From Candidatus Bathyarchaeota archaeon (lineage in GTDB: Archaea; Thermoproteota; Bathyarchaeia; Bathyarchaeales; Bathycorpusculaceae), in the NCBI GenBank assembly GCA_017883615.1, contig JADGNF010000045.1:1-59052 (forward strand): 59,052 nt of DNA, in the 5' to 3' direction. Each line of letters opens with the position of its first letter. Within the stretch, counting starts at the first letter, position 1. The position numbers and the translations under genes are program-made. Under the pieces are notes generated by a model, which saw nothing but the letters and a program-made list of their open reading frames with translations, had not been told where the DNA came from and did no database searches. This document shows positions 1 to 59,052 of this stretch, piece after piece.

Positions 1-1165
1 CGGCGCCAACCATGCCTTTTTGAGGCAACTTTCCCGTAGGATAAATGGCGGGATGCGCCGAATCCCATTTTTTTCCTTCAACGGGTTTCAACTTGGGCTT
101 AGCCAGAAGTTCCCCAGCCAGTTGGGTATATTCGGGGTTTTTAGCCAGGTTCTTGAGGATTTTTTGGTAGCCAATAGATGGGGGAAGTTTCTGGCTACTG
201 GTTCGGGGGTACGAGATTAAAGCATCTAAGTATAACTTTTGGGCGACGGCGGAGGTGCGCATGGGTGTGTATCCGAAGAATCGGTAAGCCTCAAACTGGA
301 GTGCGCCCAAATCGAACGGAAACGGCGGGGACTGCAGAAATCTCTGCGTTTCAACGCTTGTCACGGTGCCAGTTTTCCGTTTGCATCGGGTCACCACTTT
401 TTCTGCTTCTTCTTTGGTTTGGAAAGCGGTCTTTTCGTGTTCCACGGGGTAGGTTTCGGTGCCAATTTTGGCTTTGGCTTTTAATGTCCAGAAGGCGCTG
501 GGGACAAAGCGTGTTATGTTTCTTTCGCGAGTCGCCAAGAACTTGAGTGTTGGACCTTGTACCCGTCCTGTGCTGAGGGTGGCGTATTGTTTGCCGTAGT
601 TTTTGGATGCTGTCGTTAGGGCTCGAGAAAGGTTTATGCCATAAAGCCAATCCACCTCGTGACGTGCCAACCCAGCCTCAATTAAGCCAAAATCCAGATG
701 AGGCAGCAATTCCGCGTATGATTTTCGGAGTTCTTCTTCAGTTAAGGTTGAATATTTCATTCGTTTTGCGTCGTTTTGTTTGCCGTCGCAGGCGTATTTG
801 AGGATGCAGTAGCCGATTATGCTGCCTTCTATGTCGTAGTCGCAGGCGTCTATGAAGGCGTCGGCGTCTTTTGCCAGTTTGCTGATAGTTTGCAGCCAAA
901 TCCGAATTCTGCCGGCTCCCCGCTCAGCTTTGTATTTTGGAACCCATTCGTAATTGAAAATTGGGTATCCCCTTTCTCCTCGGGATGAAACGGTGTATAA
1001 ATGTCCCATTGCAGGAACAACAACTATTCGCTTGCCTCGGTTTGCTTCATAGTATGGAACGCCATTTTCTTGCATCCGTTTGGCTTTGCCTGCTTCGTCA
1101 AGCGCATTTGCTATCCGGTTGGCTGCATCGGGTTTTTCGGTTACTATAAGAGTATATTTGCTCAC
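1..1165 (-). CDS. topA: Type IA DNA topoisomerase, N-terminal part (runs off left edge)
   Basis: Reading the minus strand from a GTG at 1165-1163 gives 388 uninterrupted codons that leave the window at base 1. The start is fixed by an in-frame TGA at 1190-1192 with no other start codon after it. The protein opens with a Toprim-type strand (SKYTLIVTEKPDAANRI), has an acidic DACDYDIEG patch that fits the Toprim metal site, the LSTGRVQGPTLKFL motif, and the catalytic tyrosine in ISYPRTSS. Near the edge is AHPAIYPTGK, typical of archaeal type IA enzymes. The enzyme cuts and rejoins one DNA strand through a 5'-phosphotyrosine link to relax negative supercoils or decatenate. The C-terminal zinc-finger region is outside the window, so TopA and Topo III types cannot be separated. 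Confidence 0.93.
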   Translation of the reverse strand, partial: MSKYTLIVTEKPDAANRIANALDEAGKAKRMQENGVPYYEANRGKRIVVVPAMGHLYTVSSRGERGYPIFNYEWVPKYKAERGAGRIRIWLQTISKLAKDADAFIDACDYDIEGSIIGYCILKYACDGKQNDAKRMKYSTLTEEELRKSYAELLPHLDFGLIEAGLARHEVDWLYGINLSRALTTASKNYGKQYATLSTGRVQGPTLKFLATRERNITRFVPSAFWTLKAKAKIGTETYPVEHEKTAFQTKEEAEKVVTRCKRKTGTVTSVETQRFLQSPPFPFDLGALQFEAYRFFGYTPMRTSAVAQKLYLDALISYPRTSSQKLPPSIGYQKILKNLAKNPEYTQLAGELLAKPKLKPVEGKKWDSAHPAIYPTGKLPQKGMVGA

Positions 1166-1332
1166 GCGTTGCGTCGCTCTGAGTTGTCTTCAACTCTGCT
1201 TGAAAATAAAAGTTTGCGCTAAATCTCCAAATTTAGAACTGAGTTAGGGGTGATCTGTCCAATGCAGATTTATTGTGGCCAGAAAAACTGTGTTGGTAAC
1301 TTCAAATCTTACATTCAAAAAAGTAGCAATCG

Positions 1333-1340
1333 ATAAATAT
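1333..1340 (+). promoter_or_regulatory. Candidate TATA box for the zinc-ribbon/methyltransferase genes
   Basis: The A/T-rich octamer ATAAATAT lies about 40 bases before the TTG start at 1378. The predicted transcript start near 1362 would leave a very short leader holding a GAGGGG Shine-Dalgarno sequence at 1366-1371. The rest of the gap 1166-1377 shows nothing else I can name. Confidence 0.4.
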
Positions 1341-1377
1341 CTCCCGTCTGTTTCTTTTCTGTTAAGAGGGGAATGTG

Positions 1378-1542
1378 TTGCCGCAACGCGTAATTTGTCA
1401 AGGATGCAAGCATATCTTGTATGAGGGCGCGGAGCTTAAACCTCCAGATGAAATCATCCACATGTACGAAGGTAAATGCCCAAAATGTGCAAAGAAATTG
1501 TCCCTCTTGCCAACAGACGTCGAAGTAAAGCCTGCAAGATAA
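1378..1542 (+). CDS. Small zinc-ribbon protein, 54 aa
   Basis: A short frame starts at TTG 1378, six bases after GAGGGG (1366-1371), and ends at TAA 1540-1542. A GTG at 1375 is an alternative start. The protein has two CxxC pairs, CQGC near residue 7 and CPKC near residue 34, separated by about 24 residues, so it most likely binds one zinc ion as a two-knuckle ribbon. No other domain fits in this length. It lies 21 bases before the methyltransferase gene on the same strand, so co-transcription is likely. Its function is unknown; small archaeal zinc ribbons often act in transcription or RNA binding, but nothing here proves that. Confidence 0.7.
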   Translation: MPQRVICQGCKHILYEGAELKPPDEIIHMYEGKCPKCAKKLSLLPTDVEVKPAR

Positions 1543-1563
1543 AACCAGGGTGTAACTGAAATC

Positions 1564-2247
1564 TTGAGCAGCCAAAATGCCACGAATCTGGCTGAGGAAA
1601 CACACTGGGAAAATGCTGCCAAAACCCGGATGGGCGAATACTTAACTCGTATAGAAACTGCTTTTATCCAAAAAACAGTCGACCCTTCAAAGATGGGTTT
1701 AGTTATTGATGTCGGGGCAGAAGCTGGGCGTTTCTCCTTATTGGCTGCAAATCGAAATGTCCAAGTTATAGGCATAGACTTAGACGCTTACAGTCTCCGA
1801 AGGCTAAAACTAAAAAACAGAGACATAACCGTTATTCAAGCTGACGCTAGGTATATCCCGTTCAAAAACGGCGCTTTTGACGCTTTGTTTATGGTGGAAG
1901 TGCTTGATTATATACTAGAATTGGATGGAACCATAGCTGAATGCCAGCGCGTGTTGAAGGCCGAATCTTCTTTTGTGGTCTCTTTTGGCAATCAGTCCAG
2001 CCTAAAAGCAAAAGTTCGAGGTTTACGCGGTAAATCTTACACACATTCTTACCGCGACGTTATGCAGTCTCTGTTTGAGGCGGGTTTCAAAGTTAATTCT
2101 CAGTTGGGTTACAATTGGTTACCGTTCGGGCGAATGTCTGAGAGTCGGTTTGTGCCGTTTTTGGCGGGTGTGGAAAAAATCTTCGGGTTAAGACGAATAC
2201 CTAGTTTTAGCCCTTGGGTTATTGTAGAGGCAACTAAGTCCTCCTAA
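1564..2247 (+). CDS. Class I SAM-dependent methyltransferase, 227 aa
   Basis: This is a Rossmann-fold methyltransferase of the Methyltransf_11 type. Motif I (VIDVGAEAGRFSLLA) is near residues 48-62 and is followed by an acidic residue in GIDLD that should bind the ribose of S-adenosylmethionine. The later motif DALFMVEVLDYI matches the usual post-II/motif IV region. The start is TTG 1564; no strong ribosome site is visible, and coupling to the zinc-ribbon gene 21 bases upstream is possible. The substrate is not evident. The C-terminal part is aromatic-rich and could dock a lipid or small molecule. It precedes the N-glycosylation genes but is separated by a 112-base gap with its own A/T-rich stretch. 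Confidence 0.85.
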   Translation: MSSQNATNLAEETHWENAAKTRMGEYLTRIETAFIQKTVDPSKMGLVIDVGAEAGRFSLLAANRNVQVIGIDLDAYSLRRLKLKNRDITVIQADARYIPFKNGAFDALFMVEVLDYILELDGTIAECQRVLKAESSFVVSFGNQSSLKAKVRGLRGKSYTHSYRDVMQSLFEAGFKVNSQLGYNWLPFGRMSESRFVPFLAGVEKIFGLRRIPSFSPWVIVEATKSS

Positions 2248-2359
2248 GCATACGGTTCAGAAGGACTTCGGATTCTTGGAAAGGCATATATGAATGGCGC
2301 GTTGATATAACCCAATAACCGCAAAAATAATAAACATCGCAAATAATCTGTGTGAAGAG

Positions 2360-4648
2360 ATGGCTCAAATGGGGTTCAAGCAGACACTGTCAAAAGGCCT
2401 CAAAGGCGTCGGACGCATCCAAGTTAGTCACGGATCAATCCTAACTTACACTGCGTTGCTCTTGATTTTGTTTATCGCTTTCACAATACGCGTTATGCCA
2501 ATGCGATGGGAAATACCTACAGGTACGTTGGGTCTTAACGAGTTTGACCCCTATTACCAGTATACAATAACAAATCACATGGTTCAGTATGGCATACTTT
2601 CTCCTTACTGGCCTACCCATTGGATAGACACGCAACAGTTCTATCCGGGCGGTATCGACATGGGTCAATCTTTGCCTTCTTTGCCTATGACGACGGCCGT
2701 TCTGTACGATGTTGTTTCGGCATTGGGAGTCAACATTGACCTCATCTCGTTCTGTTCACTTATGGCTCCCATATTGGGCACACTCGCAGTTTTAGTCCTA
2801 TACTTCCTAGGAAAAGATATGGGCGGCAAAACAGTCGGCTTGCTAGCAGCCCTCGTCATGGCTGTGAGCGCCTCAGTTATTCAAAGATCCTCCTTAGGCT
2901 TCTTCGACACAGAAACTGTCGGTGTACTTTCTCTCCTCTTATTCGTCTTTATGTTTCTCAGAGCAATCGACCAGAACAAATCATTTCGTTCCATGGTTTT
3001 GTACTCTTTAGGCGCCGCAGGTGCACTCGCGTACTTCGCCGGTGGCTGGGGTGCAGCTTACTACCTAGTTGGACTAGCTGCTCTCTTCGTCTTTGCGCTG
3101 ATACTGATGAAACGCTACAGCCATAGGCTGCTATTCTCATACAGCATAACCTTTGGACTTGGTCTATTCATATCCATAATGGTTCCCTTCCTTTCGCCTC
3201 ATTATCTCACAACCGGAGTTGTGCTGCCCGTAGCCGGTGTCTTCGCTTTGCTCTGCATAGCTGAAGTCTTACGCGCCCAACTGTCTGCCCGAGCTAAGAC
3301 CCTAATCTCGGTTGCTTTCTTAGCGGTCTTAGTCGGTGGAGTCTTCGCTGTTGTAGGCTTAGGCGACATATCCAACATAGCAGCAAAGTTCGGCTCGGTA
3401 CTCGATCCTTTTACTCGTCAAGCCCTTCCAATTCTGGAGTCCGTTGCTGAGCACAGAATTACCGCGTGGGGATCCATGTACTTTGAGTTAGTTATCGGTG
3501 TCTTGTTCTTCTTGGTGGGTCTGTACTTTGCCGTTAAGAATCCCACTAACCGCAATGTGTTCCTTGTAGTCTTCGGATTAACCGCCTTGTACTTCGCAGG
3601 TTCAATGGTGCGTCTGCTCGTGCTCTTGACTCCAGCATTTGCAATCTTAGCAGCAATCGGCGTTATGGGTTTGCTTAAGCCATTCTACACTTTGCTCAGA
3701 GAATCCGGCGCCCAAGCAACTATGAAATCCAAACGCAGCCTCAAACGCATAGGCAGAGAATACAGTGTCATCGCCATCGTAATCGTTTTCTTGCTGCTGA
3801 TGTCAACTTACGCGTTTATGCCTCAAAACGGCGGTCAACCCAGAGTTTACGCTTCAGTTTATACACCAACCACAATCAGTGCGGCAAGTCTCCCAATAAC
3901 ACCTAACAATCCAGTTCCTCAATGGCGAGACATGCTCAGTTTCACCCGAAACAATCTGCAAGCGACATCAGTGGTTGCCAGCTGGTGGGATTACGGTGAC
4001 TGGCTTGGTATGTACGGGAACGTTACCACGCTTTGCGATAACACAACAACCAACACGACCCAAATAGAAAACGTGGCCTACGCAATGATGGCAAACGAAA
4101 CCCAAGCCGTAAAGATGCTTAGCAACTACGGCACCGGATACGTTCTGGTCTTCCCAGTGTTGCAGCTGCAAATCGGAAGTGACGGCAGCCTCTCAGGCGT
4201 AAAGTTCTCAGGCTATGGAGACGACGGCAAATGGTACTGGATGGCAAGAATATCCGGCGAAGCCACAGCTAGACTCATGACTGACCAAACGTTTGGGCAA
4301 ACTTGGATGAACAGCAACTATCAATGGCTAAACGAAACAAGCTTCGGCAATACCACAACCAGTAGTACAGGCGGGCAAACTTTTACCTATAACGACTTTG
4401 GTCTAAACTCAACTGTGTATAAGCTTATGAGCTACGCAGAACAACAGTGGGCAGGCTTGAACGGCGTCAGCTCCAGCGACCAGACGGCTGATCTACCCTC
4501 ATACTTCACGCAGGTCTATATCTCAGGCGTAAACACATCTCCGACAACAGCATACTACAATTACGGTGGCTTAATCCCGCTGGTTGCCCTCTACAAAATC
4601 AACTACGACGCCTACAACACGGCAATGGGCACAAATCTTGGCCCCTAA
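2360..4648 (+). CDS. aglB: Oligosaccharyltransferase AglB/STT3 family, 762 aa
   Basis: This polytopic membrane enzyme transfers a glycan from a dolichol-type carrier to asparagine in N-x-S/T sites on the outer face of the membrane. The first loop holds the acidic motif EFDPYYQY (residues 61-68), the second loop holds DTE (183-185) in SSLGFFDTETVG, and the globular domain has the family signature WWDYGDW at 542-548. About a dozen hydrophobic helices precede a soluble C-terminal domain of around 270 residues that itself has many N-x-S/T sites. Length fits archaeal AglB. A phosphotransferase for the lipid-linked glycan follows after 14 bases, so the two are likely an operon. The start is the ATG at 2360. 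Confidence 0.96.
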   Translation: MAQMGFKQTLSKGLKGVGRIQVSHGSILTYTALLLILFIAFTIRVMPMRWEIPTGTLGLNEFDPYYQYTITNHMVQYGILSPYWPTHWIDTQQFYPGGIDMGQSLPSLPMTTAVLYDVVSALGVNIDLISFCSLMAPILGTLAVLVLYFLGKDMGGKTVGLLAALVMAVSASVIQRSSLGFFDTETVGVLSLLLFVFMFLRAIDQNKSFRSMVLYSLGAAGALAYFAGGWGAAYYLVGLAALFVFALILMKRYSHRLLFSYSITFGLGLFISIMVPFLSPHYLTTGVVLPVAGVFALLCIAEVLRAQLSARAKTLISVAFLAVLVGGVFAVVGLGDISNIAAKFGSVLDPFTRQALPILESVAEHRITAWGSMYFELVIGVLFFLVGLYFAVKNPTNRNVFLVVFGLTALYFAGSMVRLLVLLTPAFAILAAIGVMGLLKPFYTLLRESGAQATMKSKRSLKRIGREYSVIAIVIVFLLLMSTYAFMPQNGGQPRVYASVYTPTTISAASLPITPNNPVPQWRDMLSFTRNNLQATSVVASWWDYGDWLGMYGNVTTLCDNTTTNTTQIENVAYAMMANETQAVKMLSNYGTGYVLVFPVLQLQIGSDGSLSGVKFSGYGDDGKWYWMARISGEATARLMTDQTFGQTWMNSNYQWLNETSFGNTTTSSTGGQTFTYNDFGLNSTVYKLMSYAEQQWAGLNGVSSSDQTADLPSYFTQVYISGVNTSPTTAYYNYGGLIPLVALYKINYDAYNTAMGTNLGP

Positions 4649-4662
4649 GGTGAAACAGTATC

Positions 4663-5553
4663 GTGTGGCCTAGAGTCCCAGATCAACATAAGCCGGGTAA
4701 CCCGCTTATTCCATGGGGCTTAGGTGTCACCTACGTACTTTTTGCCACCATCTACCTTTTCTCCATCTATTTTCTTAGCCGAATCCCTAACTCGGGAATA
4801 CCTGCAGAAGCGAACGGGGTTTCTGCCGCGCTCACTTTGGCGGTCTGCATTTTGTTTGGCGGTTTCATGGGCATGCTCGACGACTGGATTGACCTGAAGT
4901 GGCGTTACAAAGCTTTCATGCCCCTTATCGCCGCATTACCACTGATGTATTACGCCTTTGCCAATCAGGAAACTGTTCGAACCTCAATCTCTCTGCCGTT
5001 TATTGGTCTAATCAATTTTGGCAACTTCTACTACTTCTTGATAATTCCCCTTATGGTCATGGTAGTCACCAATGTGATTAACATGCTTGGAGGATTGAAC
5101 GGACTGGAAACTGTTTGCCCCGCGATAGTTTTAATCGGTATGATTGCCATTTCTCCTGCGCAGTCCCAAATTCTTATGACGGGGCCCCTCATTTTCTGGC
5201 TTATTCTATCATACCTCAACGTGCAAGGCAAGCTCTTTGTTGGAAACACCGGTTCCTTTGCTATCGGTTTAACCGTGGTTTCCTTCGCAGTCATAACAGA
5301 TTTGAAATCAAGCCTGCTGATTTCCATTGTGCCCTACATCTTCAACGGCGCCTTCATATTGCTCTCCGTTTTCTTTATCCGGCACAAAGCCAAAGTTGTC
5401 TTCGACGGCAAACGCCTCGTCTCCGAACACAGACGCAGTCTAGTTACGCTGTTAACTTACAAACGGCCTCTAACTGAGCGGCAGGTTGTTGCCATAATCG
5501 CCGGCATCGTAGCTTTATTCACGGCGTTAGGCGTCATTTACTACCTAGCATAG
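4663..5553 (+). CDS. Alg7/AglH-type UDP-sugar:polyprenyl-phosphate sugar-1-P transferase, 296 aa
   Basis: This glycosyltransferase family 4 membrane enzyme starts lipid-linked glycan synthesis by moving a sugar phosphate (probably GlcNAc-1-P) from UDP-sugar to dolichyl phosphate. Key motifs are LDDWIDLKWRYK with the paired aspartates at 73-74, NVINMLGGLNGLE at about 137-149, which resembles the eukaryotic Alg7 version rather than bacterial MraY/WecA, and GNTGSFAIG at about 194. About ten hydrophobic helices are visible. The start is GTG 4663, just 14 bases after aglB, and pathway logic supports a joint N-glycosylation operon. The exact sugar cannot be read from sequence. Confidence 0.92.
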   Translation: MWPRVPDQHKPGNPLIPWGLGVTYVLFATIYLFSIYFLSRIPNSGIPAEANGVSAALTLAVCILFGGFMGMLDDWIDLKWRYKAFMPLIAALPLMYYAFANQETVRTSISLPFIGLINFGNFYYFLIIPLMVMVVTNVINMLGGLNGLETVCPAIVLIGMIAISPAQSQILMTGPLIFWLILSYLNVQGKLFVGNTGSFAIGLTVVSFAVITDLKSSLLISIVPYIFNGAFILLSVFFIRHKAKVVFDGKRLVSEHRRSLVTLLTYKRPLTERQVVAIIAGIVALFTALGVIYYLA

Positions 5554-5590
5554 TACCTAACCTAGATTCGGCTCTTTCTTTCCCGAAGAT

Positions 5591-5598
5591 TTTAATAT
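5591..5598 (+). promoter_or_regulatory. Candidate TATA box of the queT-queC operon
   Basis: TTTAATAT lies 94 bases before the queT start. The predicted transcript start is around 5617-5622, which coincides with the beginning of the G/C-rich hairpin in the leader, so nearly the whole leader would be structured RNA. Confidence 0.5.
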
Positions 5599-5615
5599 GC
5601 GCTGAATGCTGCTTT

Positions 5616-5684
5616 TGGTGTCGGCGGGTAAGTGGGCCTCCACCCGTTCCGCCGCAAAATAAACCCCGGGTTGGAGGAGAAAAA
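5616..5684 (+). promoter_or_regulatory. Structured 5' leader of queT-queC; candidate riboswitch with Shine-Dalgarno masking
   Basis: Two mutually exclusive folds can be drawn. In one, CGGCGG (5622-5627) pairs with CCGCCG (5649-5654), enclosing GTGG/CCAC (5632-5635 with 5640-5643) or CGGGT/ACCCG (5625-5629 with 5642-5646). In the other, CCTCCACCCG (5637-5646) pairs with CGGGTTGGAGG (5667-5677): ten base pairs with one bulged T that cover the Shine-Dalgarno sequence GGAGGAG (5673-5679), five bases before the GTG start at 5685. This is the layout of a translational switch. The ligand would logically be preQ0 or preQ1 given the two genes downstream, but that is inference. The leader does not resemble the bacterial preQ1-I consensus as I know it. 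Confidence 0.5.
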
Positions 5685-6203
5685 GTGAAAATACAAACTA
5701 AAGACTTAGCTCTAATCACAATTTATGCTGCACTCTATGCAGCGCTTGTCGTTGTTCTCGGAGCATTATCTTATGGACCAATTAACATCCGCATTGCCGA
5801 TGCATTGCTCTCTGTTGTGCCTTTAGTCGGCTTCGCCGGCGTCTTAGGGCACACGTTAGGTGTATTTGTCGCCAACATCTTCTCATCAGTGGGCGTAGTT
5901 GACTTGCTCAACACGATTCCATCGTTTGCCATGTCGTTTCTAGTTTACTATCTTTACAAGCGCACGAAAAACGACTACGCGGTTCTTGCGTCCAGCATCG
6001 CGTACTCTCTTGTGTTAGGCACAACCGTAGGTTGGATGTTATCCTCAGTTTACAATATGCCGCTTGTGCCAACCATAGCTTGGGTAATCGTAGGGAACTT
6101 AATTGTGACCACACTCATAGGGTGGCCAATGTTCAAGCTCCTGAAAAGGACAGGTGTTTTTCAAAAATGGTTGCCAAATGAAAACCAGGTGACCAAAACA
6201 TGA
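5685..6203 (+). CDS. queT: QueT-family deazapurine (queuosine precursor) ECF transporter S component, 172 aa
   Basis: The protein is a five- to six-helix membrane protein. After the first helix comes YGPINIRIADALLSVVPLVG, the signature of the QueT family, then a GHTLGVFVANIF stretch. QueT proteins act as substrate-binding S components of energy-coupling factor transporters and are thought to import preQ0/preQ1 or related bases. The start is GTG 5685, five bases after the strong site GGAGGAG. The stop codon overlaps the queC start (ATGA at 6200-6203), implying translational coupling. No ECF ATPase or T component is nearby, so it probably uses shared ones. Confidence 0.85.
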   Translation: MKIQTKDLALITIYAALYAALVVVLGALSYGPINIRIADALLSVVPLVGFAGVLGHTLGVFVANIFSSVGVVDLLNTIPSFAMSFLVYYLYKRTKNDYAVLASSIAYSLVLGTTVGWMLSSVYNMPLVPTIAWVIVGNLIVTTLIGWPMFKLLKRTGVFQKWLPNENQVTKT

Positions 6204-6856
6204 ACCAAACCAAGAATTGTGTGGTAGTTCTCAGTGGCGGACCAGACTCAACTGTAGTTGCTTACTGGGCAAGAAAACAAGGATACGCCATCAACTGCCT
6301 TAGCTTCAAATATGGGCAAATCGCCGAAAAAGAAACCCAGCAAGCCGCCCTCATCGCAGGCAAATTGGACGCACCAATCAAAATTATCGACATGAGCAGC
6401 TTATGTGAAATCTTCAAAGGCGTCACAAGCTTGTGCGACCGTAACATAGCTTTAACCTCGCAGTTTAGTGCACCCATTGTGGTGCCTTTTCGAAACGCTA
6501 TTTTCCTTTCGGTTGCGGTTTCCTATGCTGCAGGTATCGGCGCAACCCACATCTTCTATGGTGCCCACGGTTCCGATGCTGCAAACTACCCTGACTGCCG
6601 ACCCGACTTCTATAAGTCGCTTGAGGAAACAGCGTGGCTGGGAACCGAAAAAACCATCCAGATCCAAGCCCCCTTCTGCGGGATCAGCAAAGCTGAGTTG
6701 TTGACGGTGGGCGCAAATCTAGGCGTTCCCTTCGAGCTAACGTGGAGTTGCTATCTCGACGGCGAAAAGCACTGTGGCAAATGCGAATCTTGTGTTAACC
6801 GCAAAGCCGCCTTCAAAGAATCCTGGGTTGCTGATCCGACTGAGTACGAAGAGTAG
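6200..6856 (+). CDS. queC: 7-cyano-7-deazaguanine (preQ0) synthase QueC, 218 aa
   Basis: QueC converts 7-carboxy-7-deazaguanine to preQ0 using ATP and ammonia. In archaea preQ0 is the base inserted at position 15 of tRNA and then made into archaeosine. The PP-loop SGGPDST is at residues 12-18, and four zinc-binding cysteines are at about 184, 192, 195 and 198 (HCGKCESC). Length matches the family. The gene overlaps queT by four bases, so uptake and synthesis of the same intermediate are made together, under control of the shared leader. The enzymes QueD, QueE, FolE and ArcTGT are not in this window. Confidence 0.95.
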   Translation: MNQTKNCVVVLSGGPDSTVVAYWARKQGYAINCLSFKYGQIAEKETQQAALIAGKLDAPIKIIDMSSLCEIFKGVTSLCDRNIALTSQFSAPIVVPFRNAIFLSVAVSYAAGIGATHIFYGAHGSDAANYPDCRPDFYKSLEETAWLGTEKTIQIQAPFCGISKAELLTVGANLGVPFELTWSCYLDGEKHCGKCESCVNRKAAFKESWVADPTEYEE

Positions 6857-6863
6857 CAACGGC

Positions 6864-9551
6864 TTAAGCTAGGAACCGTTCTAGCTTTGTTAGCCCTATG
6901 ATTTCGTCGAAACTTAAGCCCAACGCGTCCAGAACCTGATCAAAGGTACTGTGCAGGTAGGCAACGTATTTGTCGACGTCCACCTCGTTTTTGGAAGTCA
7001 GTTCCACGGGTTTCACGTGGGGCGGCCTTGTGGTTTTGACGAAGCGAATCAAGTCGCCCGCCCGAATCTCCATTCCACTTTCCTTTAGAACCTTTGCTGC
7101 TTTGACGTGTTGAGGCGTCGTCTTCGTGTACCGCTCCAACTCGTCGCCCAAAACCACGCTAAACGCGAGTTCATTCATGTCCTTCCATTCGCGCCGTTTA
7201 AGAATCATGTAGCGGTTGCGAACGATGTCGGCTATGTCTTTTTTGGCTTTCTCGAAATCCGCCGGCGTCTTCACCTGCGCCAATCTTTCCTTCATCTGGT
7301 TAAAAGCATCTTTAATGAAGATCGGAATGTGCTTCTTCTTTCCAGTTAGCCCCTTCACATCCACGCTGCCGTCTTCCAGCACGCCCAGGTAATTCTTTTT
7401 GCGGCTGCTGAAAACGGCGTAGCGGTAGGTTTTGTCTACGTCTATGCCCATTTTGAGTTCATGTTCGGTGAAACGGGTAACTTCTTCAATCTGTTCTTTT
7501 GTGGGGTTTTTGAGAAAGACGCTGTCGGTGTCGCCGTATAGCACTTCGATGCCAACGGTTTTCGCGTGGTTGAGGATTTGGGTGATGCTGTGTCTGCCAA
7601 CGGCGGCTGTTGCTTCAGCCACAGGCGGGCAGTACAGGTCGAAGCTTTCGGCGCCAAAGACACCGTAACTTGCGTTCAAAATAACCTTCAAGGCTCCCTG
7701 CGCAACATTATACCAGCTTCGTTGTTCCGAAGGCAAAGACTTGTCTTTTGCGCGAGACTTGTACCATGAAACCCTCAGATCCCGCAGGGACCCGATGAGG
7801 AGACTTTCCATGGCTCGATGGCGTTTGCAGACCCAGTGGGGCGTGTTGGGAACGAGGTTGGTTCTGCACTCTGGGTGTGGGCACAGGATTGATTGGTATC
7901 CGAGGTTCCAGACTTTTATTATGGATGGGTACAGGCTGGGAAAGTCCATCACGGCGACGTTAAAGTGGACGCCGGGGACGGGGTCAACGACTGTAGCGCC
8001 CTGATACTTTTTGCCTTTGATAACTGCAGTTGTTGATGTTTTTCCTTTCTTCTCCAGGATGTCTTCTGAGTTTGGGATTAGCATGTTTTTGTGTCGGTGT
8101 TCCCGGTGCATGAAGTTTCGAATCCATCGACTTACGCCTTGCCGACTGACGTCTTCCATGGGCATGCTGCTGATCCTTGTAAGGACCAGGATTAGCTTCA
8201 TTGCAAGTTCGTCTTCGAAACTCGTGAGTTTATAGGTGATTTCGCTATCTCTCAAGCAGTAAGCCGCAAGCTCTGTGTAGCTGAGGTCGCCAATGGTTTT
8301 TTCGCTTTTTATTTTTTCAAGTCCGAGGACACCTTTGCCCACGTCGTTGAGGGTTACGTCGCGGTAGCGGTTGCTGAAAGCGTAGATTTGGACGGCTCGG
8401 TTGAAGAAGAACTTGTAGAGGTCAATGTGGACGCCGTAGCGGAGGAGGCAGACGCGTTTGCCAATGTCTATGGGGGCTTCGTTTCGGTTCATGCCAAGGT
8501 TTACTGCGCGGTGTACGAGGTATCGGAAGTCGAAGTCGTCTCCGTTAAACGTCAAAATAAATGGGTAATCCCATAAGATGTCAAAAATCGCCCTTAGCAG
8601 CGTTTCTTCAGTTTCGTAGTATTCGATTTTGGAGTCTGGCGGCATTGGGTAGTTGCCTTCGCGGATTCCGGGGCGTTTGAGGACTAGGACTTTTTTCTGG
8701 TTGTCCGAGGTGTAGAGGCTGCAGCAGACGACGGGGTAAACGGCTTCTCGAGCGTCAGGCACTCGGGTGCTTAGTGGAGCGTAGACTTCGATGTCTATTG
8801 CTGCTCGGCGGAACTTTGGCGCGGGGTACTCGATGAGTCTTGCCCATTCCTCAATGTACTCTAGTTCCTCCGCAGTAGCGTCCTTGAAGAGCGCTTTGAG
8901 TTTGGCGATGGTTTTCTCGGCGTCTTCAATAACGCATGGGACGAGGTTGCCATTTTTGACTTGATAAATCATGCCCGGCAGGTAGCGGGTGTCGTAAATG
9001 TAGGATTGGTAATACTTTATTTTTGCTTCCCAAACCTCGGGTTTGCGTGGGGCATCTTTGGGATAGTCTTCAGGGATGATGTCGCGTATGCTGCCTTGAG
9101 GTTTCCCTCCGATTGCCAAGGGATCGTTAGTGATGATTTTGGTGACTTTAACTGTTTTATCCGCGAGCGGATCGAAGATTTCGATGACTTCGTTGTGATC
9201 GTAGCCTTCATGGTGGATTACTCGTGGCATCGTGCTTAATTCGTGTGGGGAAAGGTTCGTGAGGCAATACGGTTTGTGCCCCGTGTTATCGTACCAGAAG
9301 TAAATGTTGCCCGACTCAGGTTCGTAAAGCTTAACCACCGCTTTTCGTTGGCGGCCATCGTAGGTTGCAGACACAAAATAGGACGGTGGTAGGTTGTCGG
9401 GGGCTTTAGGGGGGTAAACGTGGCGTTTGCGCTTTTTCTCCTCAGTGGCTTCAGGTTGTTGCGCAGGCGAAGCTTCCGCTTTCCGAACTTCCTCAACTGG
9501 CTTCGCCTTCTGGGGGAGCCATGCGTCTAAGCCTTTAGCCTGTGTCATCAA
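6864..9551 (-). CDS. polB: B-family DNA polymerase with 3'-5' exonuclease, 895 aa
   Basis: This is a replicative or repair DNA polymerase. Exonuclease motifs are intact: DIE at 253-255 (Exo I), NGDDFD from about 336 (Exo II) and YCLRDSE (Exo III). Polymerase motifs are also intact: DFPSLYPSII from about 536 (motif A), KVILNASYG around N626 (motif B) and YGDTDS at 672-677 (motif C). No intein interrupts them. Residues 1-55 are a charged, disordered-looking extension whose first residues contain KGLDAWL, similar to the PCNA-binding box VGLTSWL that I recall from the C terminus of the Pyrococcus enzyme. The gene stands alone, tail to tail with queC, and the 165-base gap behind it is shared with the divergent NSUN gene. 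Confidence 0.97.
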   Translation of the reverse strand: MMTQAKGLDAWLPQKAKPVEEVRKAEASPAQQPEATEEKKRKRHVYPPKAPDNLPPSYFVSATYDGRQRKAVVKLYEPESGNIYFWYDNTGHKPYCLTNLSPHELSTMPRVIHHEGYDHNEVIEIFDPLADKTVKVTKIITNDPLAIGGKPQGSIRDIIPEDYPKDAPRKPEVWEAKIKYYQSYIYDTRYLPGMIYQVKNGNLVPCVIEDAEKTIAKLKALFKDATAEELEYIEEWARLIEYPAPKFRRAAIDIEVYAPLSTRVPDAREAVYPVVCCSLYTSDNQKKVLVLKRPGIREGNYPMPPDSKIEYYETEETLLRAIFDILWDYPFILTFNGDDFDFRYLVHRAVNLGMNRNEAPIDIGKRVCLLRYGVHIDLYKFFFNRAVQIYAFSNRYRDVTLNDVGKGVLGLEKIKSEKTIGDLSYTELAAYCLRDSEITYKLTSFEDELAMKLILVLTRISSMPMEDVSRQGVSRWIRNFMHREHRHKNMLIPNSEDILEKKGKTSTTAVIKGKKYQGATVVDPVPGVHFNVAVMDFPSLYPSIIKVWNLGYQSILCPHPECRTNLVPNTPHWVCKRHRAMESLLIGSLRDLRVSWYKSRAKDKSLPSEQRSWYNVAQGALKVILNASYGVFGAESFDLYCPPVAEATAAVGRHSITQILNHAKTVGIEVLYGDTDSVFLKNPTKEQIEEVTRFTEHELKMGIDVDKTYRYAVFSSRKKNYLGVLEDGSVDVKGLTGKKKHIPIFIKDAFNQMKERLAQVKTPADFEKAKKDIADIVRNRYMILKRREWKDMNELAFSVVLGDELERYTKTTPQHVKAAKVLKESGMEIRAGDLIRFVKTTRPPHVKPVELTSKNEVDVDKYVAYLHSTFDQVLDALGLSFDEIIGLTKLERFLA

Positions 9552-9716
9552 ACTGACCTTTGGTTGTTTGAAGATTAGCTATATCTTTTTGGAGCATTAA
9601 TAGTCTTTGCCGCGAAATGTTCCATGTGTTTTTGTTGGGAACTTGTGAAAGATTTGGGGTTTTTCGCGTCATATTCTTATTAGGCTCAGAATGCTGATAC
9701 CATTTGTGGATTAAAT

Positions 9717-11063
9717 TTGTTGAAGGACGCTTGGAGTATTGCCATAGAAACCCTGAGCTGGATAGAGCTGAAGAAACTCAGCGAACGCATGGCACTCGCA
9801 AAAACTGTGAAACAACTGGGCATAAGGGACCCCGACGCCATTCGCTTAGGCTACGGTTTGGTGGTGGAGACTGAACGCCGCAGAAATCTCATCGACAAAT
9901 TCGTAAACAGCCAACTCAAAGACAAAACCATCGAAGACTACAACATGGGTGTCCAAGCTTTCCTGAGGCTATACGTTTACCAAACGCGCGTTACTCGCAA
10001 CTGGAAAGGCTTCGATCTTAAAGCCGCGGATCACATTGCCAAGCTCGGACGCTCAATTCTGGGCTGGGAAACACTGCGCCCTGTAGAACCAATCTTGGGA
10101 TTTCTGTTAACTCAAAAAATCGAACCCATAATTGATGCGGCAAAAGATGAAGAAAAAATTGGTCTTCAAACTTTCCACCCAACATGGTTCGTTAAGTATT
10201 GCATTGATCTTTTTGGAAGAGAAGAAGCCACGGCTTTTCTGGCGGGAAACCTGAAGGCTCCGGAAACTTGTATCAGGCTCAGCACCCTACGTGCTACGCA
10301 AGAAGAAATCTTGGCGAAGCTTGAGGCGGAAGGCGTGAGGCTTGAGAAGGTAGCGCCGCTTAGAGACACATTTAGGATTCTAAGCTCTAAAGGTCCCTTG
10401 AACCGTATTGACACTTATCGACTTGGCTTCTTCTACATCCAAGACAAAGCCAGTTGCTTCGCTGCAGAAGCAGCAGACCCTAAACCCGACGATAGGGTGC
10501 TTGACGTGTGTGCTGCTCCGGGAGCCAAAACCACTTACCTTGCGCAGCTCATGGGGAACAAAGGTGAAATTTACTCTGTGGATTATTCAAAGCGGCGGAT
10601 GCGTGTTTGGCGGCAAGAAGTCGGGCGTATGTGGGTTAATATTGCCCAGCCAGTCATCGCGGATGCGCGAAGTCCTTTGCCTCTTAACTTGGAAGCTGAT
10701 GTTGTGATTTTGGATCCGCCCTGTACTAGTACGGGTGTTTTTGCGAAGCTTCCGGCATCCAAATGGCGGCTCTCACCTAAATCCATCGAGAAGATGACGG
10801 ATATTCAGTGGATGATGATTAACAACTGCGCGGACAAGGTTAGAAGCGGCGGGTTCCTCACGTACTCCACCTGCAGCGTAACAGTGGAGGAAAACGAGAT
10901 GATTGTGGAGCGCTTCTTGCAAGGACACCCAGAATTTCAATTAGCGGAAATAACCCCAAATATGGGTTCTCCTGGGCTTCGCGGACTCGACAAATGCCAA
11001 CGCCTTTACCCCCATATTCACCGCTGCAATGGGTTCTTCATCGCGAAACTCAAAAAAATCTAA
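9717..11063 (+). CDS. NSUN/Rsm-type RNA m5C methyltransferase, 448 aa
   Basis: The protein belongs to the NOL1/NOP2/Sun family that makes 5-methylcytosine in rRNA or tRNA. An N-terminal helical NusB-like region (about residues 1-130) precedes the catalytic domain. The SAM site is DVCAAPGAKTTYL from residue 263. The motif DPPCTSTG holds C336 and TYSTCSVTVEENE holds the second conserved cysteine C386; in this family one cysteine attacks the base and the other helps release it. Start is TTG 9717. A membrane-protein gene follows after 72 bases. The target RNA cannot be assigned from sequence alone. Confidence 0.94.
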   Translation: MLKDAWSIAIETLSWIELKKLSERMALAKTVKQLGIRDPDAIRLGYGLVVETERRRNLIDKFVNSQLKDKTIEDYNMGVQAFLRLYVYQTRVTRNWKGFDLKAADHIAKLGRSILGWETLRPVEPILGFLLTQKIEPIIDAAKDEEKIGLQTFHPTWFVKYCIDLFGREEATAFLAGNLKAPETCIRLSTLRATQEEILAKLEAEGVRLEKVAPLRDTFRILSSKGPLNRIDTYRLGFFYIQDKASCFAAEAADPKPDDRVLDVCAAPGAKTTYLAQLMGNKGEIYSVDYSKRRMRVWRQEVGRMWVNIAQPVIADARSPLPLNLEADVVILDPPCTSTGVFAKLPASKWRLSPKSIEKMTDIQWMMINNCADKVRSGGFLTYSTCSVTVEENEMIVERFLQGHPEFQLAEITPNMGSPGLRGLDKCQRLYPHIHRCNGFFIAKLKKI

Positions 11064-11135
11064 GCCATCCGCATATGGTGTCGGAAAGTAGAAAAGCATC
11101 AGCTACATTTCAGTGTTAAAGTGAGGCGACTATAA

Positions 11136-11369
11136 GTGCAAGACGCGAAAGCGGCAATGGCTATTGCTTCAATCTTGGGTGCAGCAGCGGGAATATACTA
11201 CGCGTCAGTGCTTAATCCACTCAACAACTACTTTGTTTTCGTGGCGATTTTTGCGCTAATCGGCGTGGGGGTTGCGAACGTTGTGCTGTTGGTGACTTAC
11301 GAGATTTATCGCTGGCTTAAGCAGTACTATGCGAATTCGGAAAGAGCAGAAGCTGCCCAAACAGTATGA
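11136..11369 (+). CDS. Small two-helix membrane protein, 77 aa
   Basis: I do not recognise a family. The protein has two hydrophobic helices, about residues 7-27 and 32-56, joined by a short NPLNNYF turn, and a polar tail (RWLKQYYANSERAEAAQ). Start is GTG 11136, with GAGG nine bases upstream. It follows the NSUN gene on the same strand and is probably co-transcribed. A near-palindromic stretch at 11461-11477 (GAAGC...GCTTC) downstream could help end transcription. Confidence 0.6.
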   Translation: MQDAKAAMAIASILGAAAGIYYASVLNPLNNYFVFVAIFALIGVGVANVVLLVTYEIYRWLKQYYANSERAEAAQTV

Positions 11370-11518
11370 CTCAGCTCATGAGAACATTTTTTTGGCGGTG
11401 CTACTTGCTGGTTTGATTGCGCCAATTTCTATCAAGCATTCTCTTTTTGGACTTGGCAAAGAAGCGAATTCGGCTTCTCAAAAAATGTTATCTACGAAAA
11501 CCCCTTAGTTGGATTGTA

Positions 11519-11593
11519 TGTTAGGGTGCGTTGCTTGAGTAAAATGCCCCCAATGCAACACTTCCCCCAAGTGCAAGCTTCTGCACCCTAACA
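11519..11593. ncRNA. Long inverted-repeat element with multi-branch folding potential
   Basis: An exact 11-base inverted repeat, TGTTAGGGTGC (11519-11529) and GCACCCTAACA (11583-11593), closes a 53-base interior. Inside, GTTGC...GCAAC and CACTT-CCCCC-AAGTG can form two further hairpins, giving a three-way junction; GTGCA-AGCTTC-TGCAC is an alternative. A T-rich run follows on the + strand. The element sits between two convergent genes, so it may be a two-way terminator, a small structured RNA or a relic of a mobile element. Nothing similar was recognised. Confidence 0.4.
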
Positions 11594-11599
11594 CTTCTT

Positions 11600-12175
11600 T
11601 TATGTTTTTTGAATCGGGATTTCCCAATAGCTGATTATGTCGCCCTTCACCCATCTGCCGCCTATGCTTCGGACAACCTCGTTTATATCGTCCCATTCTG
11701 CCTTCAAGAACTTCACAGGCTTCACGACAACGAAATCTCCGTTCACGCCGAAACTCAACAGTTTGCGTTGGTCAGAACTGAACTCTTCTTCAACCATGCT
11801 TGTATCGGACTTCTGCGAAACTTGCGGCTTTCTAGCAATCATCGGTTCATGCTTGAAAGTTACGGACGTATTGGGTTCTGTTCTTAGCGGAGCAGTAGTT
11901 GGTGAGGGTGTGGCTTTTTGGATTAGGGTTGGGGTCAAAGGGGCTGTTTTGGGAATTGCTGAGTAAACCAAATTGTACTCTGGAACAGGGTAAGTTTCGG
12001 CGACATCTTCAAAACTGTCGCTTCTCACGATAGCCTGAACTTGCCCAGTGAACAAGTCGTATTTTATCTCTAAAAGCTCTGCATCGCTTGGCAGGTTAGA
12101 AGTTAGAGACGACGTTTTCCCTGTAAGCCTCTCCATGAGGAATTCAGGATTTAGTTTTATCATCCGCATCTTCAT
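11600..12175 (-). CDS. Unrecognised protein with conserved-looking C-terminal domain, 191 aa
   Basis: I do not recognise this protein. It starts at ATG 12175-12173. Residues 1-70 look like a small alpha/beta region, residues 75-130 are Thr/Pro/Ser-rich and probably unstructured, and about residues 135-190 form a compact domain with FGVNGDFVVVKPVKFL, WDDINEVVRSIGGRW and ISYWEIP. There is no signal peptide or membrane helix, so it is probably cytoplasmic. The layout of linker plus C-terminal domain would suit a DNA- or protein-binding role, but that is a guess. Its promoter would lie in 12176-12351, where ACTTTTAAGT is seen on the minus strand. Confidence 0.7.
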   Translation of the reverse strand: MKMRMIKLNPEFLMERLTGKTSSLTSNLPSDAELLEIKYDLFTGQVQAIVRSDSFEDVAETYPVPEYNLVYSAIPKTAPLTPTLIQKATPSPTTAPLRTEPNTSVTFKHEPMIARKPQVSQKSDTSMVEEEFSSDQRKLLSFGVNGDFVVVKPVKFLKAEWDDINEVVRSIGGRWVKGDIISYWEIPIQKT

Positions 12176-12351
12176 AGCGCAGACCCTTTATGATGTTTTC
12201 AAACTGTGACAATCCACTTAAAAGTATTGTTCGAAATAGGCAAGCCATCACAAACCGACCGTCAGAGATGAATCGCCTTCGACGGGTTGAAGCGGACAAT
12301 GGCAAAAGAATTATACGAGTTCATCTATTAATAATCTATTAATACGGTTGA

Positions 12352-12936
12352 TTGTTGCATTTGAGAACACGCCGGTGGCTATTTGCAGCAACTCTGAGTT
12401 CAATAGCTTTGATGTTGATTGGTCTTTGGTTCGTCACTGTGTTTCCTGTTTTTTCTGAGGTTCCTGCGTGGACGGTTGAGCCTTCGAGCAGTTACTATTT
12501 GTGTGACCGAGCATTAAACCTGACAAAGATCTTTGTAGTTTCTGCTACACCAAAATATGGATTTTATCCAGTGGACCCCTTGAACAATGCCATTCCCTTT
12601 ATGATTACGAAGGGCACACCCGTTTTCATTTTGGAAGTGACAATAAGAAACGACTATACCCCGCAAACTCCTCTTTGGCGTAATGATTCCGGCGGGAATT
12701 ACAGTTGTAGCGATGTGTGGTTTTGCTTAAGAGCCGTGCTCACCGACGAAAACGGTTCAGTTCTCCATGTGCCCGCAGTCACACCTCCTTACCCTCAAAT
12801 GCCCTTCGGCGTACCGCAGTTCTTCCAAAAAAGTGGAACCACCCAAATATACAATTTGTATTTCTTGGTAAACACCCGAAACGTCAGCCACTACCAAATC
12901 TACGTTAGCTACCTCTCAGGAAACAAAGCAGACTAA
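12352..12936 (+). CDS. Membrane-anchored exported protein, 194 aa
   Basis: No known family was recognised. An N-terminal hydrophobic helix (about residues 9-32, after RTRR) anchors or exports the protein. The rest is beta-rich with several N-x-S/T sites, so it is likely N-glycosylated on the cell surface. Four cysteines (for example YLCDR and YSCSDVWFC) could form disulfides. The start is TTG 12352, one of two adjacent TTG codons, preceded by TTAATAATCTATTAAT as a promoter-like stretch. It leads a run of three same-strand genes that ends in a polyferredoxin. Confidence 0.7.
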   Translation: MLHLRTRRWLFAATLSSIALMLIGLWFVTVFPVFSEVPAWTVEPSSSYYLCDRALNLTKIFVVSATPKYGFYPVDPLNNAIPFMITKGTPVFILEVTIRNDYTPQTPLWRNDSGGNYSCSDVWFCLRAVLTDENGSVLHVPAVTPPYPQMPFGVPQFFQKSGTTQIYNLYFLVNTRNVSHYQIYVSYLSGNKAD

Positions 12937-13046
12937 GTCTGATGCGGCACAAGTTTGATCCTGAATTTTCCGCAAGTTTTTGTTAAAAAACGAAAAGGGT
13001 TATAGCTCTATGGTTGTATCCATATGGTGAAGCATTTGGGGATAAG

Positions 13047-13754
13047 ATGGTACTTAGCCGAAAAGCAGGCTTAGCTTGCCTCTCATTGGTCCTTCTTGTT
13101 ACTATTGTCTCTTCATCTGTTTGCCTTATGGGGCAAGCCCAAACCGTTACTGGGTTTACGCGAGCAGACAAGTTCGCCATCCCCGACAATAACGGGTCAA
13201 TCTCTTTCTCTCGAAACGGCACCTACCAAGCCGCCACATTGACGAATGGAGCGTGGGTCTTTCAAAGCCTACAAGCTTTCTATGTTCGATCCGTAAATGT
13301 CACAATTTCAGTTAATAACTGCAACATGACAATATCCTCTATTGGAACGACAGGCGGGGTTACTTCTCAAAGGGTAACAATAAGTTATAATGTTGTTGGG
13401 AACGGCATTCAGTCCTTCAATTTCGGTTCCAACTTAAAGGGCGCCAACTGGTTTGTTTCCCTAAACAGAAATACTCTCGTCCAAAATCAAGGCTGGAGCA
13501 GCAAATCAGACGGGACGATAATAGTCACAGGGACAAAATCAGGCGACAACATTACTGCGACATACTTCTTTCCAACTACAGACCCGTCAATCCAAAATCA
13601 ATCCTTCTTCCAAAATCACGCCCTTATAATCGGGACAAGTACGGCGGCGGTAATAGCCTGCTATTTTGCTTTGATAGTACGACAAATTAATATTCACAAA
13701 CAACGAGCGCCGCTCGCTTCAAAAAGAGTCACCGAAAATCGGAATGGCAAATAA
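13047..13754 (+). CDS. Exported beta-rich protein with C-terminal membrane anchor, about 235 aa
   Basis: I place the start at ATG 13047 because GGGG at 13038-13041 lies five bases upstream; an in-frame upstream start at 13014 would add 11 residues. A typical signal peptide (RKAGLACLSLVLLVTIVSSS) is followed by a beta-rich, Asn/Thr/Ser-rich domain with many N-x-S/T sites, then one helix (HALIIGTSTAAVIACYFALI) and a short basic tail. That is a type I surface protein. The family is unknown. It ends 16 bases before the polyferredoxin gene, so the two may act together at the outer face of the membrane. Confidence 0.75.
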   Translation: MVLSRKAGLACLSLVLLVTIVSSSVCLMGQAQTVTGFTRADKFAIPDNNGSISFSRNGTYQAATLTNGAWVFQSLQAFYVRSVNVTISVNNCNMTISSIGTTGGVTSQRVTISYNVVGNGIQSFNFGSNLKGANWFVSLNRNTLVQNQGWSSKSDGTIIVTGTKSGDNITATYFFPTTDPSIQNQSFFQNHALIIGTSTAAVIACYFALIVRQINIHKQRAPLASKRVTENRNGK

Positions 13755-13770
13755 ATGAAAAAAATAAGTA

Positions 13771-15057
13771 TTGCTTGAAAGGAAAAAGAAGTCGATGATT
13801 GACCAAGCCACCCTGATAATAATACTGTTCTTTGTAGCTGTAGCCATAGGCATCTTTTCCATCCTAAAATTCGTCAACAACAAAACCAAACGAATCAGCA
13901 CCTTGCGGCTCTTTATCCAAGTTGCCGCGGTTTTCGGTATATTCATGGGCCTCTTAATTGGTCCATTCGGCGCCAACCCCGCTATGGCGCCTTTAGGAAC
14001 TGCCCCTCGAGATAACCTCTTGGGAGCCAGCCTTTTTGGAAAAAATGTTCCAGGCTTGGGTTTTTCCGGCCAATTCCCAGACGGGCTGTCAATTCCGGTT
14101 CTTGCTTGCTACTTCCCGTCAGGACGAACTGTTACCTGCCCCATCTGGCAGCTTCAAGCCTACGTTTTCCCCTTCTGGAACGCTAACCAAGTCGGATACA
14201 GCGTCTTTTACACAACTTCTGGCTTAGAAAAAATTGCTATAGTAATCGGCTTGCTGATCGTAATGTCAGTTGTACTTGGAAGAATGTTTTGCGGTTGGAT
14301 TTGCCCCTTTGGCTTATATATGGATGCCATGACTCGTCTGCGGAAATTTACCAAGAAACGGCATCTCAATTTCACAAAAAAGGGAAACGATAAGCTAAGG
14401 CAGTTCAGTTACATAATCATAGCCGTTTTCATTTTACTAAGCTTCATCTTCGGTTCTCAGGCAATCACGGGATACCAAATTGTTCCGGGAACGGATGTGG
14501 GCGGACCTCAAGGAACAGAAAACGGTATCACTAGTCAGGTTAACGAGCCCTTCTGTTTTGTTTGCCCAGTTCGGCCGTTGTGCTCCTTAGCACAAGTGGG
14601 GTTAGGAACGATGAAAGCCAGCTACGTGTTTGCAATTAAAAATGGACCGTTAGACATGGCTGGTTATTATGTGAGTTCACTTAACATTCCTATCCTCATC
14701 ATTGTGACAATACTTGCAATAGCTTATCGACGTTTCTGGTGTAGAATCTGCCCACTGGGAGCCTTAACCGCGTTGTTTAGCGCGTTCACACCATTCAAAC
14801 AAGTTGCCCTCACAAAACTTCAGAAAAACGAGGCCACCTGCACAAAATGCGGCATGTGCAAACGAGTCTGCCCAACCCAAGCCACTGATATGTACGAGAA
14901 GAAAGGCGGCGACGTAACCGAGTCAAATTGTATTCTTTGCGCTCGATGCGTGGAGATGTGTCCCGAGAAAGGCACATTGAAAATTACGATGGCGGGCAAA
15001 GCTGTGGCTTCGTCCAGAAACTGGTTGGAAGGTTCAACGGGCGATGACTCAGACTAA
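13771..15057 (+). CDS. NapH/NosR-like membrane polyferredoxin, 428 aa
   Basis: This is an integral membrane electron-transfer protein. Five or six helices carry cysteine motifs: GRTVTCPIWQLQ near 118-129, CGWICP at about 174-179, CFVCPVRPLC at about 262-271 and CRICPLGA at about 324-331. A soluble tail then holds two 4Fe-4S ferredoxin motifs (CTKCGMCKRVCP from about 357 and CILCARCVEMCP). Related proteins pass electrons between the quinone pool and exported reductases. Start is TTG 13771; ATG 13795 is equally possible. A paralog at 30404-32059 shares the GRT-x-TCP-x-WQLQ and PFWNA segments. No partner reductase is in the window. Confidence 0.9.
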   Translation: MLERKKKSMIDQATLIIILFFVAVAIGIFSILKFVNNKTKRISTLRLFIQVAAVFGIFMGLLIGPFGANPAMAPLGTAPRDNLLGASLFGKNVPGLGFSGQFPDGLSIPVLACYFPSGRTVTCPIWQLQAYVFPFWNANQVGYSVFYTTSGLEKIAIVIGLLIVMSVVLGRMFCGWICPFGLYMDAMTRLRKFTKKRHLNFTKKGNDKLRQFSYIIIAVFILLSFIFGSQAITGYQIVPGTDVGGPQGTENGITSQVNEPFCFVCPVRPLCSLAQVGLGTMKASYVFAIKNGPLDMAGYYVSSLNIPILIIVTILAIAYRRFWCRICPLGALTALFSAFTPFKQVALTKLQKNEATCTKCGMCKRVCPTQATDMYEKKGGDVTESNCILCARCVEMCPEKGTLKITMAGKAVASSRNWLEGSTGDDSD

Positions 15058-15141
15058 AGCTGAGTTGGCTAAGATTTAAAGTTGAGAGAAAGAGATGCTG
15101 GTTTGAACCAGCCGTTTTTTTCGTTTTTCTTTTTGCCGGTT

Positions 15142-18100
15142 TTAGTTTTCTTTGGGTGTTTTCTCTTTTTGTGGTTTTTGTTCTTCGGTTTTCTGTGATT
15201 GTTGTGGTCGGGAGAGTTTGTAGGGCCACCAGTTTGCTTTTTGTGCGAGTCCCATCAGGGAAGGTACGAAGAAGAGGATGACGACGCTTACGTCTATGAG
15301 GATAGCGGCTGCGACGGCGAGGCTGATTTCTTGTAGGATTGCAATGTTGGTTATTAGCAGTGAAGCAAACACGGTGGCAAGTACGAGTCCAAGGCAAAGG
15401 ATTGTTACCCAGATTTTTTCGATTGCGGTTGTGATGGCTTCGTTGTCAGATTTGCCGTTGAGGACTTCTTCGCGGATGCGTGTGACAAAGAAGATGTCGT
15501 AGTCGATTCCGACGCCAAGCATAGTTACAACCACGAAGAGCGGCGCAAAGTCCAGTATGGGCAAGTTGAGGCCGAAGTAGAATATGAGCGAGATTATGGC
15601 TAAAGAGAAGACTACGCTGCAAAGTATCGTGATGATAAGTCGGACGGGGGTGAAGGCTGAGCGGAGCTGGAAAAACAAAATCAGGTAAACCGCGACCGAA
15701 AGAATAATGACTACTTCGGGAAGCAGGTTTGCCATGAACGCTTGGCTGTCATAGGTTGATTGGGTTTGTCCTCCAAAGTAAACGGTTGTGCCGTTTACGA
15801 GGGGCAGCTTGTCGATGTTTTTCTGCATTGCACGCAAAGAGTCAATAGCTGCTTGGCTCGCAGCTGAACTGGAAAGGCCTACAGTAATGATCGCGGTCTT
15901 GTTGTCTTTTCCGATTGTTGAGAACATTTGGCTTTCATATTGAGTTCGGAGGGGCTCAGACATGTTCTCGATGGTTGAGTAGTCGAATGCGTTTCCGAAG
16001 GGTCGAGTTGGACCTGTAACGATATTGACGCCTTTGGAAGTTGCGGCGGCAGAGGCTATTTGCTCAAGTTGGTTTAGTAGGGTTTGGTTAAATTGGTTAT
16101 TTCCGTAAGTTATCTGGGTAGGCGTGGTTACAACAATTGAGGTTGGTGCTATTGTTCCGGTGCCGAAGCTTTCTGCTATTACCGTGAGTCCCTGATTGCT
16201 TGGGAAATTGGGTATAAGCTTTAGAAAATCATCCCCAAGAGGCGTGTTATATGTGACAAAGAAGGCGCCTAAAGCTACCGCGCTGATGAGGATTACGATT
16301 GGGACTTTCCGTTTTAGTGTACCTTGAGCAACTCGTCTCAGTATGTTTTTGCTTGGACCCGATTTTGCTTTGGTTTGCCTGTTTAAGCCTGGCCAGAAAA
16401 TCTTGTCGCCTAAAGCAATCTCAAGAGCTGGGAGCAGCGTTAATGATGCTGCAAGTAAAATCGAAACACCCAGCGCTATCGCGGTCCCGACGTCGCTGAA
16501 CAAGGGCACGTTTGCAGCTGCCATAACAATGTAGGCGACGATTACGGTTACGCCAGCTGTTAGGACTGCTTGACCAGCCCACTTAATTGAGATGCCCACG
16601 CTTTCCTTGGTGGATTTGCCTTGCTGTCTTTCTTCTCTTGTTCGTCTCAATTGCAGTACCGCGTAGTCTACGGCGAGACCCAGCATCAGTAGGACGGTTA
16701 ATGTTGGCGTGAGAAAAGTGATGTTTCCATGACCTACTTCGACTACAGCAACATAGATGGACGAAAGAGCTACTGATACTGAGACGCCGCCAAGCAAAAC
16801 AGGAATCAAAGCCGCCACCGGCGACAAAAAGAGCAAACCAACGATTAAAAGAGAAATTGCGATGCCTGGTCCGACAGTGACTTCAAAAGCAGGCAAAAAC
16901 GCCTTCTCAACGTCTTTTGATAAAACTGGGCCACCTGTTACGTAAACTGTGCCGAAGTTTGGTAATCCCGAATCTTGCACGTCTGACTCTATTTGAGTAA
17001 TTGTGTTGGTGTCTGGTGTGGATGAGAAGCTGAGAATAATCAGCATCGTATCGTTGTTTGAATTGACAAAGTTCCCTGTCAATGCCTTTGAGGGCAAGTA
17101 CGGATATTCTTGGTAAGGTTGGGTTGAAATCATGTTTTGGATTGCGTGGTCTATGTCGGTGACAGTTGCGTTGGGCGAAAGCCCCGAAAGAATGTTTTGT
17201 AAGGCGGTGCCGTTTACGGAAAAGAGGGGTGAATCAGAAAAAGTGGTTTGAGTAGCACTTGAAACAAGTGTGCACGCCAAGTCCCATGCTTGATTCTCAG
17301 TGGGTGTTGAGCCGAGTTGGTAAGCGAGTTGAATTAGCTGAGAAACTGGGAAACCTGCGCCTGAATTGGTCATGTTGGCATAGTTAGCTTCAAAGAGGGT
17401 TAATGTGTAGTTTCCCAATGTCTCGTTTGAAGGCGATGGACCGAAACTGTAAAGTTTGTTAACTAGGTTGGTTGGCGAAGTGCCCAGAGAAGAGGAAAGT
17501 TCTGGGGGGATGCCTGCTGCCACGGTTAAAATTGTCAAGTTGGTTACTGCCTCAGGTTGGTTCCAAGAGGTAACGTTCAAACCGAACCCAACTGCAGCCA
17601 CCATTTGGCTTGTCTGCGCGTCAAGCTGCGGACTAGTCAGGAACGCTGAGACTGATTGGTTTACAGCAAAGGCTTCGCGGTCGATAACCGAGGTGCTGCT
17701 TGGAAGCGTTTGGAAAGTTGCATTCCAGACATTGAAGAAGGTTGAGTAATATGCTATGGATTGGGCGTCGCTTCCGAAATTGGAGGTCACGCTGAACGTG
17801 GTGGCGTTTGCTTGAACATTAGCAAGGTGTGGGTCTGTTACGCCTTGGGCTGTGATTCCCTGCCAGACCCCGACAAATGTTGCCGGTACCCCGTAGACGA
17901 GTTGGGCTGTTTGGTTGATGCCGATTTGTAGTTGGAACAGGTTTGTGCTTAATGTGGACAGGTTCTGCTGCAAAACATACAAGCCTGAATTAAGTGTGAT
18001 TATGTTGGATTCAAGGCTCGCCGTCTGCGCAATTATGTCAGGTAACGATGAGCTAAGGAGACTCGCTTCTAACGAATACAAACTGGATGTTCCGGTGTAA

Positions 18101-18441
18101 TTAGCGATTTTTTTGTCGTTGGCTAAGGTGTCGTTGAGTTTAAGTATACTTTGCTTTAAGGAATCAGAATATACGGAAGCGCCCTGAAGGACGACAAGCA
18201 CGCTGCTGCCTCCGGTACTGTTGGATGAGCTGGGAAACTGAGCGTGTACTATGTTGGCGGCTTTTTCGGCTTCGCTGTTGGAAGGCGCCCCGAACCCGCC
18301 GGTTAAGTCGTAGGAGACGGCCGAGAAGAAGCTTGGGATGAATACGAGCGAGACCACAACTGCAACCACCCACGCTCCAATGATCCAGCGGTACCGCTTT
18401 TGGATGAAGCCGTTTAGTGAATCGAAAAATGATCTTGGCAT
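15142..18441 (-). CDS. MMPL/RND-family membrane transporter, 1099 aa
   Basis: The protein has the duplicated RND layout: helix 1 at about 18-38, a very large outer domain of about 440 residues, a five-helix bundle, a second outer domain, then another five-helix bundle. Each bundle carries the MMPL-type segment with an acidic pair region (TVLLMLGLAVDYAVL and VVTMLGVGIDYDIFFVTR). The first outer domain contains a Leu/Ser/Asn-rich helical stretch (about residues 130-175) that may form a coiled coil. Such proteins export lipids or hydrophobic compounds using ion gradients. The tail (about 25 residues) is Lys/Glu/Gln-rich. Start is ATG 18441, and the 208-base gap behind it is shared with the divergent HTH gene. 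Confidence 0.93.
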   Translation of the reverse strand: MPRSFFDSLNGFIQKRYRWIIGAWVVAVVVSLVFIPSFFSAVSYDLTGGFGAPSNSEAEKAANIVHAQFPSSSNSTGGSSVLVVLQGASVYSDSLKQSILKLNDTLANDKKIANYTGTSSLYSLEASLLSSSLPDIIAQTASLESNIITLNSGLYVLQQNLSTLSTNLFQLQIGINQTAQLVYGVPATFVGVWQGITAQGVTDPHLANVQANATTFSVTSNFGSDAQSIAYYSTFFNVWNATFQTLPSSTSVIDREAFAVNQSVSAFLTSPQLDAQTSQMVAAVGFGLNVTSWNQPEAVTNLTILTVAAGIPPELSSSLGTSPTNLVNKLYSFGPSPSNETLGNYTLTLFEANYANMTNSGAGFPVSQLIQLAYQLGSTPTENQAWDLACTLVSSATQTTFSDSPLFSVNGTALQNILSGLSPNATVTDIDHAIQNMISTQPYQEYPYLPSKALTGNFVNSNNDTMLIILSFSSTPDTNTITQIESDVQDSGLPNFGTVYVTGGPVLSKDVEKAFLPAFEVTVGPGIAISLLIVGLLFLSPVAALIPVLLGGVSVSVALSSIYVAVVEVGHGNITFLTPTLTVLLMLGLAVDYAVLQLRRTREERQQGKSTKESVGISIKWAGQAVLTAGVTVIVAYIVMAAANVPLFSDVGTAIALGVSILLAASLTLLPALEIALGDKIFWPGLNRQTKAKSGPSKNILRRVAQGTLKRKVPIVILISAVALGAFFVTYNTPLGDDFLKLIPNFPSNQGLTVIAESFGTGTIAPTSIVVTTPTQITYGNNQFNQTLLNQLEQIASAAATSKGVNIVTGPTRPFGNAFDYSTIENMSEPLRTQYESQMFSTIGKDNKTAIITVGLSSSAASQAAIDSLRAMQKNIDKLPLVNGTTVYFGGQTQSTYDSQAFMANLLPEVVIILSVAVYLILFFQLRSAFTPVRLIITILCSVVFSLAIISLIFYFGLNLPILDFAPLFVVVTMLGVGIDYDIFFVTRIREEVLNGKSDNEAITTAIEKIWVTILCLGLVLATVFASLLITNIAILQEISLAVAAAILIDVSVVILFFVPSLMGLAQKANWWPYKLSRPQQSQKTEEQKPQKEKTPKEN

Positions 18442-18618
18442 TAGGCATTACTCCGGTTGTAATAGCCAATACGGCGTGTTTCGGTTAGTAATATACTTAG
18501 AGATTTGTGGATCTTGCATTTGATGGTCAAACTCTTTTTTAATTTAACGTGTTGGTTCCGTTCATAAGTAATGGAGCCCTCAGATTAACATTGTACCGAG
18601 CATACTCGGCTCCAAAAA

Positions 18619-18627
18619 AGTATATCT
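18619..18627 (+). promoter_or_regulatory. TATA box for a leaderless transcript of the HTH-10 gene
   Basis: AAGTATATC ends 22 bases before the ATG at 18650, so transcription should start at or next to the start codon and make a leaderless message, a common archaeal arrangement. Confidence 0.5.
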
Positions 18628-18649
18628 TGAAGTCCGCAAAATCTTTCAC

Positions 18650-19312
18650 ATGCGACGATTAATCCTTGAAGTTCCTGAAAAAGAAATAACTAAAATCGGC
18701 ATAGAAGTGCCGGCAGTCCAAAAAATAAAATCGCTAGAACTACTGTATTTTCTTAGGCAGGACAAAGACGAATTTGCCGCCATAGCACAAGTAGAATTCA
18801 AAGACTCAACCACAAAAGTGGAAGAGTTACTTGCCAGCGGTTTGCTTATTGAATCACAAGTTCTGGAGCAGCAAAAAAAGGGTGTCTACACAGTTTTTAT
18901 GCGGGGCGGTCCAAGTTTATCTTCGGTTTTAAACTCGATTGGAGCAGCTAGTGGTTACTTGTTTCCTCCAGTAGGCATCAGCGATGGCAAAATTAAATTT
19001 TCGTTTCTTGGCAGCGAAGGGCAAGTTCGTGAATTTCTTGAAAAGGTGGATGCGACAGGAATTCGCTACAGAGTGGTTATGCTTGCAGACGCAGATTTTT
19101 CGCCTATTTCGCCGCTTAACCATTTAACGGCGAATTAGCGGGAAGTTCTAATCACTGCATATAAACTGGGCTATTATGATATTCCTAGAAAAATAAATTC
19201 TGATCAGTTGGCTGAGAAACTTAGCGTTGTGAATTCTACTTTGGTAGAGCATTTGAGAAAAGCTGAACAACGCTTGCTTGCGTACGTCATAGAGCAACGG
19301 GCTGGATCTTAA
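18650..19312 (+). pseudogene. HTH-10 (bacterio-opsin-activator-like) regulator interrupted by an amber codon
   Basis: The frame from ATG 18650 reads 162 codons to TAG 19136-19138 and then continues in the same frame for 58 more codons to TAA 19310-19312. The part after the amber codon (REVLITAYKLGYYDIP, then DQLAEKL and TLVEHLRKAEQRLL) is a complete HTH-10 DNA-binding domain, and the residues just before it (LTAN) match the usual LT-x-x-Q-R-E-V-L entry, so TAG most likely replaced CAG (Gln). Without read-through the protein loses its DNA-binding domain. The first 162 residues form the usual ligand or dimer domain. TAG ends several intact genes here, so the code is not globally changed. Confidence 0.85.
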
Positions 19313-19408
19313 TTCGGTGAATGCCCGCAGATAACCAACTATCTAGACCATGCCCTTTTCTGTTATTTCAAACAACAATCACACAACGTTAATAACTCAA
19401 TAGACCTT

Positions 19409-20071
19409 TTGAGATGTGGATGTGAGCTTTTGTCAGTTCCGCTTGACATTGTAAATGCGTTACATAATGCGTTTCGTCGTGATAGTTTTCAGATCGACGA
19501 TTTAGTCTTCAAAATTGCACGTAACGGGGGGGATTTAACTGCCGCGTTAGATCGGTTTCATGTTCTGGGCGAGGTTCTGGATTATCATGCTCAAGGCGAA
19601 GAGTTTGCGGTTTTCCCCGCGGTCGAAAACATAGCGCCGCTTGTAGCCAAAGCCTACATCATGGATCACCGTGAGCTCGATAACATGGTTAGCGAGTTGG
19701 AAGTAATGCGGAAAAACCCCGACCATCTTGTAACTGCAAGGGCGACGGCTGTTCTAAATTCGCATCTGAGAGTTCATTTGGACAAGGAAGATGCTCACCT
19801 GTACGCGATTCTAAAAGAGCATGCAACTGTGGGTGAACAGGCTTCTATCGTTGGCCAAATGTCAAGAAAAGTGCCTCCGGATAAATTTCCAATGCTGGTT
19901 CAGTGGATGTTTCCCTTGCTTGACTTTGAAGATCAACTTTTAGTTACGAAGGGTTGGATGACTTTGATGCCGCCGCCGGTGTTTGCGAACGTCAAACCCC
20001 TGATAAAGAAGAGTGTTTCTGAAAACTGGATTGAACTAGCTAGGCGAATCCCAGAACTGAATACAACTTGA
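19409..20071 (+). CDS. Hemerythrin-like HHE domain protein, about 213-220 aa
   Basis: The protein has the four-helix hemerythrin fold with metal-binding residues: H in NALHNAF, H and E in DYHAQGEEFAVFP, H in MDHRELD, and H and E in LRVHLDKEDAHLY. Such domains bind a di-iron centre and act in oxygen or NO sensing, iron storage or repair of iron centres. The start may be TTG 19409 or TTG 19430; the second has a GGATGTGAG stretch just before it. It follows the broken HTH-10 regulator by 96 bases on the same strand. The C-terminal 60 residues (PMLVQWMFPLLDFEDQ) look like an extra helical region seen in other archaeal members. Confidence 0.85.
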   Translation: MRCGCELLSVPLDIVNALHNAFRRDSFQIDDLVFKIARNGGDLTAALDRFHVLGEVLDYHAQGEEFAVFPAVENIAPLVAKAYIMDHRELDNMVSELEVMRKNPDHLVTARATAVLNSHLRVHLDKEDAHLYAILKEHATVGEQASIVGQMSRKVPPDKFPMLVQWMFPLLDFEDQLLVTKGWMTLMPPPVFANVKPLIKKSVSENWIELARRIPELNTT

Positions 20072-20121
20072 GATTGTCGTTTAAAAGCTGAGTTTTTAAA
20101 TAGTTCTGATTTGATTAAGAA

Positions 20122-20280
20122 TTGTACGTTCCAAGGCGTCACGTGGAAATCGAGACTTTTCCCCGGCAAATGTTTTCCAAAGTCAACTTAACTTTGTCAA
20201 GGCACGTTATGCGTTGTGGCCCTTGTTGCGTTACCTCAGATAATCCACTTTGCGTTTGTGAAACCGCTTGCATTCTTTAA
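20122..20280 (+). CDS. Possible small cysteine-rich protein, 52 aa
   Basis: A frame from TTG 20122 (or GTG 20143) to TAA 20278-20280 encodes a C-terminal cluster CGPCCVTSDNPLCVCETAC with seven cysteines in 19 residues, which would suit a metal cluster. TTTTTAAATAG around 20091-20101 would start transcription about where the TTG lies, giving a leaderless message. The 3' end overlaps the opposite-strand gene 20231-20431 by 50 bases, which lowers confidence. No family was recognised. Confidence 0.35.
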   Translation: MYVPRRHVEIETFPRQMFSKVNLTLSRHVMRCGPCCVTSDNPLCVCETACIL

Positions 20281-20431
20281 TAACTTTGTTTGCTGACAGC
20301 GGAGGGTACACGATTCCGGTTCCAATTAGCCACATGAGCTGCGGTGCCTGATTTTGCCTTGTTTCGATATAGTCTGGGCATCCGGCGCACTGATCAGGGA
20401 ACTCTTTGAAGCACATTTGTTGTACTTGCAA
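20231..20431 (-). CDS. Small four-cysteine protein, 66 aa
   Basis: The start is TTG 20431-20429, five bases after a good Shine-Dalgarno sequence GGGGAG (20442-20437 on this strand). The protein has MCFKEFPDQCAGCPDY near the N terminus and a fourth cysteine in KECKRFHKRK near the C terminus, so it could bind zinc or an iron-sulfur cluster. An A/T-rich TTTAAATAG lies upstream on this strand as a promoter. No family was recognised. It is convergent with the small cysteine-rich frame at 20122-20280. Confidence 0.55.
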   Translation of the reverse strand: MQVQQMCFKEFPDQCAGCPDYIETRQNQAPQLMWLIGTGIVYPPLSANKVIKECKRFHKRKVDYLR

Positions 20432-20620
20432 GAATACTCCCCAAATATTACTAGGCGAATTAGCTATTTAAAACAATCTTTAGTGGCAAAATGTTAAGAC
20501 GCAATGTCCCATGTTTTTCCATTAAAACAGTTTGACTGAAACGAGTTTGTTTCTCTCTCAAATGATTGGCGATTTCAGAAACTCGACTTGTCCGGAATTT
20601 TGTTCTTAAGAAAAGAAGTA

Positions 20621-20642
20621 GACTGGGAGATTTGAAACCCCG
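20621..20642 (-). repeat. Degenerate copy of the tRNA-Ala 3' end (possible attachment-site relic)
   Basis: GACTGGGAGATTTGAAACCCCG matches the tRNA-Ala T-arm and acceptor end at 21977-22000 at 20 of 24 aligned positions with a two-base gap. It lies 1.33 kb beyond the 3' end of that tRNA, the side where integrated elements leave a duplicate. The segment between holds the HD gene and a broken abrB gene. The match is short and imperfect, so chance similarity is possible. The rest of the 20432-20691 gap shows nothing else definite. Confidence 0.35.
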
Positions 20643-20691
20643 CAGCTTGGGGGGGAATTCATCCGCCCATCCTTTTTTCTGATTGCTTAAA

Positions 20692-21612
20692 CTATTTTGA
20701 GTGCACAAATTTGTCTTTTTCAACAGTGATCTTGTAGATTATTCTCTCGTCTGTTGATGGCTGCTCTGGAATAGTTTGGGCAGTGATTTCTATGTATTTG
20801 CTTGCAATGCCGCTGACAAGTTTTTTGTGCAATATCTCCCCTACTTGATAGATTCCGGCGGAATTAGTCATGTTTATGGTTATGCTTATGGGTTTGTCAA
20901 TTCCTTTTCTTATTTTTACTTCCTCTATCGACATAGCGGAGACGCAGTTGATATTCACGTTTCCCATTTCAAATGGCATTCTTCCTCTTCCTTTAGTCAT
21001 GTCGGTACCGTCGGCAACCTTCAGTAAGCTAGCTTCCAACGTGTAACTGGTGGTGGTTTCCATATGTGTGTAGATGCAGTGCAATATGAAGCCGCGAATT
21101 ATTCCCCTCTTCCGCTCTTCAGGATATACTTGAGGTAAAATCCTTTCTAGAATTGGGATTGCCAATATTTCGCTGTGCAAATTATGGTCAGCCCTGTTAA
21201 CCTGGTTGCCTATGTCGTGCAATAGTCCAGATATGAGGATGATCAAATACGCATCATCTATGTCTCCGCTTTCAACAAGGTCCCCTGACTCGGTTTCATG
21301 TGCGGCTTTGACGATATCTGGCTGGACTCCGGCTGCTAGTAACAAGTCAAGCATGTGTAATGCATTTGCTGTTACAATCTTTGCGTGGACTTTACCATGG
21401 GCGTTATACTGCATTTTGGTTACTGCGATGTAGTCGGCCATGTCCCATTGGGATGACAAAAGGGGGTCGTTGCAGAGTATGTTCCAGACTTTTTTTGTTT
21501 TTGGGTGTTTGGTTACGATTTCATCGATTGTTTGTTCAGACTGTTTGAGCAAGTGTAGGTCTTCAGATTGACGCCAATCCCGCATTTCGTTTGGTGAGAG
21601 AATATTATCCAC
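20692..21612 (-). CDS. HD-domain phosphohydrolase, 306 aa
   Basis: The metal-binding HD pattern is present: H in AHGKVHAKIVTA (about 72-76), the HD pair at 132-133 in SGLLHDIGNQ, further histidines in FILHCIYTHME, and D at about 201 in KVADGTDM. HD proteins hydrolyse nucleotides, cyclic dinucleotides or (p)ppGpp-like compounds; the extra C-terminal beta domain of about 90 residues suggests a dedicated sensor or oligomer role. Start is GTG 21612-21610. It lies between the tRNA-Ala gene and its degenerate repeat, so it may be cargo of an old integration. The substrate is unknown. Confidence 0.85.
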   Translation of the reverse strand: MDNILSPNEMRDWRQSEDLHLLKQSEQTIDEIVTKHPKTKKVWNILCNDPLLSSQWDMADYIAVTKMQYNAHGKVHAKIVTANALHMLDLLLAAGVQPDIVKAAHETESGDLVESGDIDDAYLIILISGLLHDIGNQVNRADHNLHSEILAIPILERILPQVYPEERKRGIIRGFILHCIYTHMETTTSYTLEASLLKVADGTDMTKGRGRMPFEMGNVNINCVSAMSIEEVKIRKGIDKPISITINMTNSAGIYQVGEILHKKLVSGIASKYIEITAQTIPEQPSTDERIIYKITVEKDKFVHSK

Positions 21613-21687
21613 CCTGTATTTGTTATTGACAGAAGAGAAGATATAACGTTACCTGTTGTCCTATAACCAACGCGTCAGCGTTTCTAA

Positions 21688-21923
21688 CTATGTTCCCCGT
21701 AGTTCCTTTCGAACCTTGTGCCAGTCAGAAAGATCGGCTTTCAAATCTACATCCATTTTGTCAAAATGACTCTGTTAAGTCCGCTTTAGTAAACGGTCTT
21801 ATCTCGATTAAGTCCCCTTTGAAAACGACGATAGCCTTTTTGCCCTTAAGATACCTGTCACGCCAGTCTTTTGGTAGAATGATTCTCCCCCTTGTTGTCA
21901 ACGGTTCTTACTTCTACTTCCAA
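21688..21923 (-). pseudogene. AbrB/SpoVT-type regulator or antitoxin, two +1 frameshifts
   Basis: Joining frames by hand gives a typical small archaeal AbrB protein of 77 aa: EVEVRTVDNKG, then RIILPKDWRDRYLKGKKAIV and GDLIEIRPF, then a tail ending SDWHKVRKELRGT. To read it, one base must be dropped from the C5 run at 21887-21891 (G5 on the coding strand) and one from the A4 run at 21763-21766 (T4 on the coding strand). The start is TTG 21923-21921 and the stop is TAG 21690-21688. AbrB-fold proteins of this type are DNA-binding repressors and antitoxins. Both shifts are single-base homopolymer expansions, so assembly error is possible. Confidence 0.7.
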
Positions 21924-21971
21924 CTTTGTTATCTATAATGAAAGATTGTAGGCGTGAATGTAAAGAATTTG

Positions 21972-22048
21972 TGGTGGACTGGGGGGGATTTGAACCCCCG
22001 ACCTCTTGAGTGCAAGTCAAGCGTTCATACCAGCTGAACTACCAGCCC
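21972..22048 (-). tRNA. tRNA-Ala (anticodon UGC), CCA encoded
   Basis: On the minus strand the acceptor GGGCTGG pairs with CCAGTCC including the G3:U70 wobble that marks alanine tRNAs. The anticodon stem CTTGA/TCAAG holds loop CTTGCAC with anticodon TGC. The T arm is GGGGG-TTCAAAT-CCCCC, and A plus genomically encoded CCA end the gene. No intron is present. GCTAAATATC about 35 bases upstream could serve as TATA box. The terminase pair lies upstream and the HD island downstream. Confidence 0.97.
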
Positions 22049-22180
22049 TCGAGTTCGGTTCTGCAGAGATAGAATAAGGCATGATATTTAGCTTTTGTCC
22101 GCAAACGCGACTGCCGGTTATCTAAATAAAGAAAAAAAGAAAAATTGATTGGACTTTTGCTGTTGTTCAGTTTGCTCAAA

Positions 22181-23638
22181 TCATCTTGGGACGATCGCAA
22201 GGAATGGTTCCGGTTGCATTTCTACGGTTCCGTAAATTGCTAAGGCTATGCTCCAAAATACGTCGTCGTGGGTGCCGCTTGCGTGTGAAAAGCCGATGTT
22301 CGCGTCTTTTCTTAGCTGATAGCGTTCGACGTTGAGTTCGGTACATATGTCGCCTCGGTAAGGGCGTTCCCAGTTTGTTAGGGGGTAGTAGAATTGGTGG
22401 CTTGACATACGTTGCTTTAGCAGGCTTGCCATTTCGCTTTTGCGCGGAACGCTAAAGTTTACGCCTTCTGCGTTGTCTAGGCCTGCAGTTTCCATGTCGG
22501 CAATTATGCTGGGGCCCTCGCGGGTGTAGTCTATGCGGATTTTTTCGAAACTGCCCCAGTGATCCTGAAGCAACTTTATGAAACCCAAAACATGCGCGTA
22601 AGTTGTAGGATGAGGGAAAATCTTCAGAAACCTCAGATAAAGTCTGTCATTAACGCTTTCAACGACGCTAAAGACGCAGTAATCTCGGGTTTGAGCAAGA
22701 TCTAAGCCCGCAAAAAACCTTCCTGAATAGCTCTTCTCCTCATCGTATTCTTCAAGGTCCACTCCGCAACTTTTTGCGGTGCCAACGCAGGAAACAATTA
22801 GGCTTTGGGGCAACCAAACATCCTCATCTTCAGCCCACTCTGCTTCCATCTCTCGCCGCCAACGTGCCTGGTCATCACCAAACTGTCGCCTTATGCGCTC
22901 AATCATCTGCGGATTCAAAAGTCCCAAAGGATCCAACGCTTTCTCCCAACTAAAATGATGCCGCACAAAATCCGAGTAATCTTTGTGATTGCACATCTTC
23001 CAAAACAAAGAATCGCTATTAAACGGCGTGCTGCTCGCAATTAACTTCCCATTTGTGGTGCCCAAGATAAACAGGATGGCGTCATACAATTCTTCATCTC
23101 CCGCAGTAAAGTTGGTCTCGTCCCACCAGAGCCTATGAAATGTGTTGCCCCGGATTGTATCAGAGTTGTTTGGGAAGGCTTCGATGACGGAGCCGTTTTT
23201 GAAGCTGATTCGGGTCTTTTGGATACTACAGCTGCCCGGGGGAAGGTTGCGGCAAAAACTGGCTACCCGACGCAGGTTCAGTTTGGTTTGGCGCCAACTT
23301 GGACCAATAAACCCAACATTAAGGTCTGGGTTTTCATAGGCATCTTGCAAAAGCAACCCGCCAATCGAGGTGCTCTTGCCAGTTTGTCTTGGCCAGCGCA
23401 CCGCGAGAAACTGATTTTGCTTATACAGCTGCGCAAGTTCAAGCTGATACGCGAAGGGTTTTAGGCGGCAAACGTCGACAAAGAATTTGGTGGTGTCACT
23501 TTTAACTTCTTCAACTTTGGAGTACTTCGCCGCAACGTAAGCCTTGAAATCCTCCCGAAGTCCGCTTCTTTGTTTCAGGACCTCGTCTGGGCGAAACCTT
23601 CGGGAGCTATTTTGTTTGCTTGGCTCTTTCGTTCGCAA
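22181..23638 (-). CDS. Terminase large subunit-like protein (ATPase-nuclease), 485 aa
   Basis: The protein has the two-domain layout of viral DNA-packaging motors. The ATPase part has Walker A RWPRQTGKST (81-90) and Walker B RLWWDETNF with D173-E174. The C-terminal part is an RNase H-fold nuclease starting GLDLAQTRDY (D313), with further acidic residues (RIDYTREG and THDD). Length is close to that of viral large terminases. The start is TTG 23638, inside the end of the preceding small-subunit-like gene, implying coupled translation. No portal, capsid or tail genes are nearby, so this is either a remnant provirus or a cellular, reused packaging enzyme. Confidence 0.85.
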   Translation of the reverse strand: MRTKEPSKQNSSRRFRPDEVLKQRSGLREDFKAYVAAKYSKVEEVKSDTTKFFVDVCRLKPFAYQLELAQLYKQNQFLAVRWPRQTGKSTSIGGLLLQDAYENPDLNVGFIGPSWRQTKLNLRRVASFCRNLPPGSCSIQKTRISFKNGSVIEAFPNNSDTIRGNTFHRLWWDETNFTAGDEELYDAILFILGTTNGKLIASSTPFNSDSLFWKMCNHKDYSDFVRHHFSWEKALDPLGLLNPQMIERIRRQFGDDQARWRREMEAEWAEDEDVWLPQSLIVSCVGTAKSCGVDLEEYDEEKSYSGRFFAGLDLAQTRDYCVFSVVESVNDRLYLRFLKIFPHPTTYAHVLGFIKLLQDHWGSFEKIRIDYTREGPSIIADMETAGLDNAEGVNFSVPRKSEMASLLKQRMSSHQFYYPLTNWERPYRGDICTELNVERYQLRKDANIGFSHASGTHDDVFWSIALAIYGTVEMQPEPFLAIVPR

Positions 23639-24161
23639 GCTCTTTTCTCAACTCCAAAACTTCCTCCTCTAACCCGCGGTAATCCACGTACTTGGCGAAA
23701 AGCTCCTGGTAAGTCTTCACCCCGAGAATAATTGCACGTAGACGCGCCACATCAGTCTTGCTAAGATCGGGCCGCTCCAAAGCAACCGTAGCTGCATCAA
23801 AAACTTTCAACTTATCCTCAATGCTTGGCAACTTTTCAGGCAGCTTCAACTCAACACCCGAAACAACAACCCGACCAGACCCAACCTCAGAAGCTAACAT
23901 GCCCACAGAAGCAGACGCGTCGGGAGAAGTTGTTGTTGCAATTGTTGTTGCAACCCGCTGCTGCACTTCAGGGCCAGTTGCAACAATCAGCGAATTCAAA
24001 CCCAAATTGAAGATTTTTCCCTTCACGGAAAGACGCGTTTTACCCATGATCTTTGAAATCTCAACGAAACTCTTCCCTTCCTGCACAAGCGCACGTAACT
24101 GCCGTTCTTCTTCAACAAGCCAAGGCTTACCCCTCAAACCAACTCCTCCACCAGTCCGCAC
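23607..24161 (-). CDS. Helix-turn-helix protein, likely small terminase-like partner, 184 aa
   Basis: Residues about 12-50 form a Myb/SANT-like helix-turn-helix (KPWLVEEERQLRALVQEG and EISKIMGKTRLSVKGK). A Thr/Ala/Ser-rich linker follows, then a helical C-terminal half ending in a Leu/Glu heptad stretch (RGLEEEVLELRKELANE) suitable for oligomers. Small terminase subunits have this order: DNA-binding head, oligomer core, tail. The gene overlaps the large-subunit start by 32 bases, so they form one unit. Sequence alone does not exclude an ordinary DNA-binding protein. Confidence 0.65.
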   Translation of the reverse strand: MRTGGGVGLRGKPWLVEEERQLRALVQEGKSFVEISKIMGKTRLSVKGKIFNLGLNSLIVATGPEVQQRVATTIATTTSPDASASVGMLASEVGSGRVVVSGVELKLPEKLPSIEDKLKVFDAATVALERPDLSKTDVARLRAIILGVKTYQELFAKYVDYRGLEEEVLELRKELANERAKQTK

Positions 24162-24337
24162 ACCTAAATTAAGGAACGCTTTAAAACTTTCTAAAAATCA
24201 CACACAAGCCAAAGATTTCTCGAAAAAGACAAAACGCCAAACTCAAACAACAATCTCCCGCAAATCCCAACAAATAAACAAACTCAAACGTTATATGTTG
24301 ACACCGACAAGATCACTAAACAAAGCAGGTGATAGAG

Positions 24338-24820
24338 TTGGAGCTAAAAATCGTAAAAATTGACCCTCCAAAAGACGCCAACATTATCCTGGGACAGGCG
24401 CACTTCATTAAGACTGCAGAAGACCTCTATGAGGCACTGGTCAACGCAGTGCCAACGATCAGGTTTGGCTTGGGCTTTTGCGAAAGCAGCGGACCATGCC
24501 TTGTGCGAAGTGAAGGTAATGACCCCGACCTCAAACAACTAGCAGCACAAAAAGCCTTCGAGCTCGGGTGCGGACACAGCTTCCTAATAATCCTAAAGAA
24601 CGCTTACCCCATAAACGTACTCGACAAGATCAAGGCCGTACCCGAAGTTTGCTGCATCTACGCGGCAACGGCAAACCCACTCGAAATCGTCATTGCAGAA
24701 ACAGAGCAGGGCAGAGGCATAATGGGCGTCATCGACGGCTCCAAAACCAAAAGCATAGAAACCGAAAACGACCTAAAAGAGCGCAAAGAGTTCCTGCGCA
24801 AAATAGGCTACAAACTCTAA
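24338..24820 (+). CDS. Adenosine-specific kinase family protein (DUF355), about 160 aa
   Basis: The sequence matches the archaeal adenosine-specific kinase family: [46 protein letters not shown] and [10 protein letters not shown]. The family is annotated as phosphorylating adenosine, though it lacks a classical P-loop. I place the start at TTG 24338 because AGGTGA (24327-24332) lies five bases upstream and this gives the usual MELKIVKI opening; GTG 24329 is the alternative. TTATATG at 24291-24297 is a good TATA box. The Mrp ATPase follows after 57 bases on the same strand. Confidence 0.88.
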
Positions 24821-24877
24821 CCCGAAACCCTTTTTAACCAACCCAACCATCAAAAACCTATACCACCCGGTGTTTTA

Positions 24878-25768
24878 ATGAGCACAACCGACCAAGAAAA
24901 CCAACTAGACGCCAAAAAACAAAAACTCCTCGAACAACGCCAACAAATAGACCAGCTCCACGCAAAAATGAGCAAAATCAAACACAAAATCGCCGTAATA
25001 AGCGGCAAAGGCGGAGTCGGCAAAAGCACCGTAACAGTCAACCTGGCAGCAGCCTTCGCCCAAAAAGGCTACAAAGTAGGCATCTTAGACGCAGACATCC
25101 ACGGACCCAGCGTCCCTCGCCTCCTAGGCCTAAGTGGAAAAGAAGTAAAAACCGGCCCCCCAGGCGCCTTCCCAGTCAACGGACCATTAGACCTCAAAGT
25201 CATGTCCATAGACTTCTTCCTACCCGAATCAGTCCCCACCATCTGGCGTGGACCCCTAAAAATGGGCGCCATCCGCCAATTCCTAGCAGAAATCGTCTGG
25301 GGCGACCTAGACATCCTCCTAATCGACCTCCCCCCAGGAACAGGAGACGAACCCCTGACCATCGCCCAATTCCTCCCAGAAATGGACGGCGTAATCGTCG
25401 TCACCATGCCAACCGAACTATCCAGCACCATAGTCAAAAAAGCCATAACCTTCGCACTAAGACTAAACATGCCCATCATCGGCGTAGTCGAAAACATGAG
25501 CGGCTTCATCTGCCCCCACTGCGGAACAAAAACAGAAATCTTCCAATCCGGAGGCGGCAAAAAAATGGCAGAAGAATCCGGCGTCGCATTTCTTGGCAGC
25601 CTCCCAATAGACCCAACCGTTGGCGCAGACGCCCAACAGGGAAAACCCTTCATGATAGCCCACGCAGAATCCGCAGCCGCAAAAGCATTCACAGACGTAG
25701 TACAAAAAGTCGAAACTTACCTAAAACAAAGAGAACAAAACACGAAACCAGAAACAAACAGAACTTAA
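24878..25768 (+). CDS. Mrp/NBP35-family iron-sulfur cluster carrier ATPase, 296 aa
   Basis: A P-loop of the deviant MinD/Mrp type, SGKGGVGKST, is at residues 42-51. Later come DADIHGPSVPRLLGL, IDLPPGTGDEPLT and the CxxC pair in CPHC (212-215) that bridges a 4Fe-4S cluster between two subunits. Such proteins assemble and hand over 4Fe-4S clusters, which suits a genome with polyferredoxins and aconitase. The first 35 residues are Gln/Lys-rich and helical. Start is ATG 24878. The coding strand is unusually rich in A and C, with many C-ending codons. Confidence 0.95.
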   Translation: MSTTDQENQLDAKKQKLLEQRQQIDQLHAKMSKIKHKIAVISGKGGVGKSTVTVNLAAAFAQKGYKVGILDADIHGPSVPRLLGLSGKEVKTGPPGAFPVNGPLDLKVMSIDFFLPESVPTIWRGPLKMGAIRQFLAEIVWGDLDILLIDLPPGTGDEPLTIAQFLPEMDGVIVVTMPTELSSTIVKKAITFALRLNMPIIGVVENMSGFICPHCGTKTEIFQSGGGKKMAEESGVAFLGSLPIDPTVGADAQQGKPFMIAHAESAAAKAFTDVVQKVETYLKQREQNTKPETNRT

Positions 25769-25843
25769 CGAGAAAACACTGAAAAGAACTAAACAAAATA
25801 AAAGAGTTGGAGAGCAAAACGTTCAGTTGTTGCTCTGAAGGGT

Positions 25844-26134
25844 TTATGGTTTTGCCAACGCAATCTCTATCGTGGAAACCATTCGGCTTTTTGTCTCGCC
25901 TTCGCGTGGTGGCATTTCGACTGTTCCTATCACTATGCTAGCCACTTTCAGATCCTTCATGAATCTGCTTCTTGCGATTTCGGCGACATCGACAGCTGTT
26001 GTTATTGCTTGGCCTCGTGCTTTTAGTGTGACCGCTTTAAGGGTGCCTGAAGAGAACGCGGTTATGATTGCCAGCACATAGCTCATTGGTGGTTTGTTTC
26101 CGACGAAGATTACGTCTTGTTGTTTTTCTGTCAT
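25844..26134 (-). CDS. albA: Alba DNA/RNA-binding chromatin protein, 96 aa
   Basis: Alba is an abundant archaeal nucleoid protein that binds DNA and RNA as dimers. Conserved landmarks are FVGNKPPMSYVLAIITAF near the N terminus with the lysine contacted by acetylation in Sulfolobus, KARGQAITTAVDVAEI in the centre, and the beta-hairpin arm around PPREGETKSRMVSTIEI that reaches along the minor groove. Length is typical. Start is ATG 26134. It has its own promoter with a leader of about 69 bases and is convergent with the mrp gene. Confidence 0.97.
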   Translation of the reverse strand: MTEKQQDVIFVGNKPPMSYVLAIITAFSSGTLKAVTLKARGQAITTAVDVAEIARSRFMKDLKVASIVIGTVEMPPREGETKSRMVSTIEIALAKP

Positions 26135-26225
26135 ACATTTTTCATCCTTTTGTGTGTACTGATTGGTGACGTCCTGTGTTTCGTTTCCGTTGAACAGAAC
26201 GTTTAGTGCATAATAGGTAACCTTG

Positions 26226-26233
26226 CTTATAAA
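26226..26233 (-). promoter_or_regulatory. TATA box of the alba gene
   Basis: The minus strand reads TTTATAAG here, the archaeal TATA consensus. Transcription should start near 26203, leaving about 69 bases of leader before ATG 26134. The divergent PAP2 gene uses its own ATTTAAAAAAG at 26347-26357. Confidence 0.55.
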
Positions 26234-26393
26234 TCAAGTTGAGCAAGAATAAGCACCCAAAAAACCAAAACTCTACACCCGAGCAACAAGAAAGCAAGTT
26301 TCAGGAAGGGTCAACATGTCTCTTTCGGGGTGACTTGGCAAAAGCCATTTAAAAAAGTCAGTATACGACTAACTGACAGGAGCAGCGTAATCT

Positions 26394-27338
26394 GTGGGGA
26401 AAGACGGGGACAAAAAAGAAACAGAACATAAAGGGAAATTTGACTATCGGTCCTCCCGTTTCTTCGCTGTGCTGTTTCCAGCTATTTACGCTGCAGTCTT
26501 AGGAATTACCTTCCTAGTTTACGACATTATTCCCGGACCAGAATTCGTCGTTTTAGTTTTCTTAATCTACGCAGCTTACAACAACAAGACTTGGCGGTTC
26601 GTGAAGGATTGGATTCCATTCTTAATCGTGTTCATGTCCTACGAAGCTGCCAACGGCCTAGTCGGCAAGATCTCTATGATGAACCTGCACACTGGACCCT
26701 ACCACCTTGAACTTTACCTCTTTGGAGGTCAAACACCTACCCTGTTTCTCCAACAATATCTCAGACTGCCCATTTTGGACTACGCGGGGGCTTTCTTCTA
26801 CACCATTTACTTCTTTGTGCCCACAATCTTCGGATTCGTGATCTGGAGAGAAAGCCACAAAGACTACTGGAAATACATTGTTGCACTTGGAATCTTAACC
26901 TACAGTGCGTTGGTAACCTTTCTGGTTTACCCAGTCGCGCCGCCATGGCTAAACCCCAATTTGACCCAGCCAGCAGTCACGCCCGGCGTCATTCGGATTT
27001 TGACAATATCCGTGGACAAAAGCATCGGTATTCCAGTCTACAAGACCATATATGATTTCTTAGGACCTAACTTGTACGCGGCGTTTCCAAGTATGCACTC
27101 GGCGTTGCCGTGGTTGGTTTTCCTCTTTTCGTTTAGAATTTGGAAATGGAAAGCTCTTCCAGTGTTGATAATTCCTGTTGGGACTTGGTTTAGCGCAGTT
27201 TACTTAGGAGAGCACTACGTAGTCGACGTTTTAGCCGGAATAGCCTACTCTACCGTGGCATTTTTGGCAGTGGACAAACTTCTCCCCTTCTTAGCCGACC
27301 ACGTAGCTTTCTTGAAAAAGCACATTCCAAAAGACTAA
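26394..27338 (+). CDS. PAP2/AUR1-like membrane phosphatase, 314 aa
   Basis: The protein has about seven hydrophobic helices and the PAP2 active-site motifs PSMHSALPW (histidine nucleophile region) and GEHYVVDVLAG (second histidine and aspartate). The layout, with the pair in the last third, resembles inositol phosphorylceramide synthase-type (AUR1) members and other lipid phosphate phosphatases. It may dephosphorylate polyprenyl or phospholipid head groups at the outer face, which would fit recycling of the dolichol carrier. That link is inference. Start is GTG 26394; ATTTAAAAAAG about 40 bases upstream is its TATA box. Confidence 0.88.
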   Translation: MGKDGDKKETEHKGKFDYRSSRFFAVLFPAIYAAVLGITFLVYDIIPGPEFVVLVFLIYAAYNNKTWRFVKDWIPFLIVFMSYEAANGLVGKISMMNLHTGPYHLELYLFGGQTPTLFLQQYLRLPILDYAGAFFYTIYFFVPTIFGFVIWRESHKDYWKYIVALGILTYSALVTFLVYPVAPPWLNPNLTQPAVTPGVIRILTISVDKSIGIPVYKTIYDFLGPNLYAAFPSMHSALPWLVFLFSFRIWKWKALPVLIIPVGTWFSAVYLGEHYVVDVLAGIAYSTVAFLAVDKLLPFLADHVAFLKKHIPKD

Positions 27339-27468
27339 GCCCAAAGTTGCTCTCATTCTTCTGAGTCTGGAACAAGCACTTTGAGGTTTTTGGAAAAGCC
27401 TGTTTTCGTGCGTGAACCTTAAATCTGGGTCTTTCATTCCCGTAAACTACACAATCAACAGATGGGCA

Positions 27469-29406
27469 ATGGCGGTAACCAAAATGGGCAGCACTTTATC
27501 TGAAAAAATCATAAGCGCACACGTCGCAAACGCAAAAGCAAAATTTGGCGAGCAAATCGGTTTACACATAGACCACACCCTCACCCAGGATTCCACGGGC
27601 ACCCTCGCCTACTTAGAGTTCCAAGCTATGAATGTGCCCAAAGTCCGCACCAAGCTAAGTTTAAGCTTCGTGGACCACAACATGCTCCAAAACGACTTCC
27701 GAAACGCAGACGACCACCGTTACCTGCAAAGCGTAGCCCAAAAGTACGGAGTAGTTTTTTCTCGTCCAGGCACCGGCATTTGCCACCAAGTTTACCTAGA
27801 ACGCTTCGCTAGACCCGGCTACACGCTTCTGGGCAGTGACAGCCACACTCCAACGGCAGGTGGGATGGGCATGATTGCTATCGGCGCAGGAGGACTCGAC
27901 GTCGCAGCAGCCATGGCGGGCGAACCCTTCTACTTGGAAATGCCCCAAATCCTAAACATCAAACTAACCGGCACACTCTCACCCTTCGTTTCAGCCAAAG
28001 ACGTCATACTTGAAATTCTGCACAAACTAACAGTGAAGGGCGGCGTCAACAAAATCCTAGAATACACAGGTCCAGGCGTCAAAACCTTAACCGTCCCCGA
28101 ACGAGGAACCATAACCAACATGGGAACCGAAACAGGCGCAACCACCTCAGTTTTCCCATCGGATGAAGTAACCCAAGCCTTCCTCGTGGGACAAGGCAGA
28201 GCAGACCAACATGTGCCACTACAAGCAGATGCTGACGCCAAATACAACGAAGCCATCGACATTGACTTCTCCAAGATTGAGCCACTAATCGCGCTTCCCC
28301 ACAGCCCCGACAACGTCAAAGCCGTTCGCGAAGTCGAAGGAACACCCGTAGACCAAGTCTGCATCGGCAGCTGCACCAACAGCAGCCTGCGCGACCTCAA
28401 AATGGTAGCCGCCCTCCTGAAGGGCAAGAAAATCAGCGAACGCGTCAGCCTAACCATTTCGCCCGGTTCAAGACAAGTCCTTGAAAACCTTGCCGCTTCA
28501 GGAGAACTTGTCGATCTTATCCGCGCGGGCGCCCGAATAATTGAGAACGCCTGTGGACCATGCATCGGCATCGGGCAGGCTCCACCCAGCGGCGGCGTAT
28601 CCCTAAGAACTTTTAACCGCAACTTCAAGGGGCGATCCGGAACCAAAGACGCCCAAATCTACCTAGTAAGCCCCGAAACAGCAGTAGCCGCAGCACTAAC
28701 CGGGGCAATTACCGACCCCAGAAAACTCAAAGAATACCCCAAAATCACCATGCCAGAAAAATTCCTCATAACCGACAGCATGTTCATCTTCCCCACAACT
28801 CAAACCCAAAACGTAAACGTCATCATGGGACCCAACATCAAGCCATTACCAACTTTCCCACCCTTACTAACCAAGCTCTCGGGCGAAGTCCTACTAAAAG
28901 TCGGCGACAACATATCCACCGACGATATCCTGCCAGGCGGAAGCGAAGTCATGGCGCTAAGAAGCAACATTCCCGAAATCAGCAAATACACGTTCCGGCC
29001 CATAGACGCCGGGTTCGCTCAACGAGCACTGGAAAAGGGCGGCGGCTTTATCGTCGGCGGCGAAAACTACGGCCAAGGTTCCAGCAGAGAACACGCCGCG
29101 TTGGCGCCAAAGTTCCTTGGAGTCAAGGCAGTTTTAGTGAAGAGCTTTGCACGAATTCACATGGCAAACTTGGTTAACTTTGGGATTCTGCCATTGACAT
29201 TTGCAGACAAAGAAGACTACACTCACATAGCTCAAGGCGACCTACTGGAACTGGCAACGAGTGGCTTAGAAAAGAATCTCGTAATGAGGAACACCGCGAC
29301 AGGGGCAATTGTGTCTGTTGTGCTTGATTTAAGTGACCTTGACAAGGCGACGATTATGGCAGGGGGCAAACTTGCAGCAATAAAGCAAAAGCAAGTCCAC
29401 CCCTAA
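27469..29406 (+). CDS. Aconitate hydratase (AcnA/mitochondrial-like type), about 645 aa
   Basis: This 4Fe-4S enzyme interconverts citrate and isocitrate. Cluster ligands are in CIGSCTNSSLRDL and ENACGPCIGIGQAPPSGG. Substrate and swivelling-domain motifs include GSDSHTPTAGGMG, GDNISTDDILPGG and GENYGQGSSREHAAL. Domains 1-3 and the C-terminal domain 4 are in one chain. I favour ATG 27469 or 27484, because aconitases begin near the segment GSTLSEKIISAHV and CTTAAAT at about 27418 makes a TATA box inside any longer frame from 27412. Iron-sulfur delivery by the nearby Mrp protein is plausible. Confidence 0.95.
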   Translation: MAVTKMGSTLSEKIISAHVANAKAKFGEQIGLHIDHTLTQDSTGTLAYLEFQAMNVPKVRTKLSLSFVDHNMLQNDFRNADDHRYLQSVAQKYGVVFSRPGTGICHQVYLERFARPGYTLLGSDSHTPTAGGMGMIAIGAGGLDVAAAMAGEPFYLEMPQILNIKLTGTLSPFVSAKDVILEILHKLTVKGGVNKILEYTGPGVKTLTVPERGTITNMGTETGATTSVFPSDEVTQAFLVGQGRADQHVPLQADADAKYNEAIDIDFSKIEPLIALPHSPDNVKAVREVEGTPVDQVCIGSCTNSSLRDLKMVAALLKGKKISERVSLTISPGSRQVLENLAASGELVDLIRAGARIIENACGPCIGIGQAPPSGGVSLRTFNRNFKGRSGTKDAQIYLVSPETAVAAALTGAITDPRKLKEYPKITMPEKFLITDSMFIFPTTQTQNVNVIMGPNIKPLPTFPPLLTKLSGEVLLKVGDNISTDDILPGGSEVMALRSNIPEISKYTFRPIDAGFAQRALEKGGGFIVGGENYGQGSSREHAALAPKFLGVKAVLVKSFARIHMANLVNFGILPLTFADKEDYTHIAQGDLLELATSGLEKNLVMRNTATGAIVSVVLDLSDLDKATIMAGGKLAAIKQKQVHP

Positions 29407-30395
29407 ACTTGTCTTTTCCTTCTCCTTTTAAGAAAAAAAGCTGCTGCAGCCATAATTGCCACAAAAGCCACTGCAAAAATCGCTAAGGCATAAACCGAAT
29501 TCAGGAACGGCTGCAAAGGTTTTGCTGTCGCGGAAGGCGAGGACAAGACTGGCGGAACAGCGGAAATCTGCATCAGCGGGAAGCGGTCTTGGTTTTTTGG
29601 GTCGATGATGTATGGTGTGTCGCCAAAGCCGTCTCGGTTTTGGTCGGTTCCGTTGTAGTTACTCCAGAAGTTGCCTACTTTGCCGTTGTCCCATGTGTGG
29701 GTTGCTTCGGAAAGGTTGTATTCTACACAGGTGCAACCGCTGAATTGGACTTTGTTGTGGACAAAGCTGTTGCCATAAAGGGTTATGTTAAGTGGCACAG
29801 TTCCTGGACTGTTTATCCCCAGAAAGAGCCCTTCATCGTTGTTTGCGATGTAGTTTTTGGTGATGTTGTTTGAGTCTCCAGAGAGCAAGACACCAATTAT
29901 GTTCCCCGTTACCGAGTTCCCTTCTGCAGTGTTGTTCGAAACCCAAACGTACATGCCGATGTAAAAGTTCTTAATGTTCAAGTTTTCAACGGTTACGTTA
30001 TGAGGCCTGGTTACCGCGGAGAAGTCTACGCCGATGGTCCAAGCTGATGTATTGTTGGATGGCTGCGGCGGTCCTTGCCCAATCATCCACCCGCTTTGGT
30101 CTGTGCCGTTGTAGGTTCCTTGGAGCGTATGGCCTGTGCCGTCAAGTACGACGTTGCTTTTCTCGATGGTGATTAACCCTTTGAGGTCGCCCGTGAAAAC
30201 ATATCGGTCTCCAATTCGTTGTATGGGTGCCGAGGTTGGGGCAACGGTTCCATCGGCGCCGATAACTACGGTTTGGAGAGCTGTTTGAGCTTGGGTAGGT
30301 TGAAAAACCATGAGCGGGGCTAAAAGGGCTAAGACAAGAAGGATTAGCACTACTATTTTCTGGATTTTGTTCTGCACGTTTTTCATGTTTTTCAT
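29403..30395 (-). CDS. NosD-like exported beta-helix protein with membrane anchor, about 330 aa
   Basis: I place the start at ATG 30395, eight bases after the stop of the upstream polyferredoxin gene; an overlapping upstream start at 30437 is less likely. A signal peptide (IVVLILLVLALLAPLMVF) is followed by repeated parallel beta-helix rungs rich in Asn (VVLDGTGHTLQGT, VTVENLNIKNFYIG, NSVTGNIIGVLLSGDSNNIT) of the CASH/NosD type. A C-terminal helix plus KRRRKRQ anchors it. In nitrous-oxide clusters, NosD helps mature a copper enzyme and is encoded near a NapH-like protein; the same pair occurs here, without a visible NosZ. Confidence 0.85.
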   Translation of the reverse strand: MKNMKNVQNKIQKIVVLILLVLALLAPLMVFQPTQAQTALQTVVIGADGTVAPTSAPIQRIGDRYVFTGDLKGLITIEKSNVVLDGTGHTLQGTYNGTDQSGWMIGQGPPQPSNNTSAWTIGVDFSAVTRPHNVTVENLNIKNFYIGMYVWVSNNTAEGNSVTGNIIGVLLSGDSNNITKNYIANNDEGLFLGINSPGTVPLNITLYGNSFVHNKVQFSGCTCVEYNLSEATHTWDNGKVGNFWSNYNGTDQNRDGFGDTPYIIDPKNQDRFPLMQISAVPPVLSSPSATAKPLQPFLNSVYALAIFAVAFVAIMAAAAFFLKRRRKRQV

Positions 30396-30403
30396 CTTTG
30401 CTT

Positions 30404-32059
30404 TTAGGGTTTTTCTAGCCAATTTCGGCTTTTGCACACTGTTTTGCCTGCAACTTTAAATTTGAGGCAGTCTTTTTCGGGGCACATTTCCACGCACCTC
30501 AGACACATTAAGCACTGCGAGGTTGCCACGTCCCCGCCCTTTGCCTCGTAAACCTCGGTGACCTGAGTTGGGCAGACGCGTTTGCAAACTCCGCATTTGG
30601 TGCATTTTTCCTCAGCTTTTTCCAAGCGGACCCCGGAAATCCACTTGAAGGGCGGGAACCTGTTGAAAAGAGCGATTAGGGCGCCAAGCGGGCAGATTCT
30701 GCACCAGGAGCGGCGGAAGAAAAATGCCGCGGCCGTAACCAATGCAAGCGCGGCAAGGTTGAGTGAAGTAACGTATTGGCCTAATTGCCAGAACTGTCCC
30801 GTGGTTGTGCCAAAGATCCAGTCTGACTTCATTGAACCGACACAAACCTCGACTAGCAGGCAAAGCGGTTTCATGGGGCACACTTGACAGAACGGCGCCG
30901 AATAATAAGTTGACACGAAGCCTCCCTGTTGGGTTCCAGTAACCAGTTGGGTACCTGCGATGAATTCCGAAGCGAAAACTACACTCAAGATAACTATTAG
31001 GGCTAAGATTACGTAACTCAACTGGTGGAACTTCTCGTTGAAACGCTGCGAGAAGCTTCGATGCTTAATTTTTACGGCTTTGCGCAGCTTCGTCATTACA
31101 TCCATGTATAAACCAAATGGGCAAACCCAACCGCACCAGAACCTCCCCAGCAAAACGGCAGCCACAATAACCACTGCCAAAACTAGACCTAAGCGCTCTA
31201 GGCCTGGAATAGTGTAGTCCACTCCCCACCCGTGCCCAGCGTTCCAGAAGGGGTAAACGTAGGTTTGAAGCTGCCAAAGGGGGCATGTGAAAGTTCTTCC
31301 GCAAGGGTACCAGCACGCAAACGCCGGAACCGGCAAACCGTCAGGCAGAATGCTTTGCGAGGTTGCGCCAATTAGGAATTCGTGGGGCGCAAGCTGCTCC
31401 GCTGGAAAAGGAGTATACTGGTGGTCAATGAATACTCCAAAGAACAACGCGAAGACGATGAGTATTTGTACCAGAAGCCGTATCGAGCTGATTTTTCGGG
31501 TTTTTCTTCGCATTCCCAAAATGACTGCACCAACTCCGACGCATAATGCCAAAATAGCCAAGACTACGACAAGGTAGTTGGGCTTAAACAGTGATAATGT
31601 CGGGGGCACCGGTGTTGGCGCTAGGGGGTCGGGGTGGGGGTCCGTTACGACGCAGTATAACCTGTCGTTTATGTGTCCGTATACGGGAAATATGTTCCAA
31701 AAGCCTGCCATGTCCAGTTGCTGGGTTGCGTTGAATTCGCCCGTGACGTTGTTCGTAAGTACGTAGCGGTCAATCCATGAGTAGTTGGGTCTTGTGAAAA
31801 TTACCCTGACTGTGACGTTGTTTGCGGGTGGACAGATAACTCCCGTGACTGTAACGGAGTCGCCTATGTTTGCTTGATTAGTGGTTATGTTGGCGGTTAT
31901 GCAGGGACCGTAACAGGGTAACGGCACTTGGGCGCTGAAAACCGCGACATTTACTCCCGCTGCGTTTGCTTGCGGGAATAAGTTTAAGCTGCCGGGCAAA
32001 GCCAGCAGTGCCAAAACCACCACAACAGGCACGAAGATGACTCTGGACAGTTTTTTCAT
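30404..32059 (-). CDS. NapH-like polyferredoxin with fused exported beta domain, 551 aa
   Basis: Residues 1-33 are a signal peptide, about 34-150 are an Ig-like beta domain (NITTNQANIGDSVTVTGVIC) with N-x-S/T sites, and the rest is a membrane polyferredoxin. Redox motifs are GRTFTCPLWQLQ, CGWVCP, CQVCPMKPLC, CRICPLGA, then ferredoxin motifs CTKCGVCKRVCP and CLMCLRCVEMCP. It is a paralog of the gene at 13771-15057, which lacks the exported domain but has two separate exported-protein genes upstream. The start is ATG 32059. It is likely co-transcribed with the NosD-like gene. The fused domain may dock a surface electron acceptor. Confidence 0.9.
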   Translation of the reverse strand: MKKLSRVIFVPVVVVLALLALPGSLNLFPQANAAGVNVAVFSAQVPLPCYGPCITANITTNQANIGDSVTVTGVICPPANNVTVRVIFTRPNYSWIDRYVLTNNVTGEFNATQQLDMAGFWNIFPVYGHINDRLYCVVTDPHPDPLAPTPVPPTLSLFKPNYLVVVLAILALCVGVGAVILGMRRKTRKISSIRLLVQILIVFALFFGVFIDHQYTPFPAEQLAPHEFLIGATSQSILPDGLPVPAFACWYPCGRTFTCPLWQLQTYVYPFWNAGHGWGVDYTIPGLERLGLVLAVVIVAAVLLGRFWCGWVCPFGLYMDVMTKLRKAVKIKHRSFSQRFNEKFHQLSYVILALIVILSVVFASEFIAGTQLVTGTQQGGFVSTYYSAPFCQVCPMKPLCLLVEVCVGSMKSDWIFGTTTGQFWQLGQYVTSLNLAALALVTAAAFFFRRSWCRICPLGALIALFNRFPPFKWISGVRLEKAEEKCTKCGVCKRVCPTQVTEVYEAKGGDVATSQCLMCLRCVEMCPEKDCLKFKVAGKTVCKSRNWLEKP

Positions 32060-32181
32060 TAGTCATCTCCCAATGTGGAAGTGTCTCCTGCCATCCCTAC
32101 CCACTTGAATGTTGGTTGACTGGCTCTTAAAAATCTTGACAATTTTTAGCGGGTGCATTTGCCCCTTTTTTGTGAGCAAGT

Positions 32182-32205
32182 GTTACTGTTTAAATATTGG
32201 GTAAC
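32182..32205. promoter_or_regulatory. Possible operator GTTAC-N14-GTAAC over a TATA box
   Basis: GTTACTGTT at 32182-32190 and GGGTAAC at 32199-32205 form an inverted repeat that encloses the TATA-like TTTAAATATT just upstream of the gene at 32219. The 9-mer GTTACTGTT also occurs upstream of the genes ending at 34708 and 37187. Confidence 0.35.
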
Positions 32206-32218
32206 GTGATGGTTTTGT

Positions 32219-33067
32219 ATGGGATACCGAAGTCAAGGTGGACCGCGCCGAGGCTCAGGTGAACGGTTCCAGAAGTCTTCTCATGAAAAAGCTAAACCTA
32301 AAGCGCAGAAGAAGTCGGGCGTGAAGTACGCCGAAGAAGAACCAGCTTTATCTGCAGAGCAAATCGCAGGGAAAACCTTGAGCAGTCTAACTGGGCTTGG
32401 AAGCCAGACGTTTGCGCTTTCACCTTTCAGCCAATACTATGATGACTGGCTGGTGAATCTTCGGCAGGTTGTCTCGGAGTTTGAGTCTAACCCTGCTGTG
32501 AAAGCGGATGAGGCGTTTGTGAAAGATACCATTCAAGCATTTGGAGACATCGAAGGGGACCTTGCGAAAAACAGGATCAGGGAAGCAGCGCTGGAAGCTT
32601 CAGCAAGGGAATTGGCGGCTAGCAATCATCTTCTTGTAGAAACCGACGCAGCGTACGCTGTTCAAACCAGGGAACTGGCTGCGAATAGGAACTGTGACAT
32701 AGAACGGTTCACTAAAAACGTGCATGACCTCGAAGAGGAAGTTGCCAAAATAAGCCAGATGAAAACGAGCTTCTTTGGTTTCACCAAGAAAGCCAAAGCC
32801 AAGAAACAAGAGGAGGCTAACCAAAAGCTAACCGCGGCAAAAAGCGAAGTGGAAGTTGCGGTTGAAAATTTTAGGGTTGAACAGGAGAAGCTTCATGACG
32901 AATACGAAAAGAAGAAGCAAGCCCTCATCGAGAAGGTGCAGAGTTTGGAGAAGGAGATTGCAAACATTGAAACCGACAACTCGGCAGAATCTAGGCAGAA
33001 TGCCTCGGCAGTGTTGGCGAATGCAGTGACTGCTTTGCTCAAAAGGGCACGTGATGCCCCAGCATAG
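32219..33067 (+). CDS. Cytoplasmic coiled-coil protein, 282 aa
   Basis: No family was recognised. The first 40 residues are basic and Gly/Ser/Lys-rich (a nucleic-acid-binding look), residues about 60-110 include a compact LSPFSQYYDDWLVNLRQV segment, and about 110-255 are almost pure coiled coil with Glu/Lys/Ala heptads (DIERFTKNVHDLEEEVAKI, QALIEKVQSLEKEIANIE). There is no signal peptide or helix for membranes. It could be a scaffolding or nucleoid-associated protein. Start is ATG 32219, with TTTAAATATT 25-30 bases upstream, so the message is nearly leaderless. Confidence 0.8.
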   Translation: MGYRSQGGPRRGSGERFQKSSHEKAKPKAQKKSGVKYAEEEPALSAEQIAGKTLSSLTGLGSQTFALSPFSQYYDDWLVNLRQVVSEFESNPAVKADEAFVKDTIQAFGDIEGDLAKNRIREAALEASARELAASNHLLVETDAAYAVQTRELAANRNCDIERFTKNVHDLEEEVAKISQMKTSFFGFTKKAKAKKQEEANQKLTAAKSEVEVAVENFRVEQEKLHDEYEKKKQALIEKVQSLEKEIANIETDNSAESRQNASAVLANAVTALLKRARDAPA

Positions 33068-33106
33068 TTTCTTTTTTGGTTGCTCAAAATTCGTTAGTTG
33101 ATTAAG

Positions 33107-33664
33107 CTATTTTTTCTGTTTTGTTTTTTGTAGGGTGACTGCGATTTGCGTTGCTGAAACTAGGCTAAATGAGCCCGCGGCGACGAAGAAAACGGTGCTT
33201 AGCCAAGTTATGGGTGAAAGTAGCCCGGCTAAGATGCAGACGAGGCGTTCGAACCTGCCAAAAAACACGTAGTTCGTGTTTAGCCCTTTTCGGTAGCTTA
33301 TGGCGCGGAGGGTAAACAGGGAGGTTGATCCAATGATGGCAACGGTTCCAAGCGGCTGAATCATGCCTGCAGCCAATGCGCCTAAAACTACTGCGCATTC
33401 GGTTACGCGGTCCGCTGCGGAATCAAAAACTAAACCGTGCTTTGATTCCAGGTGGAACTTGCGGGCAAGGGTGCCGTCTAAGACATCGCAAAATACGCTC
33501 AAGACTCCCAAAGAGAAAGCAAAAGGAAACGCGCGGACAGCGAACAAAACTCCGCTTGCAACGCCTAAGGTTAAACCCATTGCCGTAGTCATGTTAGGAG
33601 TTAAGCCGAAGTTGTACGCGGCGTTGGCTATGCGGAACATGAAAGCGTCTTTGCCTGCGCGCAT
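33107..33664 (-). CDS. CDP-alcohol phosphatidyltransferase family enzyme, 185 aa
   Basis: The family signature D-G-x2-A-R-x8-G-x3-D-x3-D is complete: DGTLARKF, then GLVFDSAADR. The protein has about six helices. These enzymes join a CDP-activated lipid (CDP-archaeol in archaea) to an alcohol such as inositol phosphate, glycerol phosphate or serine, making phospholipid head groups at the inner membrane face. Start is ATG 33664. The alcohol cannot be deduced. It lies just downstream of the three related membrane-protein genes on the same strand, with a 111-base gap. Confidence 0.93.
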   Translation of the reverse strand: MRAGKDAFMFRIANAAYNFGLTPNMTTAMGLTLGVASGVLFAVRAFPFAFSLGVLSVFCDVLDGTLARKFHLESKHGLVFDSAADRVTECAVVLGALAAGMIQPLGTVAIIGSTSLFTLRAISYRKGLNTNYVFFGRFERLVCILAGLLSPITWLSTVFFVAAGSFSLVSATQIAVTLQKTKQKK

Positions 33665-33775
33665 GTTGTAGAGTCCCGTGGCTTAATCCCTTCCTTTATA
33701 GGTTTTGAGCAAGTTTGCTTTAAGCTGTTTGCCCAATCGCCGGCAAATACAGCATGGCTTAGGGTTTTTTCGGAT

Positions 33776-34246
33776 TTAGGTTTGGATCGGCGCAGGGGCA
33801 GGTGTGGTTGGAGCGGCGCCGAGTTTACGGTAGTTCAGGTAGCTGACAACGACGAGTATGATTGTCCAAACTGCCCAGAACGTGAAGGCGGCGCTGATGG
33901 CGAAAATGACCAAAGCGAGAACGCGATTAACCACTGAGATTGCAATAACCGCTAGGGGTGACCGCTTTTGTTTCCGAACCAGCCCTATAAGCGAAATTGC
34001 GTAGGTTGCGGCGACGGCAAGTAAAAGGGCGCTTCCAGTTATCAGTGCAGTTTGAGCGCCTACCGCGTCAAATAGGATGCTTCATGGCGAGGTAACTTCG
34101 CCGATTGTGCCGCCGACAAGGGAAATTTGCATGCTGGGAACTGCCCACCACGCGATGACGTTTCTGACTTCTCCGATGATGTTTATTATGACGAAGAACA
34201 TTAAGAGGCTATGTAACCGGTTTTTGCCGTTTGTTTTGGTGTCCAT
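33776..34246 (-). pseudogene. Four-helix membrane protein, copy 1 of 3, broken by TGA
   Basis: From ATG 34246 the frame reads 54 codons, meets TGA at 34084-34082, and then continues in the same frame for another 101 codons to TAA 33778-33776. The full-length reading is 157 codons with four hydrophobic helices and lines up with the two neighbouring paralogs: HSLLMFFVIINIIGEV against HRMLTRLVGLNIAFDF, and YAISLIGLVRKQKRSP against FALAIYGLINSRKWGA. The TGA probably replaced TGG (Trp). Whether this is recent decay or a sequence error is unknown. Function of the family is unknown. Confidence 0.75.
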
Positions 34247-34288
34247 ATTGCTTTATTTGCCTTTTTTTCATATTTAAAATTTGCCGAG

Positions 34289-34708
34289 TTAGGCGAGAGC
34301 TGTTTTTTCAGGTCGGTTCTGTGCAATGCCGACGCTCTTAATTTGTTGCAGTAGTTTGAAAGCGAAGAATATGATTAGACCGCTCCAGACTACTTCGACG
34401 GCCATGCCAATGTTTAGGGGGTAAATGAAGGCTCCGGCTACTCTTTGTCCAATCGTAGCCAATATTGCCACGTAGGCGCCCCACTTTCGGCTGTTGATTA
34501 AGCCGTAAATTGCCAAGGCGAACACGGCTGCGGCGACTGCTGCGTCTATGGTTGCAGCTGGAACGTTTGCGCTGACTGTGGTGGTCGACAGTGTGCTTGA
34601 AGTGAACGAAAAAGCTATCCAGATGGGAATAGACAAGAAATCAAAAGCAATGTTTAACCCGACTAAGCGGGTGAGCATTCTGTGAGGGTTTTTGAGCATC
34701 TCAGACAT
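34289..34708 (-). CDS. Four-helix membrane protein, copy 2 of 3, 139 aa
   Basis: No named family was recognised. Four hydrophobic helices are visible after a short HRMLTRLVG start. The stretch FALAIYGLINSRKWGAYVA, followed by IGQRVAGAFIYPLNIGMAVE and WSGLIIFFAFKL, is shared with the paralogs on each side. The charged loop between helices 2 and 3 (NSRKWG) and the arginine in GQRV are the best-conserved polar points. Start is ATG 34708. A promoter-region motif CCTTGTTACTGTT at 34751-34763 is identical to one upstream of the gene at 35892-37187. Confidence 0.75.
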   Translation of the reverse strand: MSEMLKNPHRMLTRLVGLNIAFDFLSIPIWIAFSFTSSTLSTTTVSANVPAATIDAAVAAAVFALAIYGLINSRKWGAYVAILATIGQRVAGAFIYPLNIGMAVEVVWSGLIIFFAFKLLQQIKSVGIAQNRPEKTALA

Positions 34709-34744
34709 GTACCAGCATCTTACAGGTTAACTATTAACGTTTGC

Positions 34745-34763
34745 GGTTACCCTTGTTACTGTT
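34745..34763. promoter_or_regulatory. Possible operator: GGTTACC next to CCTTGTTACTGTT
   Basis: GGTTACC (34745-34751) is followed directly by CTTGTTACTGTT, so CCTTGTTACTGTT covers 34751-34763. This 13-mer recurs exactly at 37273-37285. It lies 37-55 bases before the start codon of the 34289-34708 gene. Confidence 0.4.
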
Positions 34764-34955
34764 AATTGGTTAATTATGTTTTGAGTCCACCAAGTTTTTT
34801 GGCGAGTTTCATCAAAAATGAGACGCTTTTTTTCTTTGGTTAAGTGAAGGCTGTTTTCAAGGTTTTTTGTTGTAGGCGTTGGAGGGTTGTGGTTGTCGTT
34901 GTGCAATCACAGAGTCTTAAAGGCATGTCTTTACAAAACATGAATGGTGTTTTTA

Positions 34956-35234
34956 ATGGAAAAAAGCATGATGAAATATCAAGTTTTAATCAAAACGATT
35001 TCAGGAAAGGGTGGCGAATTCTGGGGAGCGTTCCAAAAGATGCCCACCGAACCAATGAAAGGAGTAATGATTGAGTCTTCATGGAGCTTATACGGATACT
35101 GGGATTTCGTGATTTTCTTTAAAGCCGACAGCAATGAAAGCAGCCTTCACTTCGTTGGCGAGGTATTGCGAGCCATGCCGGGCATTGCAGATACCAGCAC
35201 GTCACCGATGACTATTCTCAAAGAGCATAAATAG
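34956..35234 (+). CDS. Small dimeric alpha/beta-barrel (Lrp/AsnC ligand-domain-like) protein, about 92 aa
   Basis: The fold pattern beta-alpha-beta-beta-alpha-beta (MKYQVLIKTISGKGGEFWGAF, GVMIESSWSLYGYWDFVIFF, SLHFVGEVLRAMPGIADTST) is that of stand-alone ligand-binding domains related to Lrp/AsnC or GYD proteins. No DNA-binding domain is present. It may act as a small-molecule sensor partner or oligomeric enzyme. The start could be ATG 34956, 34968 or 34971. It sits between the second and third copies of the four-helix membrane-protein family but on the opposite strand. Confidence 0.65.
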   Translation: MEKSMMKYQVLIKTISGKGGEFWGAFQKMPTEPMKGVMIESSWSLYGYWDFVIFFKADSNESSLHFVGEVLRAMPGIADTSTSPMTILKEHK

Positions 35235-35299
35235 AATTAGGTAACCGTTTTTGCTATTTTTTCTTTCTTTTTCTTCGTTAGAAAGGCGAGCAATCAGGA

Positions 35300-35737
35300 T
35301 TAGCCGTGTGTGTTTGCGGTTCTAATTTCTTTGTAGGCGAAGTAGATAATCATCAGGCTCCAAGTCAGTGTGATCACGATTGCGGGGCTTGGGAAGAATA
35401 TGTAGGCGGCGAAGACTCGTTGATTTACGTTTAGTGCAATTGCCAAAAAGGGAGCCCATTTCTTTCTTCTAATTAGCCCAAAAAGCGTTAGAGCAAACAA
35501 CGTTGCAGCCAAGCCTGCCTCCGCGCCAACGATCAAGAACCCTAACCGATAAATGCTCCATTGAGTGGCGGGAAATGCGCCCCAAATTGCTATCGCTATA
35601 ATGTCTAAAACTATGTTTGCGGCAACCATGCGGGTTAATGTCTTGTGAGGTTTTGCGCCAAATTTTCGAGCTAAAAATAGAGCGATTATAATTGCTAATA
35701 CTGTCATTAAGATCAATAAAATTTCGTCTAAACGCAC
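35300..35737 (-). CDS. Four-helix membrane protein, copy 3 of 3, 145 aa
   Basis: This copy has an additional N-terminal helix (EILLILMTVLAIIIALFLA) before HKTLTRMVAANIVLDI, which matches HRMLTRLVGLNIAFDF of copy 2. Then FALTLFGLIRRKKWAPFLA, NVNQRVFAAYIFFP and WSLMIIYFAYKEI match the family landmarks. Start is ATG 35737. The three copies lie on one strand within 2 kb, so local duplication is the simple explanation. No catalytic residues are evident; a membrane-stress or integral scaffold role is possible but unproven. Confidence 0.75.
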   Translation of the reverse strand: MRLDEILLILMTVLAIIIALFLARKFGAKPHKTLTRMVAANIVLDIIAIAIWGAFPATQWSIYRLGFLIVGAEAGLAATLFALTLFGLIRRKKWAPFLAIALNVNQRVFAAYIFFPSPAIVITLTWSLMIIYFAYKEIRTANTHG

Positions 35738-35891
35738 ACTGTTTCGCCGTCCAATTTGCCAAGCTTATTTGACTACCTTAATTCTGCTCTTAAGGTTTTC
35801 GAGGTTGCATTAAGTTCTGTGTGTACAGAAATTGGCGCTGAGCTGATTTTCATTATAGAGGAAAAGAGTAAATTTTTGGAGACGTTATCTA

Positions 35892-37187
35892 CTAACGGCC
35901 GCCACCCGCAACAGAAGCATCATGAGCCGCCTGCCCTTGATTCATTATATTCTGGTAGACCGCTTCCATAATTTGTGTAGTCTGTTCCAAGTAATGTTGA
36001 TAACCTTCTTGACTAAGGGTACCTTGATTAAAAGCGTCGGTGGCAAGTTGTTCTCCCTGATCTACCAATTGCAGAATTGTGGAAGTAACGTTTTGGCTTT
36101 GAATGAATTGTGAAGTGCTTTCACTTGTTAGAGGCGTTCCGCTTGATGAACCGTTACCAACTGTGTTGTTAGGTGAGGTTACGTGAAGTGGATTGGCCGG
36201 TTCAACTGAGAAGATATTTCCCGTAGGATCTTGAGCGAAATCGTTCCAGAAGTTGTTGATGTCTGTAATGTTGCTGATCTGTTCGTCGAATTGCCCGATT
36301 CCCTGAGAATTAGAGCTTGGTGTATTCGATGGGTTTGTTGTTGTTCCTGCGTTGGGTGGGTTTGGGGGGTGGTCTTGAAGGATCGATCCGCTTCCTCCTG
36401 CGCTTGCACCTGATGCTCCAGTTGATGAAGCAGCGCCCCCTCCAGCGAAAAATCCAAAGTACACGCCTAATCCAACACCTATTCCTACACCGCCGACTAT
36501 GCCGCCAATAACGAAGGGATTACTCAAAATATTATCCGACTGAGGCGAACCAGATGATGGGAAATTGTTCGCTGACGATAATTGGAAATAATCGTATTCT
36601 GAGCTGCCTTGCCAAGGAGAGACTGCGTCAACACCTTGTAATTGAGAAGGCGTTGAATCTGACTCGATGTACGTGTATTTTAGTTGACCGTTATAGTAAC
36701 AGTTAATTTGGCTGCCTATTTTCACAATGGAAAGCGTGAAGAGTGTGCTTTTGCTTTCAGTGTAGGTGCCTTTTTCTGATCTGTACACTTTTGAGCCATC
36801 GTGGTAGAACGCGAATTGACTGTACCAGCCATCCGCCACAAAGAGGTAACTGTGGTTTTCAGTTGATGCAGAAATACCATTTCCGCTATGGTCCCCACTG
36901 ATCCAGCGGCTTTGGTCTTCCACTTGCCAATTATAAAGTCCAGGCGGAAAATGACCGGTGTAGTGAATGGAGGTATCGCCCTTAGTCTGATCCAAAATTA
37001 CGCCGGCGGAACCAAAGCCGACGCCATTAGGATTTTCAGATGTCCAGCCTGCCGCCTGTAACTGTTCAAAACTTTGATAGCTCATTTCATCCCGCCATAA
37101 GGTAGTGCTAGTTTGAGCCTTAACCAACAGAGGCAAACTTAAAACAAATAATGTTAACGCTAACAATACGAGCAATTTTCTGTTCAC
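35892..37187 (-). CDS. Exported lectin-like protein with internal membrane helix, 431 aa
   Basis: A signal peptide (RKLLVLLALTLFVLSLPLLV) is followed by a jelly-roll-like domain of about 180 residues with LamG/concanavalin-like traits (SYLFVADGWYSQFAFYHDG, TLFTLSIVKIGSQINCYYNG). One Gly/Val-rich helix (about 215-240) comes next, and then a low-complexity Gly/Ser/Asn/Thr tail of about 190 residues with a helical end. Start is GTG 37187, after GAGGGAGA. It is most likely a surface protein anchored by the internal helix. GCTTATATTT on this strand near 37230 is its TATA box. Confidence 0.75.
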   Translation of the reverse strand: MNRKLLVLLALTLFVLSLPLLVKAQTSTTLWRDEMSYQSFEQLQAAGWTSENPNGVGFGSAGVILDQTKGDTSIHYTGHFPPGLYNWQVEDQSRWISGDHSGNGISASTENHSYLFVADGWYSQFAFYHDGSKVYRSEKGTYTESKSTLFTLSIVKIGSQINCYYNGQLKYTYIESDSTPSQLQGVDAVSPWQGSSEYDYFQLSSANNFPSSGSPQSDNILSNPFVIGGIVGGVGIGVGLGVYFGFFAGGGAASSTGASGASAGGSGSILQDHPPNPPNAGTTTNPSNTPSSNSQGIGQFDEQISNITDINNFWNDFAQDPTGNIFSVEPANPLHVTSPNNTVGNGSSSGTPLTSESTSQFIQSQNVTSTILQLVDQGEQLATDAFNQGTLSQEGYQHYLEQTTQIMEAVYQNIMNQGQAAHDASVAGGGR

Positions 37188-37261
37188 ACTTTCTCCCTCG
37201 CCTGACCAAAATCTAATTTATCTCTAAAAATATAAGCTTTTTAACTTTGATTCGCCTCCAG

Positions 37262-37295
37262 TTGGGTTTTAACCTTGTTACTGTTTTTTACCCAA
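37262..37295. promoter_or_regulatory. Possible operator with CCTTGTTACTGTT inside TTGGGT...ACCCAA
   Basis: TTGGGT (37262-37267) and ACCCAA (37290-37295) are an inverted pair that encloses CCTTGTTACTGTT (37273-37285), the same 13-mer found at 34751-34763. It lies about 35 bases upstream of the TATA box for the exported protein gene at 35892-37187, the position of an activator site. Confidence 0.4.
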
Positions 37296-37340
37296 TATGA
37301 ATGCAAACAAGTCGACGTAAACCTAGCATAATCAACATAT

Positions 37341-37428
37341 TGGTGCAGGGGGTGGGATTCGAACCCACGAACGCCTACGCGATAGGGTCCTAAGCCCTAC
37401 TCCGTTGACCAGGCTTGGAGACCCCTGC
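37341..37428 (-). tRNA. tRNA-Leu (anticodon UAG), CCA encoded
   Basis: On the minus strand GCAGGGG pairs with CCCCTGC. The anticodon stem TAGGG/CCCTA holds loop CTTAGGA with anticodon TAG. A long variable arm (TCGCGTAGGCGTTC) marks it as class II, and the T arm is GTGGG-TTCGAAT-CCCAC. The discriminator A is followed by genomically encoded CCA. No intron is seen. Confidence 0.97.
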
Positions 37429-37479
37429 ACGGAAGAGAAAACATTGGCACCTTCATATAATAACTTTTCAGCCAAGCAG

Positions 37480-37770
37480 TTACGGGTTGCTGTTTTGCTG
37501 GGAGTTGTCAAAAATTCTTCCCCGCTTGGTCCGATTTAGCCACGTGATTATCGAAAACTGCAAGATACCTCCAAGACCGTTTGCTAACAGCCACGCCCAG
37601 AAACCAAAAGTGTTGAACGAAAGCATGTAAATCGCCGTTGCCACGAGAAAAACCACTGTGCCCACGATGTTGAATTTGATATAGCGAATAAGCAATGATA
37701 ATGATTTCTGGCTAAGACTTTTGGTAGGCGGTTGGCTCATCATGTTCACCGAAAAATCTTTGCTTTTCAT
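37480..37770 (-). CDS. Small GtrA-like membrane protein, 96 aa
   Basis: Two to three helices (NIVGTVVFLVATAIYML and FWAWLLANGLGGILQFSII) after a polar N terminus, and a basic end (NRTKRGRIFDN), resemble half of a GtrA-type protein, a family linked to moving or modifying lipid-linked sugars. At 96 residues it is shorter than typical four-helix GtrA proteins. Start may be ATG 37770 or a later methionine pair at residues 10-11. It sits between tRNA-Leu and hypE, all on the minus strand. Function remains uncertain. Confidence 0.6.
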   Translation of the reverse strand: MKSKDFSVNMMSQPPTKSLSQKSLSLLIRYIKFNIVGTVVFLVATAIYMLSFNTFGFWAWLLANGLGGILQFSIITWLNRTKRGRIFDNSQQNSNP

Positions 37771-37812
37771 TAGAGAAATAGAAAAAGGCTTATTTAAGCA
37801 AACAAGGCGCGG

Positions 37813-38880
37813 TTAGCAGATTCTTGGAACCGGGTCACCCACTGGTCTGGCTATAACGCGTTTCCCGCCGACAACCGTTTGCATTCCCACGCCGCTGAAT
37901 TCCGAAGTGACTTCTCCTATAATTTGTGCGTTTTTCCCTTCAACCGTACCTTGAAGGAGGGTTAAAAGTTCTTCGGCTTTTTCTGCGACTGCACCGATGA
38001 CAACTTTGCCTTCGTTACCCACTTCAAGCGGGTCTAATCCGAGCATTTCGCAGGCGGCGCGCACGTCGCTTCGGATGGGAACTTTGTTTTCCTGGATTAG
38101 GATGCCAGTTTTTGATTTTTCGGTGTATTCGTGGAGGCAGTCCGCAAGTCCGCCGCGGGTTGGGTCTTTCATAGTTACGATGCCGCCGACTTCGCCCAAC
38201 AAGCGTTGGATGAGCTTATTCAGGGGTTTTACGTCGCTGCGGATTTCGCTGCCGAATTTGAGTCCTTCTTGTGCAGAAAGCACTGCGAGTCCGTGGTCGC
38301 CGATGGTTCCGGACAGGATGATTTTGTCTCCTACGCGCAAGTTGCTGTCTAAGGTCCATCTTGCAGCGAATTCCTTTCTGTATTTCTTTACTACTTCGAG
38401 GTTGCGTTCTAGCGCAAGGGTTCTTTTGCCCATGCCTGATACGTTCATGACGCATCCGCCCAGCATGCCCTTTTCCACGACTTTTGTGTCGCCGGTGACA
38501 ATTCCTACTTCTGCCTCGAGGCAGGTTTGTCTCATGCTGGATAAAATTCGTTCCAGATCCGCGATGGCTAGGCCTTCTTCTAAAATGAAACCCGAGGCGA
38601 GGGCGATTGGCTGGGCACCCAGCATGGATATGTCGTTTACGGTGCCTGAAATCGAGAGGCGTCCGATGTCGCCGCCCGGGAAGAAAATTGGTTTGACCGC
38701 GTGGCTGTCGCTTTTGAAGACTATGTCGTTTACTACGGCAGCGTCGTCCATGGCTTCGAGAGGAACTTCGACTTTAGCTATGCCTCCCAAGTATCTCACA
38801 ATGTAGTTCTTGACGAGGTCATGCATGACTGTGCCGCCGGCACCGTGTAACATTGTAATGTGACCGCTTTTGTCGCTCAT
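37813..38880 (-). CDS. hypE: Hydrogenase maturation protein HypE, 355 aa
   Basis: HypE turns a carbamoyl group carried on its C-terminal cysteine into the cyanide ligand of NiFe-hydrogenases. The sequence begins MLHGAGGTVMHDL after a short lead, has the ATP-binding GGDIGRLSISGTVNDISMLG region and VTGDTKVVEKG, PTRGGLADCLHE, and ends with the diagnostic PRIC tail. I place the start at ATG 38880 because this matches the family; a longer frame from 38961 would run through the promoter gap. No other hyp or hydrogenase gene lies nearby. Confidence 0.94.
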   Translation of the reverse strand: MSDKSGHITMLHGAGGTVMHDLVKNYIVRYLGGIAKVEVPLEAMDDAAVVNDIVFKSDSHAVKPIFFPGGDIGRLSISGTVNDISMLGAQPIALASGFILEEGLAIADLERILSSMRQTCLEAEVGIVTGDTKVVEKGMLGGCVMNVSGMGKRTLALERNLEVVKKYRKEFAARWTLDSNLRVGDKIILSGTIGDHGLAVLSAQEGLKFGSEIRSDVKPLNKLIQRLLGEVGGIVTMKDPTRGGLADCLHEYTEKSKTGILIQENKVPIRSDVRAACEMLGLDPLEVGNEGKVVIGAVAEKAEELLTLLQGTVEGKNAQIIGEVTSEFSGVGMQTVVGGKRVIARPVGDPVPRIC

Positions 38881-38967
38881 CTCAATTGCCTTCGCATGTT
38901 TTAACCTTGAAACGGGAACATAAACACATCGCACAACATAACAATCGCTTGGAAAAATCAATTTTGT

Positions 38968-40659
38968 CTAGTAGTTATCTTTCAACGCGTTATTTTCTCC
39001 AACTAGTGTGAAGTTTCCGGAAATGTTGCTAAAGAAATTGCAGTTGACAACTTCAACGTAATCGCTGTTTTGCAAAGAGCGAACCCCGTATTTTTGGGTG
39101 GGTGTGGATCCTGCTTCGTTGCCAAGAAAGCAATTCGCTACGGTTACATAAGCGCATTTTCCGCCTGTGGTTGCGTCGTTGCTTATGTCTATGCCATCCC
39201 AAATGTCAGGTTGGTCTGGAGTTCCGCGGTTTCCGGTGCCAGAATTTGTTATAGTTGAGCCTTCAATGTTGATTTGGCTAATATTTTCACCGTTTTTTGC
39301 CCAGATACCAATGCCGTTCTTGCTGTTACCTATTAGCGTGCAATCTTTGATTGTGGTTTGGGTTTGGCTCATGTTTGCACTTTCAGAGGTTATGAAGAGT
39401 CCGTTGCCTAAGTTTCCGCTGAGAATGCTGTTAATTATGCTTGGTTGAAAGCTATCGACGATCATGACGCCGTCGCTCTTGCTTCCCTCAACAAGCACGC
39501 TGGTCAGAACGATTCCGTGGGTGTTTGCGATTGAAACTCCTGTTTTCTCGGTGAGGGTTGCTTCGCATTGGGTGAGAAACACGTTTCTTGGAAGGTTGTT
39601 GGTTAGGTTGTTTGAGTCGAATAGGAAGCCGATTTCGTTTGTGTCGCTGAAGCACTGGTTCAAGTAGCAGTCTTTGCTTCCGGTAAGCCAGAAACCTGCT
39701 CCCGTTAGAGGTGTTGTTCCGCCATATTCTGTTCCGGTGCAGCCTTCTACGTACACGTTGTTTAAGTGAACGTTGGCGCTGTCTTCGATGAAGATGCCTG
39801 CGTTGTTAGCGTAAAAAACCATGACGTTTTCGATGTTGATGTTGAACCAGTTTTTAACATATATGCCGTTGTTCATGTAGTTGCCTTCGGGGGAAATCTC
39901 TGACGTCAGAACCAAGTTGTCTATCAAGACGTGATAGGGTCCATCGTACCCAAAGGCTTTGCCGCCGATAACGTCTATGCAGTCGCTTGCCCGGTTGCTG
40001 ATAAGCTGAGTTGAGGGACCGTATCCAGAAAGTTCCAGCAATCCGTTGGTAAAGCCTTTTTCGATGATTAAGGGACTATCCAGCTTTATTGTGCCTGCAA
40101 ATACTATTTTTCCACCGGAAGCTGAGAGTGCATCGATGCACTTTTGGCCAACTTGGCTTCCGCTTGTTCCAGAAAAGTCTAAGGCTTGGGTTGTTCCGTT
40201 TTCTGCATAGTATTTTCCTTTTCCGTCAGAAAATATGAGGTAACTGAAAGGGGCTGCGGTGCCTAAAGATTGGTACTCAGTTAAGAAGCCGCTGTAGTTT
40301 GTTTGCAAGTTGGAGAGTTGAGCCTGAAAGATTTCATGTTGTTGAACCAAGAAATTTTGTATAGTCTGCGTGCTGTTAAATTGTGAGTTTAAGTCGACTA
40401 GTTGAGTTTGGATAAGAGTGGTGTTTTGTTGAAGTTGGGTTAGGCTTGATTGGAGACTGCTGAAATTTGATTGCAAATTGGCATAATCTAGGCTGAGTTT
40501 GCTGTACTTGGCTTCTAGGTTATTTTGTCTGTTTTGAATATTAGTGAAAGCTGAACTGACGTATCCAATGACCGCTGAGGCAACTATCAATGCCAACAAA
40601 GCAACTGCTATAACCCGTCGAGTAAGCTGTAGACTAGCATGCTTCTGTTTAGTCGCCAT
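38968..40659 (-). CDS. Surface fibre-like protein: membrane anchor, coiled coil, beta-helix, about 563 aa
   Basis: The start is probably ATG 40659 (MATKQKHASL). A membrane helix at about residues 14-36 is followed by a 90-residue coiled coil with Leu/Gln/Asn heptads (NNLEAKYSKLSLDYANLQ). Then comes a pectate-lyase-like right-handed beta-helix of about 400 residues with repeating rungs (YHVLIDNLVLTSEI, INIENVMVFYANNAGIFIED, VHLNNVYVEGCTGTEYGG). The order of anchor, stalk and beta-helix head resembles phage tail spikes and trimeric adhesins. It is probably a cell-surface sugar-binding or sugar-cutting protein. No clear catalytic triad was found. Confidence 0.8.
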   Translation of the reverse strand: MATKQKHASLQLTRRVIAVALLALIVASAVIGYVSSAFTNIQNRQNNLEAKYSKLSLDYANLQSNFSSLQSSLTQLQQNTTLIQTQLVDLNSQFNSTQTIQNFLVQQHEIFQAQLSNLQTNYSGFLTEYQSLGTAAPFSYLIFSDGKGKYYAENGTTQALDFSGTSGSQVGQKCIDALSASGGKIVFAGTIKLDSPLIIEKGFTNGLLELSGYGPSTQLISNRASDCIDVIGGKAFGYDGPYHVLIDNLVLTSEISPEGNYMNNGIYVKNWFNINIENVMVFYANNAGIFIEDSANVHLNNVYVEGCTGTEYGGTTPLTGAGFWLTGSKDCYLNQCFSDTNEIGFLFDSNNLTNNLPRNVFLTQCEATLTEKTGVSIANTHGIVLTSVLVEGSKSDGVMIVDSFQPSIINSILSGNLGNGLFITSESANMSQTQTTIKDCTLIGNSKNGIGIWAKNGENISQINIEGSTITNSGTGNRGTPDQPDIWDGIDISNDATTGGKCAYVTVANCFLGNEAGSTPTQKYGVRSLQNSDYVEVVNCNFFSNISGNFTLVGENNALKDNY

Positions 40660-40803
40660 ACAAAAACCTTCAGACAATCATTATTCATTTTGTAAGAATT
40701 CCCTAAAAGACTTTCCATAGATCGTGATTACTCCCGCATCAATTTGCGGTTTAAGCAGCTTATTGCTTTGAGTTCCTCTATTGGTATGAGGTACTGTCCC
40801 GAT

Positions 40804-40815
40804 GAGCCATGGCTC
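40804..40815. repeat. Perfect 12-base palindrome GAGCCATGGCTC
   Basis: A self-complementary 12-mer in the gap before the ribosomal operon, followed seven bases later by CTATTTTAGAATAAATAG, another inverted repeat. Either could be a protein-binding site; no role is shown. Confidence 0.4.
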
Positions 40816-40875
40816 TAACATCTATTTTAGAATAAATAGTCAGTCCGGAATAAGACAAGTATTTCAAAGGCAATA

Positions 40876-40915
40876 TTGGTAATTTTTGTTACCAAATGGT
40901 AATGTTATTTACCAT
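40876..40915. promoter_or_regulatory. Two tandem 20-base palindromes, (T/A)TGGTAA-N6-TTACCA(A/T)
   Basis: TTGGTAA (40876-40882) pairs with TTACCAA (40889-40895), and directly after it ATGGTAA (40896-40902) pairs with TTACCAT (40909-40915). The two units are exactly 20 bases long, close to two helical turns, so two repressor dimers could bind the same DNA face. The site lies 217 bases before the beta-helix gene and about 500 bases before uL22. Confidence 0.5.
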
Positions 40916-41366
40916 TTTTCAGTATTCAAGTTTCCCCACAAAAGCCTGACACATTGAGCTTATCTTAATACCTAATGTTCAATTTGATTACGGTTACGCC
41001 AAGATAGGGGACAAGAACAGTTTATTAATTAACCAAATCTGCACGTTTTCGCTTGCTTAGTCCGCGGAGAACCCAAAACAGCTTCAAAAACAAAAGGATC
41101 ATCCAAAAGGGCATCCCAAAATAAAGCTGAAACGAAAATTGCAAGTCAGCAAATCAAATGTGGACCTCCGAAAATTGCGGGAATCTATCAATTTGTTTTC
41201 CGTTAGGTTGGCAAGACCTTCCTCAAATGGACCGAGAAGAAATTGGAAAAACTATAAAAGCACAAACGCACTCCAATTTCCGTACACCTCGCAGCAACGA
41301 ATTCGCGTTTCCCACGGGTAACTTACCTAGTTCACTTAGTCTAAAAACTATTTGTGATATGGAAAG

Positions 41367-41375
41367 CCTTATAAT
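41367..41375 (+). promoter_or_regulatory. TATA box of the ribosomal-protein operon
   Basis: CCTTATAAT lies 42 bases before the uL22 ATG. Transcription should begin near 41396-41400, leaving about 20 bases of leader with the GGAG site at 41404-41407. Confidence 0.6.
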
Positions 41376-41416
41376 TCGCGTTTACGCTGTTGTGTTGCGC
41401 AGTTGGAGAAATCAAT

Positions 41417-41902
41417 ATGCCAAAATGGGGATACTCAATACAGGAAGAACTCGATCCGGAAAAGACCGTCAAAGCAAGCGGAAGAGAAGTTAGAGCATCC
41501 CATAAACACCTGCGGGAAATCTGCCGAACCATCAAAGGCATGACGCTAAATAACGCCAAAACCTTCCTGCTAGATGTTCAGGAGAAAAAGAAAGCCGTTC
41601 CATTTCGAAGGTACCAGAAAAAAGCGGGTCACAGACGCGGCTTAGACAAAGCTTTTGCGGGAAGATATCCAATTAACGCGGCAGAAAAAACTTACAAGAT
41701 TCTTCAAGGCGCACAAGCAAACGCCGAAAATAAAGGCTTGGACGTAGAAAAACTGCGCATCATTCACGCAGCAGCGTACCCAGGCATGAAGGTTAAAAGA
41801 TACACACCCAGAGCCCACGGTAGAGCTTCACCAAAATACGACATATTGACGCATGTGGAAATCGTTCTCGGCGAAACACCTGGGCAAGGAGAAGAAGCTT
41901 AA
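41417..41902 (+). CDS. rpl22: Ribosomal protein uL22, 161 aa
   Basis: This is the first gene of the cluster in this window. The protein opens MPKWGYSIQEEL, as in archaeal and eukaryotic uL22, and has the conserved KASGREVRASHKHLREI and the C-terminal hairpin KRYTPRAHGRASP that lines the peptide exit tunnel. Start ATG 41417 is supported by GGAG nine bases upstream and by family length. In most archaea uL3, uL4, uL23, uL2 and uS19 come directly before; here a 757-base gap and unrelated minus-strand genes lie upstream instead. The stop codon is directly followed by the uS3 ATG. Confidence 0.98.
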   Translation: MPKWGYSIQEELDPEKTVKASGREVRASHKHLREICRTIKGMTLNNAKTFLLDVQEKKKAVPFRRYQKKAGHRRGLDKAFAGRYPINAAEKTYKILQGAQANAENKGLDVEKLRIIHAAAYPGMKVKRYTPRAHGRASPKYDILTHVEIVLGETPGQGEEA

Positions 41903-42703
41903 ATGTCCATAGTTAAAAGGTTCATATCAGAAGCAATTAAAAACGCAGAAATCGACGAATTTTTGCAGAAAAAACTTGAACGCGCCGGATATGGCGGAGT
42001 AAACATATCTAAAACACCCCTTGGCACACACGTTGTTGTGTATGCCATGCGTCCAGGACTCGTTATCGGACGCGGTGGAGAAACCATCCGGGAGCTCGCA
42101 GCCGTTTTAGAGCAAAACTTCAAGGTTGCAAACCCTCAAATTTCAGTTTCAGAAATTGAAGTTCCAGAACTGAATGCTTATGTTGTCGCGTCACGCGTTA
42201 CCTCAGCCCTCCAAAAAGGCATTCACTTCCGACGCGCAGGATTCTGGGCACTTAACCAAGTTATGGAAGCAGGCGCATTAGGATGCGAAATCGTCATCAG
42301 CGGCAAACTCCGCACTGAACGCGCCCGTTTTGAAAAGTTCCGCGCAGGATACTTCCCAAGATGCGGCGAACCAGCCACAAAGTGGACGCGAAAGACCGAA
42401 GCTCACGTACAACTTAAAGCAGGAATGTTCGGCGTTAGAGTAAAAATCATGCCTCCAGATGCACAATTCCCAGATAAAATTAAAGTCGTTTCGCAACTTC
42501 CTCCAAGTCTTGCCGAGAAGAAGCCCGAAGTGGCACCTGCAGCAGCGGTAGTTGAGGAAAAAGAAGCAGCCCCAGAAAAAATCATAGTTGTCGAACAGGA
42601 AAAGAAACCTGAACCTGTTGCCCAAACTGAAGCACCTCCAGCTCCAGCTGAAGCTCCAAAGGCTGAAGAAGCCCAGAAACCCGCTGAGGAGGAAAAACAG
42701 TAA
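41903..42703 (+). CDS. rps3: Ribosomal protein uS3 with acidic C-terminal tail, 266 aa
   Basis: uS3 guides mRNA at the entry of the small subunit. The KH domain with VIGRGGETIREL is at about residues 53-64, followed by the two-domain C-terminal part with GRTERARFEK-like sequence (SGKLRTERARFEKFRAGYF). Residues about 205-266 form a Pro/Ala/Glu/Lys-rich low-complexity tail, common as an extra in archaea but long here. It starts at the base after the uL22 stop and overlaps the uL29 start by one base, so translation is coupled. Confidence 0.98.
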   Translation: MSIVKRFISEAIKNAEIDEFLQKKLERAGYGGVNISKTPLGTHVVVYAMRPGLVIGRGGETIRELAAVLEQNFKVANPQISVSEIEVPELNAYVVASRVTSALQKGIHFRRAGFWALNQVMEAGALGCEIVISGKLRTERARFEKFRAGYFPRCGEPATKWTRKTEAHVQLKAGMFGVRVKIMPPDAQFPDKIKVVSQLPPSLAEKKPEVAPAAAVVEEKEAAPEKIIVVEQEKKPEPVAQTEAPPAPAEAPKAEEAQKPAEEEKQ

Positions 42704-43002
42704 TGCCGATTGTTCGGATGAAAGAAATCACAGGTATGTCTCCTGAAGACCGAACTAAGAAACTTAGCGAACTCAGAGCAGAATTATCCCGTCTCAGAAC
42801 TATGATCAGTGCAGGCGGCGCAGTTGAGAATCCAACACGAGTTAGAGAAATCCGCAAGACAATTGCGCAGGTACTAACAGTTGAAAATGAGGTTAAGCTC
42901 GGCATCCGACCTGGAGCTAAAGAACCTGCAAAATCAGCAGCTAAGCCGAAGAAGCCGAAAGCAACTGCAGCAAAGAAACCCAAGGAGACCAAGCCAGAAT
43001 GA
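42703..43002 (+). CDS. rpl29: Ribosomal protein uL29 with basic tail, 99 aa
   Basis: The first 67 residues are the two-helix uL29 core (ELRAELSRLRTMISAGGAVENP, REIRKTIAQVLTV). A Lys/Ala/Pro-rich tail of about 30 residues follows. uL29 lies at the tunnel exit and helps bind SRP and nascent-chain factors. The ATG shares its first base with the uS3 stop codon (TAATG), and its end overlaps the Rpp29 gene by four bases. Confidence 0.97.
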   Translation: MPIVRMKEITGMSPEDRTKKLSELRAELSRLRTMISAGGAVENPTRVREIRKTIAQVLTVENEVKLGIRPGAKEPAKSAAKPKKPKATAAKKPKETKPE

Positions 43003-43280
43003 AAGTTACACCAGACATCATCCGCGAAGAATTCATCGGCACAAACGGCGCGGTAACCAATAGCCCCCACGCAGGCTACTTGGGAATTTGCGGTGAAGTG
43101 CTAGACGAAACCCGAAACACATTCACCATCCAGCAAGATGGAGCGACCAAATGCGTAGTTAAGGATCAAGCAGTTTTCCAATTCCAATTTTCCGACGGAA
43201 CAGTCGTTGAAATCGACGGCAAACTTCTAGTAGGAAAACCTGAAGACCGCCTCAAAAAAACAATGAAGAGGTTATGGTAA
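42999..43280 (+). CDS. rnp1: RNase P protein component Rpp29/Pop4, 93 aa
   Basis: The RNase P subunit that helps cut 5' leaders from pre-tRNAs. Features are [35 protein letters not shown] and [12 protein letters not shown], which form the Sm-like barrel, and a conserved end of [11 protein letters not shown]. Placement between uL29 and uS17 is the standard archaeal order. The ATG overlaps the uL29 stop (ATGA), and its TAA overlaps the uS17 ATG, so all three are coupled. Confidence 0.97.
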
Positions 43281-43597
43281 TGTCCTTTACATACAAGCAA
43301 CCAAAGAAAACCTGTACCGACAAAAACTGTCCATTCCACGGAACGTTACCCGTTCGAGGACGCGTTCTAGATGGCGTAGTTGCCACCTCTAAAATGGATA
43401 AAACTGTCGTAGTGGAACGCGAGTACCTACAATTCAGCAAGAAATTCGTCCGGTACGAGAAAAGACACGGTCACATTCCATCCCACAATCCACCATGCAT
43501 CGACGCCAAAGAAGGCGAGCATGTGAAAATCGCGGAGTGCCGCCCCATCAGCAAGACGGTTTCTTTCGTCGTTGTAGAACGAATGGAGGAGAAGTAA
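43280..43597 (+). CDS. rps17: Ribosomal protein uS17, 105 aa
   Basis: An early-binding 30S protein. Conserved parts are [34 protein letters not shown] and [21 protein letters not shown]; the archaeal-specific N-terminal [10 protein letters not shown] has two cysteines. I choose ATG 43280, which shares a base with the Rpp29 stop; an in-frame ATG at 43274 would add two residues. Confidence 0.97.
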
Positions 43598-43598
43598 A

Positions 43599-44039
43599 AT
43601 GGCGGCGAAGGCGAAAGGACGTGGTCTAATTGCAAAAGGTATGCTTGCCCACGGTCAGAAACTTTCACGAGGTCTCTTAGCAGGTTCTATTCTTCGATGT
43701 ACCGACAATACTGGTGCACGAAAACTCCGTTTGGTTCAAGCAAACAGCTACAAGGGCAGACTGAGACGTTATCCATCCGCCACTGTAGGCGACAAAGTTA
43801 CGGTTTCAGTTAGACAAGGTGCCCCTGACATGCGAAAGAAGATTTTCCAAGCAGTCATTGTTAGGCAAAGAAGACCCTTCCGACGCATTGACGGCGTATG
43901 GGTGCAATTTGAGGATAACGCAGCAGTTATCATCACTCCTGAAGGCGAAATGAAAGGCTCAGAAATTCGTGGTCCAGTTGCAAGGGAAGCAGCTGAAAGA
44001 TGGCCTAGAATTGCAAGTGCCTCAAGTACTATTGTATAG
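43599..44039 (+). CDS. rpl14: Ribosomal protein uL14, 146 aa
   Basis: A highly conserved beta-barrel protein at the subunit interface. ILRCTDNTGARKLRLVQ and GDKVTVSVRQGAP are diagnostic, followed by VIVRQRRPFRRIDGVWVQFEDNAAVI. It starts one base after the uS17 stop, behind the site GGAGGAG. The stop TAG at 44037-44039 shows that amber is a normal stop codon here. Confidence 0.98.
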   Translation: MAAKAKGRGLIAKGMLAHGQKLSRGLLAGSILRCTDNTGARKLRLVQANSYKGRLRRYPSATVGDKVTVSVRQGAPDMRKKIFQAVIVRQRRPFRRIDGVWVQFEDNAAVIITPEGEMKGSEIRGPVAREAAERWPRIASASSTIV

Positions 44040-44048
44040 GTGAAAGTT

Positions 44049-44576
44049 ATGCAAGGAACAAAGAATCCTGGAAAACAGCGCAAAATGCTCTTCAACGCAC
44101 CGGCACATATACGCCACAAACTGATGGCCTCACCGCTTTCGCCAGAACTTCTCGCTCAAAGAGGCGTGAAGACTCTTCCAGTTAGGAAAGGCGACTCAGT
44201 CCGAATAGTCCGTGGTGACCATAAGGGCTTTGAGGGAAAAGTTTCCCGTGTAGACCTTAAACATTTCCGAGTTTACCTTGAAGGCTTAACTCGCGAAAAA
44301 GTCGACGGAACAGCAGTGTTCGTGGCGACCCATCCTTCCAAACTCATGATCAGAACCCTAAATCTTGACGATAAAGTGCGCAAAGCAGTGTTGGCCAGAA
44401 AGAAGCCGATAATGAAGAAGAAAGGCGAAAAAGCTGCGAAGAAACCTGCGGCAAAGAAAGCGGCCGAAGCCAAAGAAATAACCGAAGAAGCAAAGCCCGT
44501 TGCAGTAGCCTCTGAAGAAACTGCTAAAGCTGCAGAGGAATCCGAATCATCTCCGCAAACTGAAGGAGGAACTTAA
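44049..44576 (+). CDS. rpl24: Ribosomal protein uL24 with long acidic/basic tail, 175 aa
   Basis: The core (residues about 1-120) has the KOW motif VRKGDSVRIVRGDHKGFEGK. The start ATG 44049 is preferred because AGGTGA (44038-44043) lies five bases before it; GTG 44040 is the alternative. From about residue 120 a Lys/Ala-rich then Glu/Ala/Ser-rich tail of more than 50 residues follows, beyond the usual archaeal length. uL24 starts large-subunit assembly. Confidence 0.97.
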   Translation: MQGTKNPGKQRKMLFNAPAHIRHKLMASPLSPELLAQRGVKTLPVRKGDSVRIVRGDHKGFEGKVSRVDLKHFRVYLEGLTREKVDGTAVFVATHPSKLMIRTLNLDDKVRKAVLARKKPIMKKKGEKAAKKPAAKKAAEAKEITEEAKPVAVASEETAKAAEESESSPQTEGGT

Positions 44577-44578
44577 AT

Positions 44579-45337
44579 TTGGGAAGAAAAGGAAAAACAG
44601 CAAGATTAAAACGTAAACCAGCGCCAAAGTTCTGGCCGATTCACAGGAAAGAAGACCCTTGGATACTAAAGCCCTCATCTGGTCCTCACAGCCTCCAGAA
44701 CTGTTTACCTATGTCGCTTGTTCTCCGCGATATTTTAGGCGTAGCTGCAACAAGGAAAGAATCTCAGACTCTACTATATCAGGGCAAGGTTTTGGTCGAT
44801 GGAAAAGTACTGCACAAAGACGATTTCCCTGTCGGTCTAATGGATGTAATATCTCTTCCAGATGCAAATCAATACTATCGAATCATGCCTACTCACAAAG
44901 GAATATCATTAGCTGAAATTAGCAAAGAGGAAACAAGCTTCAAACTTTGCCGAATAGACGACAAGATGACTGTTTCAGGCGGCGTGCAACTTAGTTTGCA
45001 TGATGGATCAAACCTCCTCATCAAAGTTGCGGATCCCAAAGCTCCAAAGGAAGACATCTACAATACGTTTGACATCTTGAAGCTGAGCATTCCATCAAAA
45101 GAGATTGCTGGACGTATTCTTCTCAAAGTAGGCAATTCTGCTGTTATCACCGGTGGCAAGAACATCGGCGTAACTGGTAAAATTGTTGAAATCGAGAAAA
45201 CAGAAGATAAGAAACGCAAAAACGCTCTTGTCGTTGTTGAAGATGCTCAGGGTAAACGTTTCCAGACTATTCTTGACTTTGTCTTTTCAACAAGTGAACC
45301 GGTAACGGCCACAGTGGAGGCTGCCGTAGTTGTCTGA
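44579..45337 (+). CDS. rps4e: Ribosomal protein eS4, 252 aa
   Basis: An archaeal/eukaryotic-only 30S protein. An S4-like RNA-binding part (LVDGKVLHKDDFPVGLMDVI), a central domain, and a KOW segment (GKNIGVTGKIVEIE) are present. The TTG start at 44579 follows GGAGGA in the uL24 end. The C-terminal end overlaps the uL5 start by eight bases when TTG 45330 is used. Confidence 0.96.
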   Translation: MGRKGKTARLKRKPAPKFWPIHRKEDPWILKPSSGPHSLQNCLPMSLVLRDILGVAATRKESQTLLYQGKVLVDGKVLHKDDFPVGLMDVISLPDANQYYRIMPTHKGISLAEISKEETSFKLCRIDDKMTVSGGVQLSLHDGSNLLIKVADPKAPKEDIYNTFDILKLSIPSKEIAGRILLKVGNSAVITGGKNIGVTGKIVEIEKTEDKKRKNALVVVEDAQGKRFQTILDFVFSTSEPVTATVEAAVVV

Positions 45338-45869
45338 GGAAGCCATGCTTAAGAAGTGGGAAGAGCAGCCAATGCTCCGGCCCCGCATCGAAAAAGTTAT
45401 TGTTAACTTGAACGTGGGCAAATCAGGTGAACCTTTAGAGAAAGCCTTTAGAGTTCTTGAGGAAATCGCCGGACAAACTCCAGTTAAGAAAAACGCGAAG
45501 TCTTCCATAAGAGACTTCGGCATACGAAAAGGCGAACCAATTGCATGCGTTGTCACGCTTAGGAGACAACCTGCAATCGATTTCCTAAAGAAAATTTTGC
45601 CAGTCATAGACAACAAAATTAACAAGTCATCGTTTGATGACCGCGGCAACTTTGCTTTCGGTCTGAAAGAACACATCGAAATACCTGGTGTGAAATACGA
45701 CCCTGACGTTGGTATCTTCGGAATGAATATCTGCGTCACGATCAACCGCCCAGGTGACCGAGTTAGCGACAGAAGAAAGCGGAAAGCCAAAGTGGGCCAC
45801 AAACATGTCTTGACGCCTGAGGAATCAATCTTTTTCACGAAGCAGACCTTAGGAGTAGAAATCGTTTAA
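45330..45869 (+). CDS. rpl5: Ribosomal protein uL5, 174-179 aa
   Basis: uL5 binds 5S rRNA and the P-site tRNA. Conserved motifs are [39 protein letters not shown] and [18 protein letters not shown]. The start could be TTG 45330 or ATG 45345; the ATG has GAGGA four bases upstream and may be the true start. The uS14 gene follows after 17 bases. Confidence 0.97.
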
Positions 45870-45886
45870 GATCAGGAGAAACGTGC

Positions 45887-46051
45887 ATGGGAAAAATACA
45901 ACAAAAGAAAGACAGAAAATTCGGCAAGGGTTCAAGACCTTGCCAAAGATGCGGTTCATATGGACCCATCATCAGACGTTATAATTTATATTTGTGTAGA
46001 CACTGCTTTAGAGAAGCTGCAGTTAAACTTGGCTTTAAGAAATACGAATAA
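45887..46051 (+). CDS. rps14: Ribosomal protein uS14 (zinc form), 54 aa
   Basis: A short frame beginning ATG 45887 after AGGAGAA and ending TAA 46049-46051. The protein reads [19 protein letters not shown] and has four zinc cysteines in CQRCGSYG and CRHC, the C+ archaeal form. It binds near the head of the small subunit. Its position between uL5 and uS8 is canonical. Confidence 0.96.
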
Positions 46052-46064
46052 GAGGTAAAGAAAA

Positions 46065-46448
46065 ATGGACACCCTAACAAATGGATTGACAACAATCATC
46101 AACAACGAAATGCGTAACAAACGGGAATGCATCATAAGCCCCGCATCCAAACTATTAGGTCGCGTCCTGCGCATCATGCAACTGAACGGCTACATCGGCG
46201 AATTCGAATTCATCGATGATGGTCTACAAGTTAAATTCAAAATTCAGCTGATGGGCAGAATAAACAAATGCGGCTCCGTTAAACCCCGTTTCGCAGTTAA
46301 AGTAACCGAGTTCGAAAGCTGGGAGAAAAAATTCCTGCCCTCAAGAAACGTCGGCATAATGGTGGTTTCCACTCCCCAAGGCGTAATCGCCCACAGGGAA
46401 GCCCAAGAAAAGAACACCGGCGGCAGACTGCTAGCTTTCGTGTATTAG
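46065..46448 (+). CDS. rps8: Ribosomal protein uS8, 127 aa
   Basis: Matches uS8 along its length: DTLTNGLTTIINNEMRNKRE, LGRVLRIMQLNGYIGEFE, and the C-terminal RNVGIMVVSTPQGVIAHREA with the family GG-x-L-L-A-F-V-Y end. The protein binds helix 21 of 16S rRNA early in assembly. GAGGTAAAG precedes the ATG, and TAG ends it. Confidence 0.98.
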   Translation: MDTLTNGLTTIINNEMRNKRECIISPASKLLGRVLRIMQLNGYIGEFEFIDDGLQVKFKIQLMGRINKCGSVKPRFAVKVTEFESWEKKFLPSRNVGIMVVSTPQGVIAHREAQEKNTGGRLLAFVY

Positions 46449-46462
46449 AAAAGGTGTAAGTT

Positions 46463-47011
46463 ATGCGACTACCAGAAATTTCCCGAATAATTCCGATTCC
46501 CGAAGGCGTAGTGATAAACGTAGACGCGCGCAAAGTTACAGTCAGAGGCAGCAAAGCAACTTTGACCCGTGACTTTTCTTACGCGACAGAGATATCGCTT
46601 GAAACTGACGGCAAGAACGTACGGATAGCTGCTAAGTGGCCCCGCAAGAAGGAATCATCTTTAGTGGGCACAATTGAGTCACACATAAAGAACATGATAA
46701 CCGGCGTCACAAAAGGGTACACATACAAACTCAAAATAGTGTACTCTCACTTTCCAATCACCGTCAAAGTCCAGGATAGAGCAGTCATGGTTGAGAACTT
46801 TACTGGCGAACGTAGAGCTCGCAAAGCAAAGATTCTGGGCGAGGTCAAAGTCAAGCTCGAAACAGACGACATAATTATTCAGGGTCCAGACTTAGAAGAT
46901 GTAAGCCAAACAGCCGCAAACATCGAACAAATGACGCGAGTAACCAACAAAGATCCACGTGTCTTCCTAGACGGATTATTTGTGTTCGAAAGAAACGAAG
47001 GAATGGATTAA
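46463..47011 (+). CDS. rpl6: Ribosomal protein uL6, 182 aa
   Basis: Two repeats of the uL6 alpha/beta fold are recognisable: IPIPEGVVINVDARKVTVRG and VKGYTYKLKIVYSHFPI-like sequence, then FTGERRARKAKILGEVKV. It lies near the GTPase centre of the large subunit. Start ATG 46463; its stop TAA is directly followed by the eL32 ATG. Confidence 0.97.
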   Translation: MRLPEISRIIPIPEGVVINVDARKVTVRGSKATLTRDFSYATEISLETDGKNVRIAAKWPRKKESSLVGTIESHIKNMITGVTKGYTYKLKIVYSHFPITVKVQDRAVMVENFTGERRARKAKILGEVKVKLETDDIIIQGPDLEDVSQTAANIEQMTRVTNKDPRVFLDGLFVFERNEGMD

Positions 47012-47012
47012 A

Positions 47013-47555
47013 ATGACTGAGAAAAAAGATTCCGCTGCAGCATTGCAAAACGCACTGAAAGTTAGGGCACGCGCCAAACGCAAGAAACCTGCCTTTGTCA
47101 GACCAGAAAGCTGGAAATACGATAAATTTGCCGTAAGTTGGCGTAGACCACGCGGCTTAGACAATAAAGTCCGCCGAAAGATTAAGGGATGGCCGCCGGG
47201 TCCAAGTTCGGGCTATAAAGGTTCAAATCTCGTTCGTGGTTTGCATCCTTCAGGTTTCGAAGACGTTCTGGTTCATAACCTTGCGGAATTAGCAAATATT
47301 GACCCAGTTACCCAAATTGCACGCATTGCTCACACGGTTGGAAAAAGAAAGCGGTTAGTGATCGTGGCTGAAGCCAAGAAGCTTTCTTTGAGAGTCGTAA
47401 ACTTCAAGGAAGTCAAAGAGCCAGCTAAAGAAGAAGCCGCAGTTGAAGAAACAAAAGAGACCAAGAAGAAAGCGCCTGCAAAGAAAATCGAAAAGAAGAA
47501 GTCAAAGCCAAAAAAAGCTGAAAAGAAAGCCAAGAAGGGAGCTAAGAAACAATGA
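47013..47555 (+). CDS. rpl32e: Ribosomal protein eL32 with long tail, 180 aa
   Basis: The eL32 core is at about residues 25-125 (KPAFVRPESWKYDKFAVSWR, RPRGLDNKVRRKIKGWPPGP, GFEDVLVHNLAEL). A basic Lys/Glu/Ala-rich tail of roughly 50 residues follows. I choose ATG 47013, one base after the uL6 stop. The end overlaps the eL19 ATG by four bases (ATGA). Confidence 0.97.
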   Translation: MTEKKDSAAALQNALKVRARAKRKKPAFVRPESWKYDKFAVSWRRPRGLDNKVRRKIKGWPPGPSSGYKGSNLVRGLHPSGFEDVLVHNLAELANIDPVTQIARIAHTVGKRKRLVIVAEAKKLSLRVVNFKEVKEPAKEEAAVEETKETKKKAPAKKIEKKKSKPKKAEKKAKKGAKKQ

Positions 47556-48007
47556 CCAATCTGACTAACCAAAGACGTTTGGCATCAAGAATCATGAAGA
47601 CTGGCAAGAACCGCGTCTGGATCAATCCAGAACGGATTGAAGACGTTGAGTCAGCCATTACCCGCGCAGAAGTACGCAAGCTGGTTCACGAGAAAGTCAT
47701 CTCTGCAGCACCAATCAAGGGTGTCAGCCGTGGTCGCGCTAAAGTTATCCAGGCAAAGAAGCGAAAGGGTCGCCGTAAGGGTCCAGGTAGCAAGAGCGGA
47801 ACCCCTAGAGCTGTCATTACCAAGAAAGAGGCTTGGATGACAAAGATTCGCTCGCTCAGACGCAAGCTTCGCGAGTGGAAGGCGAATCGGACAATAACTG
47901 AAAGCATCTACAGGGAACTGTATATGATTGCAGGCAGTGGACGATTTGCATCCATAGCTGATATGGAACGTTATGCTAAAGCTCATGATATGTGGAGGAA
48001 ACGTTAA
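47552..48007 (+). CDS. rpl19e: Ribosomal protein eL19, 151 aa
   Basis: A helical archaeal/eukaryotic large-subunit protein. NLTNQRRLASRIMKTGKNRVW at the N terminus and the RGRAKVIQAKKRKGRRKGPG segment are diagnostic. It forms an inter-subunit bridge. It is translationally coupled to eL32, and uL18 follows one base later. Confidence 0.98.
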   Translation: MTNLTNQRRLASRIMKTGKNRVWINPERIEDVESAITRAEVRKLVHEKVISAAPIKGVSRGRAKVIQAKKRKGRRKGPGSKSGTPRAVITKKEAWMTKIRSLRRKLREWKANRTITESIYRELYMIAGSGRFASIADMERYAKAHDMWRKR

Positions 48008-48008
48008 G

Positions 48009-49067
48009 ATGGTTCATGGTTCACGTTACAGAGTTCAATTGCGCAGACGCAGAGAACAGAAAACCGATTACCAAGCACGCAAAGGTTTCATAGTCTCCGG
48101 GAAAGCCCGTTTGGTAGCCCGTAGCAGCCTCAAAAACACTGTAGCCCAGATTATCATAGCTAAACCACACGGCGACGAAGTCTTAGCATCAGCCCACTCC
48201 CACGAACTGATAAACAAGTACGGTTGGAAAGGGGCAACAGGCAACATTCCCGCTGCTTACTTGACCGGTTTGCTCTGTGGCTTGAAAGCTAAGAAGAACG
48301 GTGTTTCCGCAGCAATTTTGGATCTTGGGTTAGTATCACCTACGAAAGGCTCCAAAGTGTTCTCAACGATGAGCGGCGTCGTAGATGCAGGCGTTGAAAT
48401 TCCACACAGCACAGAGAAAATCGTGAAAGACCGCACCAGAGGCTTCCACATTCAAGATTACGCTGAAACCTTAGGAACCGCTGAAGAGTACAAACCCAAG
48501 TTTTCGGTTTCATGTGCTAAGGGTTTGAATCCTGCAAAGTTCAATGACCACTTTGTAGAGGTCCGCAACAGCATACTCGCAGCTTTTGGTTTGCCCGCTT
48601 GCCAACCTGAAGTTAGATCTGCTAAACCTAAGAAGGCTGAACCTAAACCCCAGCCTGCTAAGGGCGTGAAGCCGCAGGCGAAGAAGGTTGAGGCGCCGGC
48701 TGCTAAGGCTGAAGTGAAAGCTGAAGCAAAACCCGCCGAGGTTAAGAAACCTGAAGTAGCTGAGGTTAAACCCAAAGTTGCTGAAGCTAAAGTTCCCGCG
48801 AAGGTTGAAGCGAAACCTAAGCCAAAAGCCGAAGAAATAGAAGAGGCTGAGGAAGCGGTAGAAGCTAAACCGAAGGCGAAAGCATCTAAAGCTAAACCTG
48901 CAGCTAAGAAAGCTGCACCCGCCAAAGCCAAATCCGCTAAAGCTGAGAAAGCCGAAGAGACGGAAGAGGCTGAGGAAGTTGAAGCTAAACCTAAAACGAC
49001 GCGCAAAAAGCCAGAAGCAAAGTCTGGCGCGAAACCCGCTAAAAAATCCGCTGGAAGGAAAGAATAA
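48009..49067 (+). CDS. rpl18: Ribosomal protein uL18 with about 155-residue low-complexity tail, 352 aa
   Basis: Residues 1-195 are a normal archaeal uL18, which carries 5S rRNA: YRVQLRRRREQKTDYQARKG, VARSSLKNTVAQII, LDLGLVSPTKGSKVF. From about residue 196 to the end the chain is nearly all Lys, Ala, Pro, Glu and Val, in KPKAEAKPAEVKKPE-like units without clear fold, similar to histone H1 tails. Archaeal uL18 is usually near 190-200 residues, so the tail almost doubles it. The start ATG 48009 matches the family start; the stop shares a base with the uS5 ATG. Confidence 0.97.
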   Translation: MVHGSRYRVQLRRRREQKTDYQARKGFIVSGKARLVARSSLKNTVAQIIIAKPHGDEVLASAHSHELINKYGWKGATGNIPAAYLTGLLCGLKAKKNGVSAAILDLGLVSPTKGSKVFSTMSGVVDAGVEIPHSTEKIVKDRTRGFHIQDYAETLGTAEEYKPKFSVSCAKGLNPAKFNDHFVEVRNSILAAFGLPACQPEVRSAKPKKAEPKPQPAKGVKPQAKKVEAPAAKAEVKAEAKPAEVKKPEVAEVKPKVAEAKVPAKVEAKPKPKAEEIEEAEEAVEAKPKAKASKAKPAAKKAAPAKAKSAKAEKAEETEEAEEVEAKPKTTRKKPEAKSGAKPAKKSAGRKE

Positions 49068-49720
49068 TGTCTCAACAAAGAAACAGAGGAGAACGTCCGA
49101 AAGTAAACTTGGAAGAGTGGGTTCCCCGAACCCGTTTGGGCAAAATGATTCAGGAAGGCAAAATCACCAACATCGACGAGGTCTTCTTGAGCGGCCTAAA
49201 GATTGTGGAGCCCCAAATTGTAGATGCCTTGCTGCCTGACCTGCAGGAGGAAGTTATAAACATTAACTTAGTTCAGAAGCAGACCGACGCAGGCGAAAAA
49301 AGCCGCTTTAAGGCTATTGTTTGTGTGGGTAACCGTGACGGCTACTTGGGTTTGGGTCAAGGCAAAGCTGGCCAAGTCCGAAACGCCATCGAGAAAGCAG
49401 CTGCAGATGCACGCCTCAAAATCATCCCCGTGAAACGCGGGTGTGGTAGTTGGGAGTGCGGTTGCGGTCGTGGTCACAGTGTGCCGTATCAGGTTGAAGG
49501 CAAATGCGGAAGCGTCCGCGTTGTTATGGTTCCGGGTCCAAGAGGCTTGGGATTGGTCGCCAGCGAAGTTGCCAAAACCGTTCTAGGCTTAGCAGGCGTC
49601 AAAGACCTCTGGAGCAGAACTTACGGCTCAACAAGAACCGTCCCGTCCTTCGCATGCGCAACGTTCGATGCGCTTAAGAAGACGTATAACTTGATTACTC
49701 CAACTGACTGGGTGAAGTAA
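49067..49720 (+). CDS. rps5: Ribosomal protein uS5, 217 aa
   Basis: uS5 controls decoding accuracy at the mRNA entrance. SRFKAIVCVGNRDGYLGLGQ, the archaeal segment RGCGSWECGCGRGHSVPY, and SVRVVMVPGPRGLGLVAS are present. It overlaps the uL18 stop by one base and is followed by uL30 after one base. Confidence 0.98.
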   Translation: MSQQRNRGERPKVNLEEWVPRTRLGKMIQEGKITNIDEVFLSGLKIVEPQIVDALLPDLQEEVININLVQKQTDAGEKSRFKAIVCVGNRDGYLGLGQGKAGQVRNAIEKAAADARLKIIPVKRGCGSWECGCGRGHSVPYQVEGKCGSVRVVMVPGPRGLGLVASEVAKTVLGLAGVKDLWSRTYGSTRTVPSFACATFDALKKTYNLITPTDWVK

Positions 49721-49721
49721 A

Positions 49722-50213
49722 ATGGCAGCACAAGAAACACAAGCATGCAAATGCATCGTAGCAGTCAAAGTCCGCGGAGAAGTCAGCGCACAACGTGAAG
49801 CTCGCGAAACCAACATGATGCTAGGCCTCTCGCACACTAACCACGCCGTCATAATCGACAACCGACCCGCATACCTCGGCATGCTGCAACGCGCCCAAAG
49901 CTACGTAACCTGGGGAGAAGCATCTCTGGAAACAGTCACCGCCATGATTAAGGAACGCGGCAGACTTCTGGGCAACAAAAAAATCACCGACGAATACCTC
50001 CAAAAAGCAGGCTACAAAACAATCGAAGAACTAGCCGAAGCCGTCTACAGCTGCAAAATCGAATTCAACAAACTTGCCGGCATAACCAAAACCTTCCGAC
50101 TCCGCCCCCCAAAGAAAGGCTACAAAGGCAAAACCAAAAAGAGCTTCCGAGCAGGCGGCGAAGCAGGCTACCGCGGCGAAGCAATAGACAAACTAGTCCA
50201 ACGCATGGTCTAA
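49722..50213 (+). CDS. rpl30: Ribosomal protein uL30, 163 aa
   Basis: The archaeal long uL30 is recognisable from VRGEVSAQREARETNMMLGL and AYLGMLQRAQSYVTWGEAS, with the C-terminal FRLRPPKKGYKGKTKKSFRAGG. It is the last ribosomal gene before the 4.3-kb insertion; in most archaea uL15 follows immediately. The codons of this gene are strongly C-ending. Confidence 0.97.
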   Translation: MAAQETQACKCIVAVKVRGEVSAQREARETNMMLGLSHTNHAVIIDNRPAYLGMLQRAQSYVTWGEASLETVTAMIKERGRLLGNKKITDEYLQKAGYKTIEELAEAVYSCKIEFNKLAGITKTFRLRPPKKGYKGKTKKSFRAGGEAGYRGEAIDKLVQRMV

Positions 50214-50261
50214 ACGCCATCGCGTCACCTTTATTTAATTATAATTTCAAGAATTTTTTGT

Positions 50262-50486
50262 TTAAGTTTCAGCATTTTCTTCTTTGAGAATTCTGTGTAA
50301 CTTCTTAACTCTTCTCGCTTTGATGTTTTCTTGCCCCTCGTAGAAGCTCTTCATCATAGCAGGATCGCTTAGAATATCAACCGTCTCCATAAACTCGCCC
50401 ATCAGCTTTGCGGCTTCGTCGAGTTTCTGCTGGGTTTCAAACAGAAGCTTGCGGTCTTCTTCATTCAGGAATTCAAACTTAGCCAT
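50262..50486 (-). CDS. Small helical antitoxin-like protein, 74 aa
   Basis: Start is probably ATG 50486. The protein is all-helical, with LNEEDRKLLFETQQKLDEAA then DILSDPAMMKSFYEGQENIKA and a basic end. The pattern SD-x-x-MM-x-S-x-x-x-G-x-x-x-I-x-A-x-R-V resembles antitoxins paired with RelE-type toxins in archaea. No toxin gene lies beside it, so it would be an orphan. Its 5' region overlaps the leading end of the Cas1 fragment on the opposite strand only if a longer start at 50588 is used. Family assignment is tentative. Confidence 0.5.
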   Translation of the reverse strand: MAKFEFLNEEDRKLLFETQQKLDEAAKLMGEFMETVDILSDPAMMKSFYEGQENIKARRVKKLHRILKEENAET

Positions 50487-50562
50487 TAAATCCCTAAGTT
50501 TTGAAAGGTAAGCCAAACTAATAAACATCGAGAAGTAAGCCAAATCTAGTCGCGCCAACTTT

Positions 50563-51054
50563 TTGAGAAGAAAAAGGGAGGACCGCAAAGCCTATGATGG
50601 AATAAACAACGTGTTCAACTTCGGGTACTATGTTCTAAAATGCCATGTTCACAAGGCATTAATCAAAGCGAAACTTGAACCGTACCTTGGGTTTCTCCAC
50701 GCGCTCAAAGACAGCACTCCAAGCTTGGTGTGTGACTTCATGGAGCCTTACCGCTACCTGATTGACGATTTGCTAGTTGAGCCATGCCAGAAATATAAGA
50801 AGAAGGACTTTGTTGCAGTTACCGATTTCATGATGAACCTACGAATGGGAAAGAAAATACATCTATGGGAATACGAGACAAATGAATTAGCTGACGCTTT
50901 AGCTGAACTATTCAATCGCACTGTTAGTATACCGAGAATTAGGCATGAATTCAAACAAACAATTGACACATTGATTAGTGAAGAAGCAGTTCTATTTGCT
51001 AAATCTTTGCAAGAAAAGAAGATTATTTGGGTTCCACGGCTTGCAAATGTCTAA
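50563..51054 (+). pseudogene. Cas1 C-terminal fragment, 163 aa
   Basis: The fragment begins at the Cas1 helical domain: RKAYDGINNVFNFGYYVLK matches the usual D-x-x-N-x-x-x-N-Y-G-Y-x-x-L, followed by LEPYLGFLHALKDSTPSLVC with the conserved histidine of GFLH and CDFMEPYR with the conserved aspartate. The remaining sequence also has Cas1-like features (EYETNELADALAELF). The whole N-terminal domain and the catalytic glutamate segment are missing; the frame is closed by TAA at 50536-50538 upstream. It is therefore inactive as an integrase unless it pairs with another chain. No cas2 or CRISPR array is visible. Confidence 0.8.
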
Positions 51055-51142
51055 AACAATATCCGATATCCTCTTGAAAGTCTGACCTATTAAGAAAACA
51101 GCTCAGGATTTTGTAACAAGGAAAGAGTTAAACTGGTAACGC

Positions 51143-51149
51143 AGTATAT
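51143..51149 (+). promoter_or_regulatory. TATA-like site before the nuclease-APAZ gene
   Basis: GTATATC ends 20 bases before the TTG at 51170, so the message would be leaderless. This supports 51170 as the original start of the gene. Confidence 0.4.
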
Positions 51150-51169
51150 CGTTGGTTTAGGGACTTGCT

Positions 51170-52665
51170 TTGCCTGTTGAGCGGATTGGTAAACAACGAG
51201 AATCTCCGACTGTCAACTCGGAGGAGTACAAGAAAAAGTTTTTGCGATATCTAATGGGACGACAGTACTAAAATGTTGTAGCAGGCTCCGATATCGAGGC
51301 AACATTTGCGGATACCATTTTGTTTTTAACTAGAAAAGGTGAGCGGCGCGAATATTGGCTGGAAGTTAAGGCAACACCTGTTAGCTTAGGCGACGCTGAT
51401 TTTCTTCAACAGCTAGCAGAGTACATCGCACTATATCTTTCGAGAAGCCCGGAAAATAGATTCAAACTAATTCTCGGCTGCTACAAACTCATAGATTGGG
51501 AATTGTTCAACTCAGTTTTCGAGTATCAGGACGCAGAGGCAACAGAGAGGCTAATACGCTCGATGCTTCTTAATGCCAAACCGCGCGATAAAGTCATCAT
51601 TGAAAACGCGAGAGCAGAAGACATCAAGACTTTTTTCGAGGACACCACGGTAGAAGAAGCCGACCTAAAGAGCCTGGATTTTGCAGAAGCAAAGGTTATA
51701 CCCAAAGCTCCAGCAAAACCCAGTTTAGCAGAGGCTGCGTATGCCGAGGCTGTTATCAATAACTTTGGGGATGTTTCACCACTTGCTGAGCTAGAAAAAT
51801 TGTACTTAAACGTGTTCAGCATCGAGCTTCCTCAAAAACTCTTCATCGCTGATGGACTTTACAAATCTTCAGATGAAATGTATGCTAACCCATCCAATAT
51901 ATTTCCGCCGCATGATTTCAGAAACAGTAAGGTTGTCACTTTTAGTGAATTCAAGGCGGAAAATCCTTTATCTTACACCATTGTTCCTGAATCAATTCGG
52001 TTTTTAGACACAGCTCAATACTGCAAGGAAGAAAAAAAACCAAGACGTACTTAGAATAATAGTAAATCGGTGGATAAGGGAAAGATGCAAAGATAGAGAA
52101 ATGAAATTTGACAAGCGGACAAAAACCTACTATTACCGCAGGGCTCTCACGGGATCAGGTATAGTGACCGCCAAATGGAAACCCAAAGTCAAGACATCGG
52201 TTAGAGAATTGACCCGACCAATGAAATCAAGCGATGGGACAATAAACTATTGGGTGCATCGAGGCGATGAGATATTTGCGACTGTATTTGCTGGTCAATT
52301 ATATATTCAGTTTAGACCTCGTTTTCTTTTCTCCTGGGATGGAATTAATCTCATGGAAAGTTCCGACGCGGAACTTAAAGACCGCAAATTCCGAAAAAGC
52401 AACTTCAACAGAAACATGAACCAACTCTATGATGTGCGGTTCTGGTGCAGACATCTCTTTCCAGAATCCGAAGCGTTCTCAGCGGGAATCATGAGCCTGT
52501 CAGGTTTTTATTGATACTGGCTACAGCCAATCAATAAAAATCCTCGACCAAGCTTTCGTCGAATGCCAATACAGACCTAATGAAGACAAAGTAATCGATA
52601 TTGAAGATTTGGATGCTATCGGTCAGTCCTTTGAGCAACTCGCCGATTTCATGGAGGAGGAGTAA
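51170..52665 (+). pseudogene. PD-(D/E)XK nuclease-APAZ protein of a short Argonaute system, interrupted three times
   Basis: Read with three repairs, this is a protein of about 497 aa. From TTG 51170 the frame meets TAA at 51269-51271 (codon 34), then continues. A +1 shift in the A8 run 52032-52039 and another in the T5 run 52505-52509 must be undone to reach TAA 52663-52665. Residues 35-110 hold a restriction-endonuclease-like core, SDIEATFADTILFL then REYWLEVKA and FLQQLAEYIAL. The C-terminal half matches the APAZ region found beside short Argonautes (FAGQLYIQFRPRFLFSWDG, FNRNMNQLYDVRFWCRHLF, FIDTGYSQSIKIL). The Argonaute frame begins three bases later. Confidence 0.75.
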
Positions 52666-52667
52666 AC

Positions 52668-54110
52668 ATCAATAGCTTCTACATTACTGAACCCGATCTA
52701 ATTTTTGCAAACAAAAAGCGTTTCAAAGACCCTAGAGGCGGACTTTATCTTTATGGACCGTATGGGCAATACGGAAGCGCTAGTTATGTTGATATAACGA
52801 CCAACGCAGGTATTATTGGTACTTCAAGATCAATCGGAAAGGTCATTGATTTTTTTAGCTATCTTCATCGAAAGATACCCTCAAGCGATGAAAGCAGCGT
52901 CGATTTTCCCGGTCTTGGGCTTGACCGAAAACTTCGATATGACATTCAGTTTGATCCTCAATGGGAACAAACGATTGATAAGCTAAACATAGACGAATGT
53001 GAAAGCAAACCAGACAGAATCGAAAGAACCCAGTATCTACTTGAGCAGATTGAAGAGAAATTGGAGGCTATACAGGGAGTCTAGCCAAAACCCGATTTGG
53101 TTTTTGTCAGTTTGCCTGTTGACCTCCTCAGATTGTGTGCGGTTCCAGGTCAGAAGGGTTTGAAGATCACTATAACGCACAAACGTTTTGGTTCTGAATT
53201 GACCAAAGAGCAGAAAGCTGGTGATTTCGATTTTCACGACATAATAAAAGTAATTGGAATGAAGTACAGATTACCAACTCAATTCATTTTACCTACAACG
53301 CTCGATTTGGAGCGGAAGAGTCTTCAGGATTTGGCGACGCGCTCGTGGAATCTGTCGGTTGCAGCTTACTATAAAACGAAAGGCATACCGTGGAAGCTTG
53401 CTGAACTAGAACCAGATACTTGTTACGCTGGCGTATCATTTTATAGAGAATGCACACCTGATGGTCAACAGTATATGAGGGCGGGAGTCGCAAGGGTTTT
53501 TCTTGCTACAGGTGAAGCGCTTGTACTAAAGGGCGATCCGTTTAAGTGGGAACATCCACGAGCAGAGCCTCACCTCAATGAAGAACAATCAATTGCGTTG
53601 GTAGACAAAATCATTAAGGAATACAAAAGAAGCCACAAAGATACCCTGCCTCAACGACTTGTGCTTCACAAAACATCCGAGTACTCAGTTGAAGAAAAGC
53701 AAGGATTCTTAGCAGCATCAGAAAATATCGCTCAAGAAGACTTGCTTTCGATTACAAGATCAACGATTGATCGGTATCGCGAAGGCGCATATCCCACTGT
53801 AAGAGGAAATGTCATTAAGGTATCGGATTCCGAGTTTTACGTTTTCACTTTGGGGTACATTGCACAACTAAAAACATTCCCCAAGCCAGGAATACCAGTT
53901 CCTGTTAGAGTTCAAGTAGCTAATCTGGATTCATCAGAACGTTTGATGTGCAAGGATATACTTTCACTTACTCGACTAAACTGGAACAACGCGGATTTCT
54001 GCGACCAAATGCCAATAACCATTTCCGCTTCTCGCCGAATTGGAAATATTTTGTCTGAAGCCAGAGCAAGAGACCTAGAAATTAGTAGCGAATATAAGTA
54101 CTACATGTAA
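52668..54110 (+). pseudogene. Short prokaryotic Argonaute (MID-PIWI), start lost and amber-interrupted, 480 aa when repaired
   Basis: The upstream gene ends in GGAGGAGTAA and the expected start position 52668 reads ATC instead of ATG. From there 138 codons (NSFYITEPDLIFANKK, DPRGGLYLYGPYG) run to TAG 53082-53084, then the same frame continues to 54110. The MID part has KPDLVFVSLPVDLLRLC and LPTQFILPTTLD; the PIWI part has RSWNLSVAAYYKTKGIPWKL, TCYAGVSFYRE, RLVLHKTSEYSVEEKQGF, ILSLTRLNWNNADFC and ends YKYYM as many short Argonautes do. The first catalytic aspartate position is serine in AGVSFY, so slicing is lost, which is normal for short types. The nuclease-APAZ protein would be the effector. 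Confidence 0.8.
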
Positions 54111-54186
54111 GCTATTCACGTTCGGAAAAAATTTGAGTCCTTGAATATCCGTAACCGATAGACTATTTTTGGGTCATCTGGGTGAT

Positions 54187-54280
54187 TGACAGACAGAGTG
54201 ACTGACTGACAGACAGACATTAGGCACGCACGCGGGCGGGGAGCATGTGCGTCAGTGAGTGAGCGTAGGCGTTAGCGTTC
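54187..54280. repeat. Simple-sequence region (GACA/GACT, then GTGAG and GCGTTA units)
   Basis: The stretch reads as imperfect four-base units GACA GACA GAGT GACT GACT GACA GACA, followed by GCACGCACGCGGGCGGGG, GTCAGTGAGTGAGC and GGCGTTAGCGTT. Such repeats are rare in compact archaeal genomes. They lie at the right-hand edge of the island that splits the ribosomal operon. Confidence 0.6.
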
Positions 54281-54467
54281 GTGATTTCGAGAGAGAGAAA
54301 GATAGGGGGCTATAGAAGAAAATCGCAGCAGAGTAACGCCCAAAACCGTCAGAAAACTATAGTCCGCCAAAAAACTCAAACCCGCCGAAAACCGCACAAA
54401 ACAACCCTTTCCAGCGCAAGACCAGCAGTTTCCATCCATGCGTTTTCCTGCTGTTCTTGTGCGATAC

Positions 54468-54476
54468 GTTTTATAG
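54468..54476 (+). promoter_or_regulatory. TATA box of the hsp20-uL15-secY unit
   Basis: GTTTTATAG lies 38 bases before ATG 54515. With transcription starting near 54499 this promoter would restore expression of uL15 and SecY downstream of the inserted island. Confidence 0.5.
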
Positions 54477-54514
54477 TACCTCCACCGATTGCCTTTGTAT
54501 CTGGGGTTGTCAGC

Positions 54515-54979
54515 ATGAGTGCAAAATGGCGAAGAAGCAGAAAACATATGAAATGGCTAGAACTCCCAAGCTTCAAACTCCCCTCAAAATCCGCCAGCAA
54601 AACGCCGCGGATGGACAACCTCAAACCAAAACGAATTCACCCACAAAAATACCGGCTCCCAAAACGGTATAAAGCAAAATACAAAGACCCAAAACCCCTC
54701 ATCGACATGTTCCAAGACCAAAACTATGTCACCATCGTAGCCGAGACAGCTGGCTTCCAGCAGGAAACATTCAAAATCACTATAAAAGACCAAAAACTTA
54801 CCTTAACTGCAAAGGCAAAAGACCGCAGATATTATAAAAGTTTAAATTTACCGAAGGTAGTCATTCCAACGGTCGCTCACGCAACCTTCAAGAATGGCGT
54901 ACTTGAAATCAAACTAAAAAAGGCCCCAACCAAACAAACAACCATAAAACAACAAGCAGGAATAAACGATGCCACATAA
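54515..54979 (+). CDS. Small heat-shock protein Hsp20/alpha-crystallin, 154 aa
   Basis: Residues about 65-145 form an alpha-crystallin domain: PLIDMFQDQNYVTIVAETAG, then FKITIKDQKLTLTAKAKDRR and a C-terminal ATFKNGVLEIKLKKA with the V-L-E-I-x-L end of the fold. The first 60 residues are basic and Pro/Lys-rich. I choose ATG 54515; upstream in-frame codons back to 54281 have no family match. The end overlaps uL15 by 11 bases, so this chaperone is co-expressed with uL15 and SecY, an unusual place for hsp20. Confidence 0.88.
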   Translation: MSAKWRRSRKHMKWLELPSFKLPSKSASKTPRMDNLKPKRIHPQKYRLPKRYKAKYKDPKPLIDMFQDQNYVTIVAETAGFQQETFKITIKDQKLTLTAKAKDRRYYKSLNLPKVVIPTVAHATFKNGVLEIKLKKAPTKQTTIKQQAGINDAT

Positions 54980-55403
54980 ACTACGAAAACACAGAAAAAT
55001 GCGAGGATCACGCACACAAGGATACGGAAGAATAGGACAACACCGAGACTCAGGATCCAAAGGACACCGCAAAGTCGGACGCCACAAACACCTCTGGAGC
55101 CTCGTCTGCAACATGCCTGAAAAGTACTTCGGCAAAAACGGATTCCACTCACGCCAAAACATCCACAGCAAAGAAAACGCCATTAACCTAAACAAACTCC
55201 AAGAAATCACCCAACCAAACCAAACGGAAATAAACCTAACAGAAATGGGCTTCACCAAACTCTTGGGCACAGGAAAACTCACCCAAGCCCTAACCATTAC
55301 CGTCGCAGCCGCATCCAAAACCGCAATAACCAAAATCGAAGCTGCAGGCGGAAAAGTAATAACCGAAACACAAGAAGAAGCGACCGCAGAACCTGAACAG
55401 TAA
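54969..55403 (+). CDS. rpl15: Ribosomal protein uL15, 144 aa
   Basis: The basic N terminus HKLRKHRKMRGSRTQGYGRI and the central KYFGKNGFHSR match archaeal uL15; the C-terminal half has the usual beta-alpha fold (FTKLLGTGKLTQALTITVAA). It completes the set interrupted after uL30. It starts inside the end of the hsp20 gene and is followed by secY after 13 bases. Confidence 0.97.
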   Translation: MPHKLRKHRKMRGSRTQGYGRIGQHRDSGSKGHRKVGRHKHLWSLVCNMPEKYFGKNGFHSRQNIHSKENAINLNKLQEITQPNQTEINLTEMGFTKLLGTGKLTQALTITVAAASKTAITKIEAAGGKVITETQEEATAEPEQ

Positions 55404-55416
55404 GGGTTAGTTTGGC

Positions 55417-56859
55417 ATGGCCGGCAGATTCCTAAACATCTTCAAACCCATCGGACGCATACTACCCGAAATCAAGGTTCCCGAACGAAAAGTCAAATTT
55501 AACGAAAAAATCTTCTGGACCGCCCTGGTCCTCATAGTTTTCCTCGTCATGTCCGAAGTGCCCCTCTACGGCATCTCCTCCACAGTCCAAGACCAATTCA
55601 GCGCCCTACGCGTAATCTTCGCCTCAAACCGCGGCACGCTGATGGAACTAGGCATCGGACCCATCGTCACAGCCGGATTAATCCTCCAACTCCTCGCCGG
55701 CTCAGCCCTCATAAACTGCGACATGAGCAAACCCGAAGACCGAGGACTCTTCACAGTCGCAAGCAAAGTTTTCTCCATCCTACTCACCGGCATACAAGCA
55801 GGCGCTTACCTCCTAAGCGGCATGTACGGAAGCATAAGCAGCCTAGGCGTAGTGGTCATAGTTGTCATATTCTTACAACTAGTGGCCGCGGGAATTGTGG
55901 TGATGTTGCTTGACGAATTAGTCCAAAAAGGCTGGGGACTAGGCAGCGGCATCAGCCTCTTCATCATGGCAGGCGTCGCACAAAACATACTATGGTCAAC
56001 GTTCTCGCCCTCCACAGGCCTATTCGTCGGCGCAATCGAACAAATATTCGCAAAAACCACAGCAGGCCAACCTGCCTTCACCGTGATGACCTGGATCGTC
56101 GGATCAAAATCAAGCGTATACCCCTCACTAATCGGTTTCATCGCCACCATAGGCGCATTCCTAATAATCATCTACCTAAACGGCTTCCGCATCGAACTAC
56201 CCATGTCCTACGCCGGATACAAAGGCTTCCGCAGCAAATACCCCATCAAACTCCTATACGTCAGCAACCTACCAGTCATCTTCGCATCCGCACTCTTCGC
56301 CAACGTCTACTTCTTTGGCGAACTCATCTACAACACCGCCAACTCACACGGCACAAACATATGGCTCAACTGGATTGGCACATTCGGCATCCCAGATCCG
56401 TCAGTTAGCAATAGCACTCAAGCAACAGGCGGACTCGCATACTTCACCACAGCACCACACAACATCCAAACCGTACTCGGAGACCCACTCCACGCACTAA
56501 TCTACATGCTCATCCTGATAGCTTTCTGCGCAGTCTTCTCGCTAATTTGGCTTGAAGTCGGCGGACTAGGTCCAGCCAAAGTCGCCCAGCAACTCATGGA
56601 CAGCGGTATGCAGATACCAGGATACCGCAGATCCGGTAGACCCATCGAAGCCATCCTCAAACGGTACATCCCAATAGTCACAGTGCTAGGCGGCATAATC
56701 GTAGCCCTAGTAGCTGGAGTCGCCGACTTCCTAGGCGTTTTCGGTTCAGGAACAGGCATCTTGCTATCCGTAGGCATTATCTACCAATACTACGAGTTGC
56801 TAATGCGCGAACGCGCCGCCGAAATGTACCCTGCATTCCGAAGAATCCTAGGCGAATAA
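55417..56859 (+). CDS. secY: Protein translocase subunit SecY, 480 aa
   Basis: SecY forms the channel for export and membrane insertion of proteins. Ten helices are visible, with VPLYGISS as the start of the plug region, TVASKVFSILLTGIQAGAYL, GWGLGSGISLFIMAGVAQNI in helix 4-5, and cytoplasmic loops RIELPMSYAGYKGFRSKYPI and MQIPGYRRSGRPIEAILKRY. Length is normal. Many genes in this window carry signal peptides that would depend on it. It lies in the standard position after uL15. Confidence 0.98.
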   Translation: MAGRFLNIFKPIGRILPEIKVPERKVKFNEKIFWTALVLIVFLVMSEVPLYGISSTVQDQFSALRVIFASNRGTLMELGIGPIVTAGLILQLLAGSALINCDMSKPEDRGLFTVASKVFSILLTGIQAGAYLLSGMYGSISSLGVVVIVVIFLQLVAAGIVVMLLDELVQKGWGLGSGISLFIMAGVAQNILWSTFSPSTGLFVGAIEQIFAKTTAGQPAFTVMTWIVGSKSSVYPSLIGFIATIGAFLIIIYLNGFRIELPMSYAGYKGFRSKYPIKLLYVSNLPVIFASALFANVYFFGELIYNTANSHGTNIWLNWIGTFGIPDPSVSNSTQATGGLAYFTTAPHNIQTVLGDPLHALIYMLILIAFCAVFSLIWLEVGGLGPAKVAQQLMDSGMQIPGYRRSGRPIEAILKRYIPIVTVLGGIIVALVAGVADFLGVFGSGTGILLSVGIIYQYYELLMRERAAEMYPAFRRILGE

Positions 56860-56998
56860 TCAACCAAACAGGCAAATCTCTAAACAGACGGCAACATCTG
56901 CTTAGAGCAACAATCCATTTTCATTTTCGCTTCCTTCAAATAATTCTGCTTTGCATATTCACAGTAGGAAGGCAAAGAGGATTTTCAGAAGGACAAGG

Positions 56999-57006
56999 TT
57001 TAAAAT
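56999..57006 (+). promoter_or_regulatory. Candidate TATA box before the DUF106 gene
   Basis: TTTAAAAT lies 59 bases before the TTG at 57065 in the 205-base gap after secY. A second A/T stretch, GATATTTA at 57039-57046, is an alternative closer to the start. GGAG at 57053-57056 precedes the start codon. Confidence 0.35.
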
Positions 57007-57064
57007 GTTCCCCCAGAGTAAACTGTTCAATCGTAGGATATTTACTGAATAGGAGACGATTGAT

Positions 57065-57904
57065 TTGAACAAGAAAATATCAATGCTTGCCGTTTTGCTT
57101 TTGGTAAGTGTAGCGGTTCTGTGCTTACCCGCTTTGTTAGTTCAAGGCCAGACTACTGGTACAAGCTTAAGCAATGTTGCTCCTTCCTCTGCCTCAGCCG
57201 GCAAAACATTTAACGTTACTGTTTCAGGAACGATAGCGACAACAAACGGTTCGTTTGTTATTTTCTTTGGCGATAGCAAAGGTAACATAATCCAAGATAG
57301 CAAAAGCGCCCCTATTCAAATCAATGGTACAGCAATAGGAAACAACGTAAATGGAAACCTTCCAGTACCTGCCCTTGTGCCTGGAAATTACACCGTGGTT
57401 CTGAAAGATAGCGCGAACGGAACGGAAGCTGCCCAAAACTTCCATTTAGCAGCTGAAGGCATTGCCGCAATCCCCGTTGCCGCATTATTGATCATGCTGG
57501 TTGCCGTTTCCATCTCCTTCATAAACATGGGCTTGAACCGCGCGTTAATTACCAAAATGATTGGCTGGCACGAATATCGCTCCATTCAGAAAGAAATTTC
57601 TGAGTACAATTCTCAGCGAATGGCCGCCCTTCGCTCCAAAGACCAAAAGACAGTTGAACGACTAAAGAAAAAGGAATCCCAGATTCAAGCAATGCAAACC
57701 AAACTATTCAAGCCACAGCTTATCCTAATCCCAATAACCTTCATTTACCTAATCATTTGGCCATTCTTAACTGGCGTGTTCCCGTTCTCCGTCGCATACA
57801 TACCTGGCTTTGGACCTGCACCATTCTTCTACTGGTACCTGATTTGCTCGTTCTTCTTCGGAACGATCGCTTCCCGCATAATAGGAGTTACCCCCATACA
57901 GTAA
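57065..57904 (+). CDS. DUF106/EMC3-TMCO1-type membrane insertase with exported Ig-like domain, 279 aa
   Basis: The C-terminal 150 residues are the archaeal DUF106 module of the Oxa1 superfamily: one helix, a charged cytoplasmic coiled coil (EYRSIQKEISEYNSQRMAA, QIQAMQTKLFKPQLILIP) and two more helices near GPAPFFYWYLICSF. DUF106 helps insert membrane proteins and normally lies near secY and cmk, as here. Unusually, residues 1-28 are a signal peptide and about 35-130 form an Ig/TIG-like beta domain (NVAPSSASAGKTFNVTVSG, PALVPGNYTVVLKDSANG) with several N-x-S/T sites. Start is TTG 57065. Confidence 0.87.
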   Translation: MNKKISMLAVLLLVSVAVLCLPALLVQGQTTGTSLSNVAPSSASAGKTFNVTVSGTIATTNGSFVIFFGDSKGNIIQDSKSAPIQINGTAIGNNVNGNLPVPALVPGNYTVVLKDSANGTEAAQNFHLAAEGIAAIPVAALLIMLVAVSISFINMGLNRALITKMIGWHEYRSIQKEISEYNSQRMAALRSKDQKTVERLKKKESQIQAMQTKLFKPQLILIPITFIYLIIWPFLTGVFPFSVAYIPGFGPAPFFYWYLICSFFFGTIASRIIGVTPIQ

Positions 57905-57926
57905 TGTGCGGATAAGGGAATAGGGC

Positions 57927-58565
57927 ATGAGCAAACCTAAGAACCCAAGAAGCGAAGAAGCAAAAAAGTTAGTTATTTGCATCTCAGGAATGGCAGGAAC
58001 TGGAAAAAGCACTTTGGCAAAAAAACTTGCCCAAAAGTACGGCTTGAAATATTATTCAGGTGGAGACGCACTCAGGGATTTAGCTGCCGAAAAAGGCTAC
58101 GATTCTCTCCTTAACGGCTGGTGGGAAAGCCCCGAAGGACTACGCTTTCTGGATCAAAGAAAAACGGACCCCAGTTTCGATAAAGCAGTTGACGAGAAAC
58201 TGCTCGAATACGCAGCGCAAGGTAACGTTTTATTGGACAGCTGGACAATGCCTTGGCTGGTAAAGCAAGGGTTCAAAATTTGGTTGGCAGCATCAGTCGA
58301 GAAGCAGGCAGAAAGGATTTCCCGAAGAGATCGCATGACAATTGCAGAGTCACTAAACGCTCTGAAAGAAAAAGAGGCAAGAACCAAAGCCATCTACAAA
58401 CAGCTTTACGGCTTTTCATTGGGCGAGGATTTTTCACCTTTCAACTTAGTCTTAGATACAGATAACTTGAGTGCAGAACAGGTTTTTGGAGTTCTATGCA
58501 TGATAATGGACAAAGTCGTGCTGCAAGAACCTGAAAAAACCCAGAAAGAGATTTCCTGCCAGTAA
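57927..58565 (+). CDS. cmk: Archaeal cytidylate kinase, 212 aa
   Basis: The enzyme phosphorylates CMP or dCMP with ATP. The P-loop GMAGTGKST is at residues 21-29, followed by YYSGGDALRDLAAEKGYD for nucleotide binding and LDSWTMPWLVKQGFKIWLAA. The lid has ERISRRDRMT. Length and position after DUF106 are typical of archaea. ATG 57927 follows GATAAGGGAATAGGG. An eL14-type gene would often come next but the strand is non-coding for about 270 bases. Confidence 0.94.
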   Translation: MSKPKNPRSEEAKKLVICISGMAGTGKSTLAKKLAQKYGLKYYSGGDALRDLAAEKGYDSLLNGWWESPEGLRFLDQRKTDPSFDKAVDEKLLEYAAQGNVLLDSWTMPWLVKQGFKIWLAASVEKQAERISRRDRMTIAESLNALKEKEARTKAIYKQLYGFSLGEDFSPFNLVLDTDNLSAEQVFGVLCMIMDKVVLQEPEKTQKEISCQ

Positions 58566-58836
58566 CCACTTAGTCATTAAACACCAGCAGCATTTCTCCT
58601 CAAAACCCTTTTCTAAATTGCCAACGTTTAACAGTTCTATTTGAATCATCGAGTTCTATAGCAAATCTTAAATTCAAAATCGACTCCAAAAGCAGAATCC
58701 AGAGTAAACCACGCGGAGAAGGGAGAAAGGATAACCAAATGGAATTAAGATCAAAACGTCTGGCCCTGTTTTTCATGCTGGAATTAATAGGACTCTGCTT
58801 GCTCACGTCATTCAGGTTATCAATATTGAATCGACA

Positions 58837-59052
58837 GTGACTTTGCTCATATTTAGTTTTGTTTTTGGCTACTTAACCTTTCAACTAACCGGTTCACTGC
58901 AAAGAAAAGCAGCAGTTTTAGCCATAGGATCCGCGGGCGGCTTTAGGCGCAGCGTGATGGAAGAATTGGGCGGGTTTGACGAAGACATGTTAACTGAAGA
59001 CACTGACCTAACATTTCATATAGCCCTTCTAGGCTACAAAATTCGATACGTC
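58837..59052 (+). CDS. Family 2 glycosyltransferase, partial (runs off right edge)
   Basis: From GTG 58837 the frame stays open to the window end (72 codons). The segment GSAGGFRRSVMEELGGFDED followed by TEDTDLTFHIALLGYKIRYV is the acceptor and base motif region (ED-x-D) of cellulose-synthase-like GT2 enzymes. The nucleotide-binding DxD half that should precede it is absent: the frame upstream is open only to 58732 and has no family match. The gene is therefore either 5'-truncated or begins in an unusual way. The 58566-58836 gap otherwise shows nothing definite. Confidence 0.6.
   Translation, partial: MTLLIFSFVFGYLTFQLTGSLQRKAAVLAIGSAGGFRRSVMEELGGFDEDMLTEDTDLTFHIALLGYKIRYV

Follow-up and report, generated by a model that had tools for sequence, protein, structure and literature searches.

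The closest described counterparts of the RNA considered here are the bacterial preQ1 riboswitches. In the pseudoknot of preQ1-II (RF01054), which is found in queT leaders, the Shine-Dalgarno sequence is fully hidden by pairing with an anti-Shine-Dalgarno strand, which gives translational control (PMC11625349). preQ1-I (RF00522) is an H-type pseudoknot ordered P1-L1-P2-L3, with an A-rich L3 and the Shine-Dalgarno sequence in P2; preQ1-III (RF02680) has its expression platform far from the pocket; and both preQ1-II and preQ1-I type III are described as hiding the Shine-Dalgarno sequence when stabilised by ligand (PMC11625349). A 2024 review of preQ1 riboswitches makes no mention of archaea (PMC11625349). 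In the open-licence PubMed Central literature that we searched (a subscription paper or a preprint could be missed) no archaeal preQ0, preQ1 or archaeosine riboswitch is named, nor is there one in Rfam, in agreement with a sequence-only reading of this DNA that knew of no well-described archaeal example. To our knowledge, few riboswitches have been described in archaea at all.

That reading had proposed, for the window (the whole stretch of 59,052 nucleotides analysed), a switch in the leader of two genes related to preQ0, containing a CGGCGG/CCGCCG hairpin, a Shine-Dalgarno GGAGGAG, and a TATA box that places the transcript start at the hairpin. All of these are present, and the two genes are indeed QueT (by PF06177) and QueC (by TIGR00364, above its cut-off). 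The features of the locus are as follows.

5590-5597, + strand: TATA box TTTTAATA, which puts the transcript start a few bases upstream of P1, from the sequence and from an A+T peak upstream of P1 in 100 leaders.
5619-5681, + strand: conserved pseudoknotted RNA element, the whole match to covariance model R1 (E 7.3e-17; model R2, E 3.5e-15).
5622-5627, + strand: P1 5' strand CGGCGG, partner 5649-5654, by covariation in alignments A3 and A6.
5628-5636, + strand: L1 loop strand, GUAAGUGGG here and GUGAGUGGG in most relatives, by sequence conservation.
5632-5635 (in L1) with 5640-5643, + strand: GUGG and CCAC of a competing apical hairpin, 96.8% paired.
5637-5641, + strand: P2 5' strand, the anti-Shine-Dalgarno CCUCC, partner GGAGG 5673-5677, by covariation with the Shine-Dalgarno strand.
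5644-5648, + strand: conserved CCGUU; a possible P3 joins its CCG (5644-5646) to CGG 5667-5669 (99% of cells paired, nearly invariant).
5649-5654, + strand: P1 3' strand CCGCCG, by covariation.
5655-5672, + strand: L3, an A-rich stretch and then CCCCGGGUU; AAA.CCCGG is nearly invariant (columns 62-64 and 66-70 of A6, conserved 94-100%).
5673-5679, + strand: Shine-Dalgarno GGAGGAG, whose GGAGG is the P2 3' strand, from the sequence and covariation with the P1 loop.
5685-6203, + strand: queT, GTG start at 5685, for the S-component of an ECF-type 7-deazaguanine base transporter (PF06177, E 8.3e-23).
6200-6856, + strand: queC, 7-cyano-7-deazaguanine (preQ0) synthase, overlapping queT by 4 bases (TIGR00364, 189.8 bits against a cut-off of 150.3; PF06508, E 6e-62).

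We consider that this leader is probably a translational riboswitch of queT(-queC) that would act by sequestering the Shine-Dalgarno sequence, with preQ0 as its most likely ligand. The consensus of the element, about 63 nt long, is GGCGGGUGAGUGG..CCUCC.ACCCGUUCCGCC..AUAAACCCCGG.GUA.GGAGG.

Folding the leader by itself is uninformative. Its folding energy is ordinary (z +0.64; 146 of 200 shuffles equal or better it), and since shuffled sequence folds equally well, only comparison can decide whether there is a leader RNA. From the comparison, the RNA is predicted to be an H-type pseudoknot, in which the CCUCC loop of hairpin P1 pairs with the Shine-Dalgarno sequence as P2. The first reading had treated two helices, the P1 stem and a ten-pair helix covering the Shine-Dalgarno sequence, as simple alternatives, which they are not: the stem and the loop/Shine-Dalgarno pairing can coexist as a pseudoknot. 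The ten pairs can form, between CCUCCA.CCCG (5637-5646) and CGGG.UUGGAGG (5667-5677, with U5671 bulged), and five of them, CCUCC/GGAGG (five to seven in relatives), are conserved, as is the inner CCG/CGG; A5642-U5672 and C5643-G5670 are not, their alignment columns 77 and 71 varying freely. We therefore reject the full helix, whose outer pairs are not conserved.

How strong is the comparative signal? Alignment A6 has 100 distinct sequences and was fitted to P1 only; the pairs counted in it are six plus two in P1, seven in P2 (P1 loop and Shine-Dalgarno region), and a short P3 (CCG/CGG). We observe that 93.8% of 1714 cells are paired, with changes on both sides at 11 of the 18 pairs (136 such cells), that none of 500 shuffles reaches any of the five measures used, and that sliding the alignment by one column cuts pairing to about 52%. 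An 81-sequence alignment without P3 gives the same answer. Against a tree-simulated null, and within the proposed pairs, the best of P1 are 5-46 (p 4.6e-5) and 9-42 (p 1.1e-4), and those of P2 are 28-81 (p 6.8e-4) and 31-80 (p 1.1e-3); when all 1953 column pairs are subjected to the tree-simulated test, no structural pair falls at E < 0.05 (the best is 0.09). Part of the signal at the two best P2 pairs comes from a concerted insertion of one pair, from CCUCC/GGAGG to CCUCCC/GGGAGG. Independent double changes are visible in both helices. The top of P1 changes from G-C to C-G in nine sequences and P1 of L170 has a G-C to A-U double change; a GGCGC..GCGCC variant of P1 also occurs; and further exchanges give UUUCCG/CGGAAA in L104, GCUCCG/CGGAGC in L229 and UACCUCC/GGAGGUA in L151. 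Loops paired with their own tails give helices of 6.27, against 5.67 for swapped ones (sd 0.08; maximum of 300 swaps 5.97). P3 has 99% of its cells paired and a single double change (L174), and because it is almost invariant we take it as only suggested. The core of P2 is also constrained by its role in ribosome binding. Covariation and conservation in homologous leaders had been set beforehand as the test that could refute the switch, and the result came out strongly in its favour: on the computed evidence the RNA is conserved, P1 and P2 are paired, and the partner of the P1 loop is the Shine-Dalgarno sequence. As in riboswitches generally, we have here a conserved, covarying leader RNA whose structure includes an expression signal. 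The unpaired positions of L1 and L3 are 94-100% conserved over many families, as would be expected of a ligand pocket.

A second state is plausible. The apical GUGG/CCAC hairpin inside P1, with a few double changes, takes up bases of a strand that P2 needs, so that it and P2 cannot form together; it is this hairpin, rather than the ten-pair helix, that plausibly competes with the pseudoknot, and it would free the Shine-Dalgarno sequence. The hairpin is lost in several sequences (L003, L048, L177, L180) while P2 persists. Separately, in L104 (627-684) the P2 3' strand is CGGAAA, not an obvious Shine-Dalgarno sequence, and masking of the classical kind may not be how control works in this variant.

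Promoter signals place the transcript start at P1. Across 100 leaders, A+T content is highest between -35 and -27 from P1, and in 51 of them, versus 18 expected, the best TATA-like octamer falls within -40 to -28 of P1; the usual archaeal spacing from TATA box to start puts the transcript start within a few bases of P1. The placement first suggested for this one leader holds across the set.

Compared with the bacterial classes, the element resembles preQ1-II in lying in a queT leader and in pairing a hairpin loop with the Shine-Dalgarno sequence. preQ1-II differs in being restricted to Bacillota, with an HLout fold of P1-P4 and an unrelated consensus, whereas the archaeal element occurs in Thermoproteota with near-invariant GUGAGUGG and AAACCCCGG. 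The likeness to preQ1-I is one of topology only, not of membership: P1 and P2 covary, and A60 and A62-A64 of A6 are 98-100% conserved. preQ1-I is about half the size, bacterial, senses preQ1, and has a conserved C before the P1 3' strand; in the archaeal element P1 and P2 are longer, there is an additional CCGUU strand, and L3 contains CCCCGG. With preQ1-III it shares a preQ1-family pseudoknot tied to genes for queuosine precursors. The covariance models RF01054, RF00522 and RF02680 give no match, either at gathering score or on the leader at E up to 10, and Rfam 15 contains no family for this element; permissive-threshold matches (mir-320 and hya, for example) are chance only. As it matches no preQ1 class model, we propose that the element works like preQ1-II or preQ1-I type III without belonging to either. 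We lean, by a little, towards an archaea-specific riboswitch class of Bathyarchaeia and related Thermoproteota, tuned to preQ0 and not preQ1 and independent of preQ1-I, -II and -III.

The element is widespread. The queT leaders of Bathyarchaeota records (L002, L031, L032, L034, L035, L038 and others) share one common block of sequence and structure. Of 91 genomes of the family, 58 have a strict P1-hairpin pattern, almost all of them in a single copy, and none has a reversed control pattern. Model R1, built from 44 sequences, matches 184 of 257 Bathyarchaeia genomes (97 among the 120 of high quality) and is found in 81 of 109 genera, with the reservation that covariance-model E-values are rough and the genomes mostly metagenome-assembled. 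In Bathyarchaeia the element stands before queT, nearly always one copy per genome. Twenty sampled genomes of other classes of the phylum (Thermoproteota) also match; one of these (G355) is likely a false positive because its QueT sits on another contig, and we rejected the match (L109), which has no P2-capable tail and no ORF after it. About 110 QueT-bearing genomes of the sampled phylum have no match, and 19 of 20 inspected queT leaders, from genomes picked mostly for lacking one, show no convincing trace of the element. Viral contigs have no full element and three partial chance matches. The queT leaders of two genomes, G551 and G566 (L225:126-240 and L226:129-250), have a different, well-conserved G+C-rich element of more than 100 nt, which matches nothing in Rfam and may be a small RNA gene or a further regulatory RNA.

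The association with genes of one metabolite pathway is another general property of riboswitches, and here it is near-exclusive. Among 62 elements scanned, the first gene downstream is QueT in 56, QueC in 2 and an unassigned S-component-like protein in 3; for the remaining one (L122) the frame that was read is not the right one. The element stands ahead of queC in G002 and G006, where queT lies further downstream. The S-component-like protein is polytopic, of about 230 residues, and has no Pfam match. It takes QueT's place in G120, G122 and G535, which have the element and no PF06177 match, and within one family it stands behind the element in additional genomes; in G535 a QueC-like gene comes after it. 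Profile comparison with QueT gives 86% probability, and a low-confidence structure model has as its best matches the ECF S-components RibU and FolT, none significant by E-value. This Pfam-less family (alignment A8), a candidate new 7-deazaguanine transporter distantly like QueT, includes the following members, among others.

L128, 5264-5950, - strand: polytopic protein of the family.
L114, 667-1383, + strand: polytopic protein of the family.
L233, 566-1267, + strand: polytopic protein of the family.

Which 7-deazaguanine would the RNA sense? We surveyed the pathway in 41 genomes, that of the window and those of 40 relatives. Of these, 39 encode tRNA-guanine transglycosylase (PF01702, for the most part of archaeal length), 5 encode QueD and none encodes QueF, so most of these organisms probably salvage an archaeosine precursor, and preQ1 is not made. 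True QueC (E < 1e-30) is present in 14 genomes, always sharing a contig with QueT; QueD is missing from 11 of the 14. In the window (5685-6856) and 13 relatives QueC lies beside QueT, mostly without QueD, an arrangement that suggests import of 7-carboxy-7-deazaguanine (CDG, the QueC substrate) or a similar base followed by QueC, a truncated preQ0 pathway. preQ0 is the substrate of the archaeal transglycosylase. It is also what QueC makes, and no other intermediate is shared by all the arrangements; hence it is our preferred ligand, with CDG second. The original idea of a preQ0/preQ1 or archaeosine-linked switch thus stands as to the conserved, covarying RNA and its near-exclusive gene association, and is weakened as to preQ1, given the absence of QueF from all 41 genomes. 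In G001, apart from the queT locus, a short tRNA-guanine transglycosylase of bacterial length clusters with QueD and a second QueC (contig C4:314149-317789), which could be a deazapurine DNA-modification island.

The mechanism that we infer, with its ligand, its switching and the direction of its response, is as follows. Because transcription starts at P1, the mRNA would begin with the putative aptamer. A plentiful 7-deazaguanine, most likely preQ0, would occupy a pocket made up of L1 (GUGAGUGG), L3 (AUAAACCCCGG) and the CCGUU strand, and would stabilise the H-type pseudoknot with CCUCC on GGAGG, so that with the Shine-Dalgarno sequence masked, translation of the importer and of the preQ0 synthase would be off. 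When preQ0 is scarce, the loop would fold on itself (GUGG/CCAC), the Shine-Dalgarno sequence would be free, and QueT and QueC would be made.

The same pseudoknot could respond to another 7-deazaguanine, that is, CDG, archaeosine base or preQ1, a possibility that we regard as real but clearly secondary. The 11 of 14 genomes with QueC beside QueT and without QueD suggest that QueT there imports a QueC substrate such as CDG; but CDG would be useless to most element-bearing relatives, which are without QueC, whereas preQ0 is needed by all. A characterised bacterial QueT is reported as a preQ1 carrier (PMC11625349), but preQ1 is the compound that genomes with no QueF do not make. It is rather unlikely that the RNA is read by a protein, such as the archaeal transglycosylase, nearly universal in these genomes, or another RNA-binding regulator. 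A fold that masks the Shine-Dalgarno sequence and has conserved single-stranded residues would serve such a reader equally well, but the architecture, a compact H-type pseudoknot with an A-rich L3 and the Shine-Dalgarno sequence in P2, is that of small-molecule riboswitches. L7Ae in particular would need a k-turn, which we looked for and rejected: there are no tandem GA pairs, and no GA on the CCGUU side opposite GUGA. Still less likely is an RNA thermometer or a constitutive translational damper that masks the Shine-Dalgarno sequence without ligand. Pairing of that region in P2 in nearly all lineages would agree with it, but a thermometer is not expected to keep unpaired L1 and L3 positions at 94-100% over many families, and the near-exclusive link to 7-deazaguanine genes speaks against both. 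Chance complementarity in one leader with no function, for which the ordinary folding energy (z +0.64) could be cited, is refuted by conservation and covariation.

A preQ0-responsive switch of the kind proposed would mean that metabolites control translation through RNA in an abundant archaeal lineage that is largely uncultured, and the element would be a testable preQ0 sensor present in most Bathyarchaeia. The findings also point to a candidate new family of transporters, and they suggest that auxotrophy for preQ0/CDG, with salvage, is widespread.
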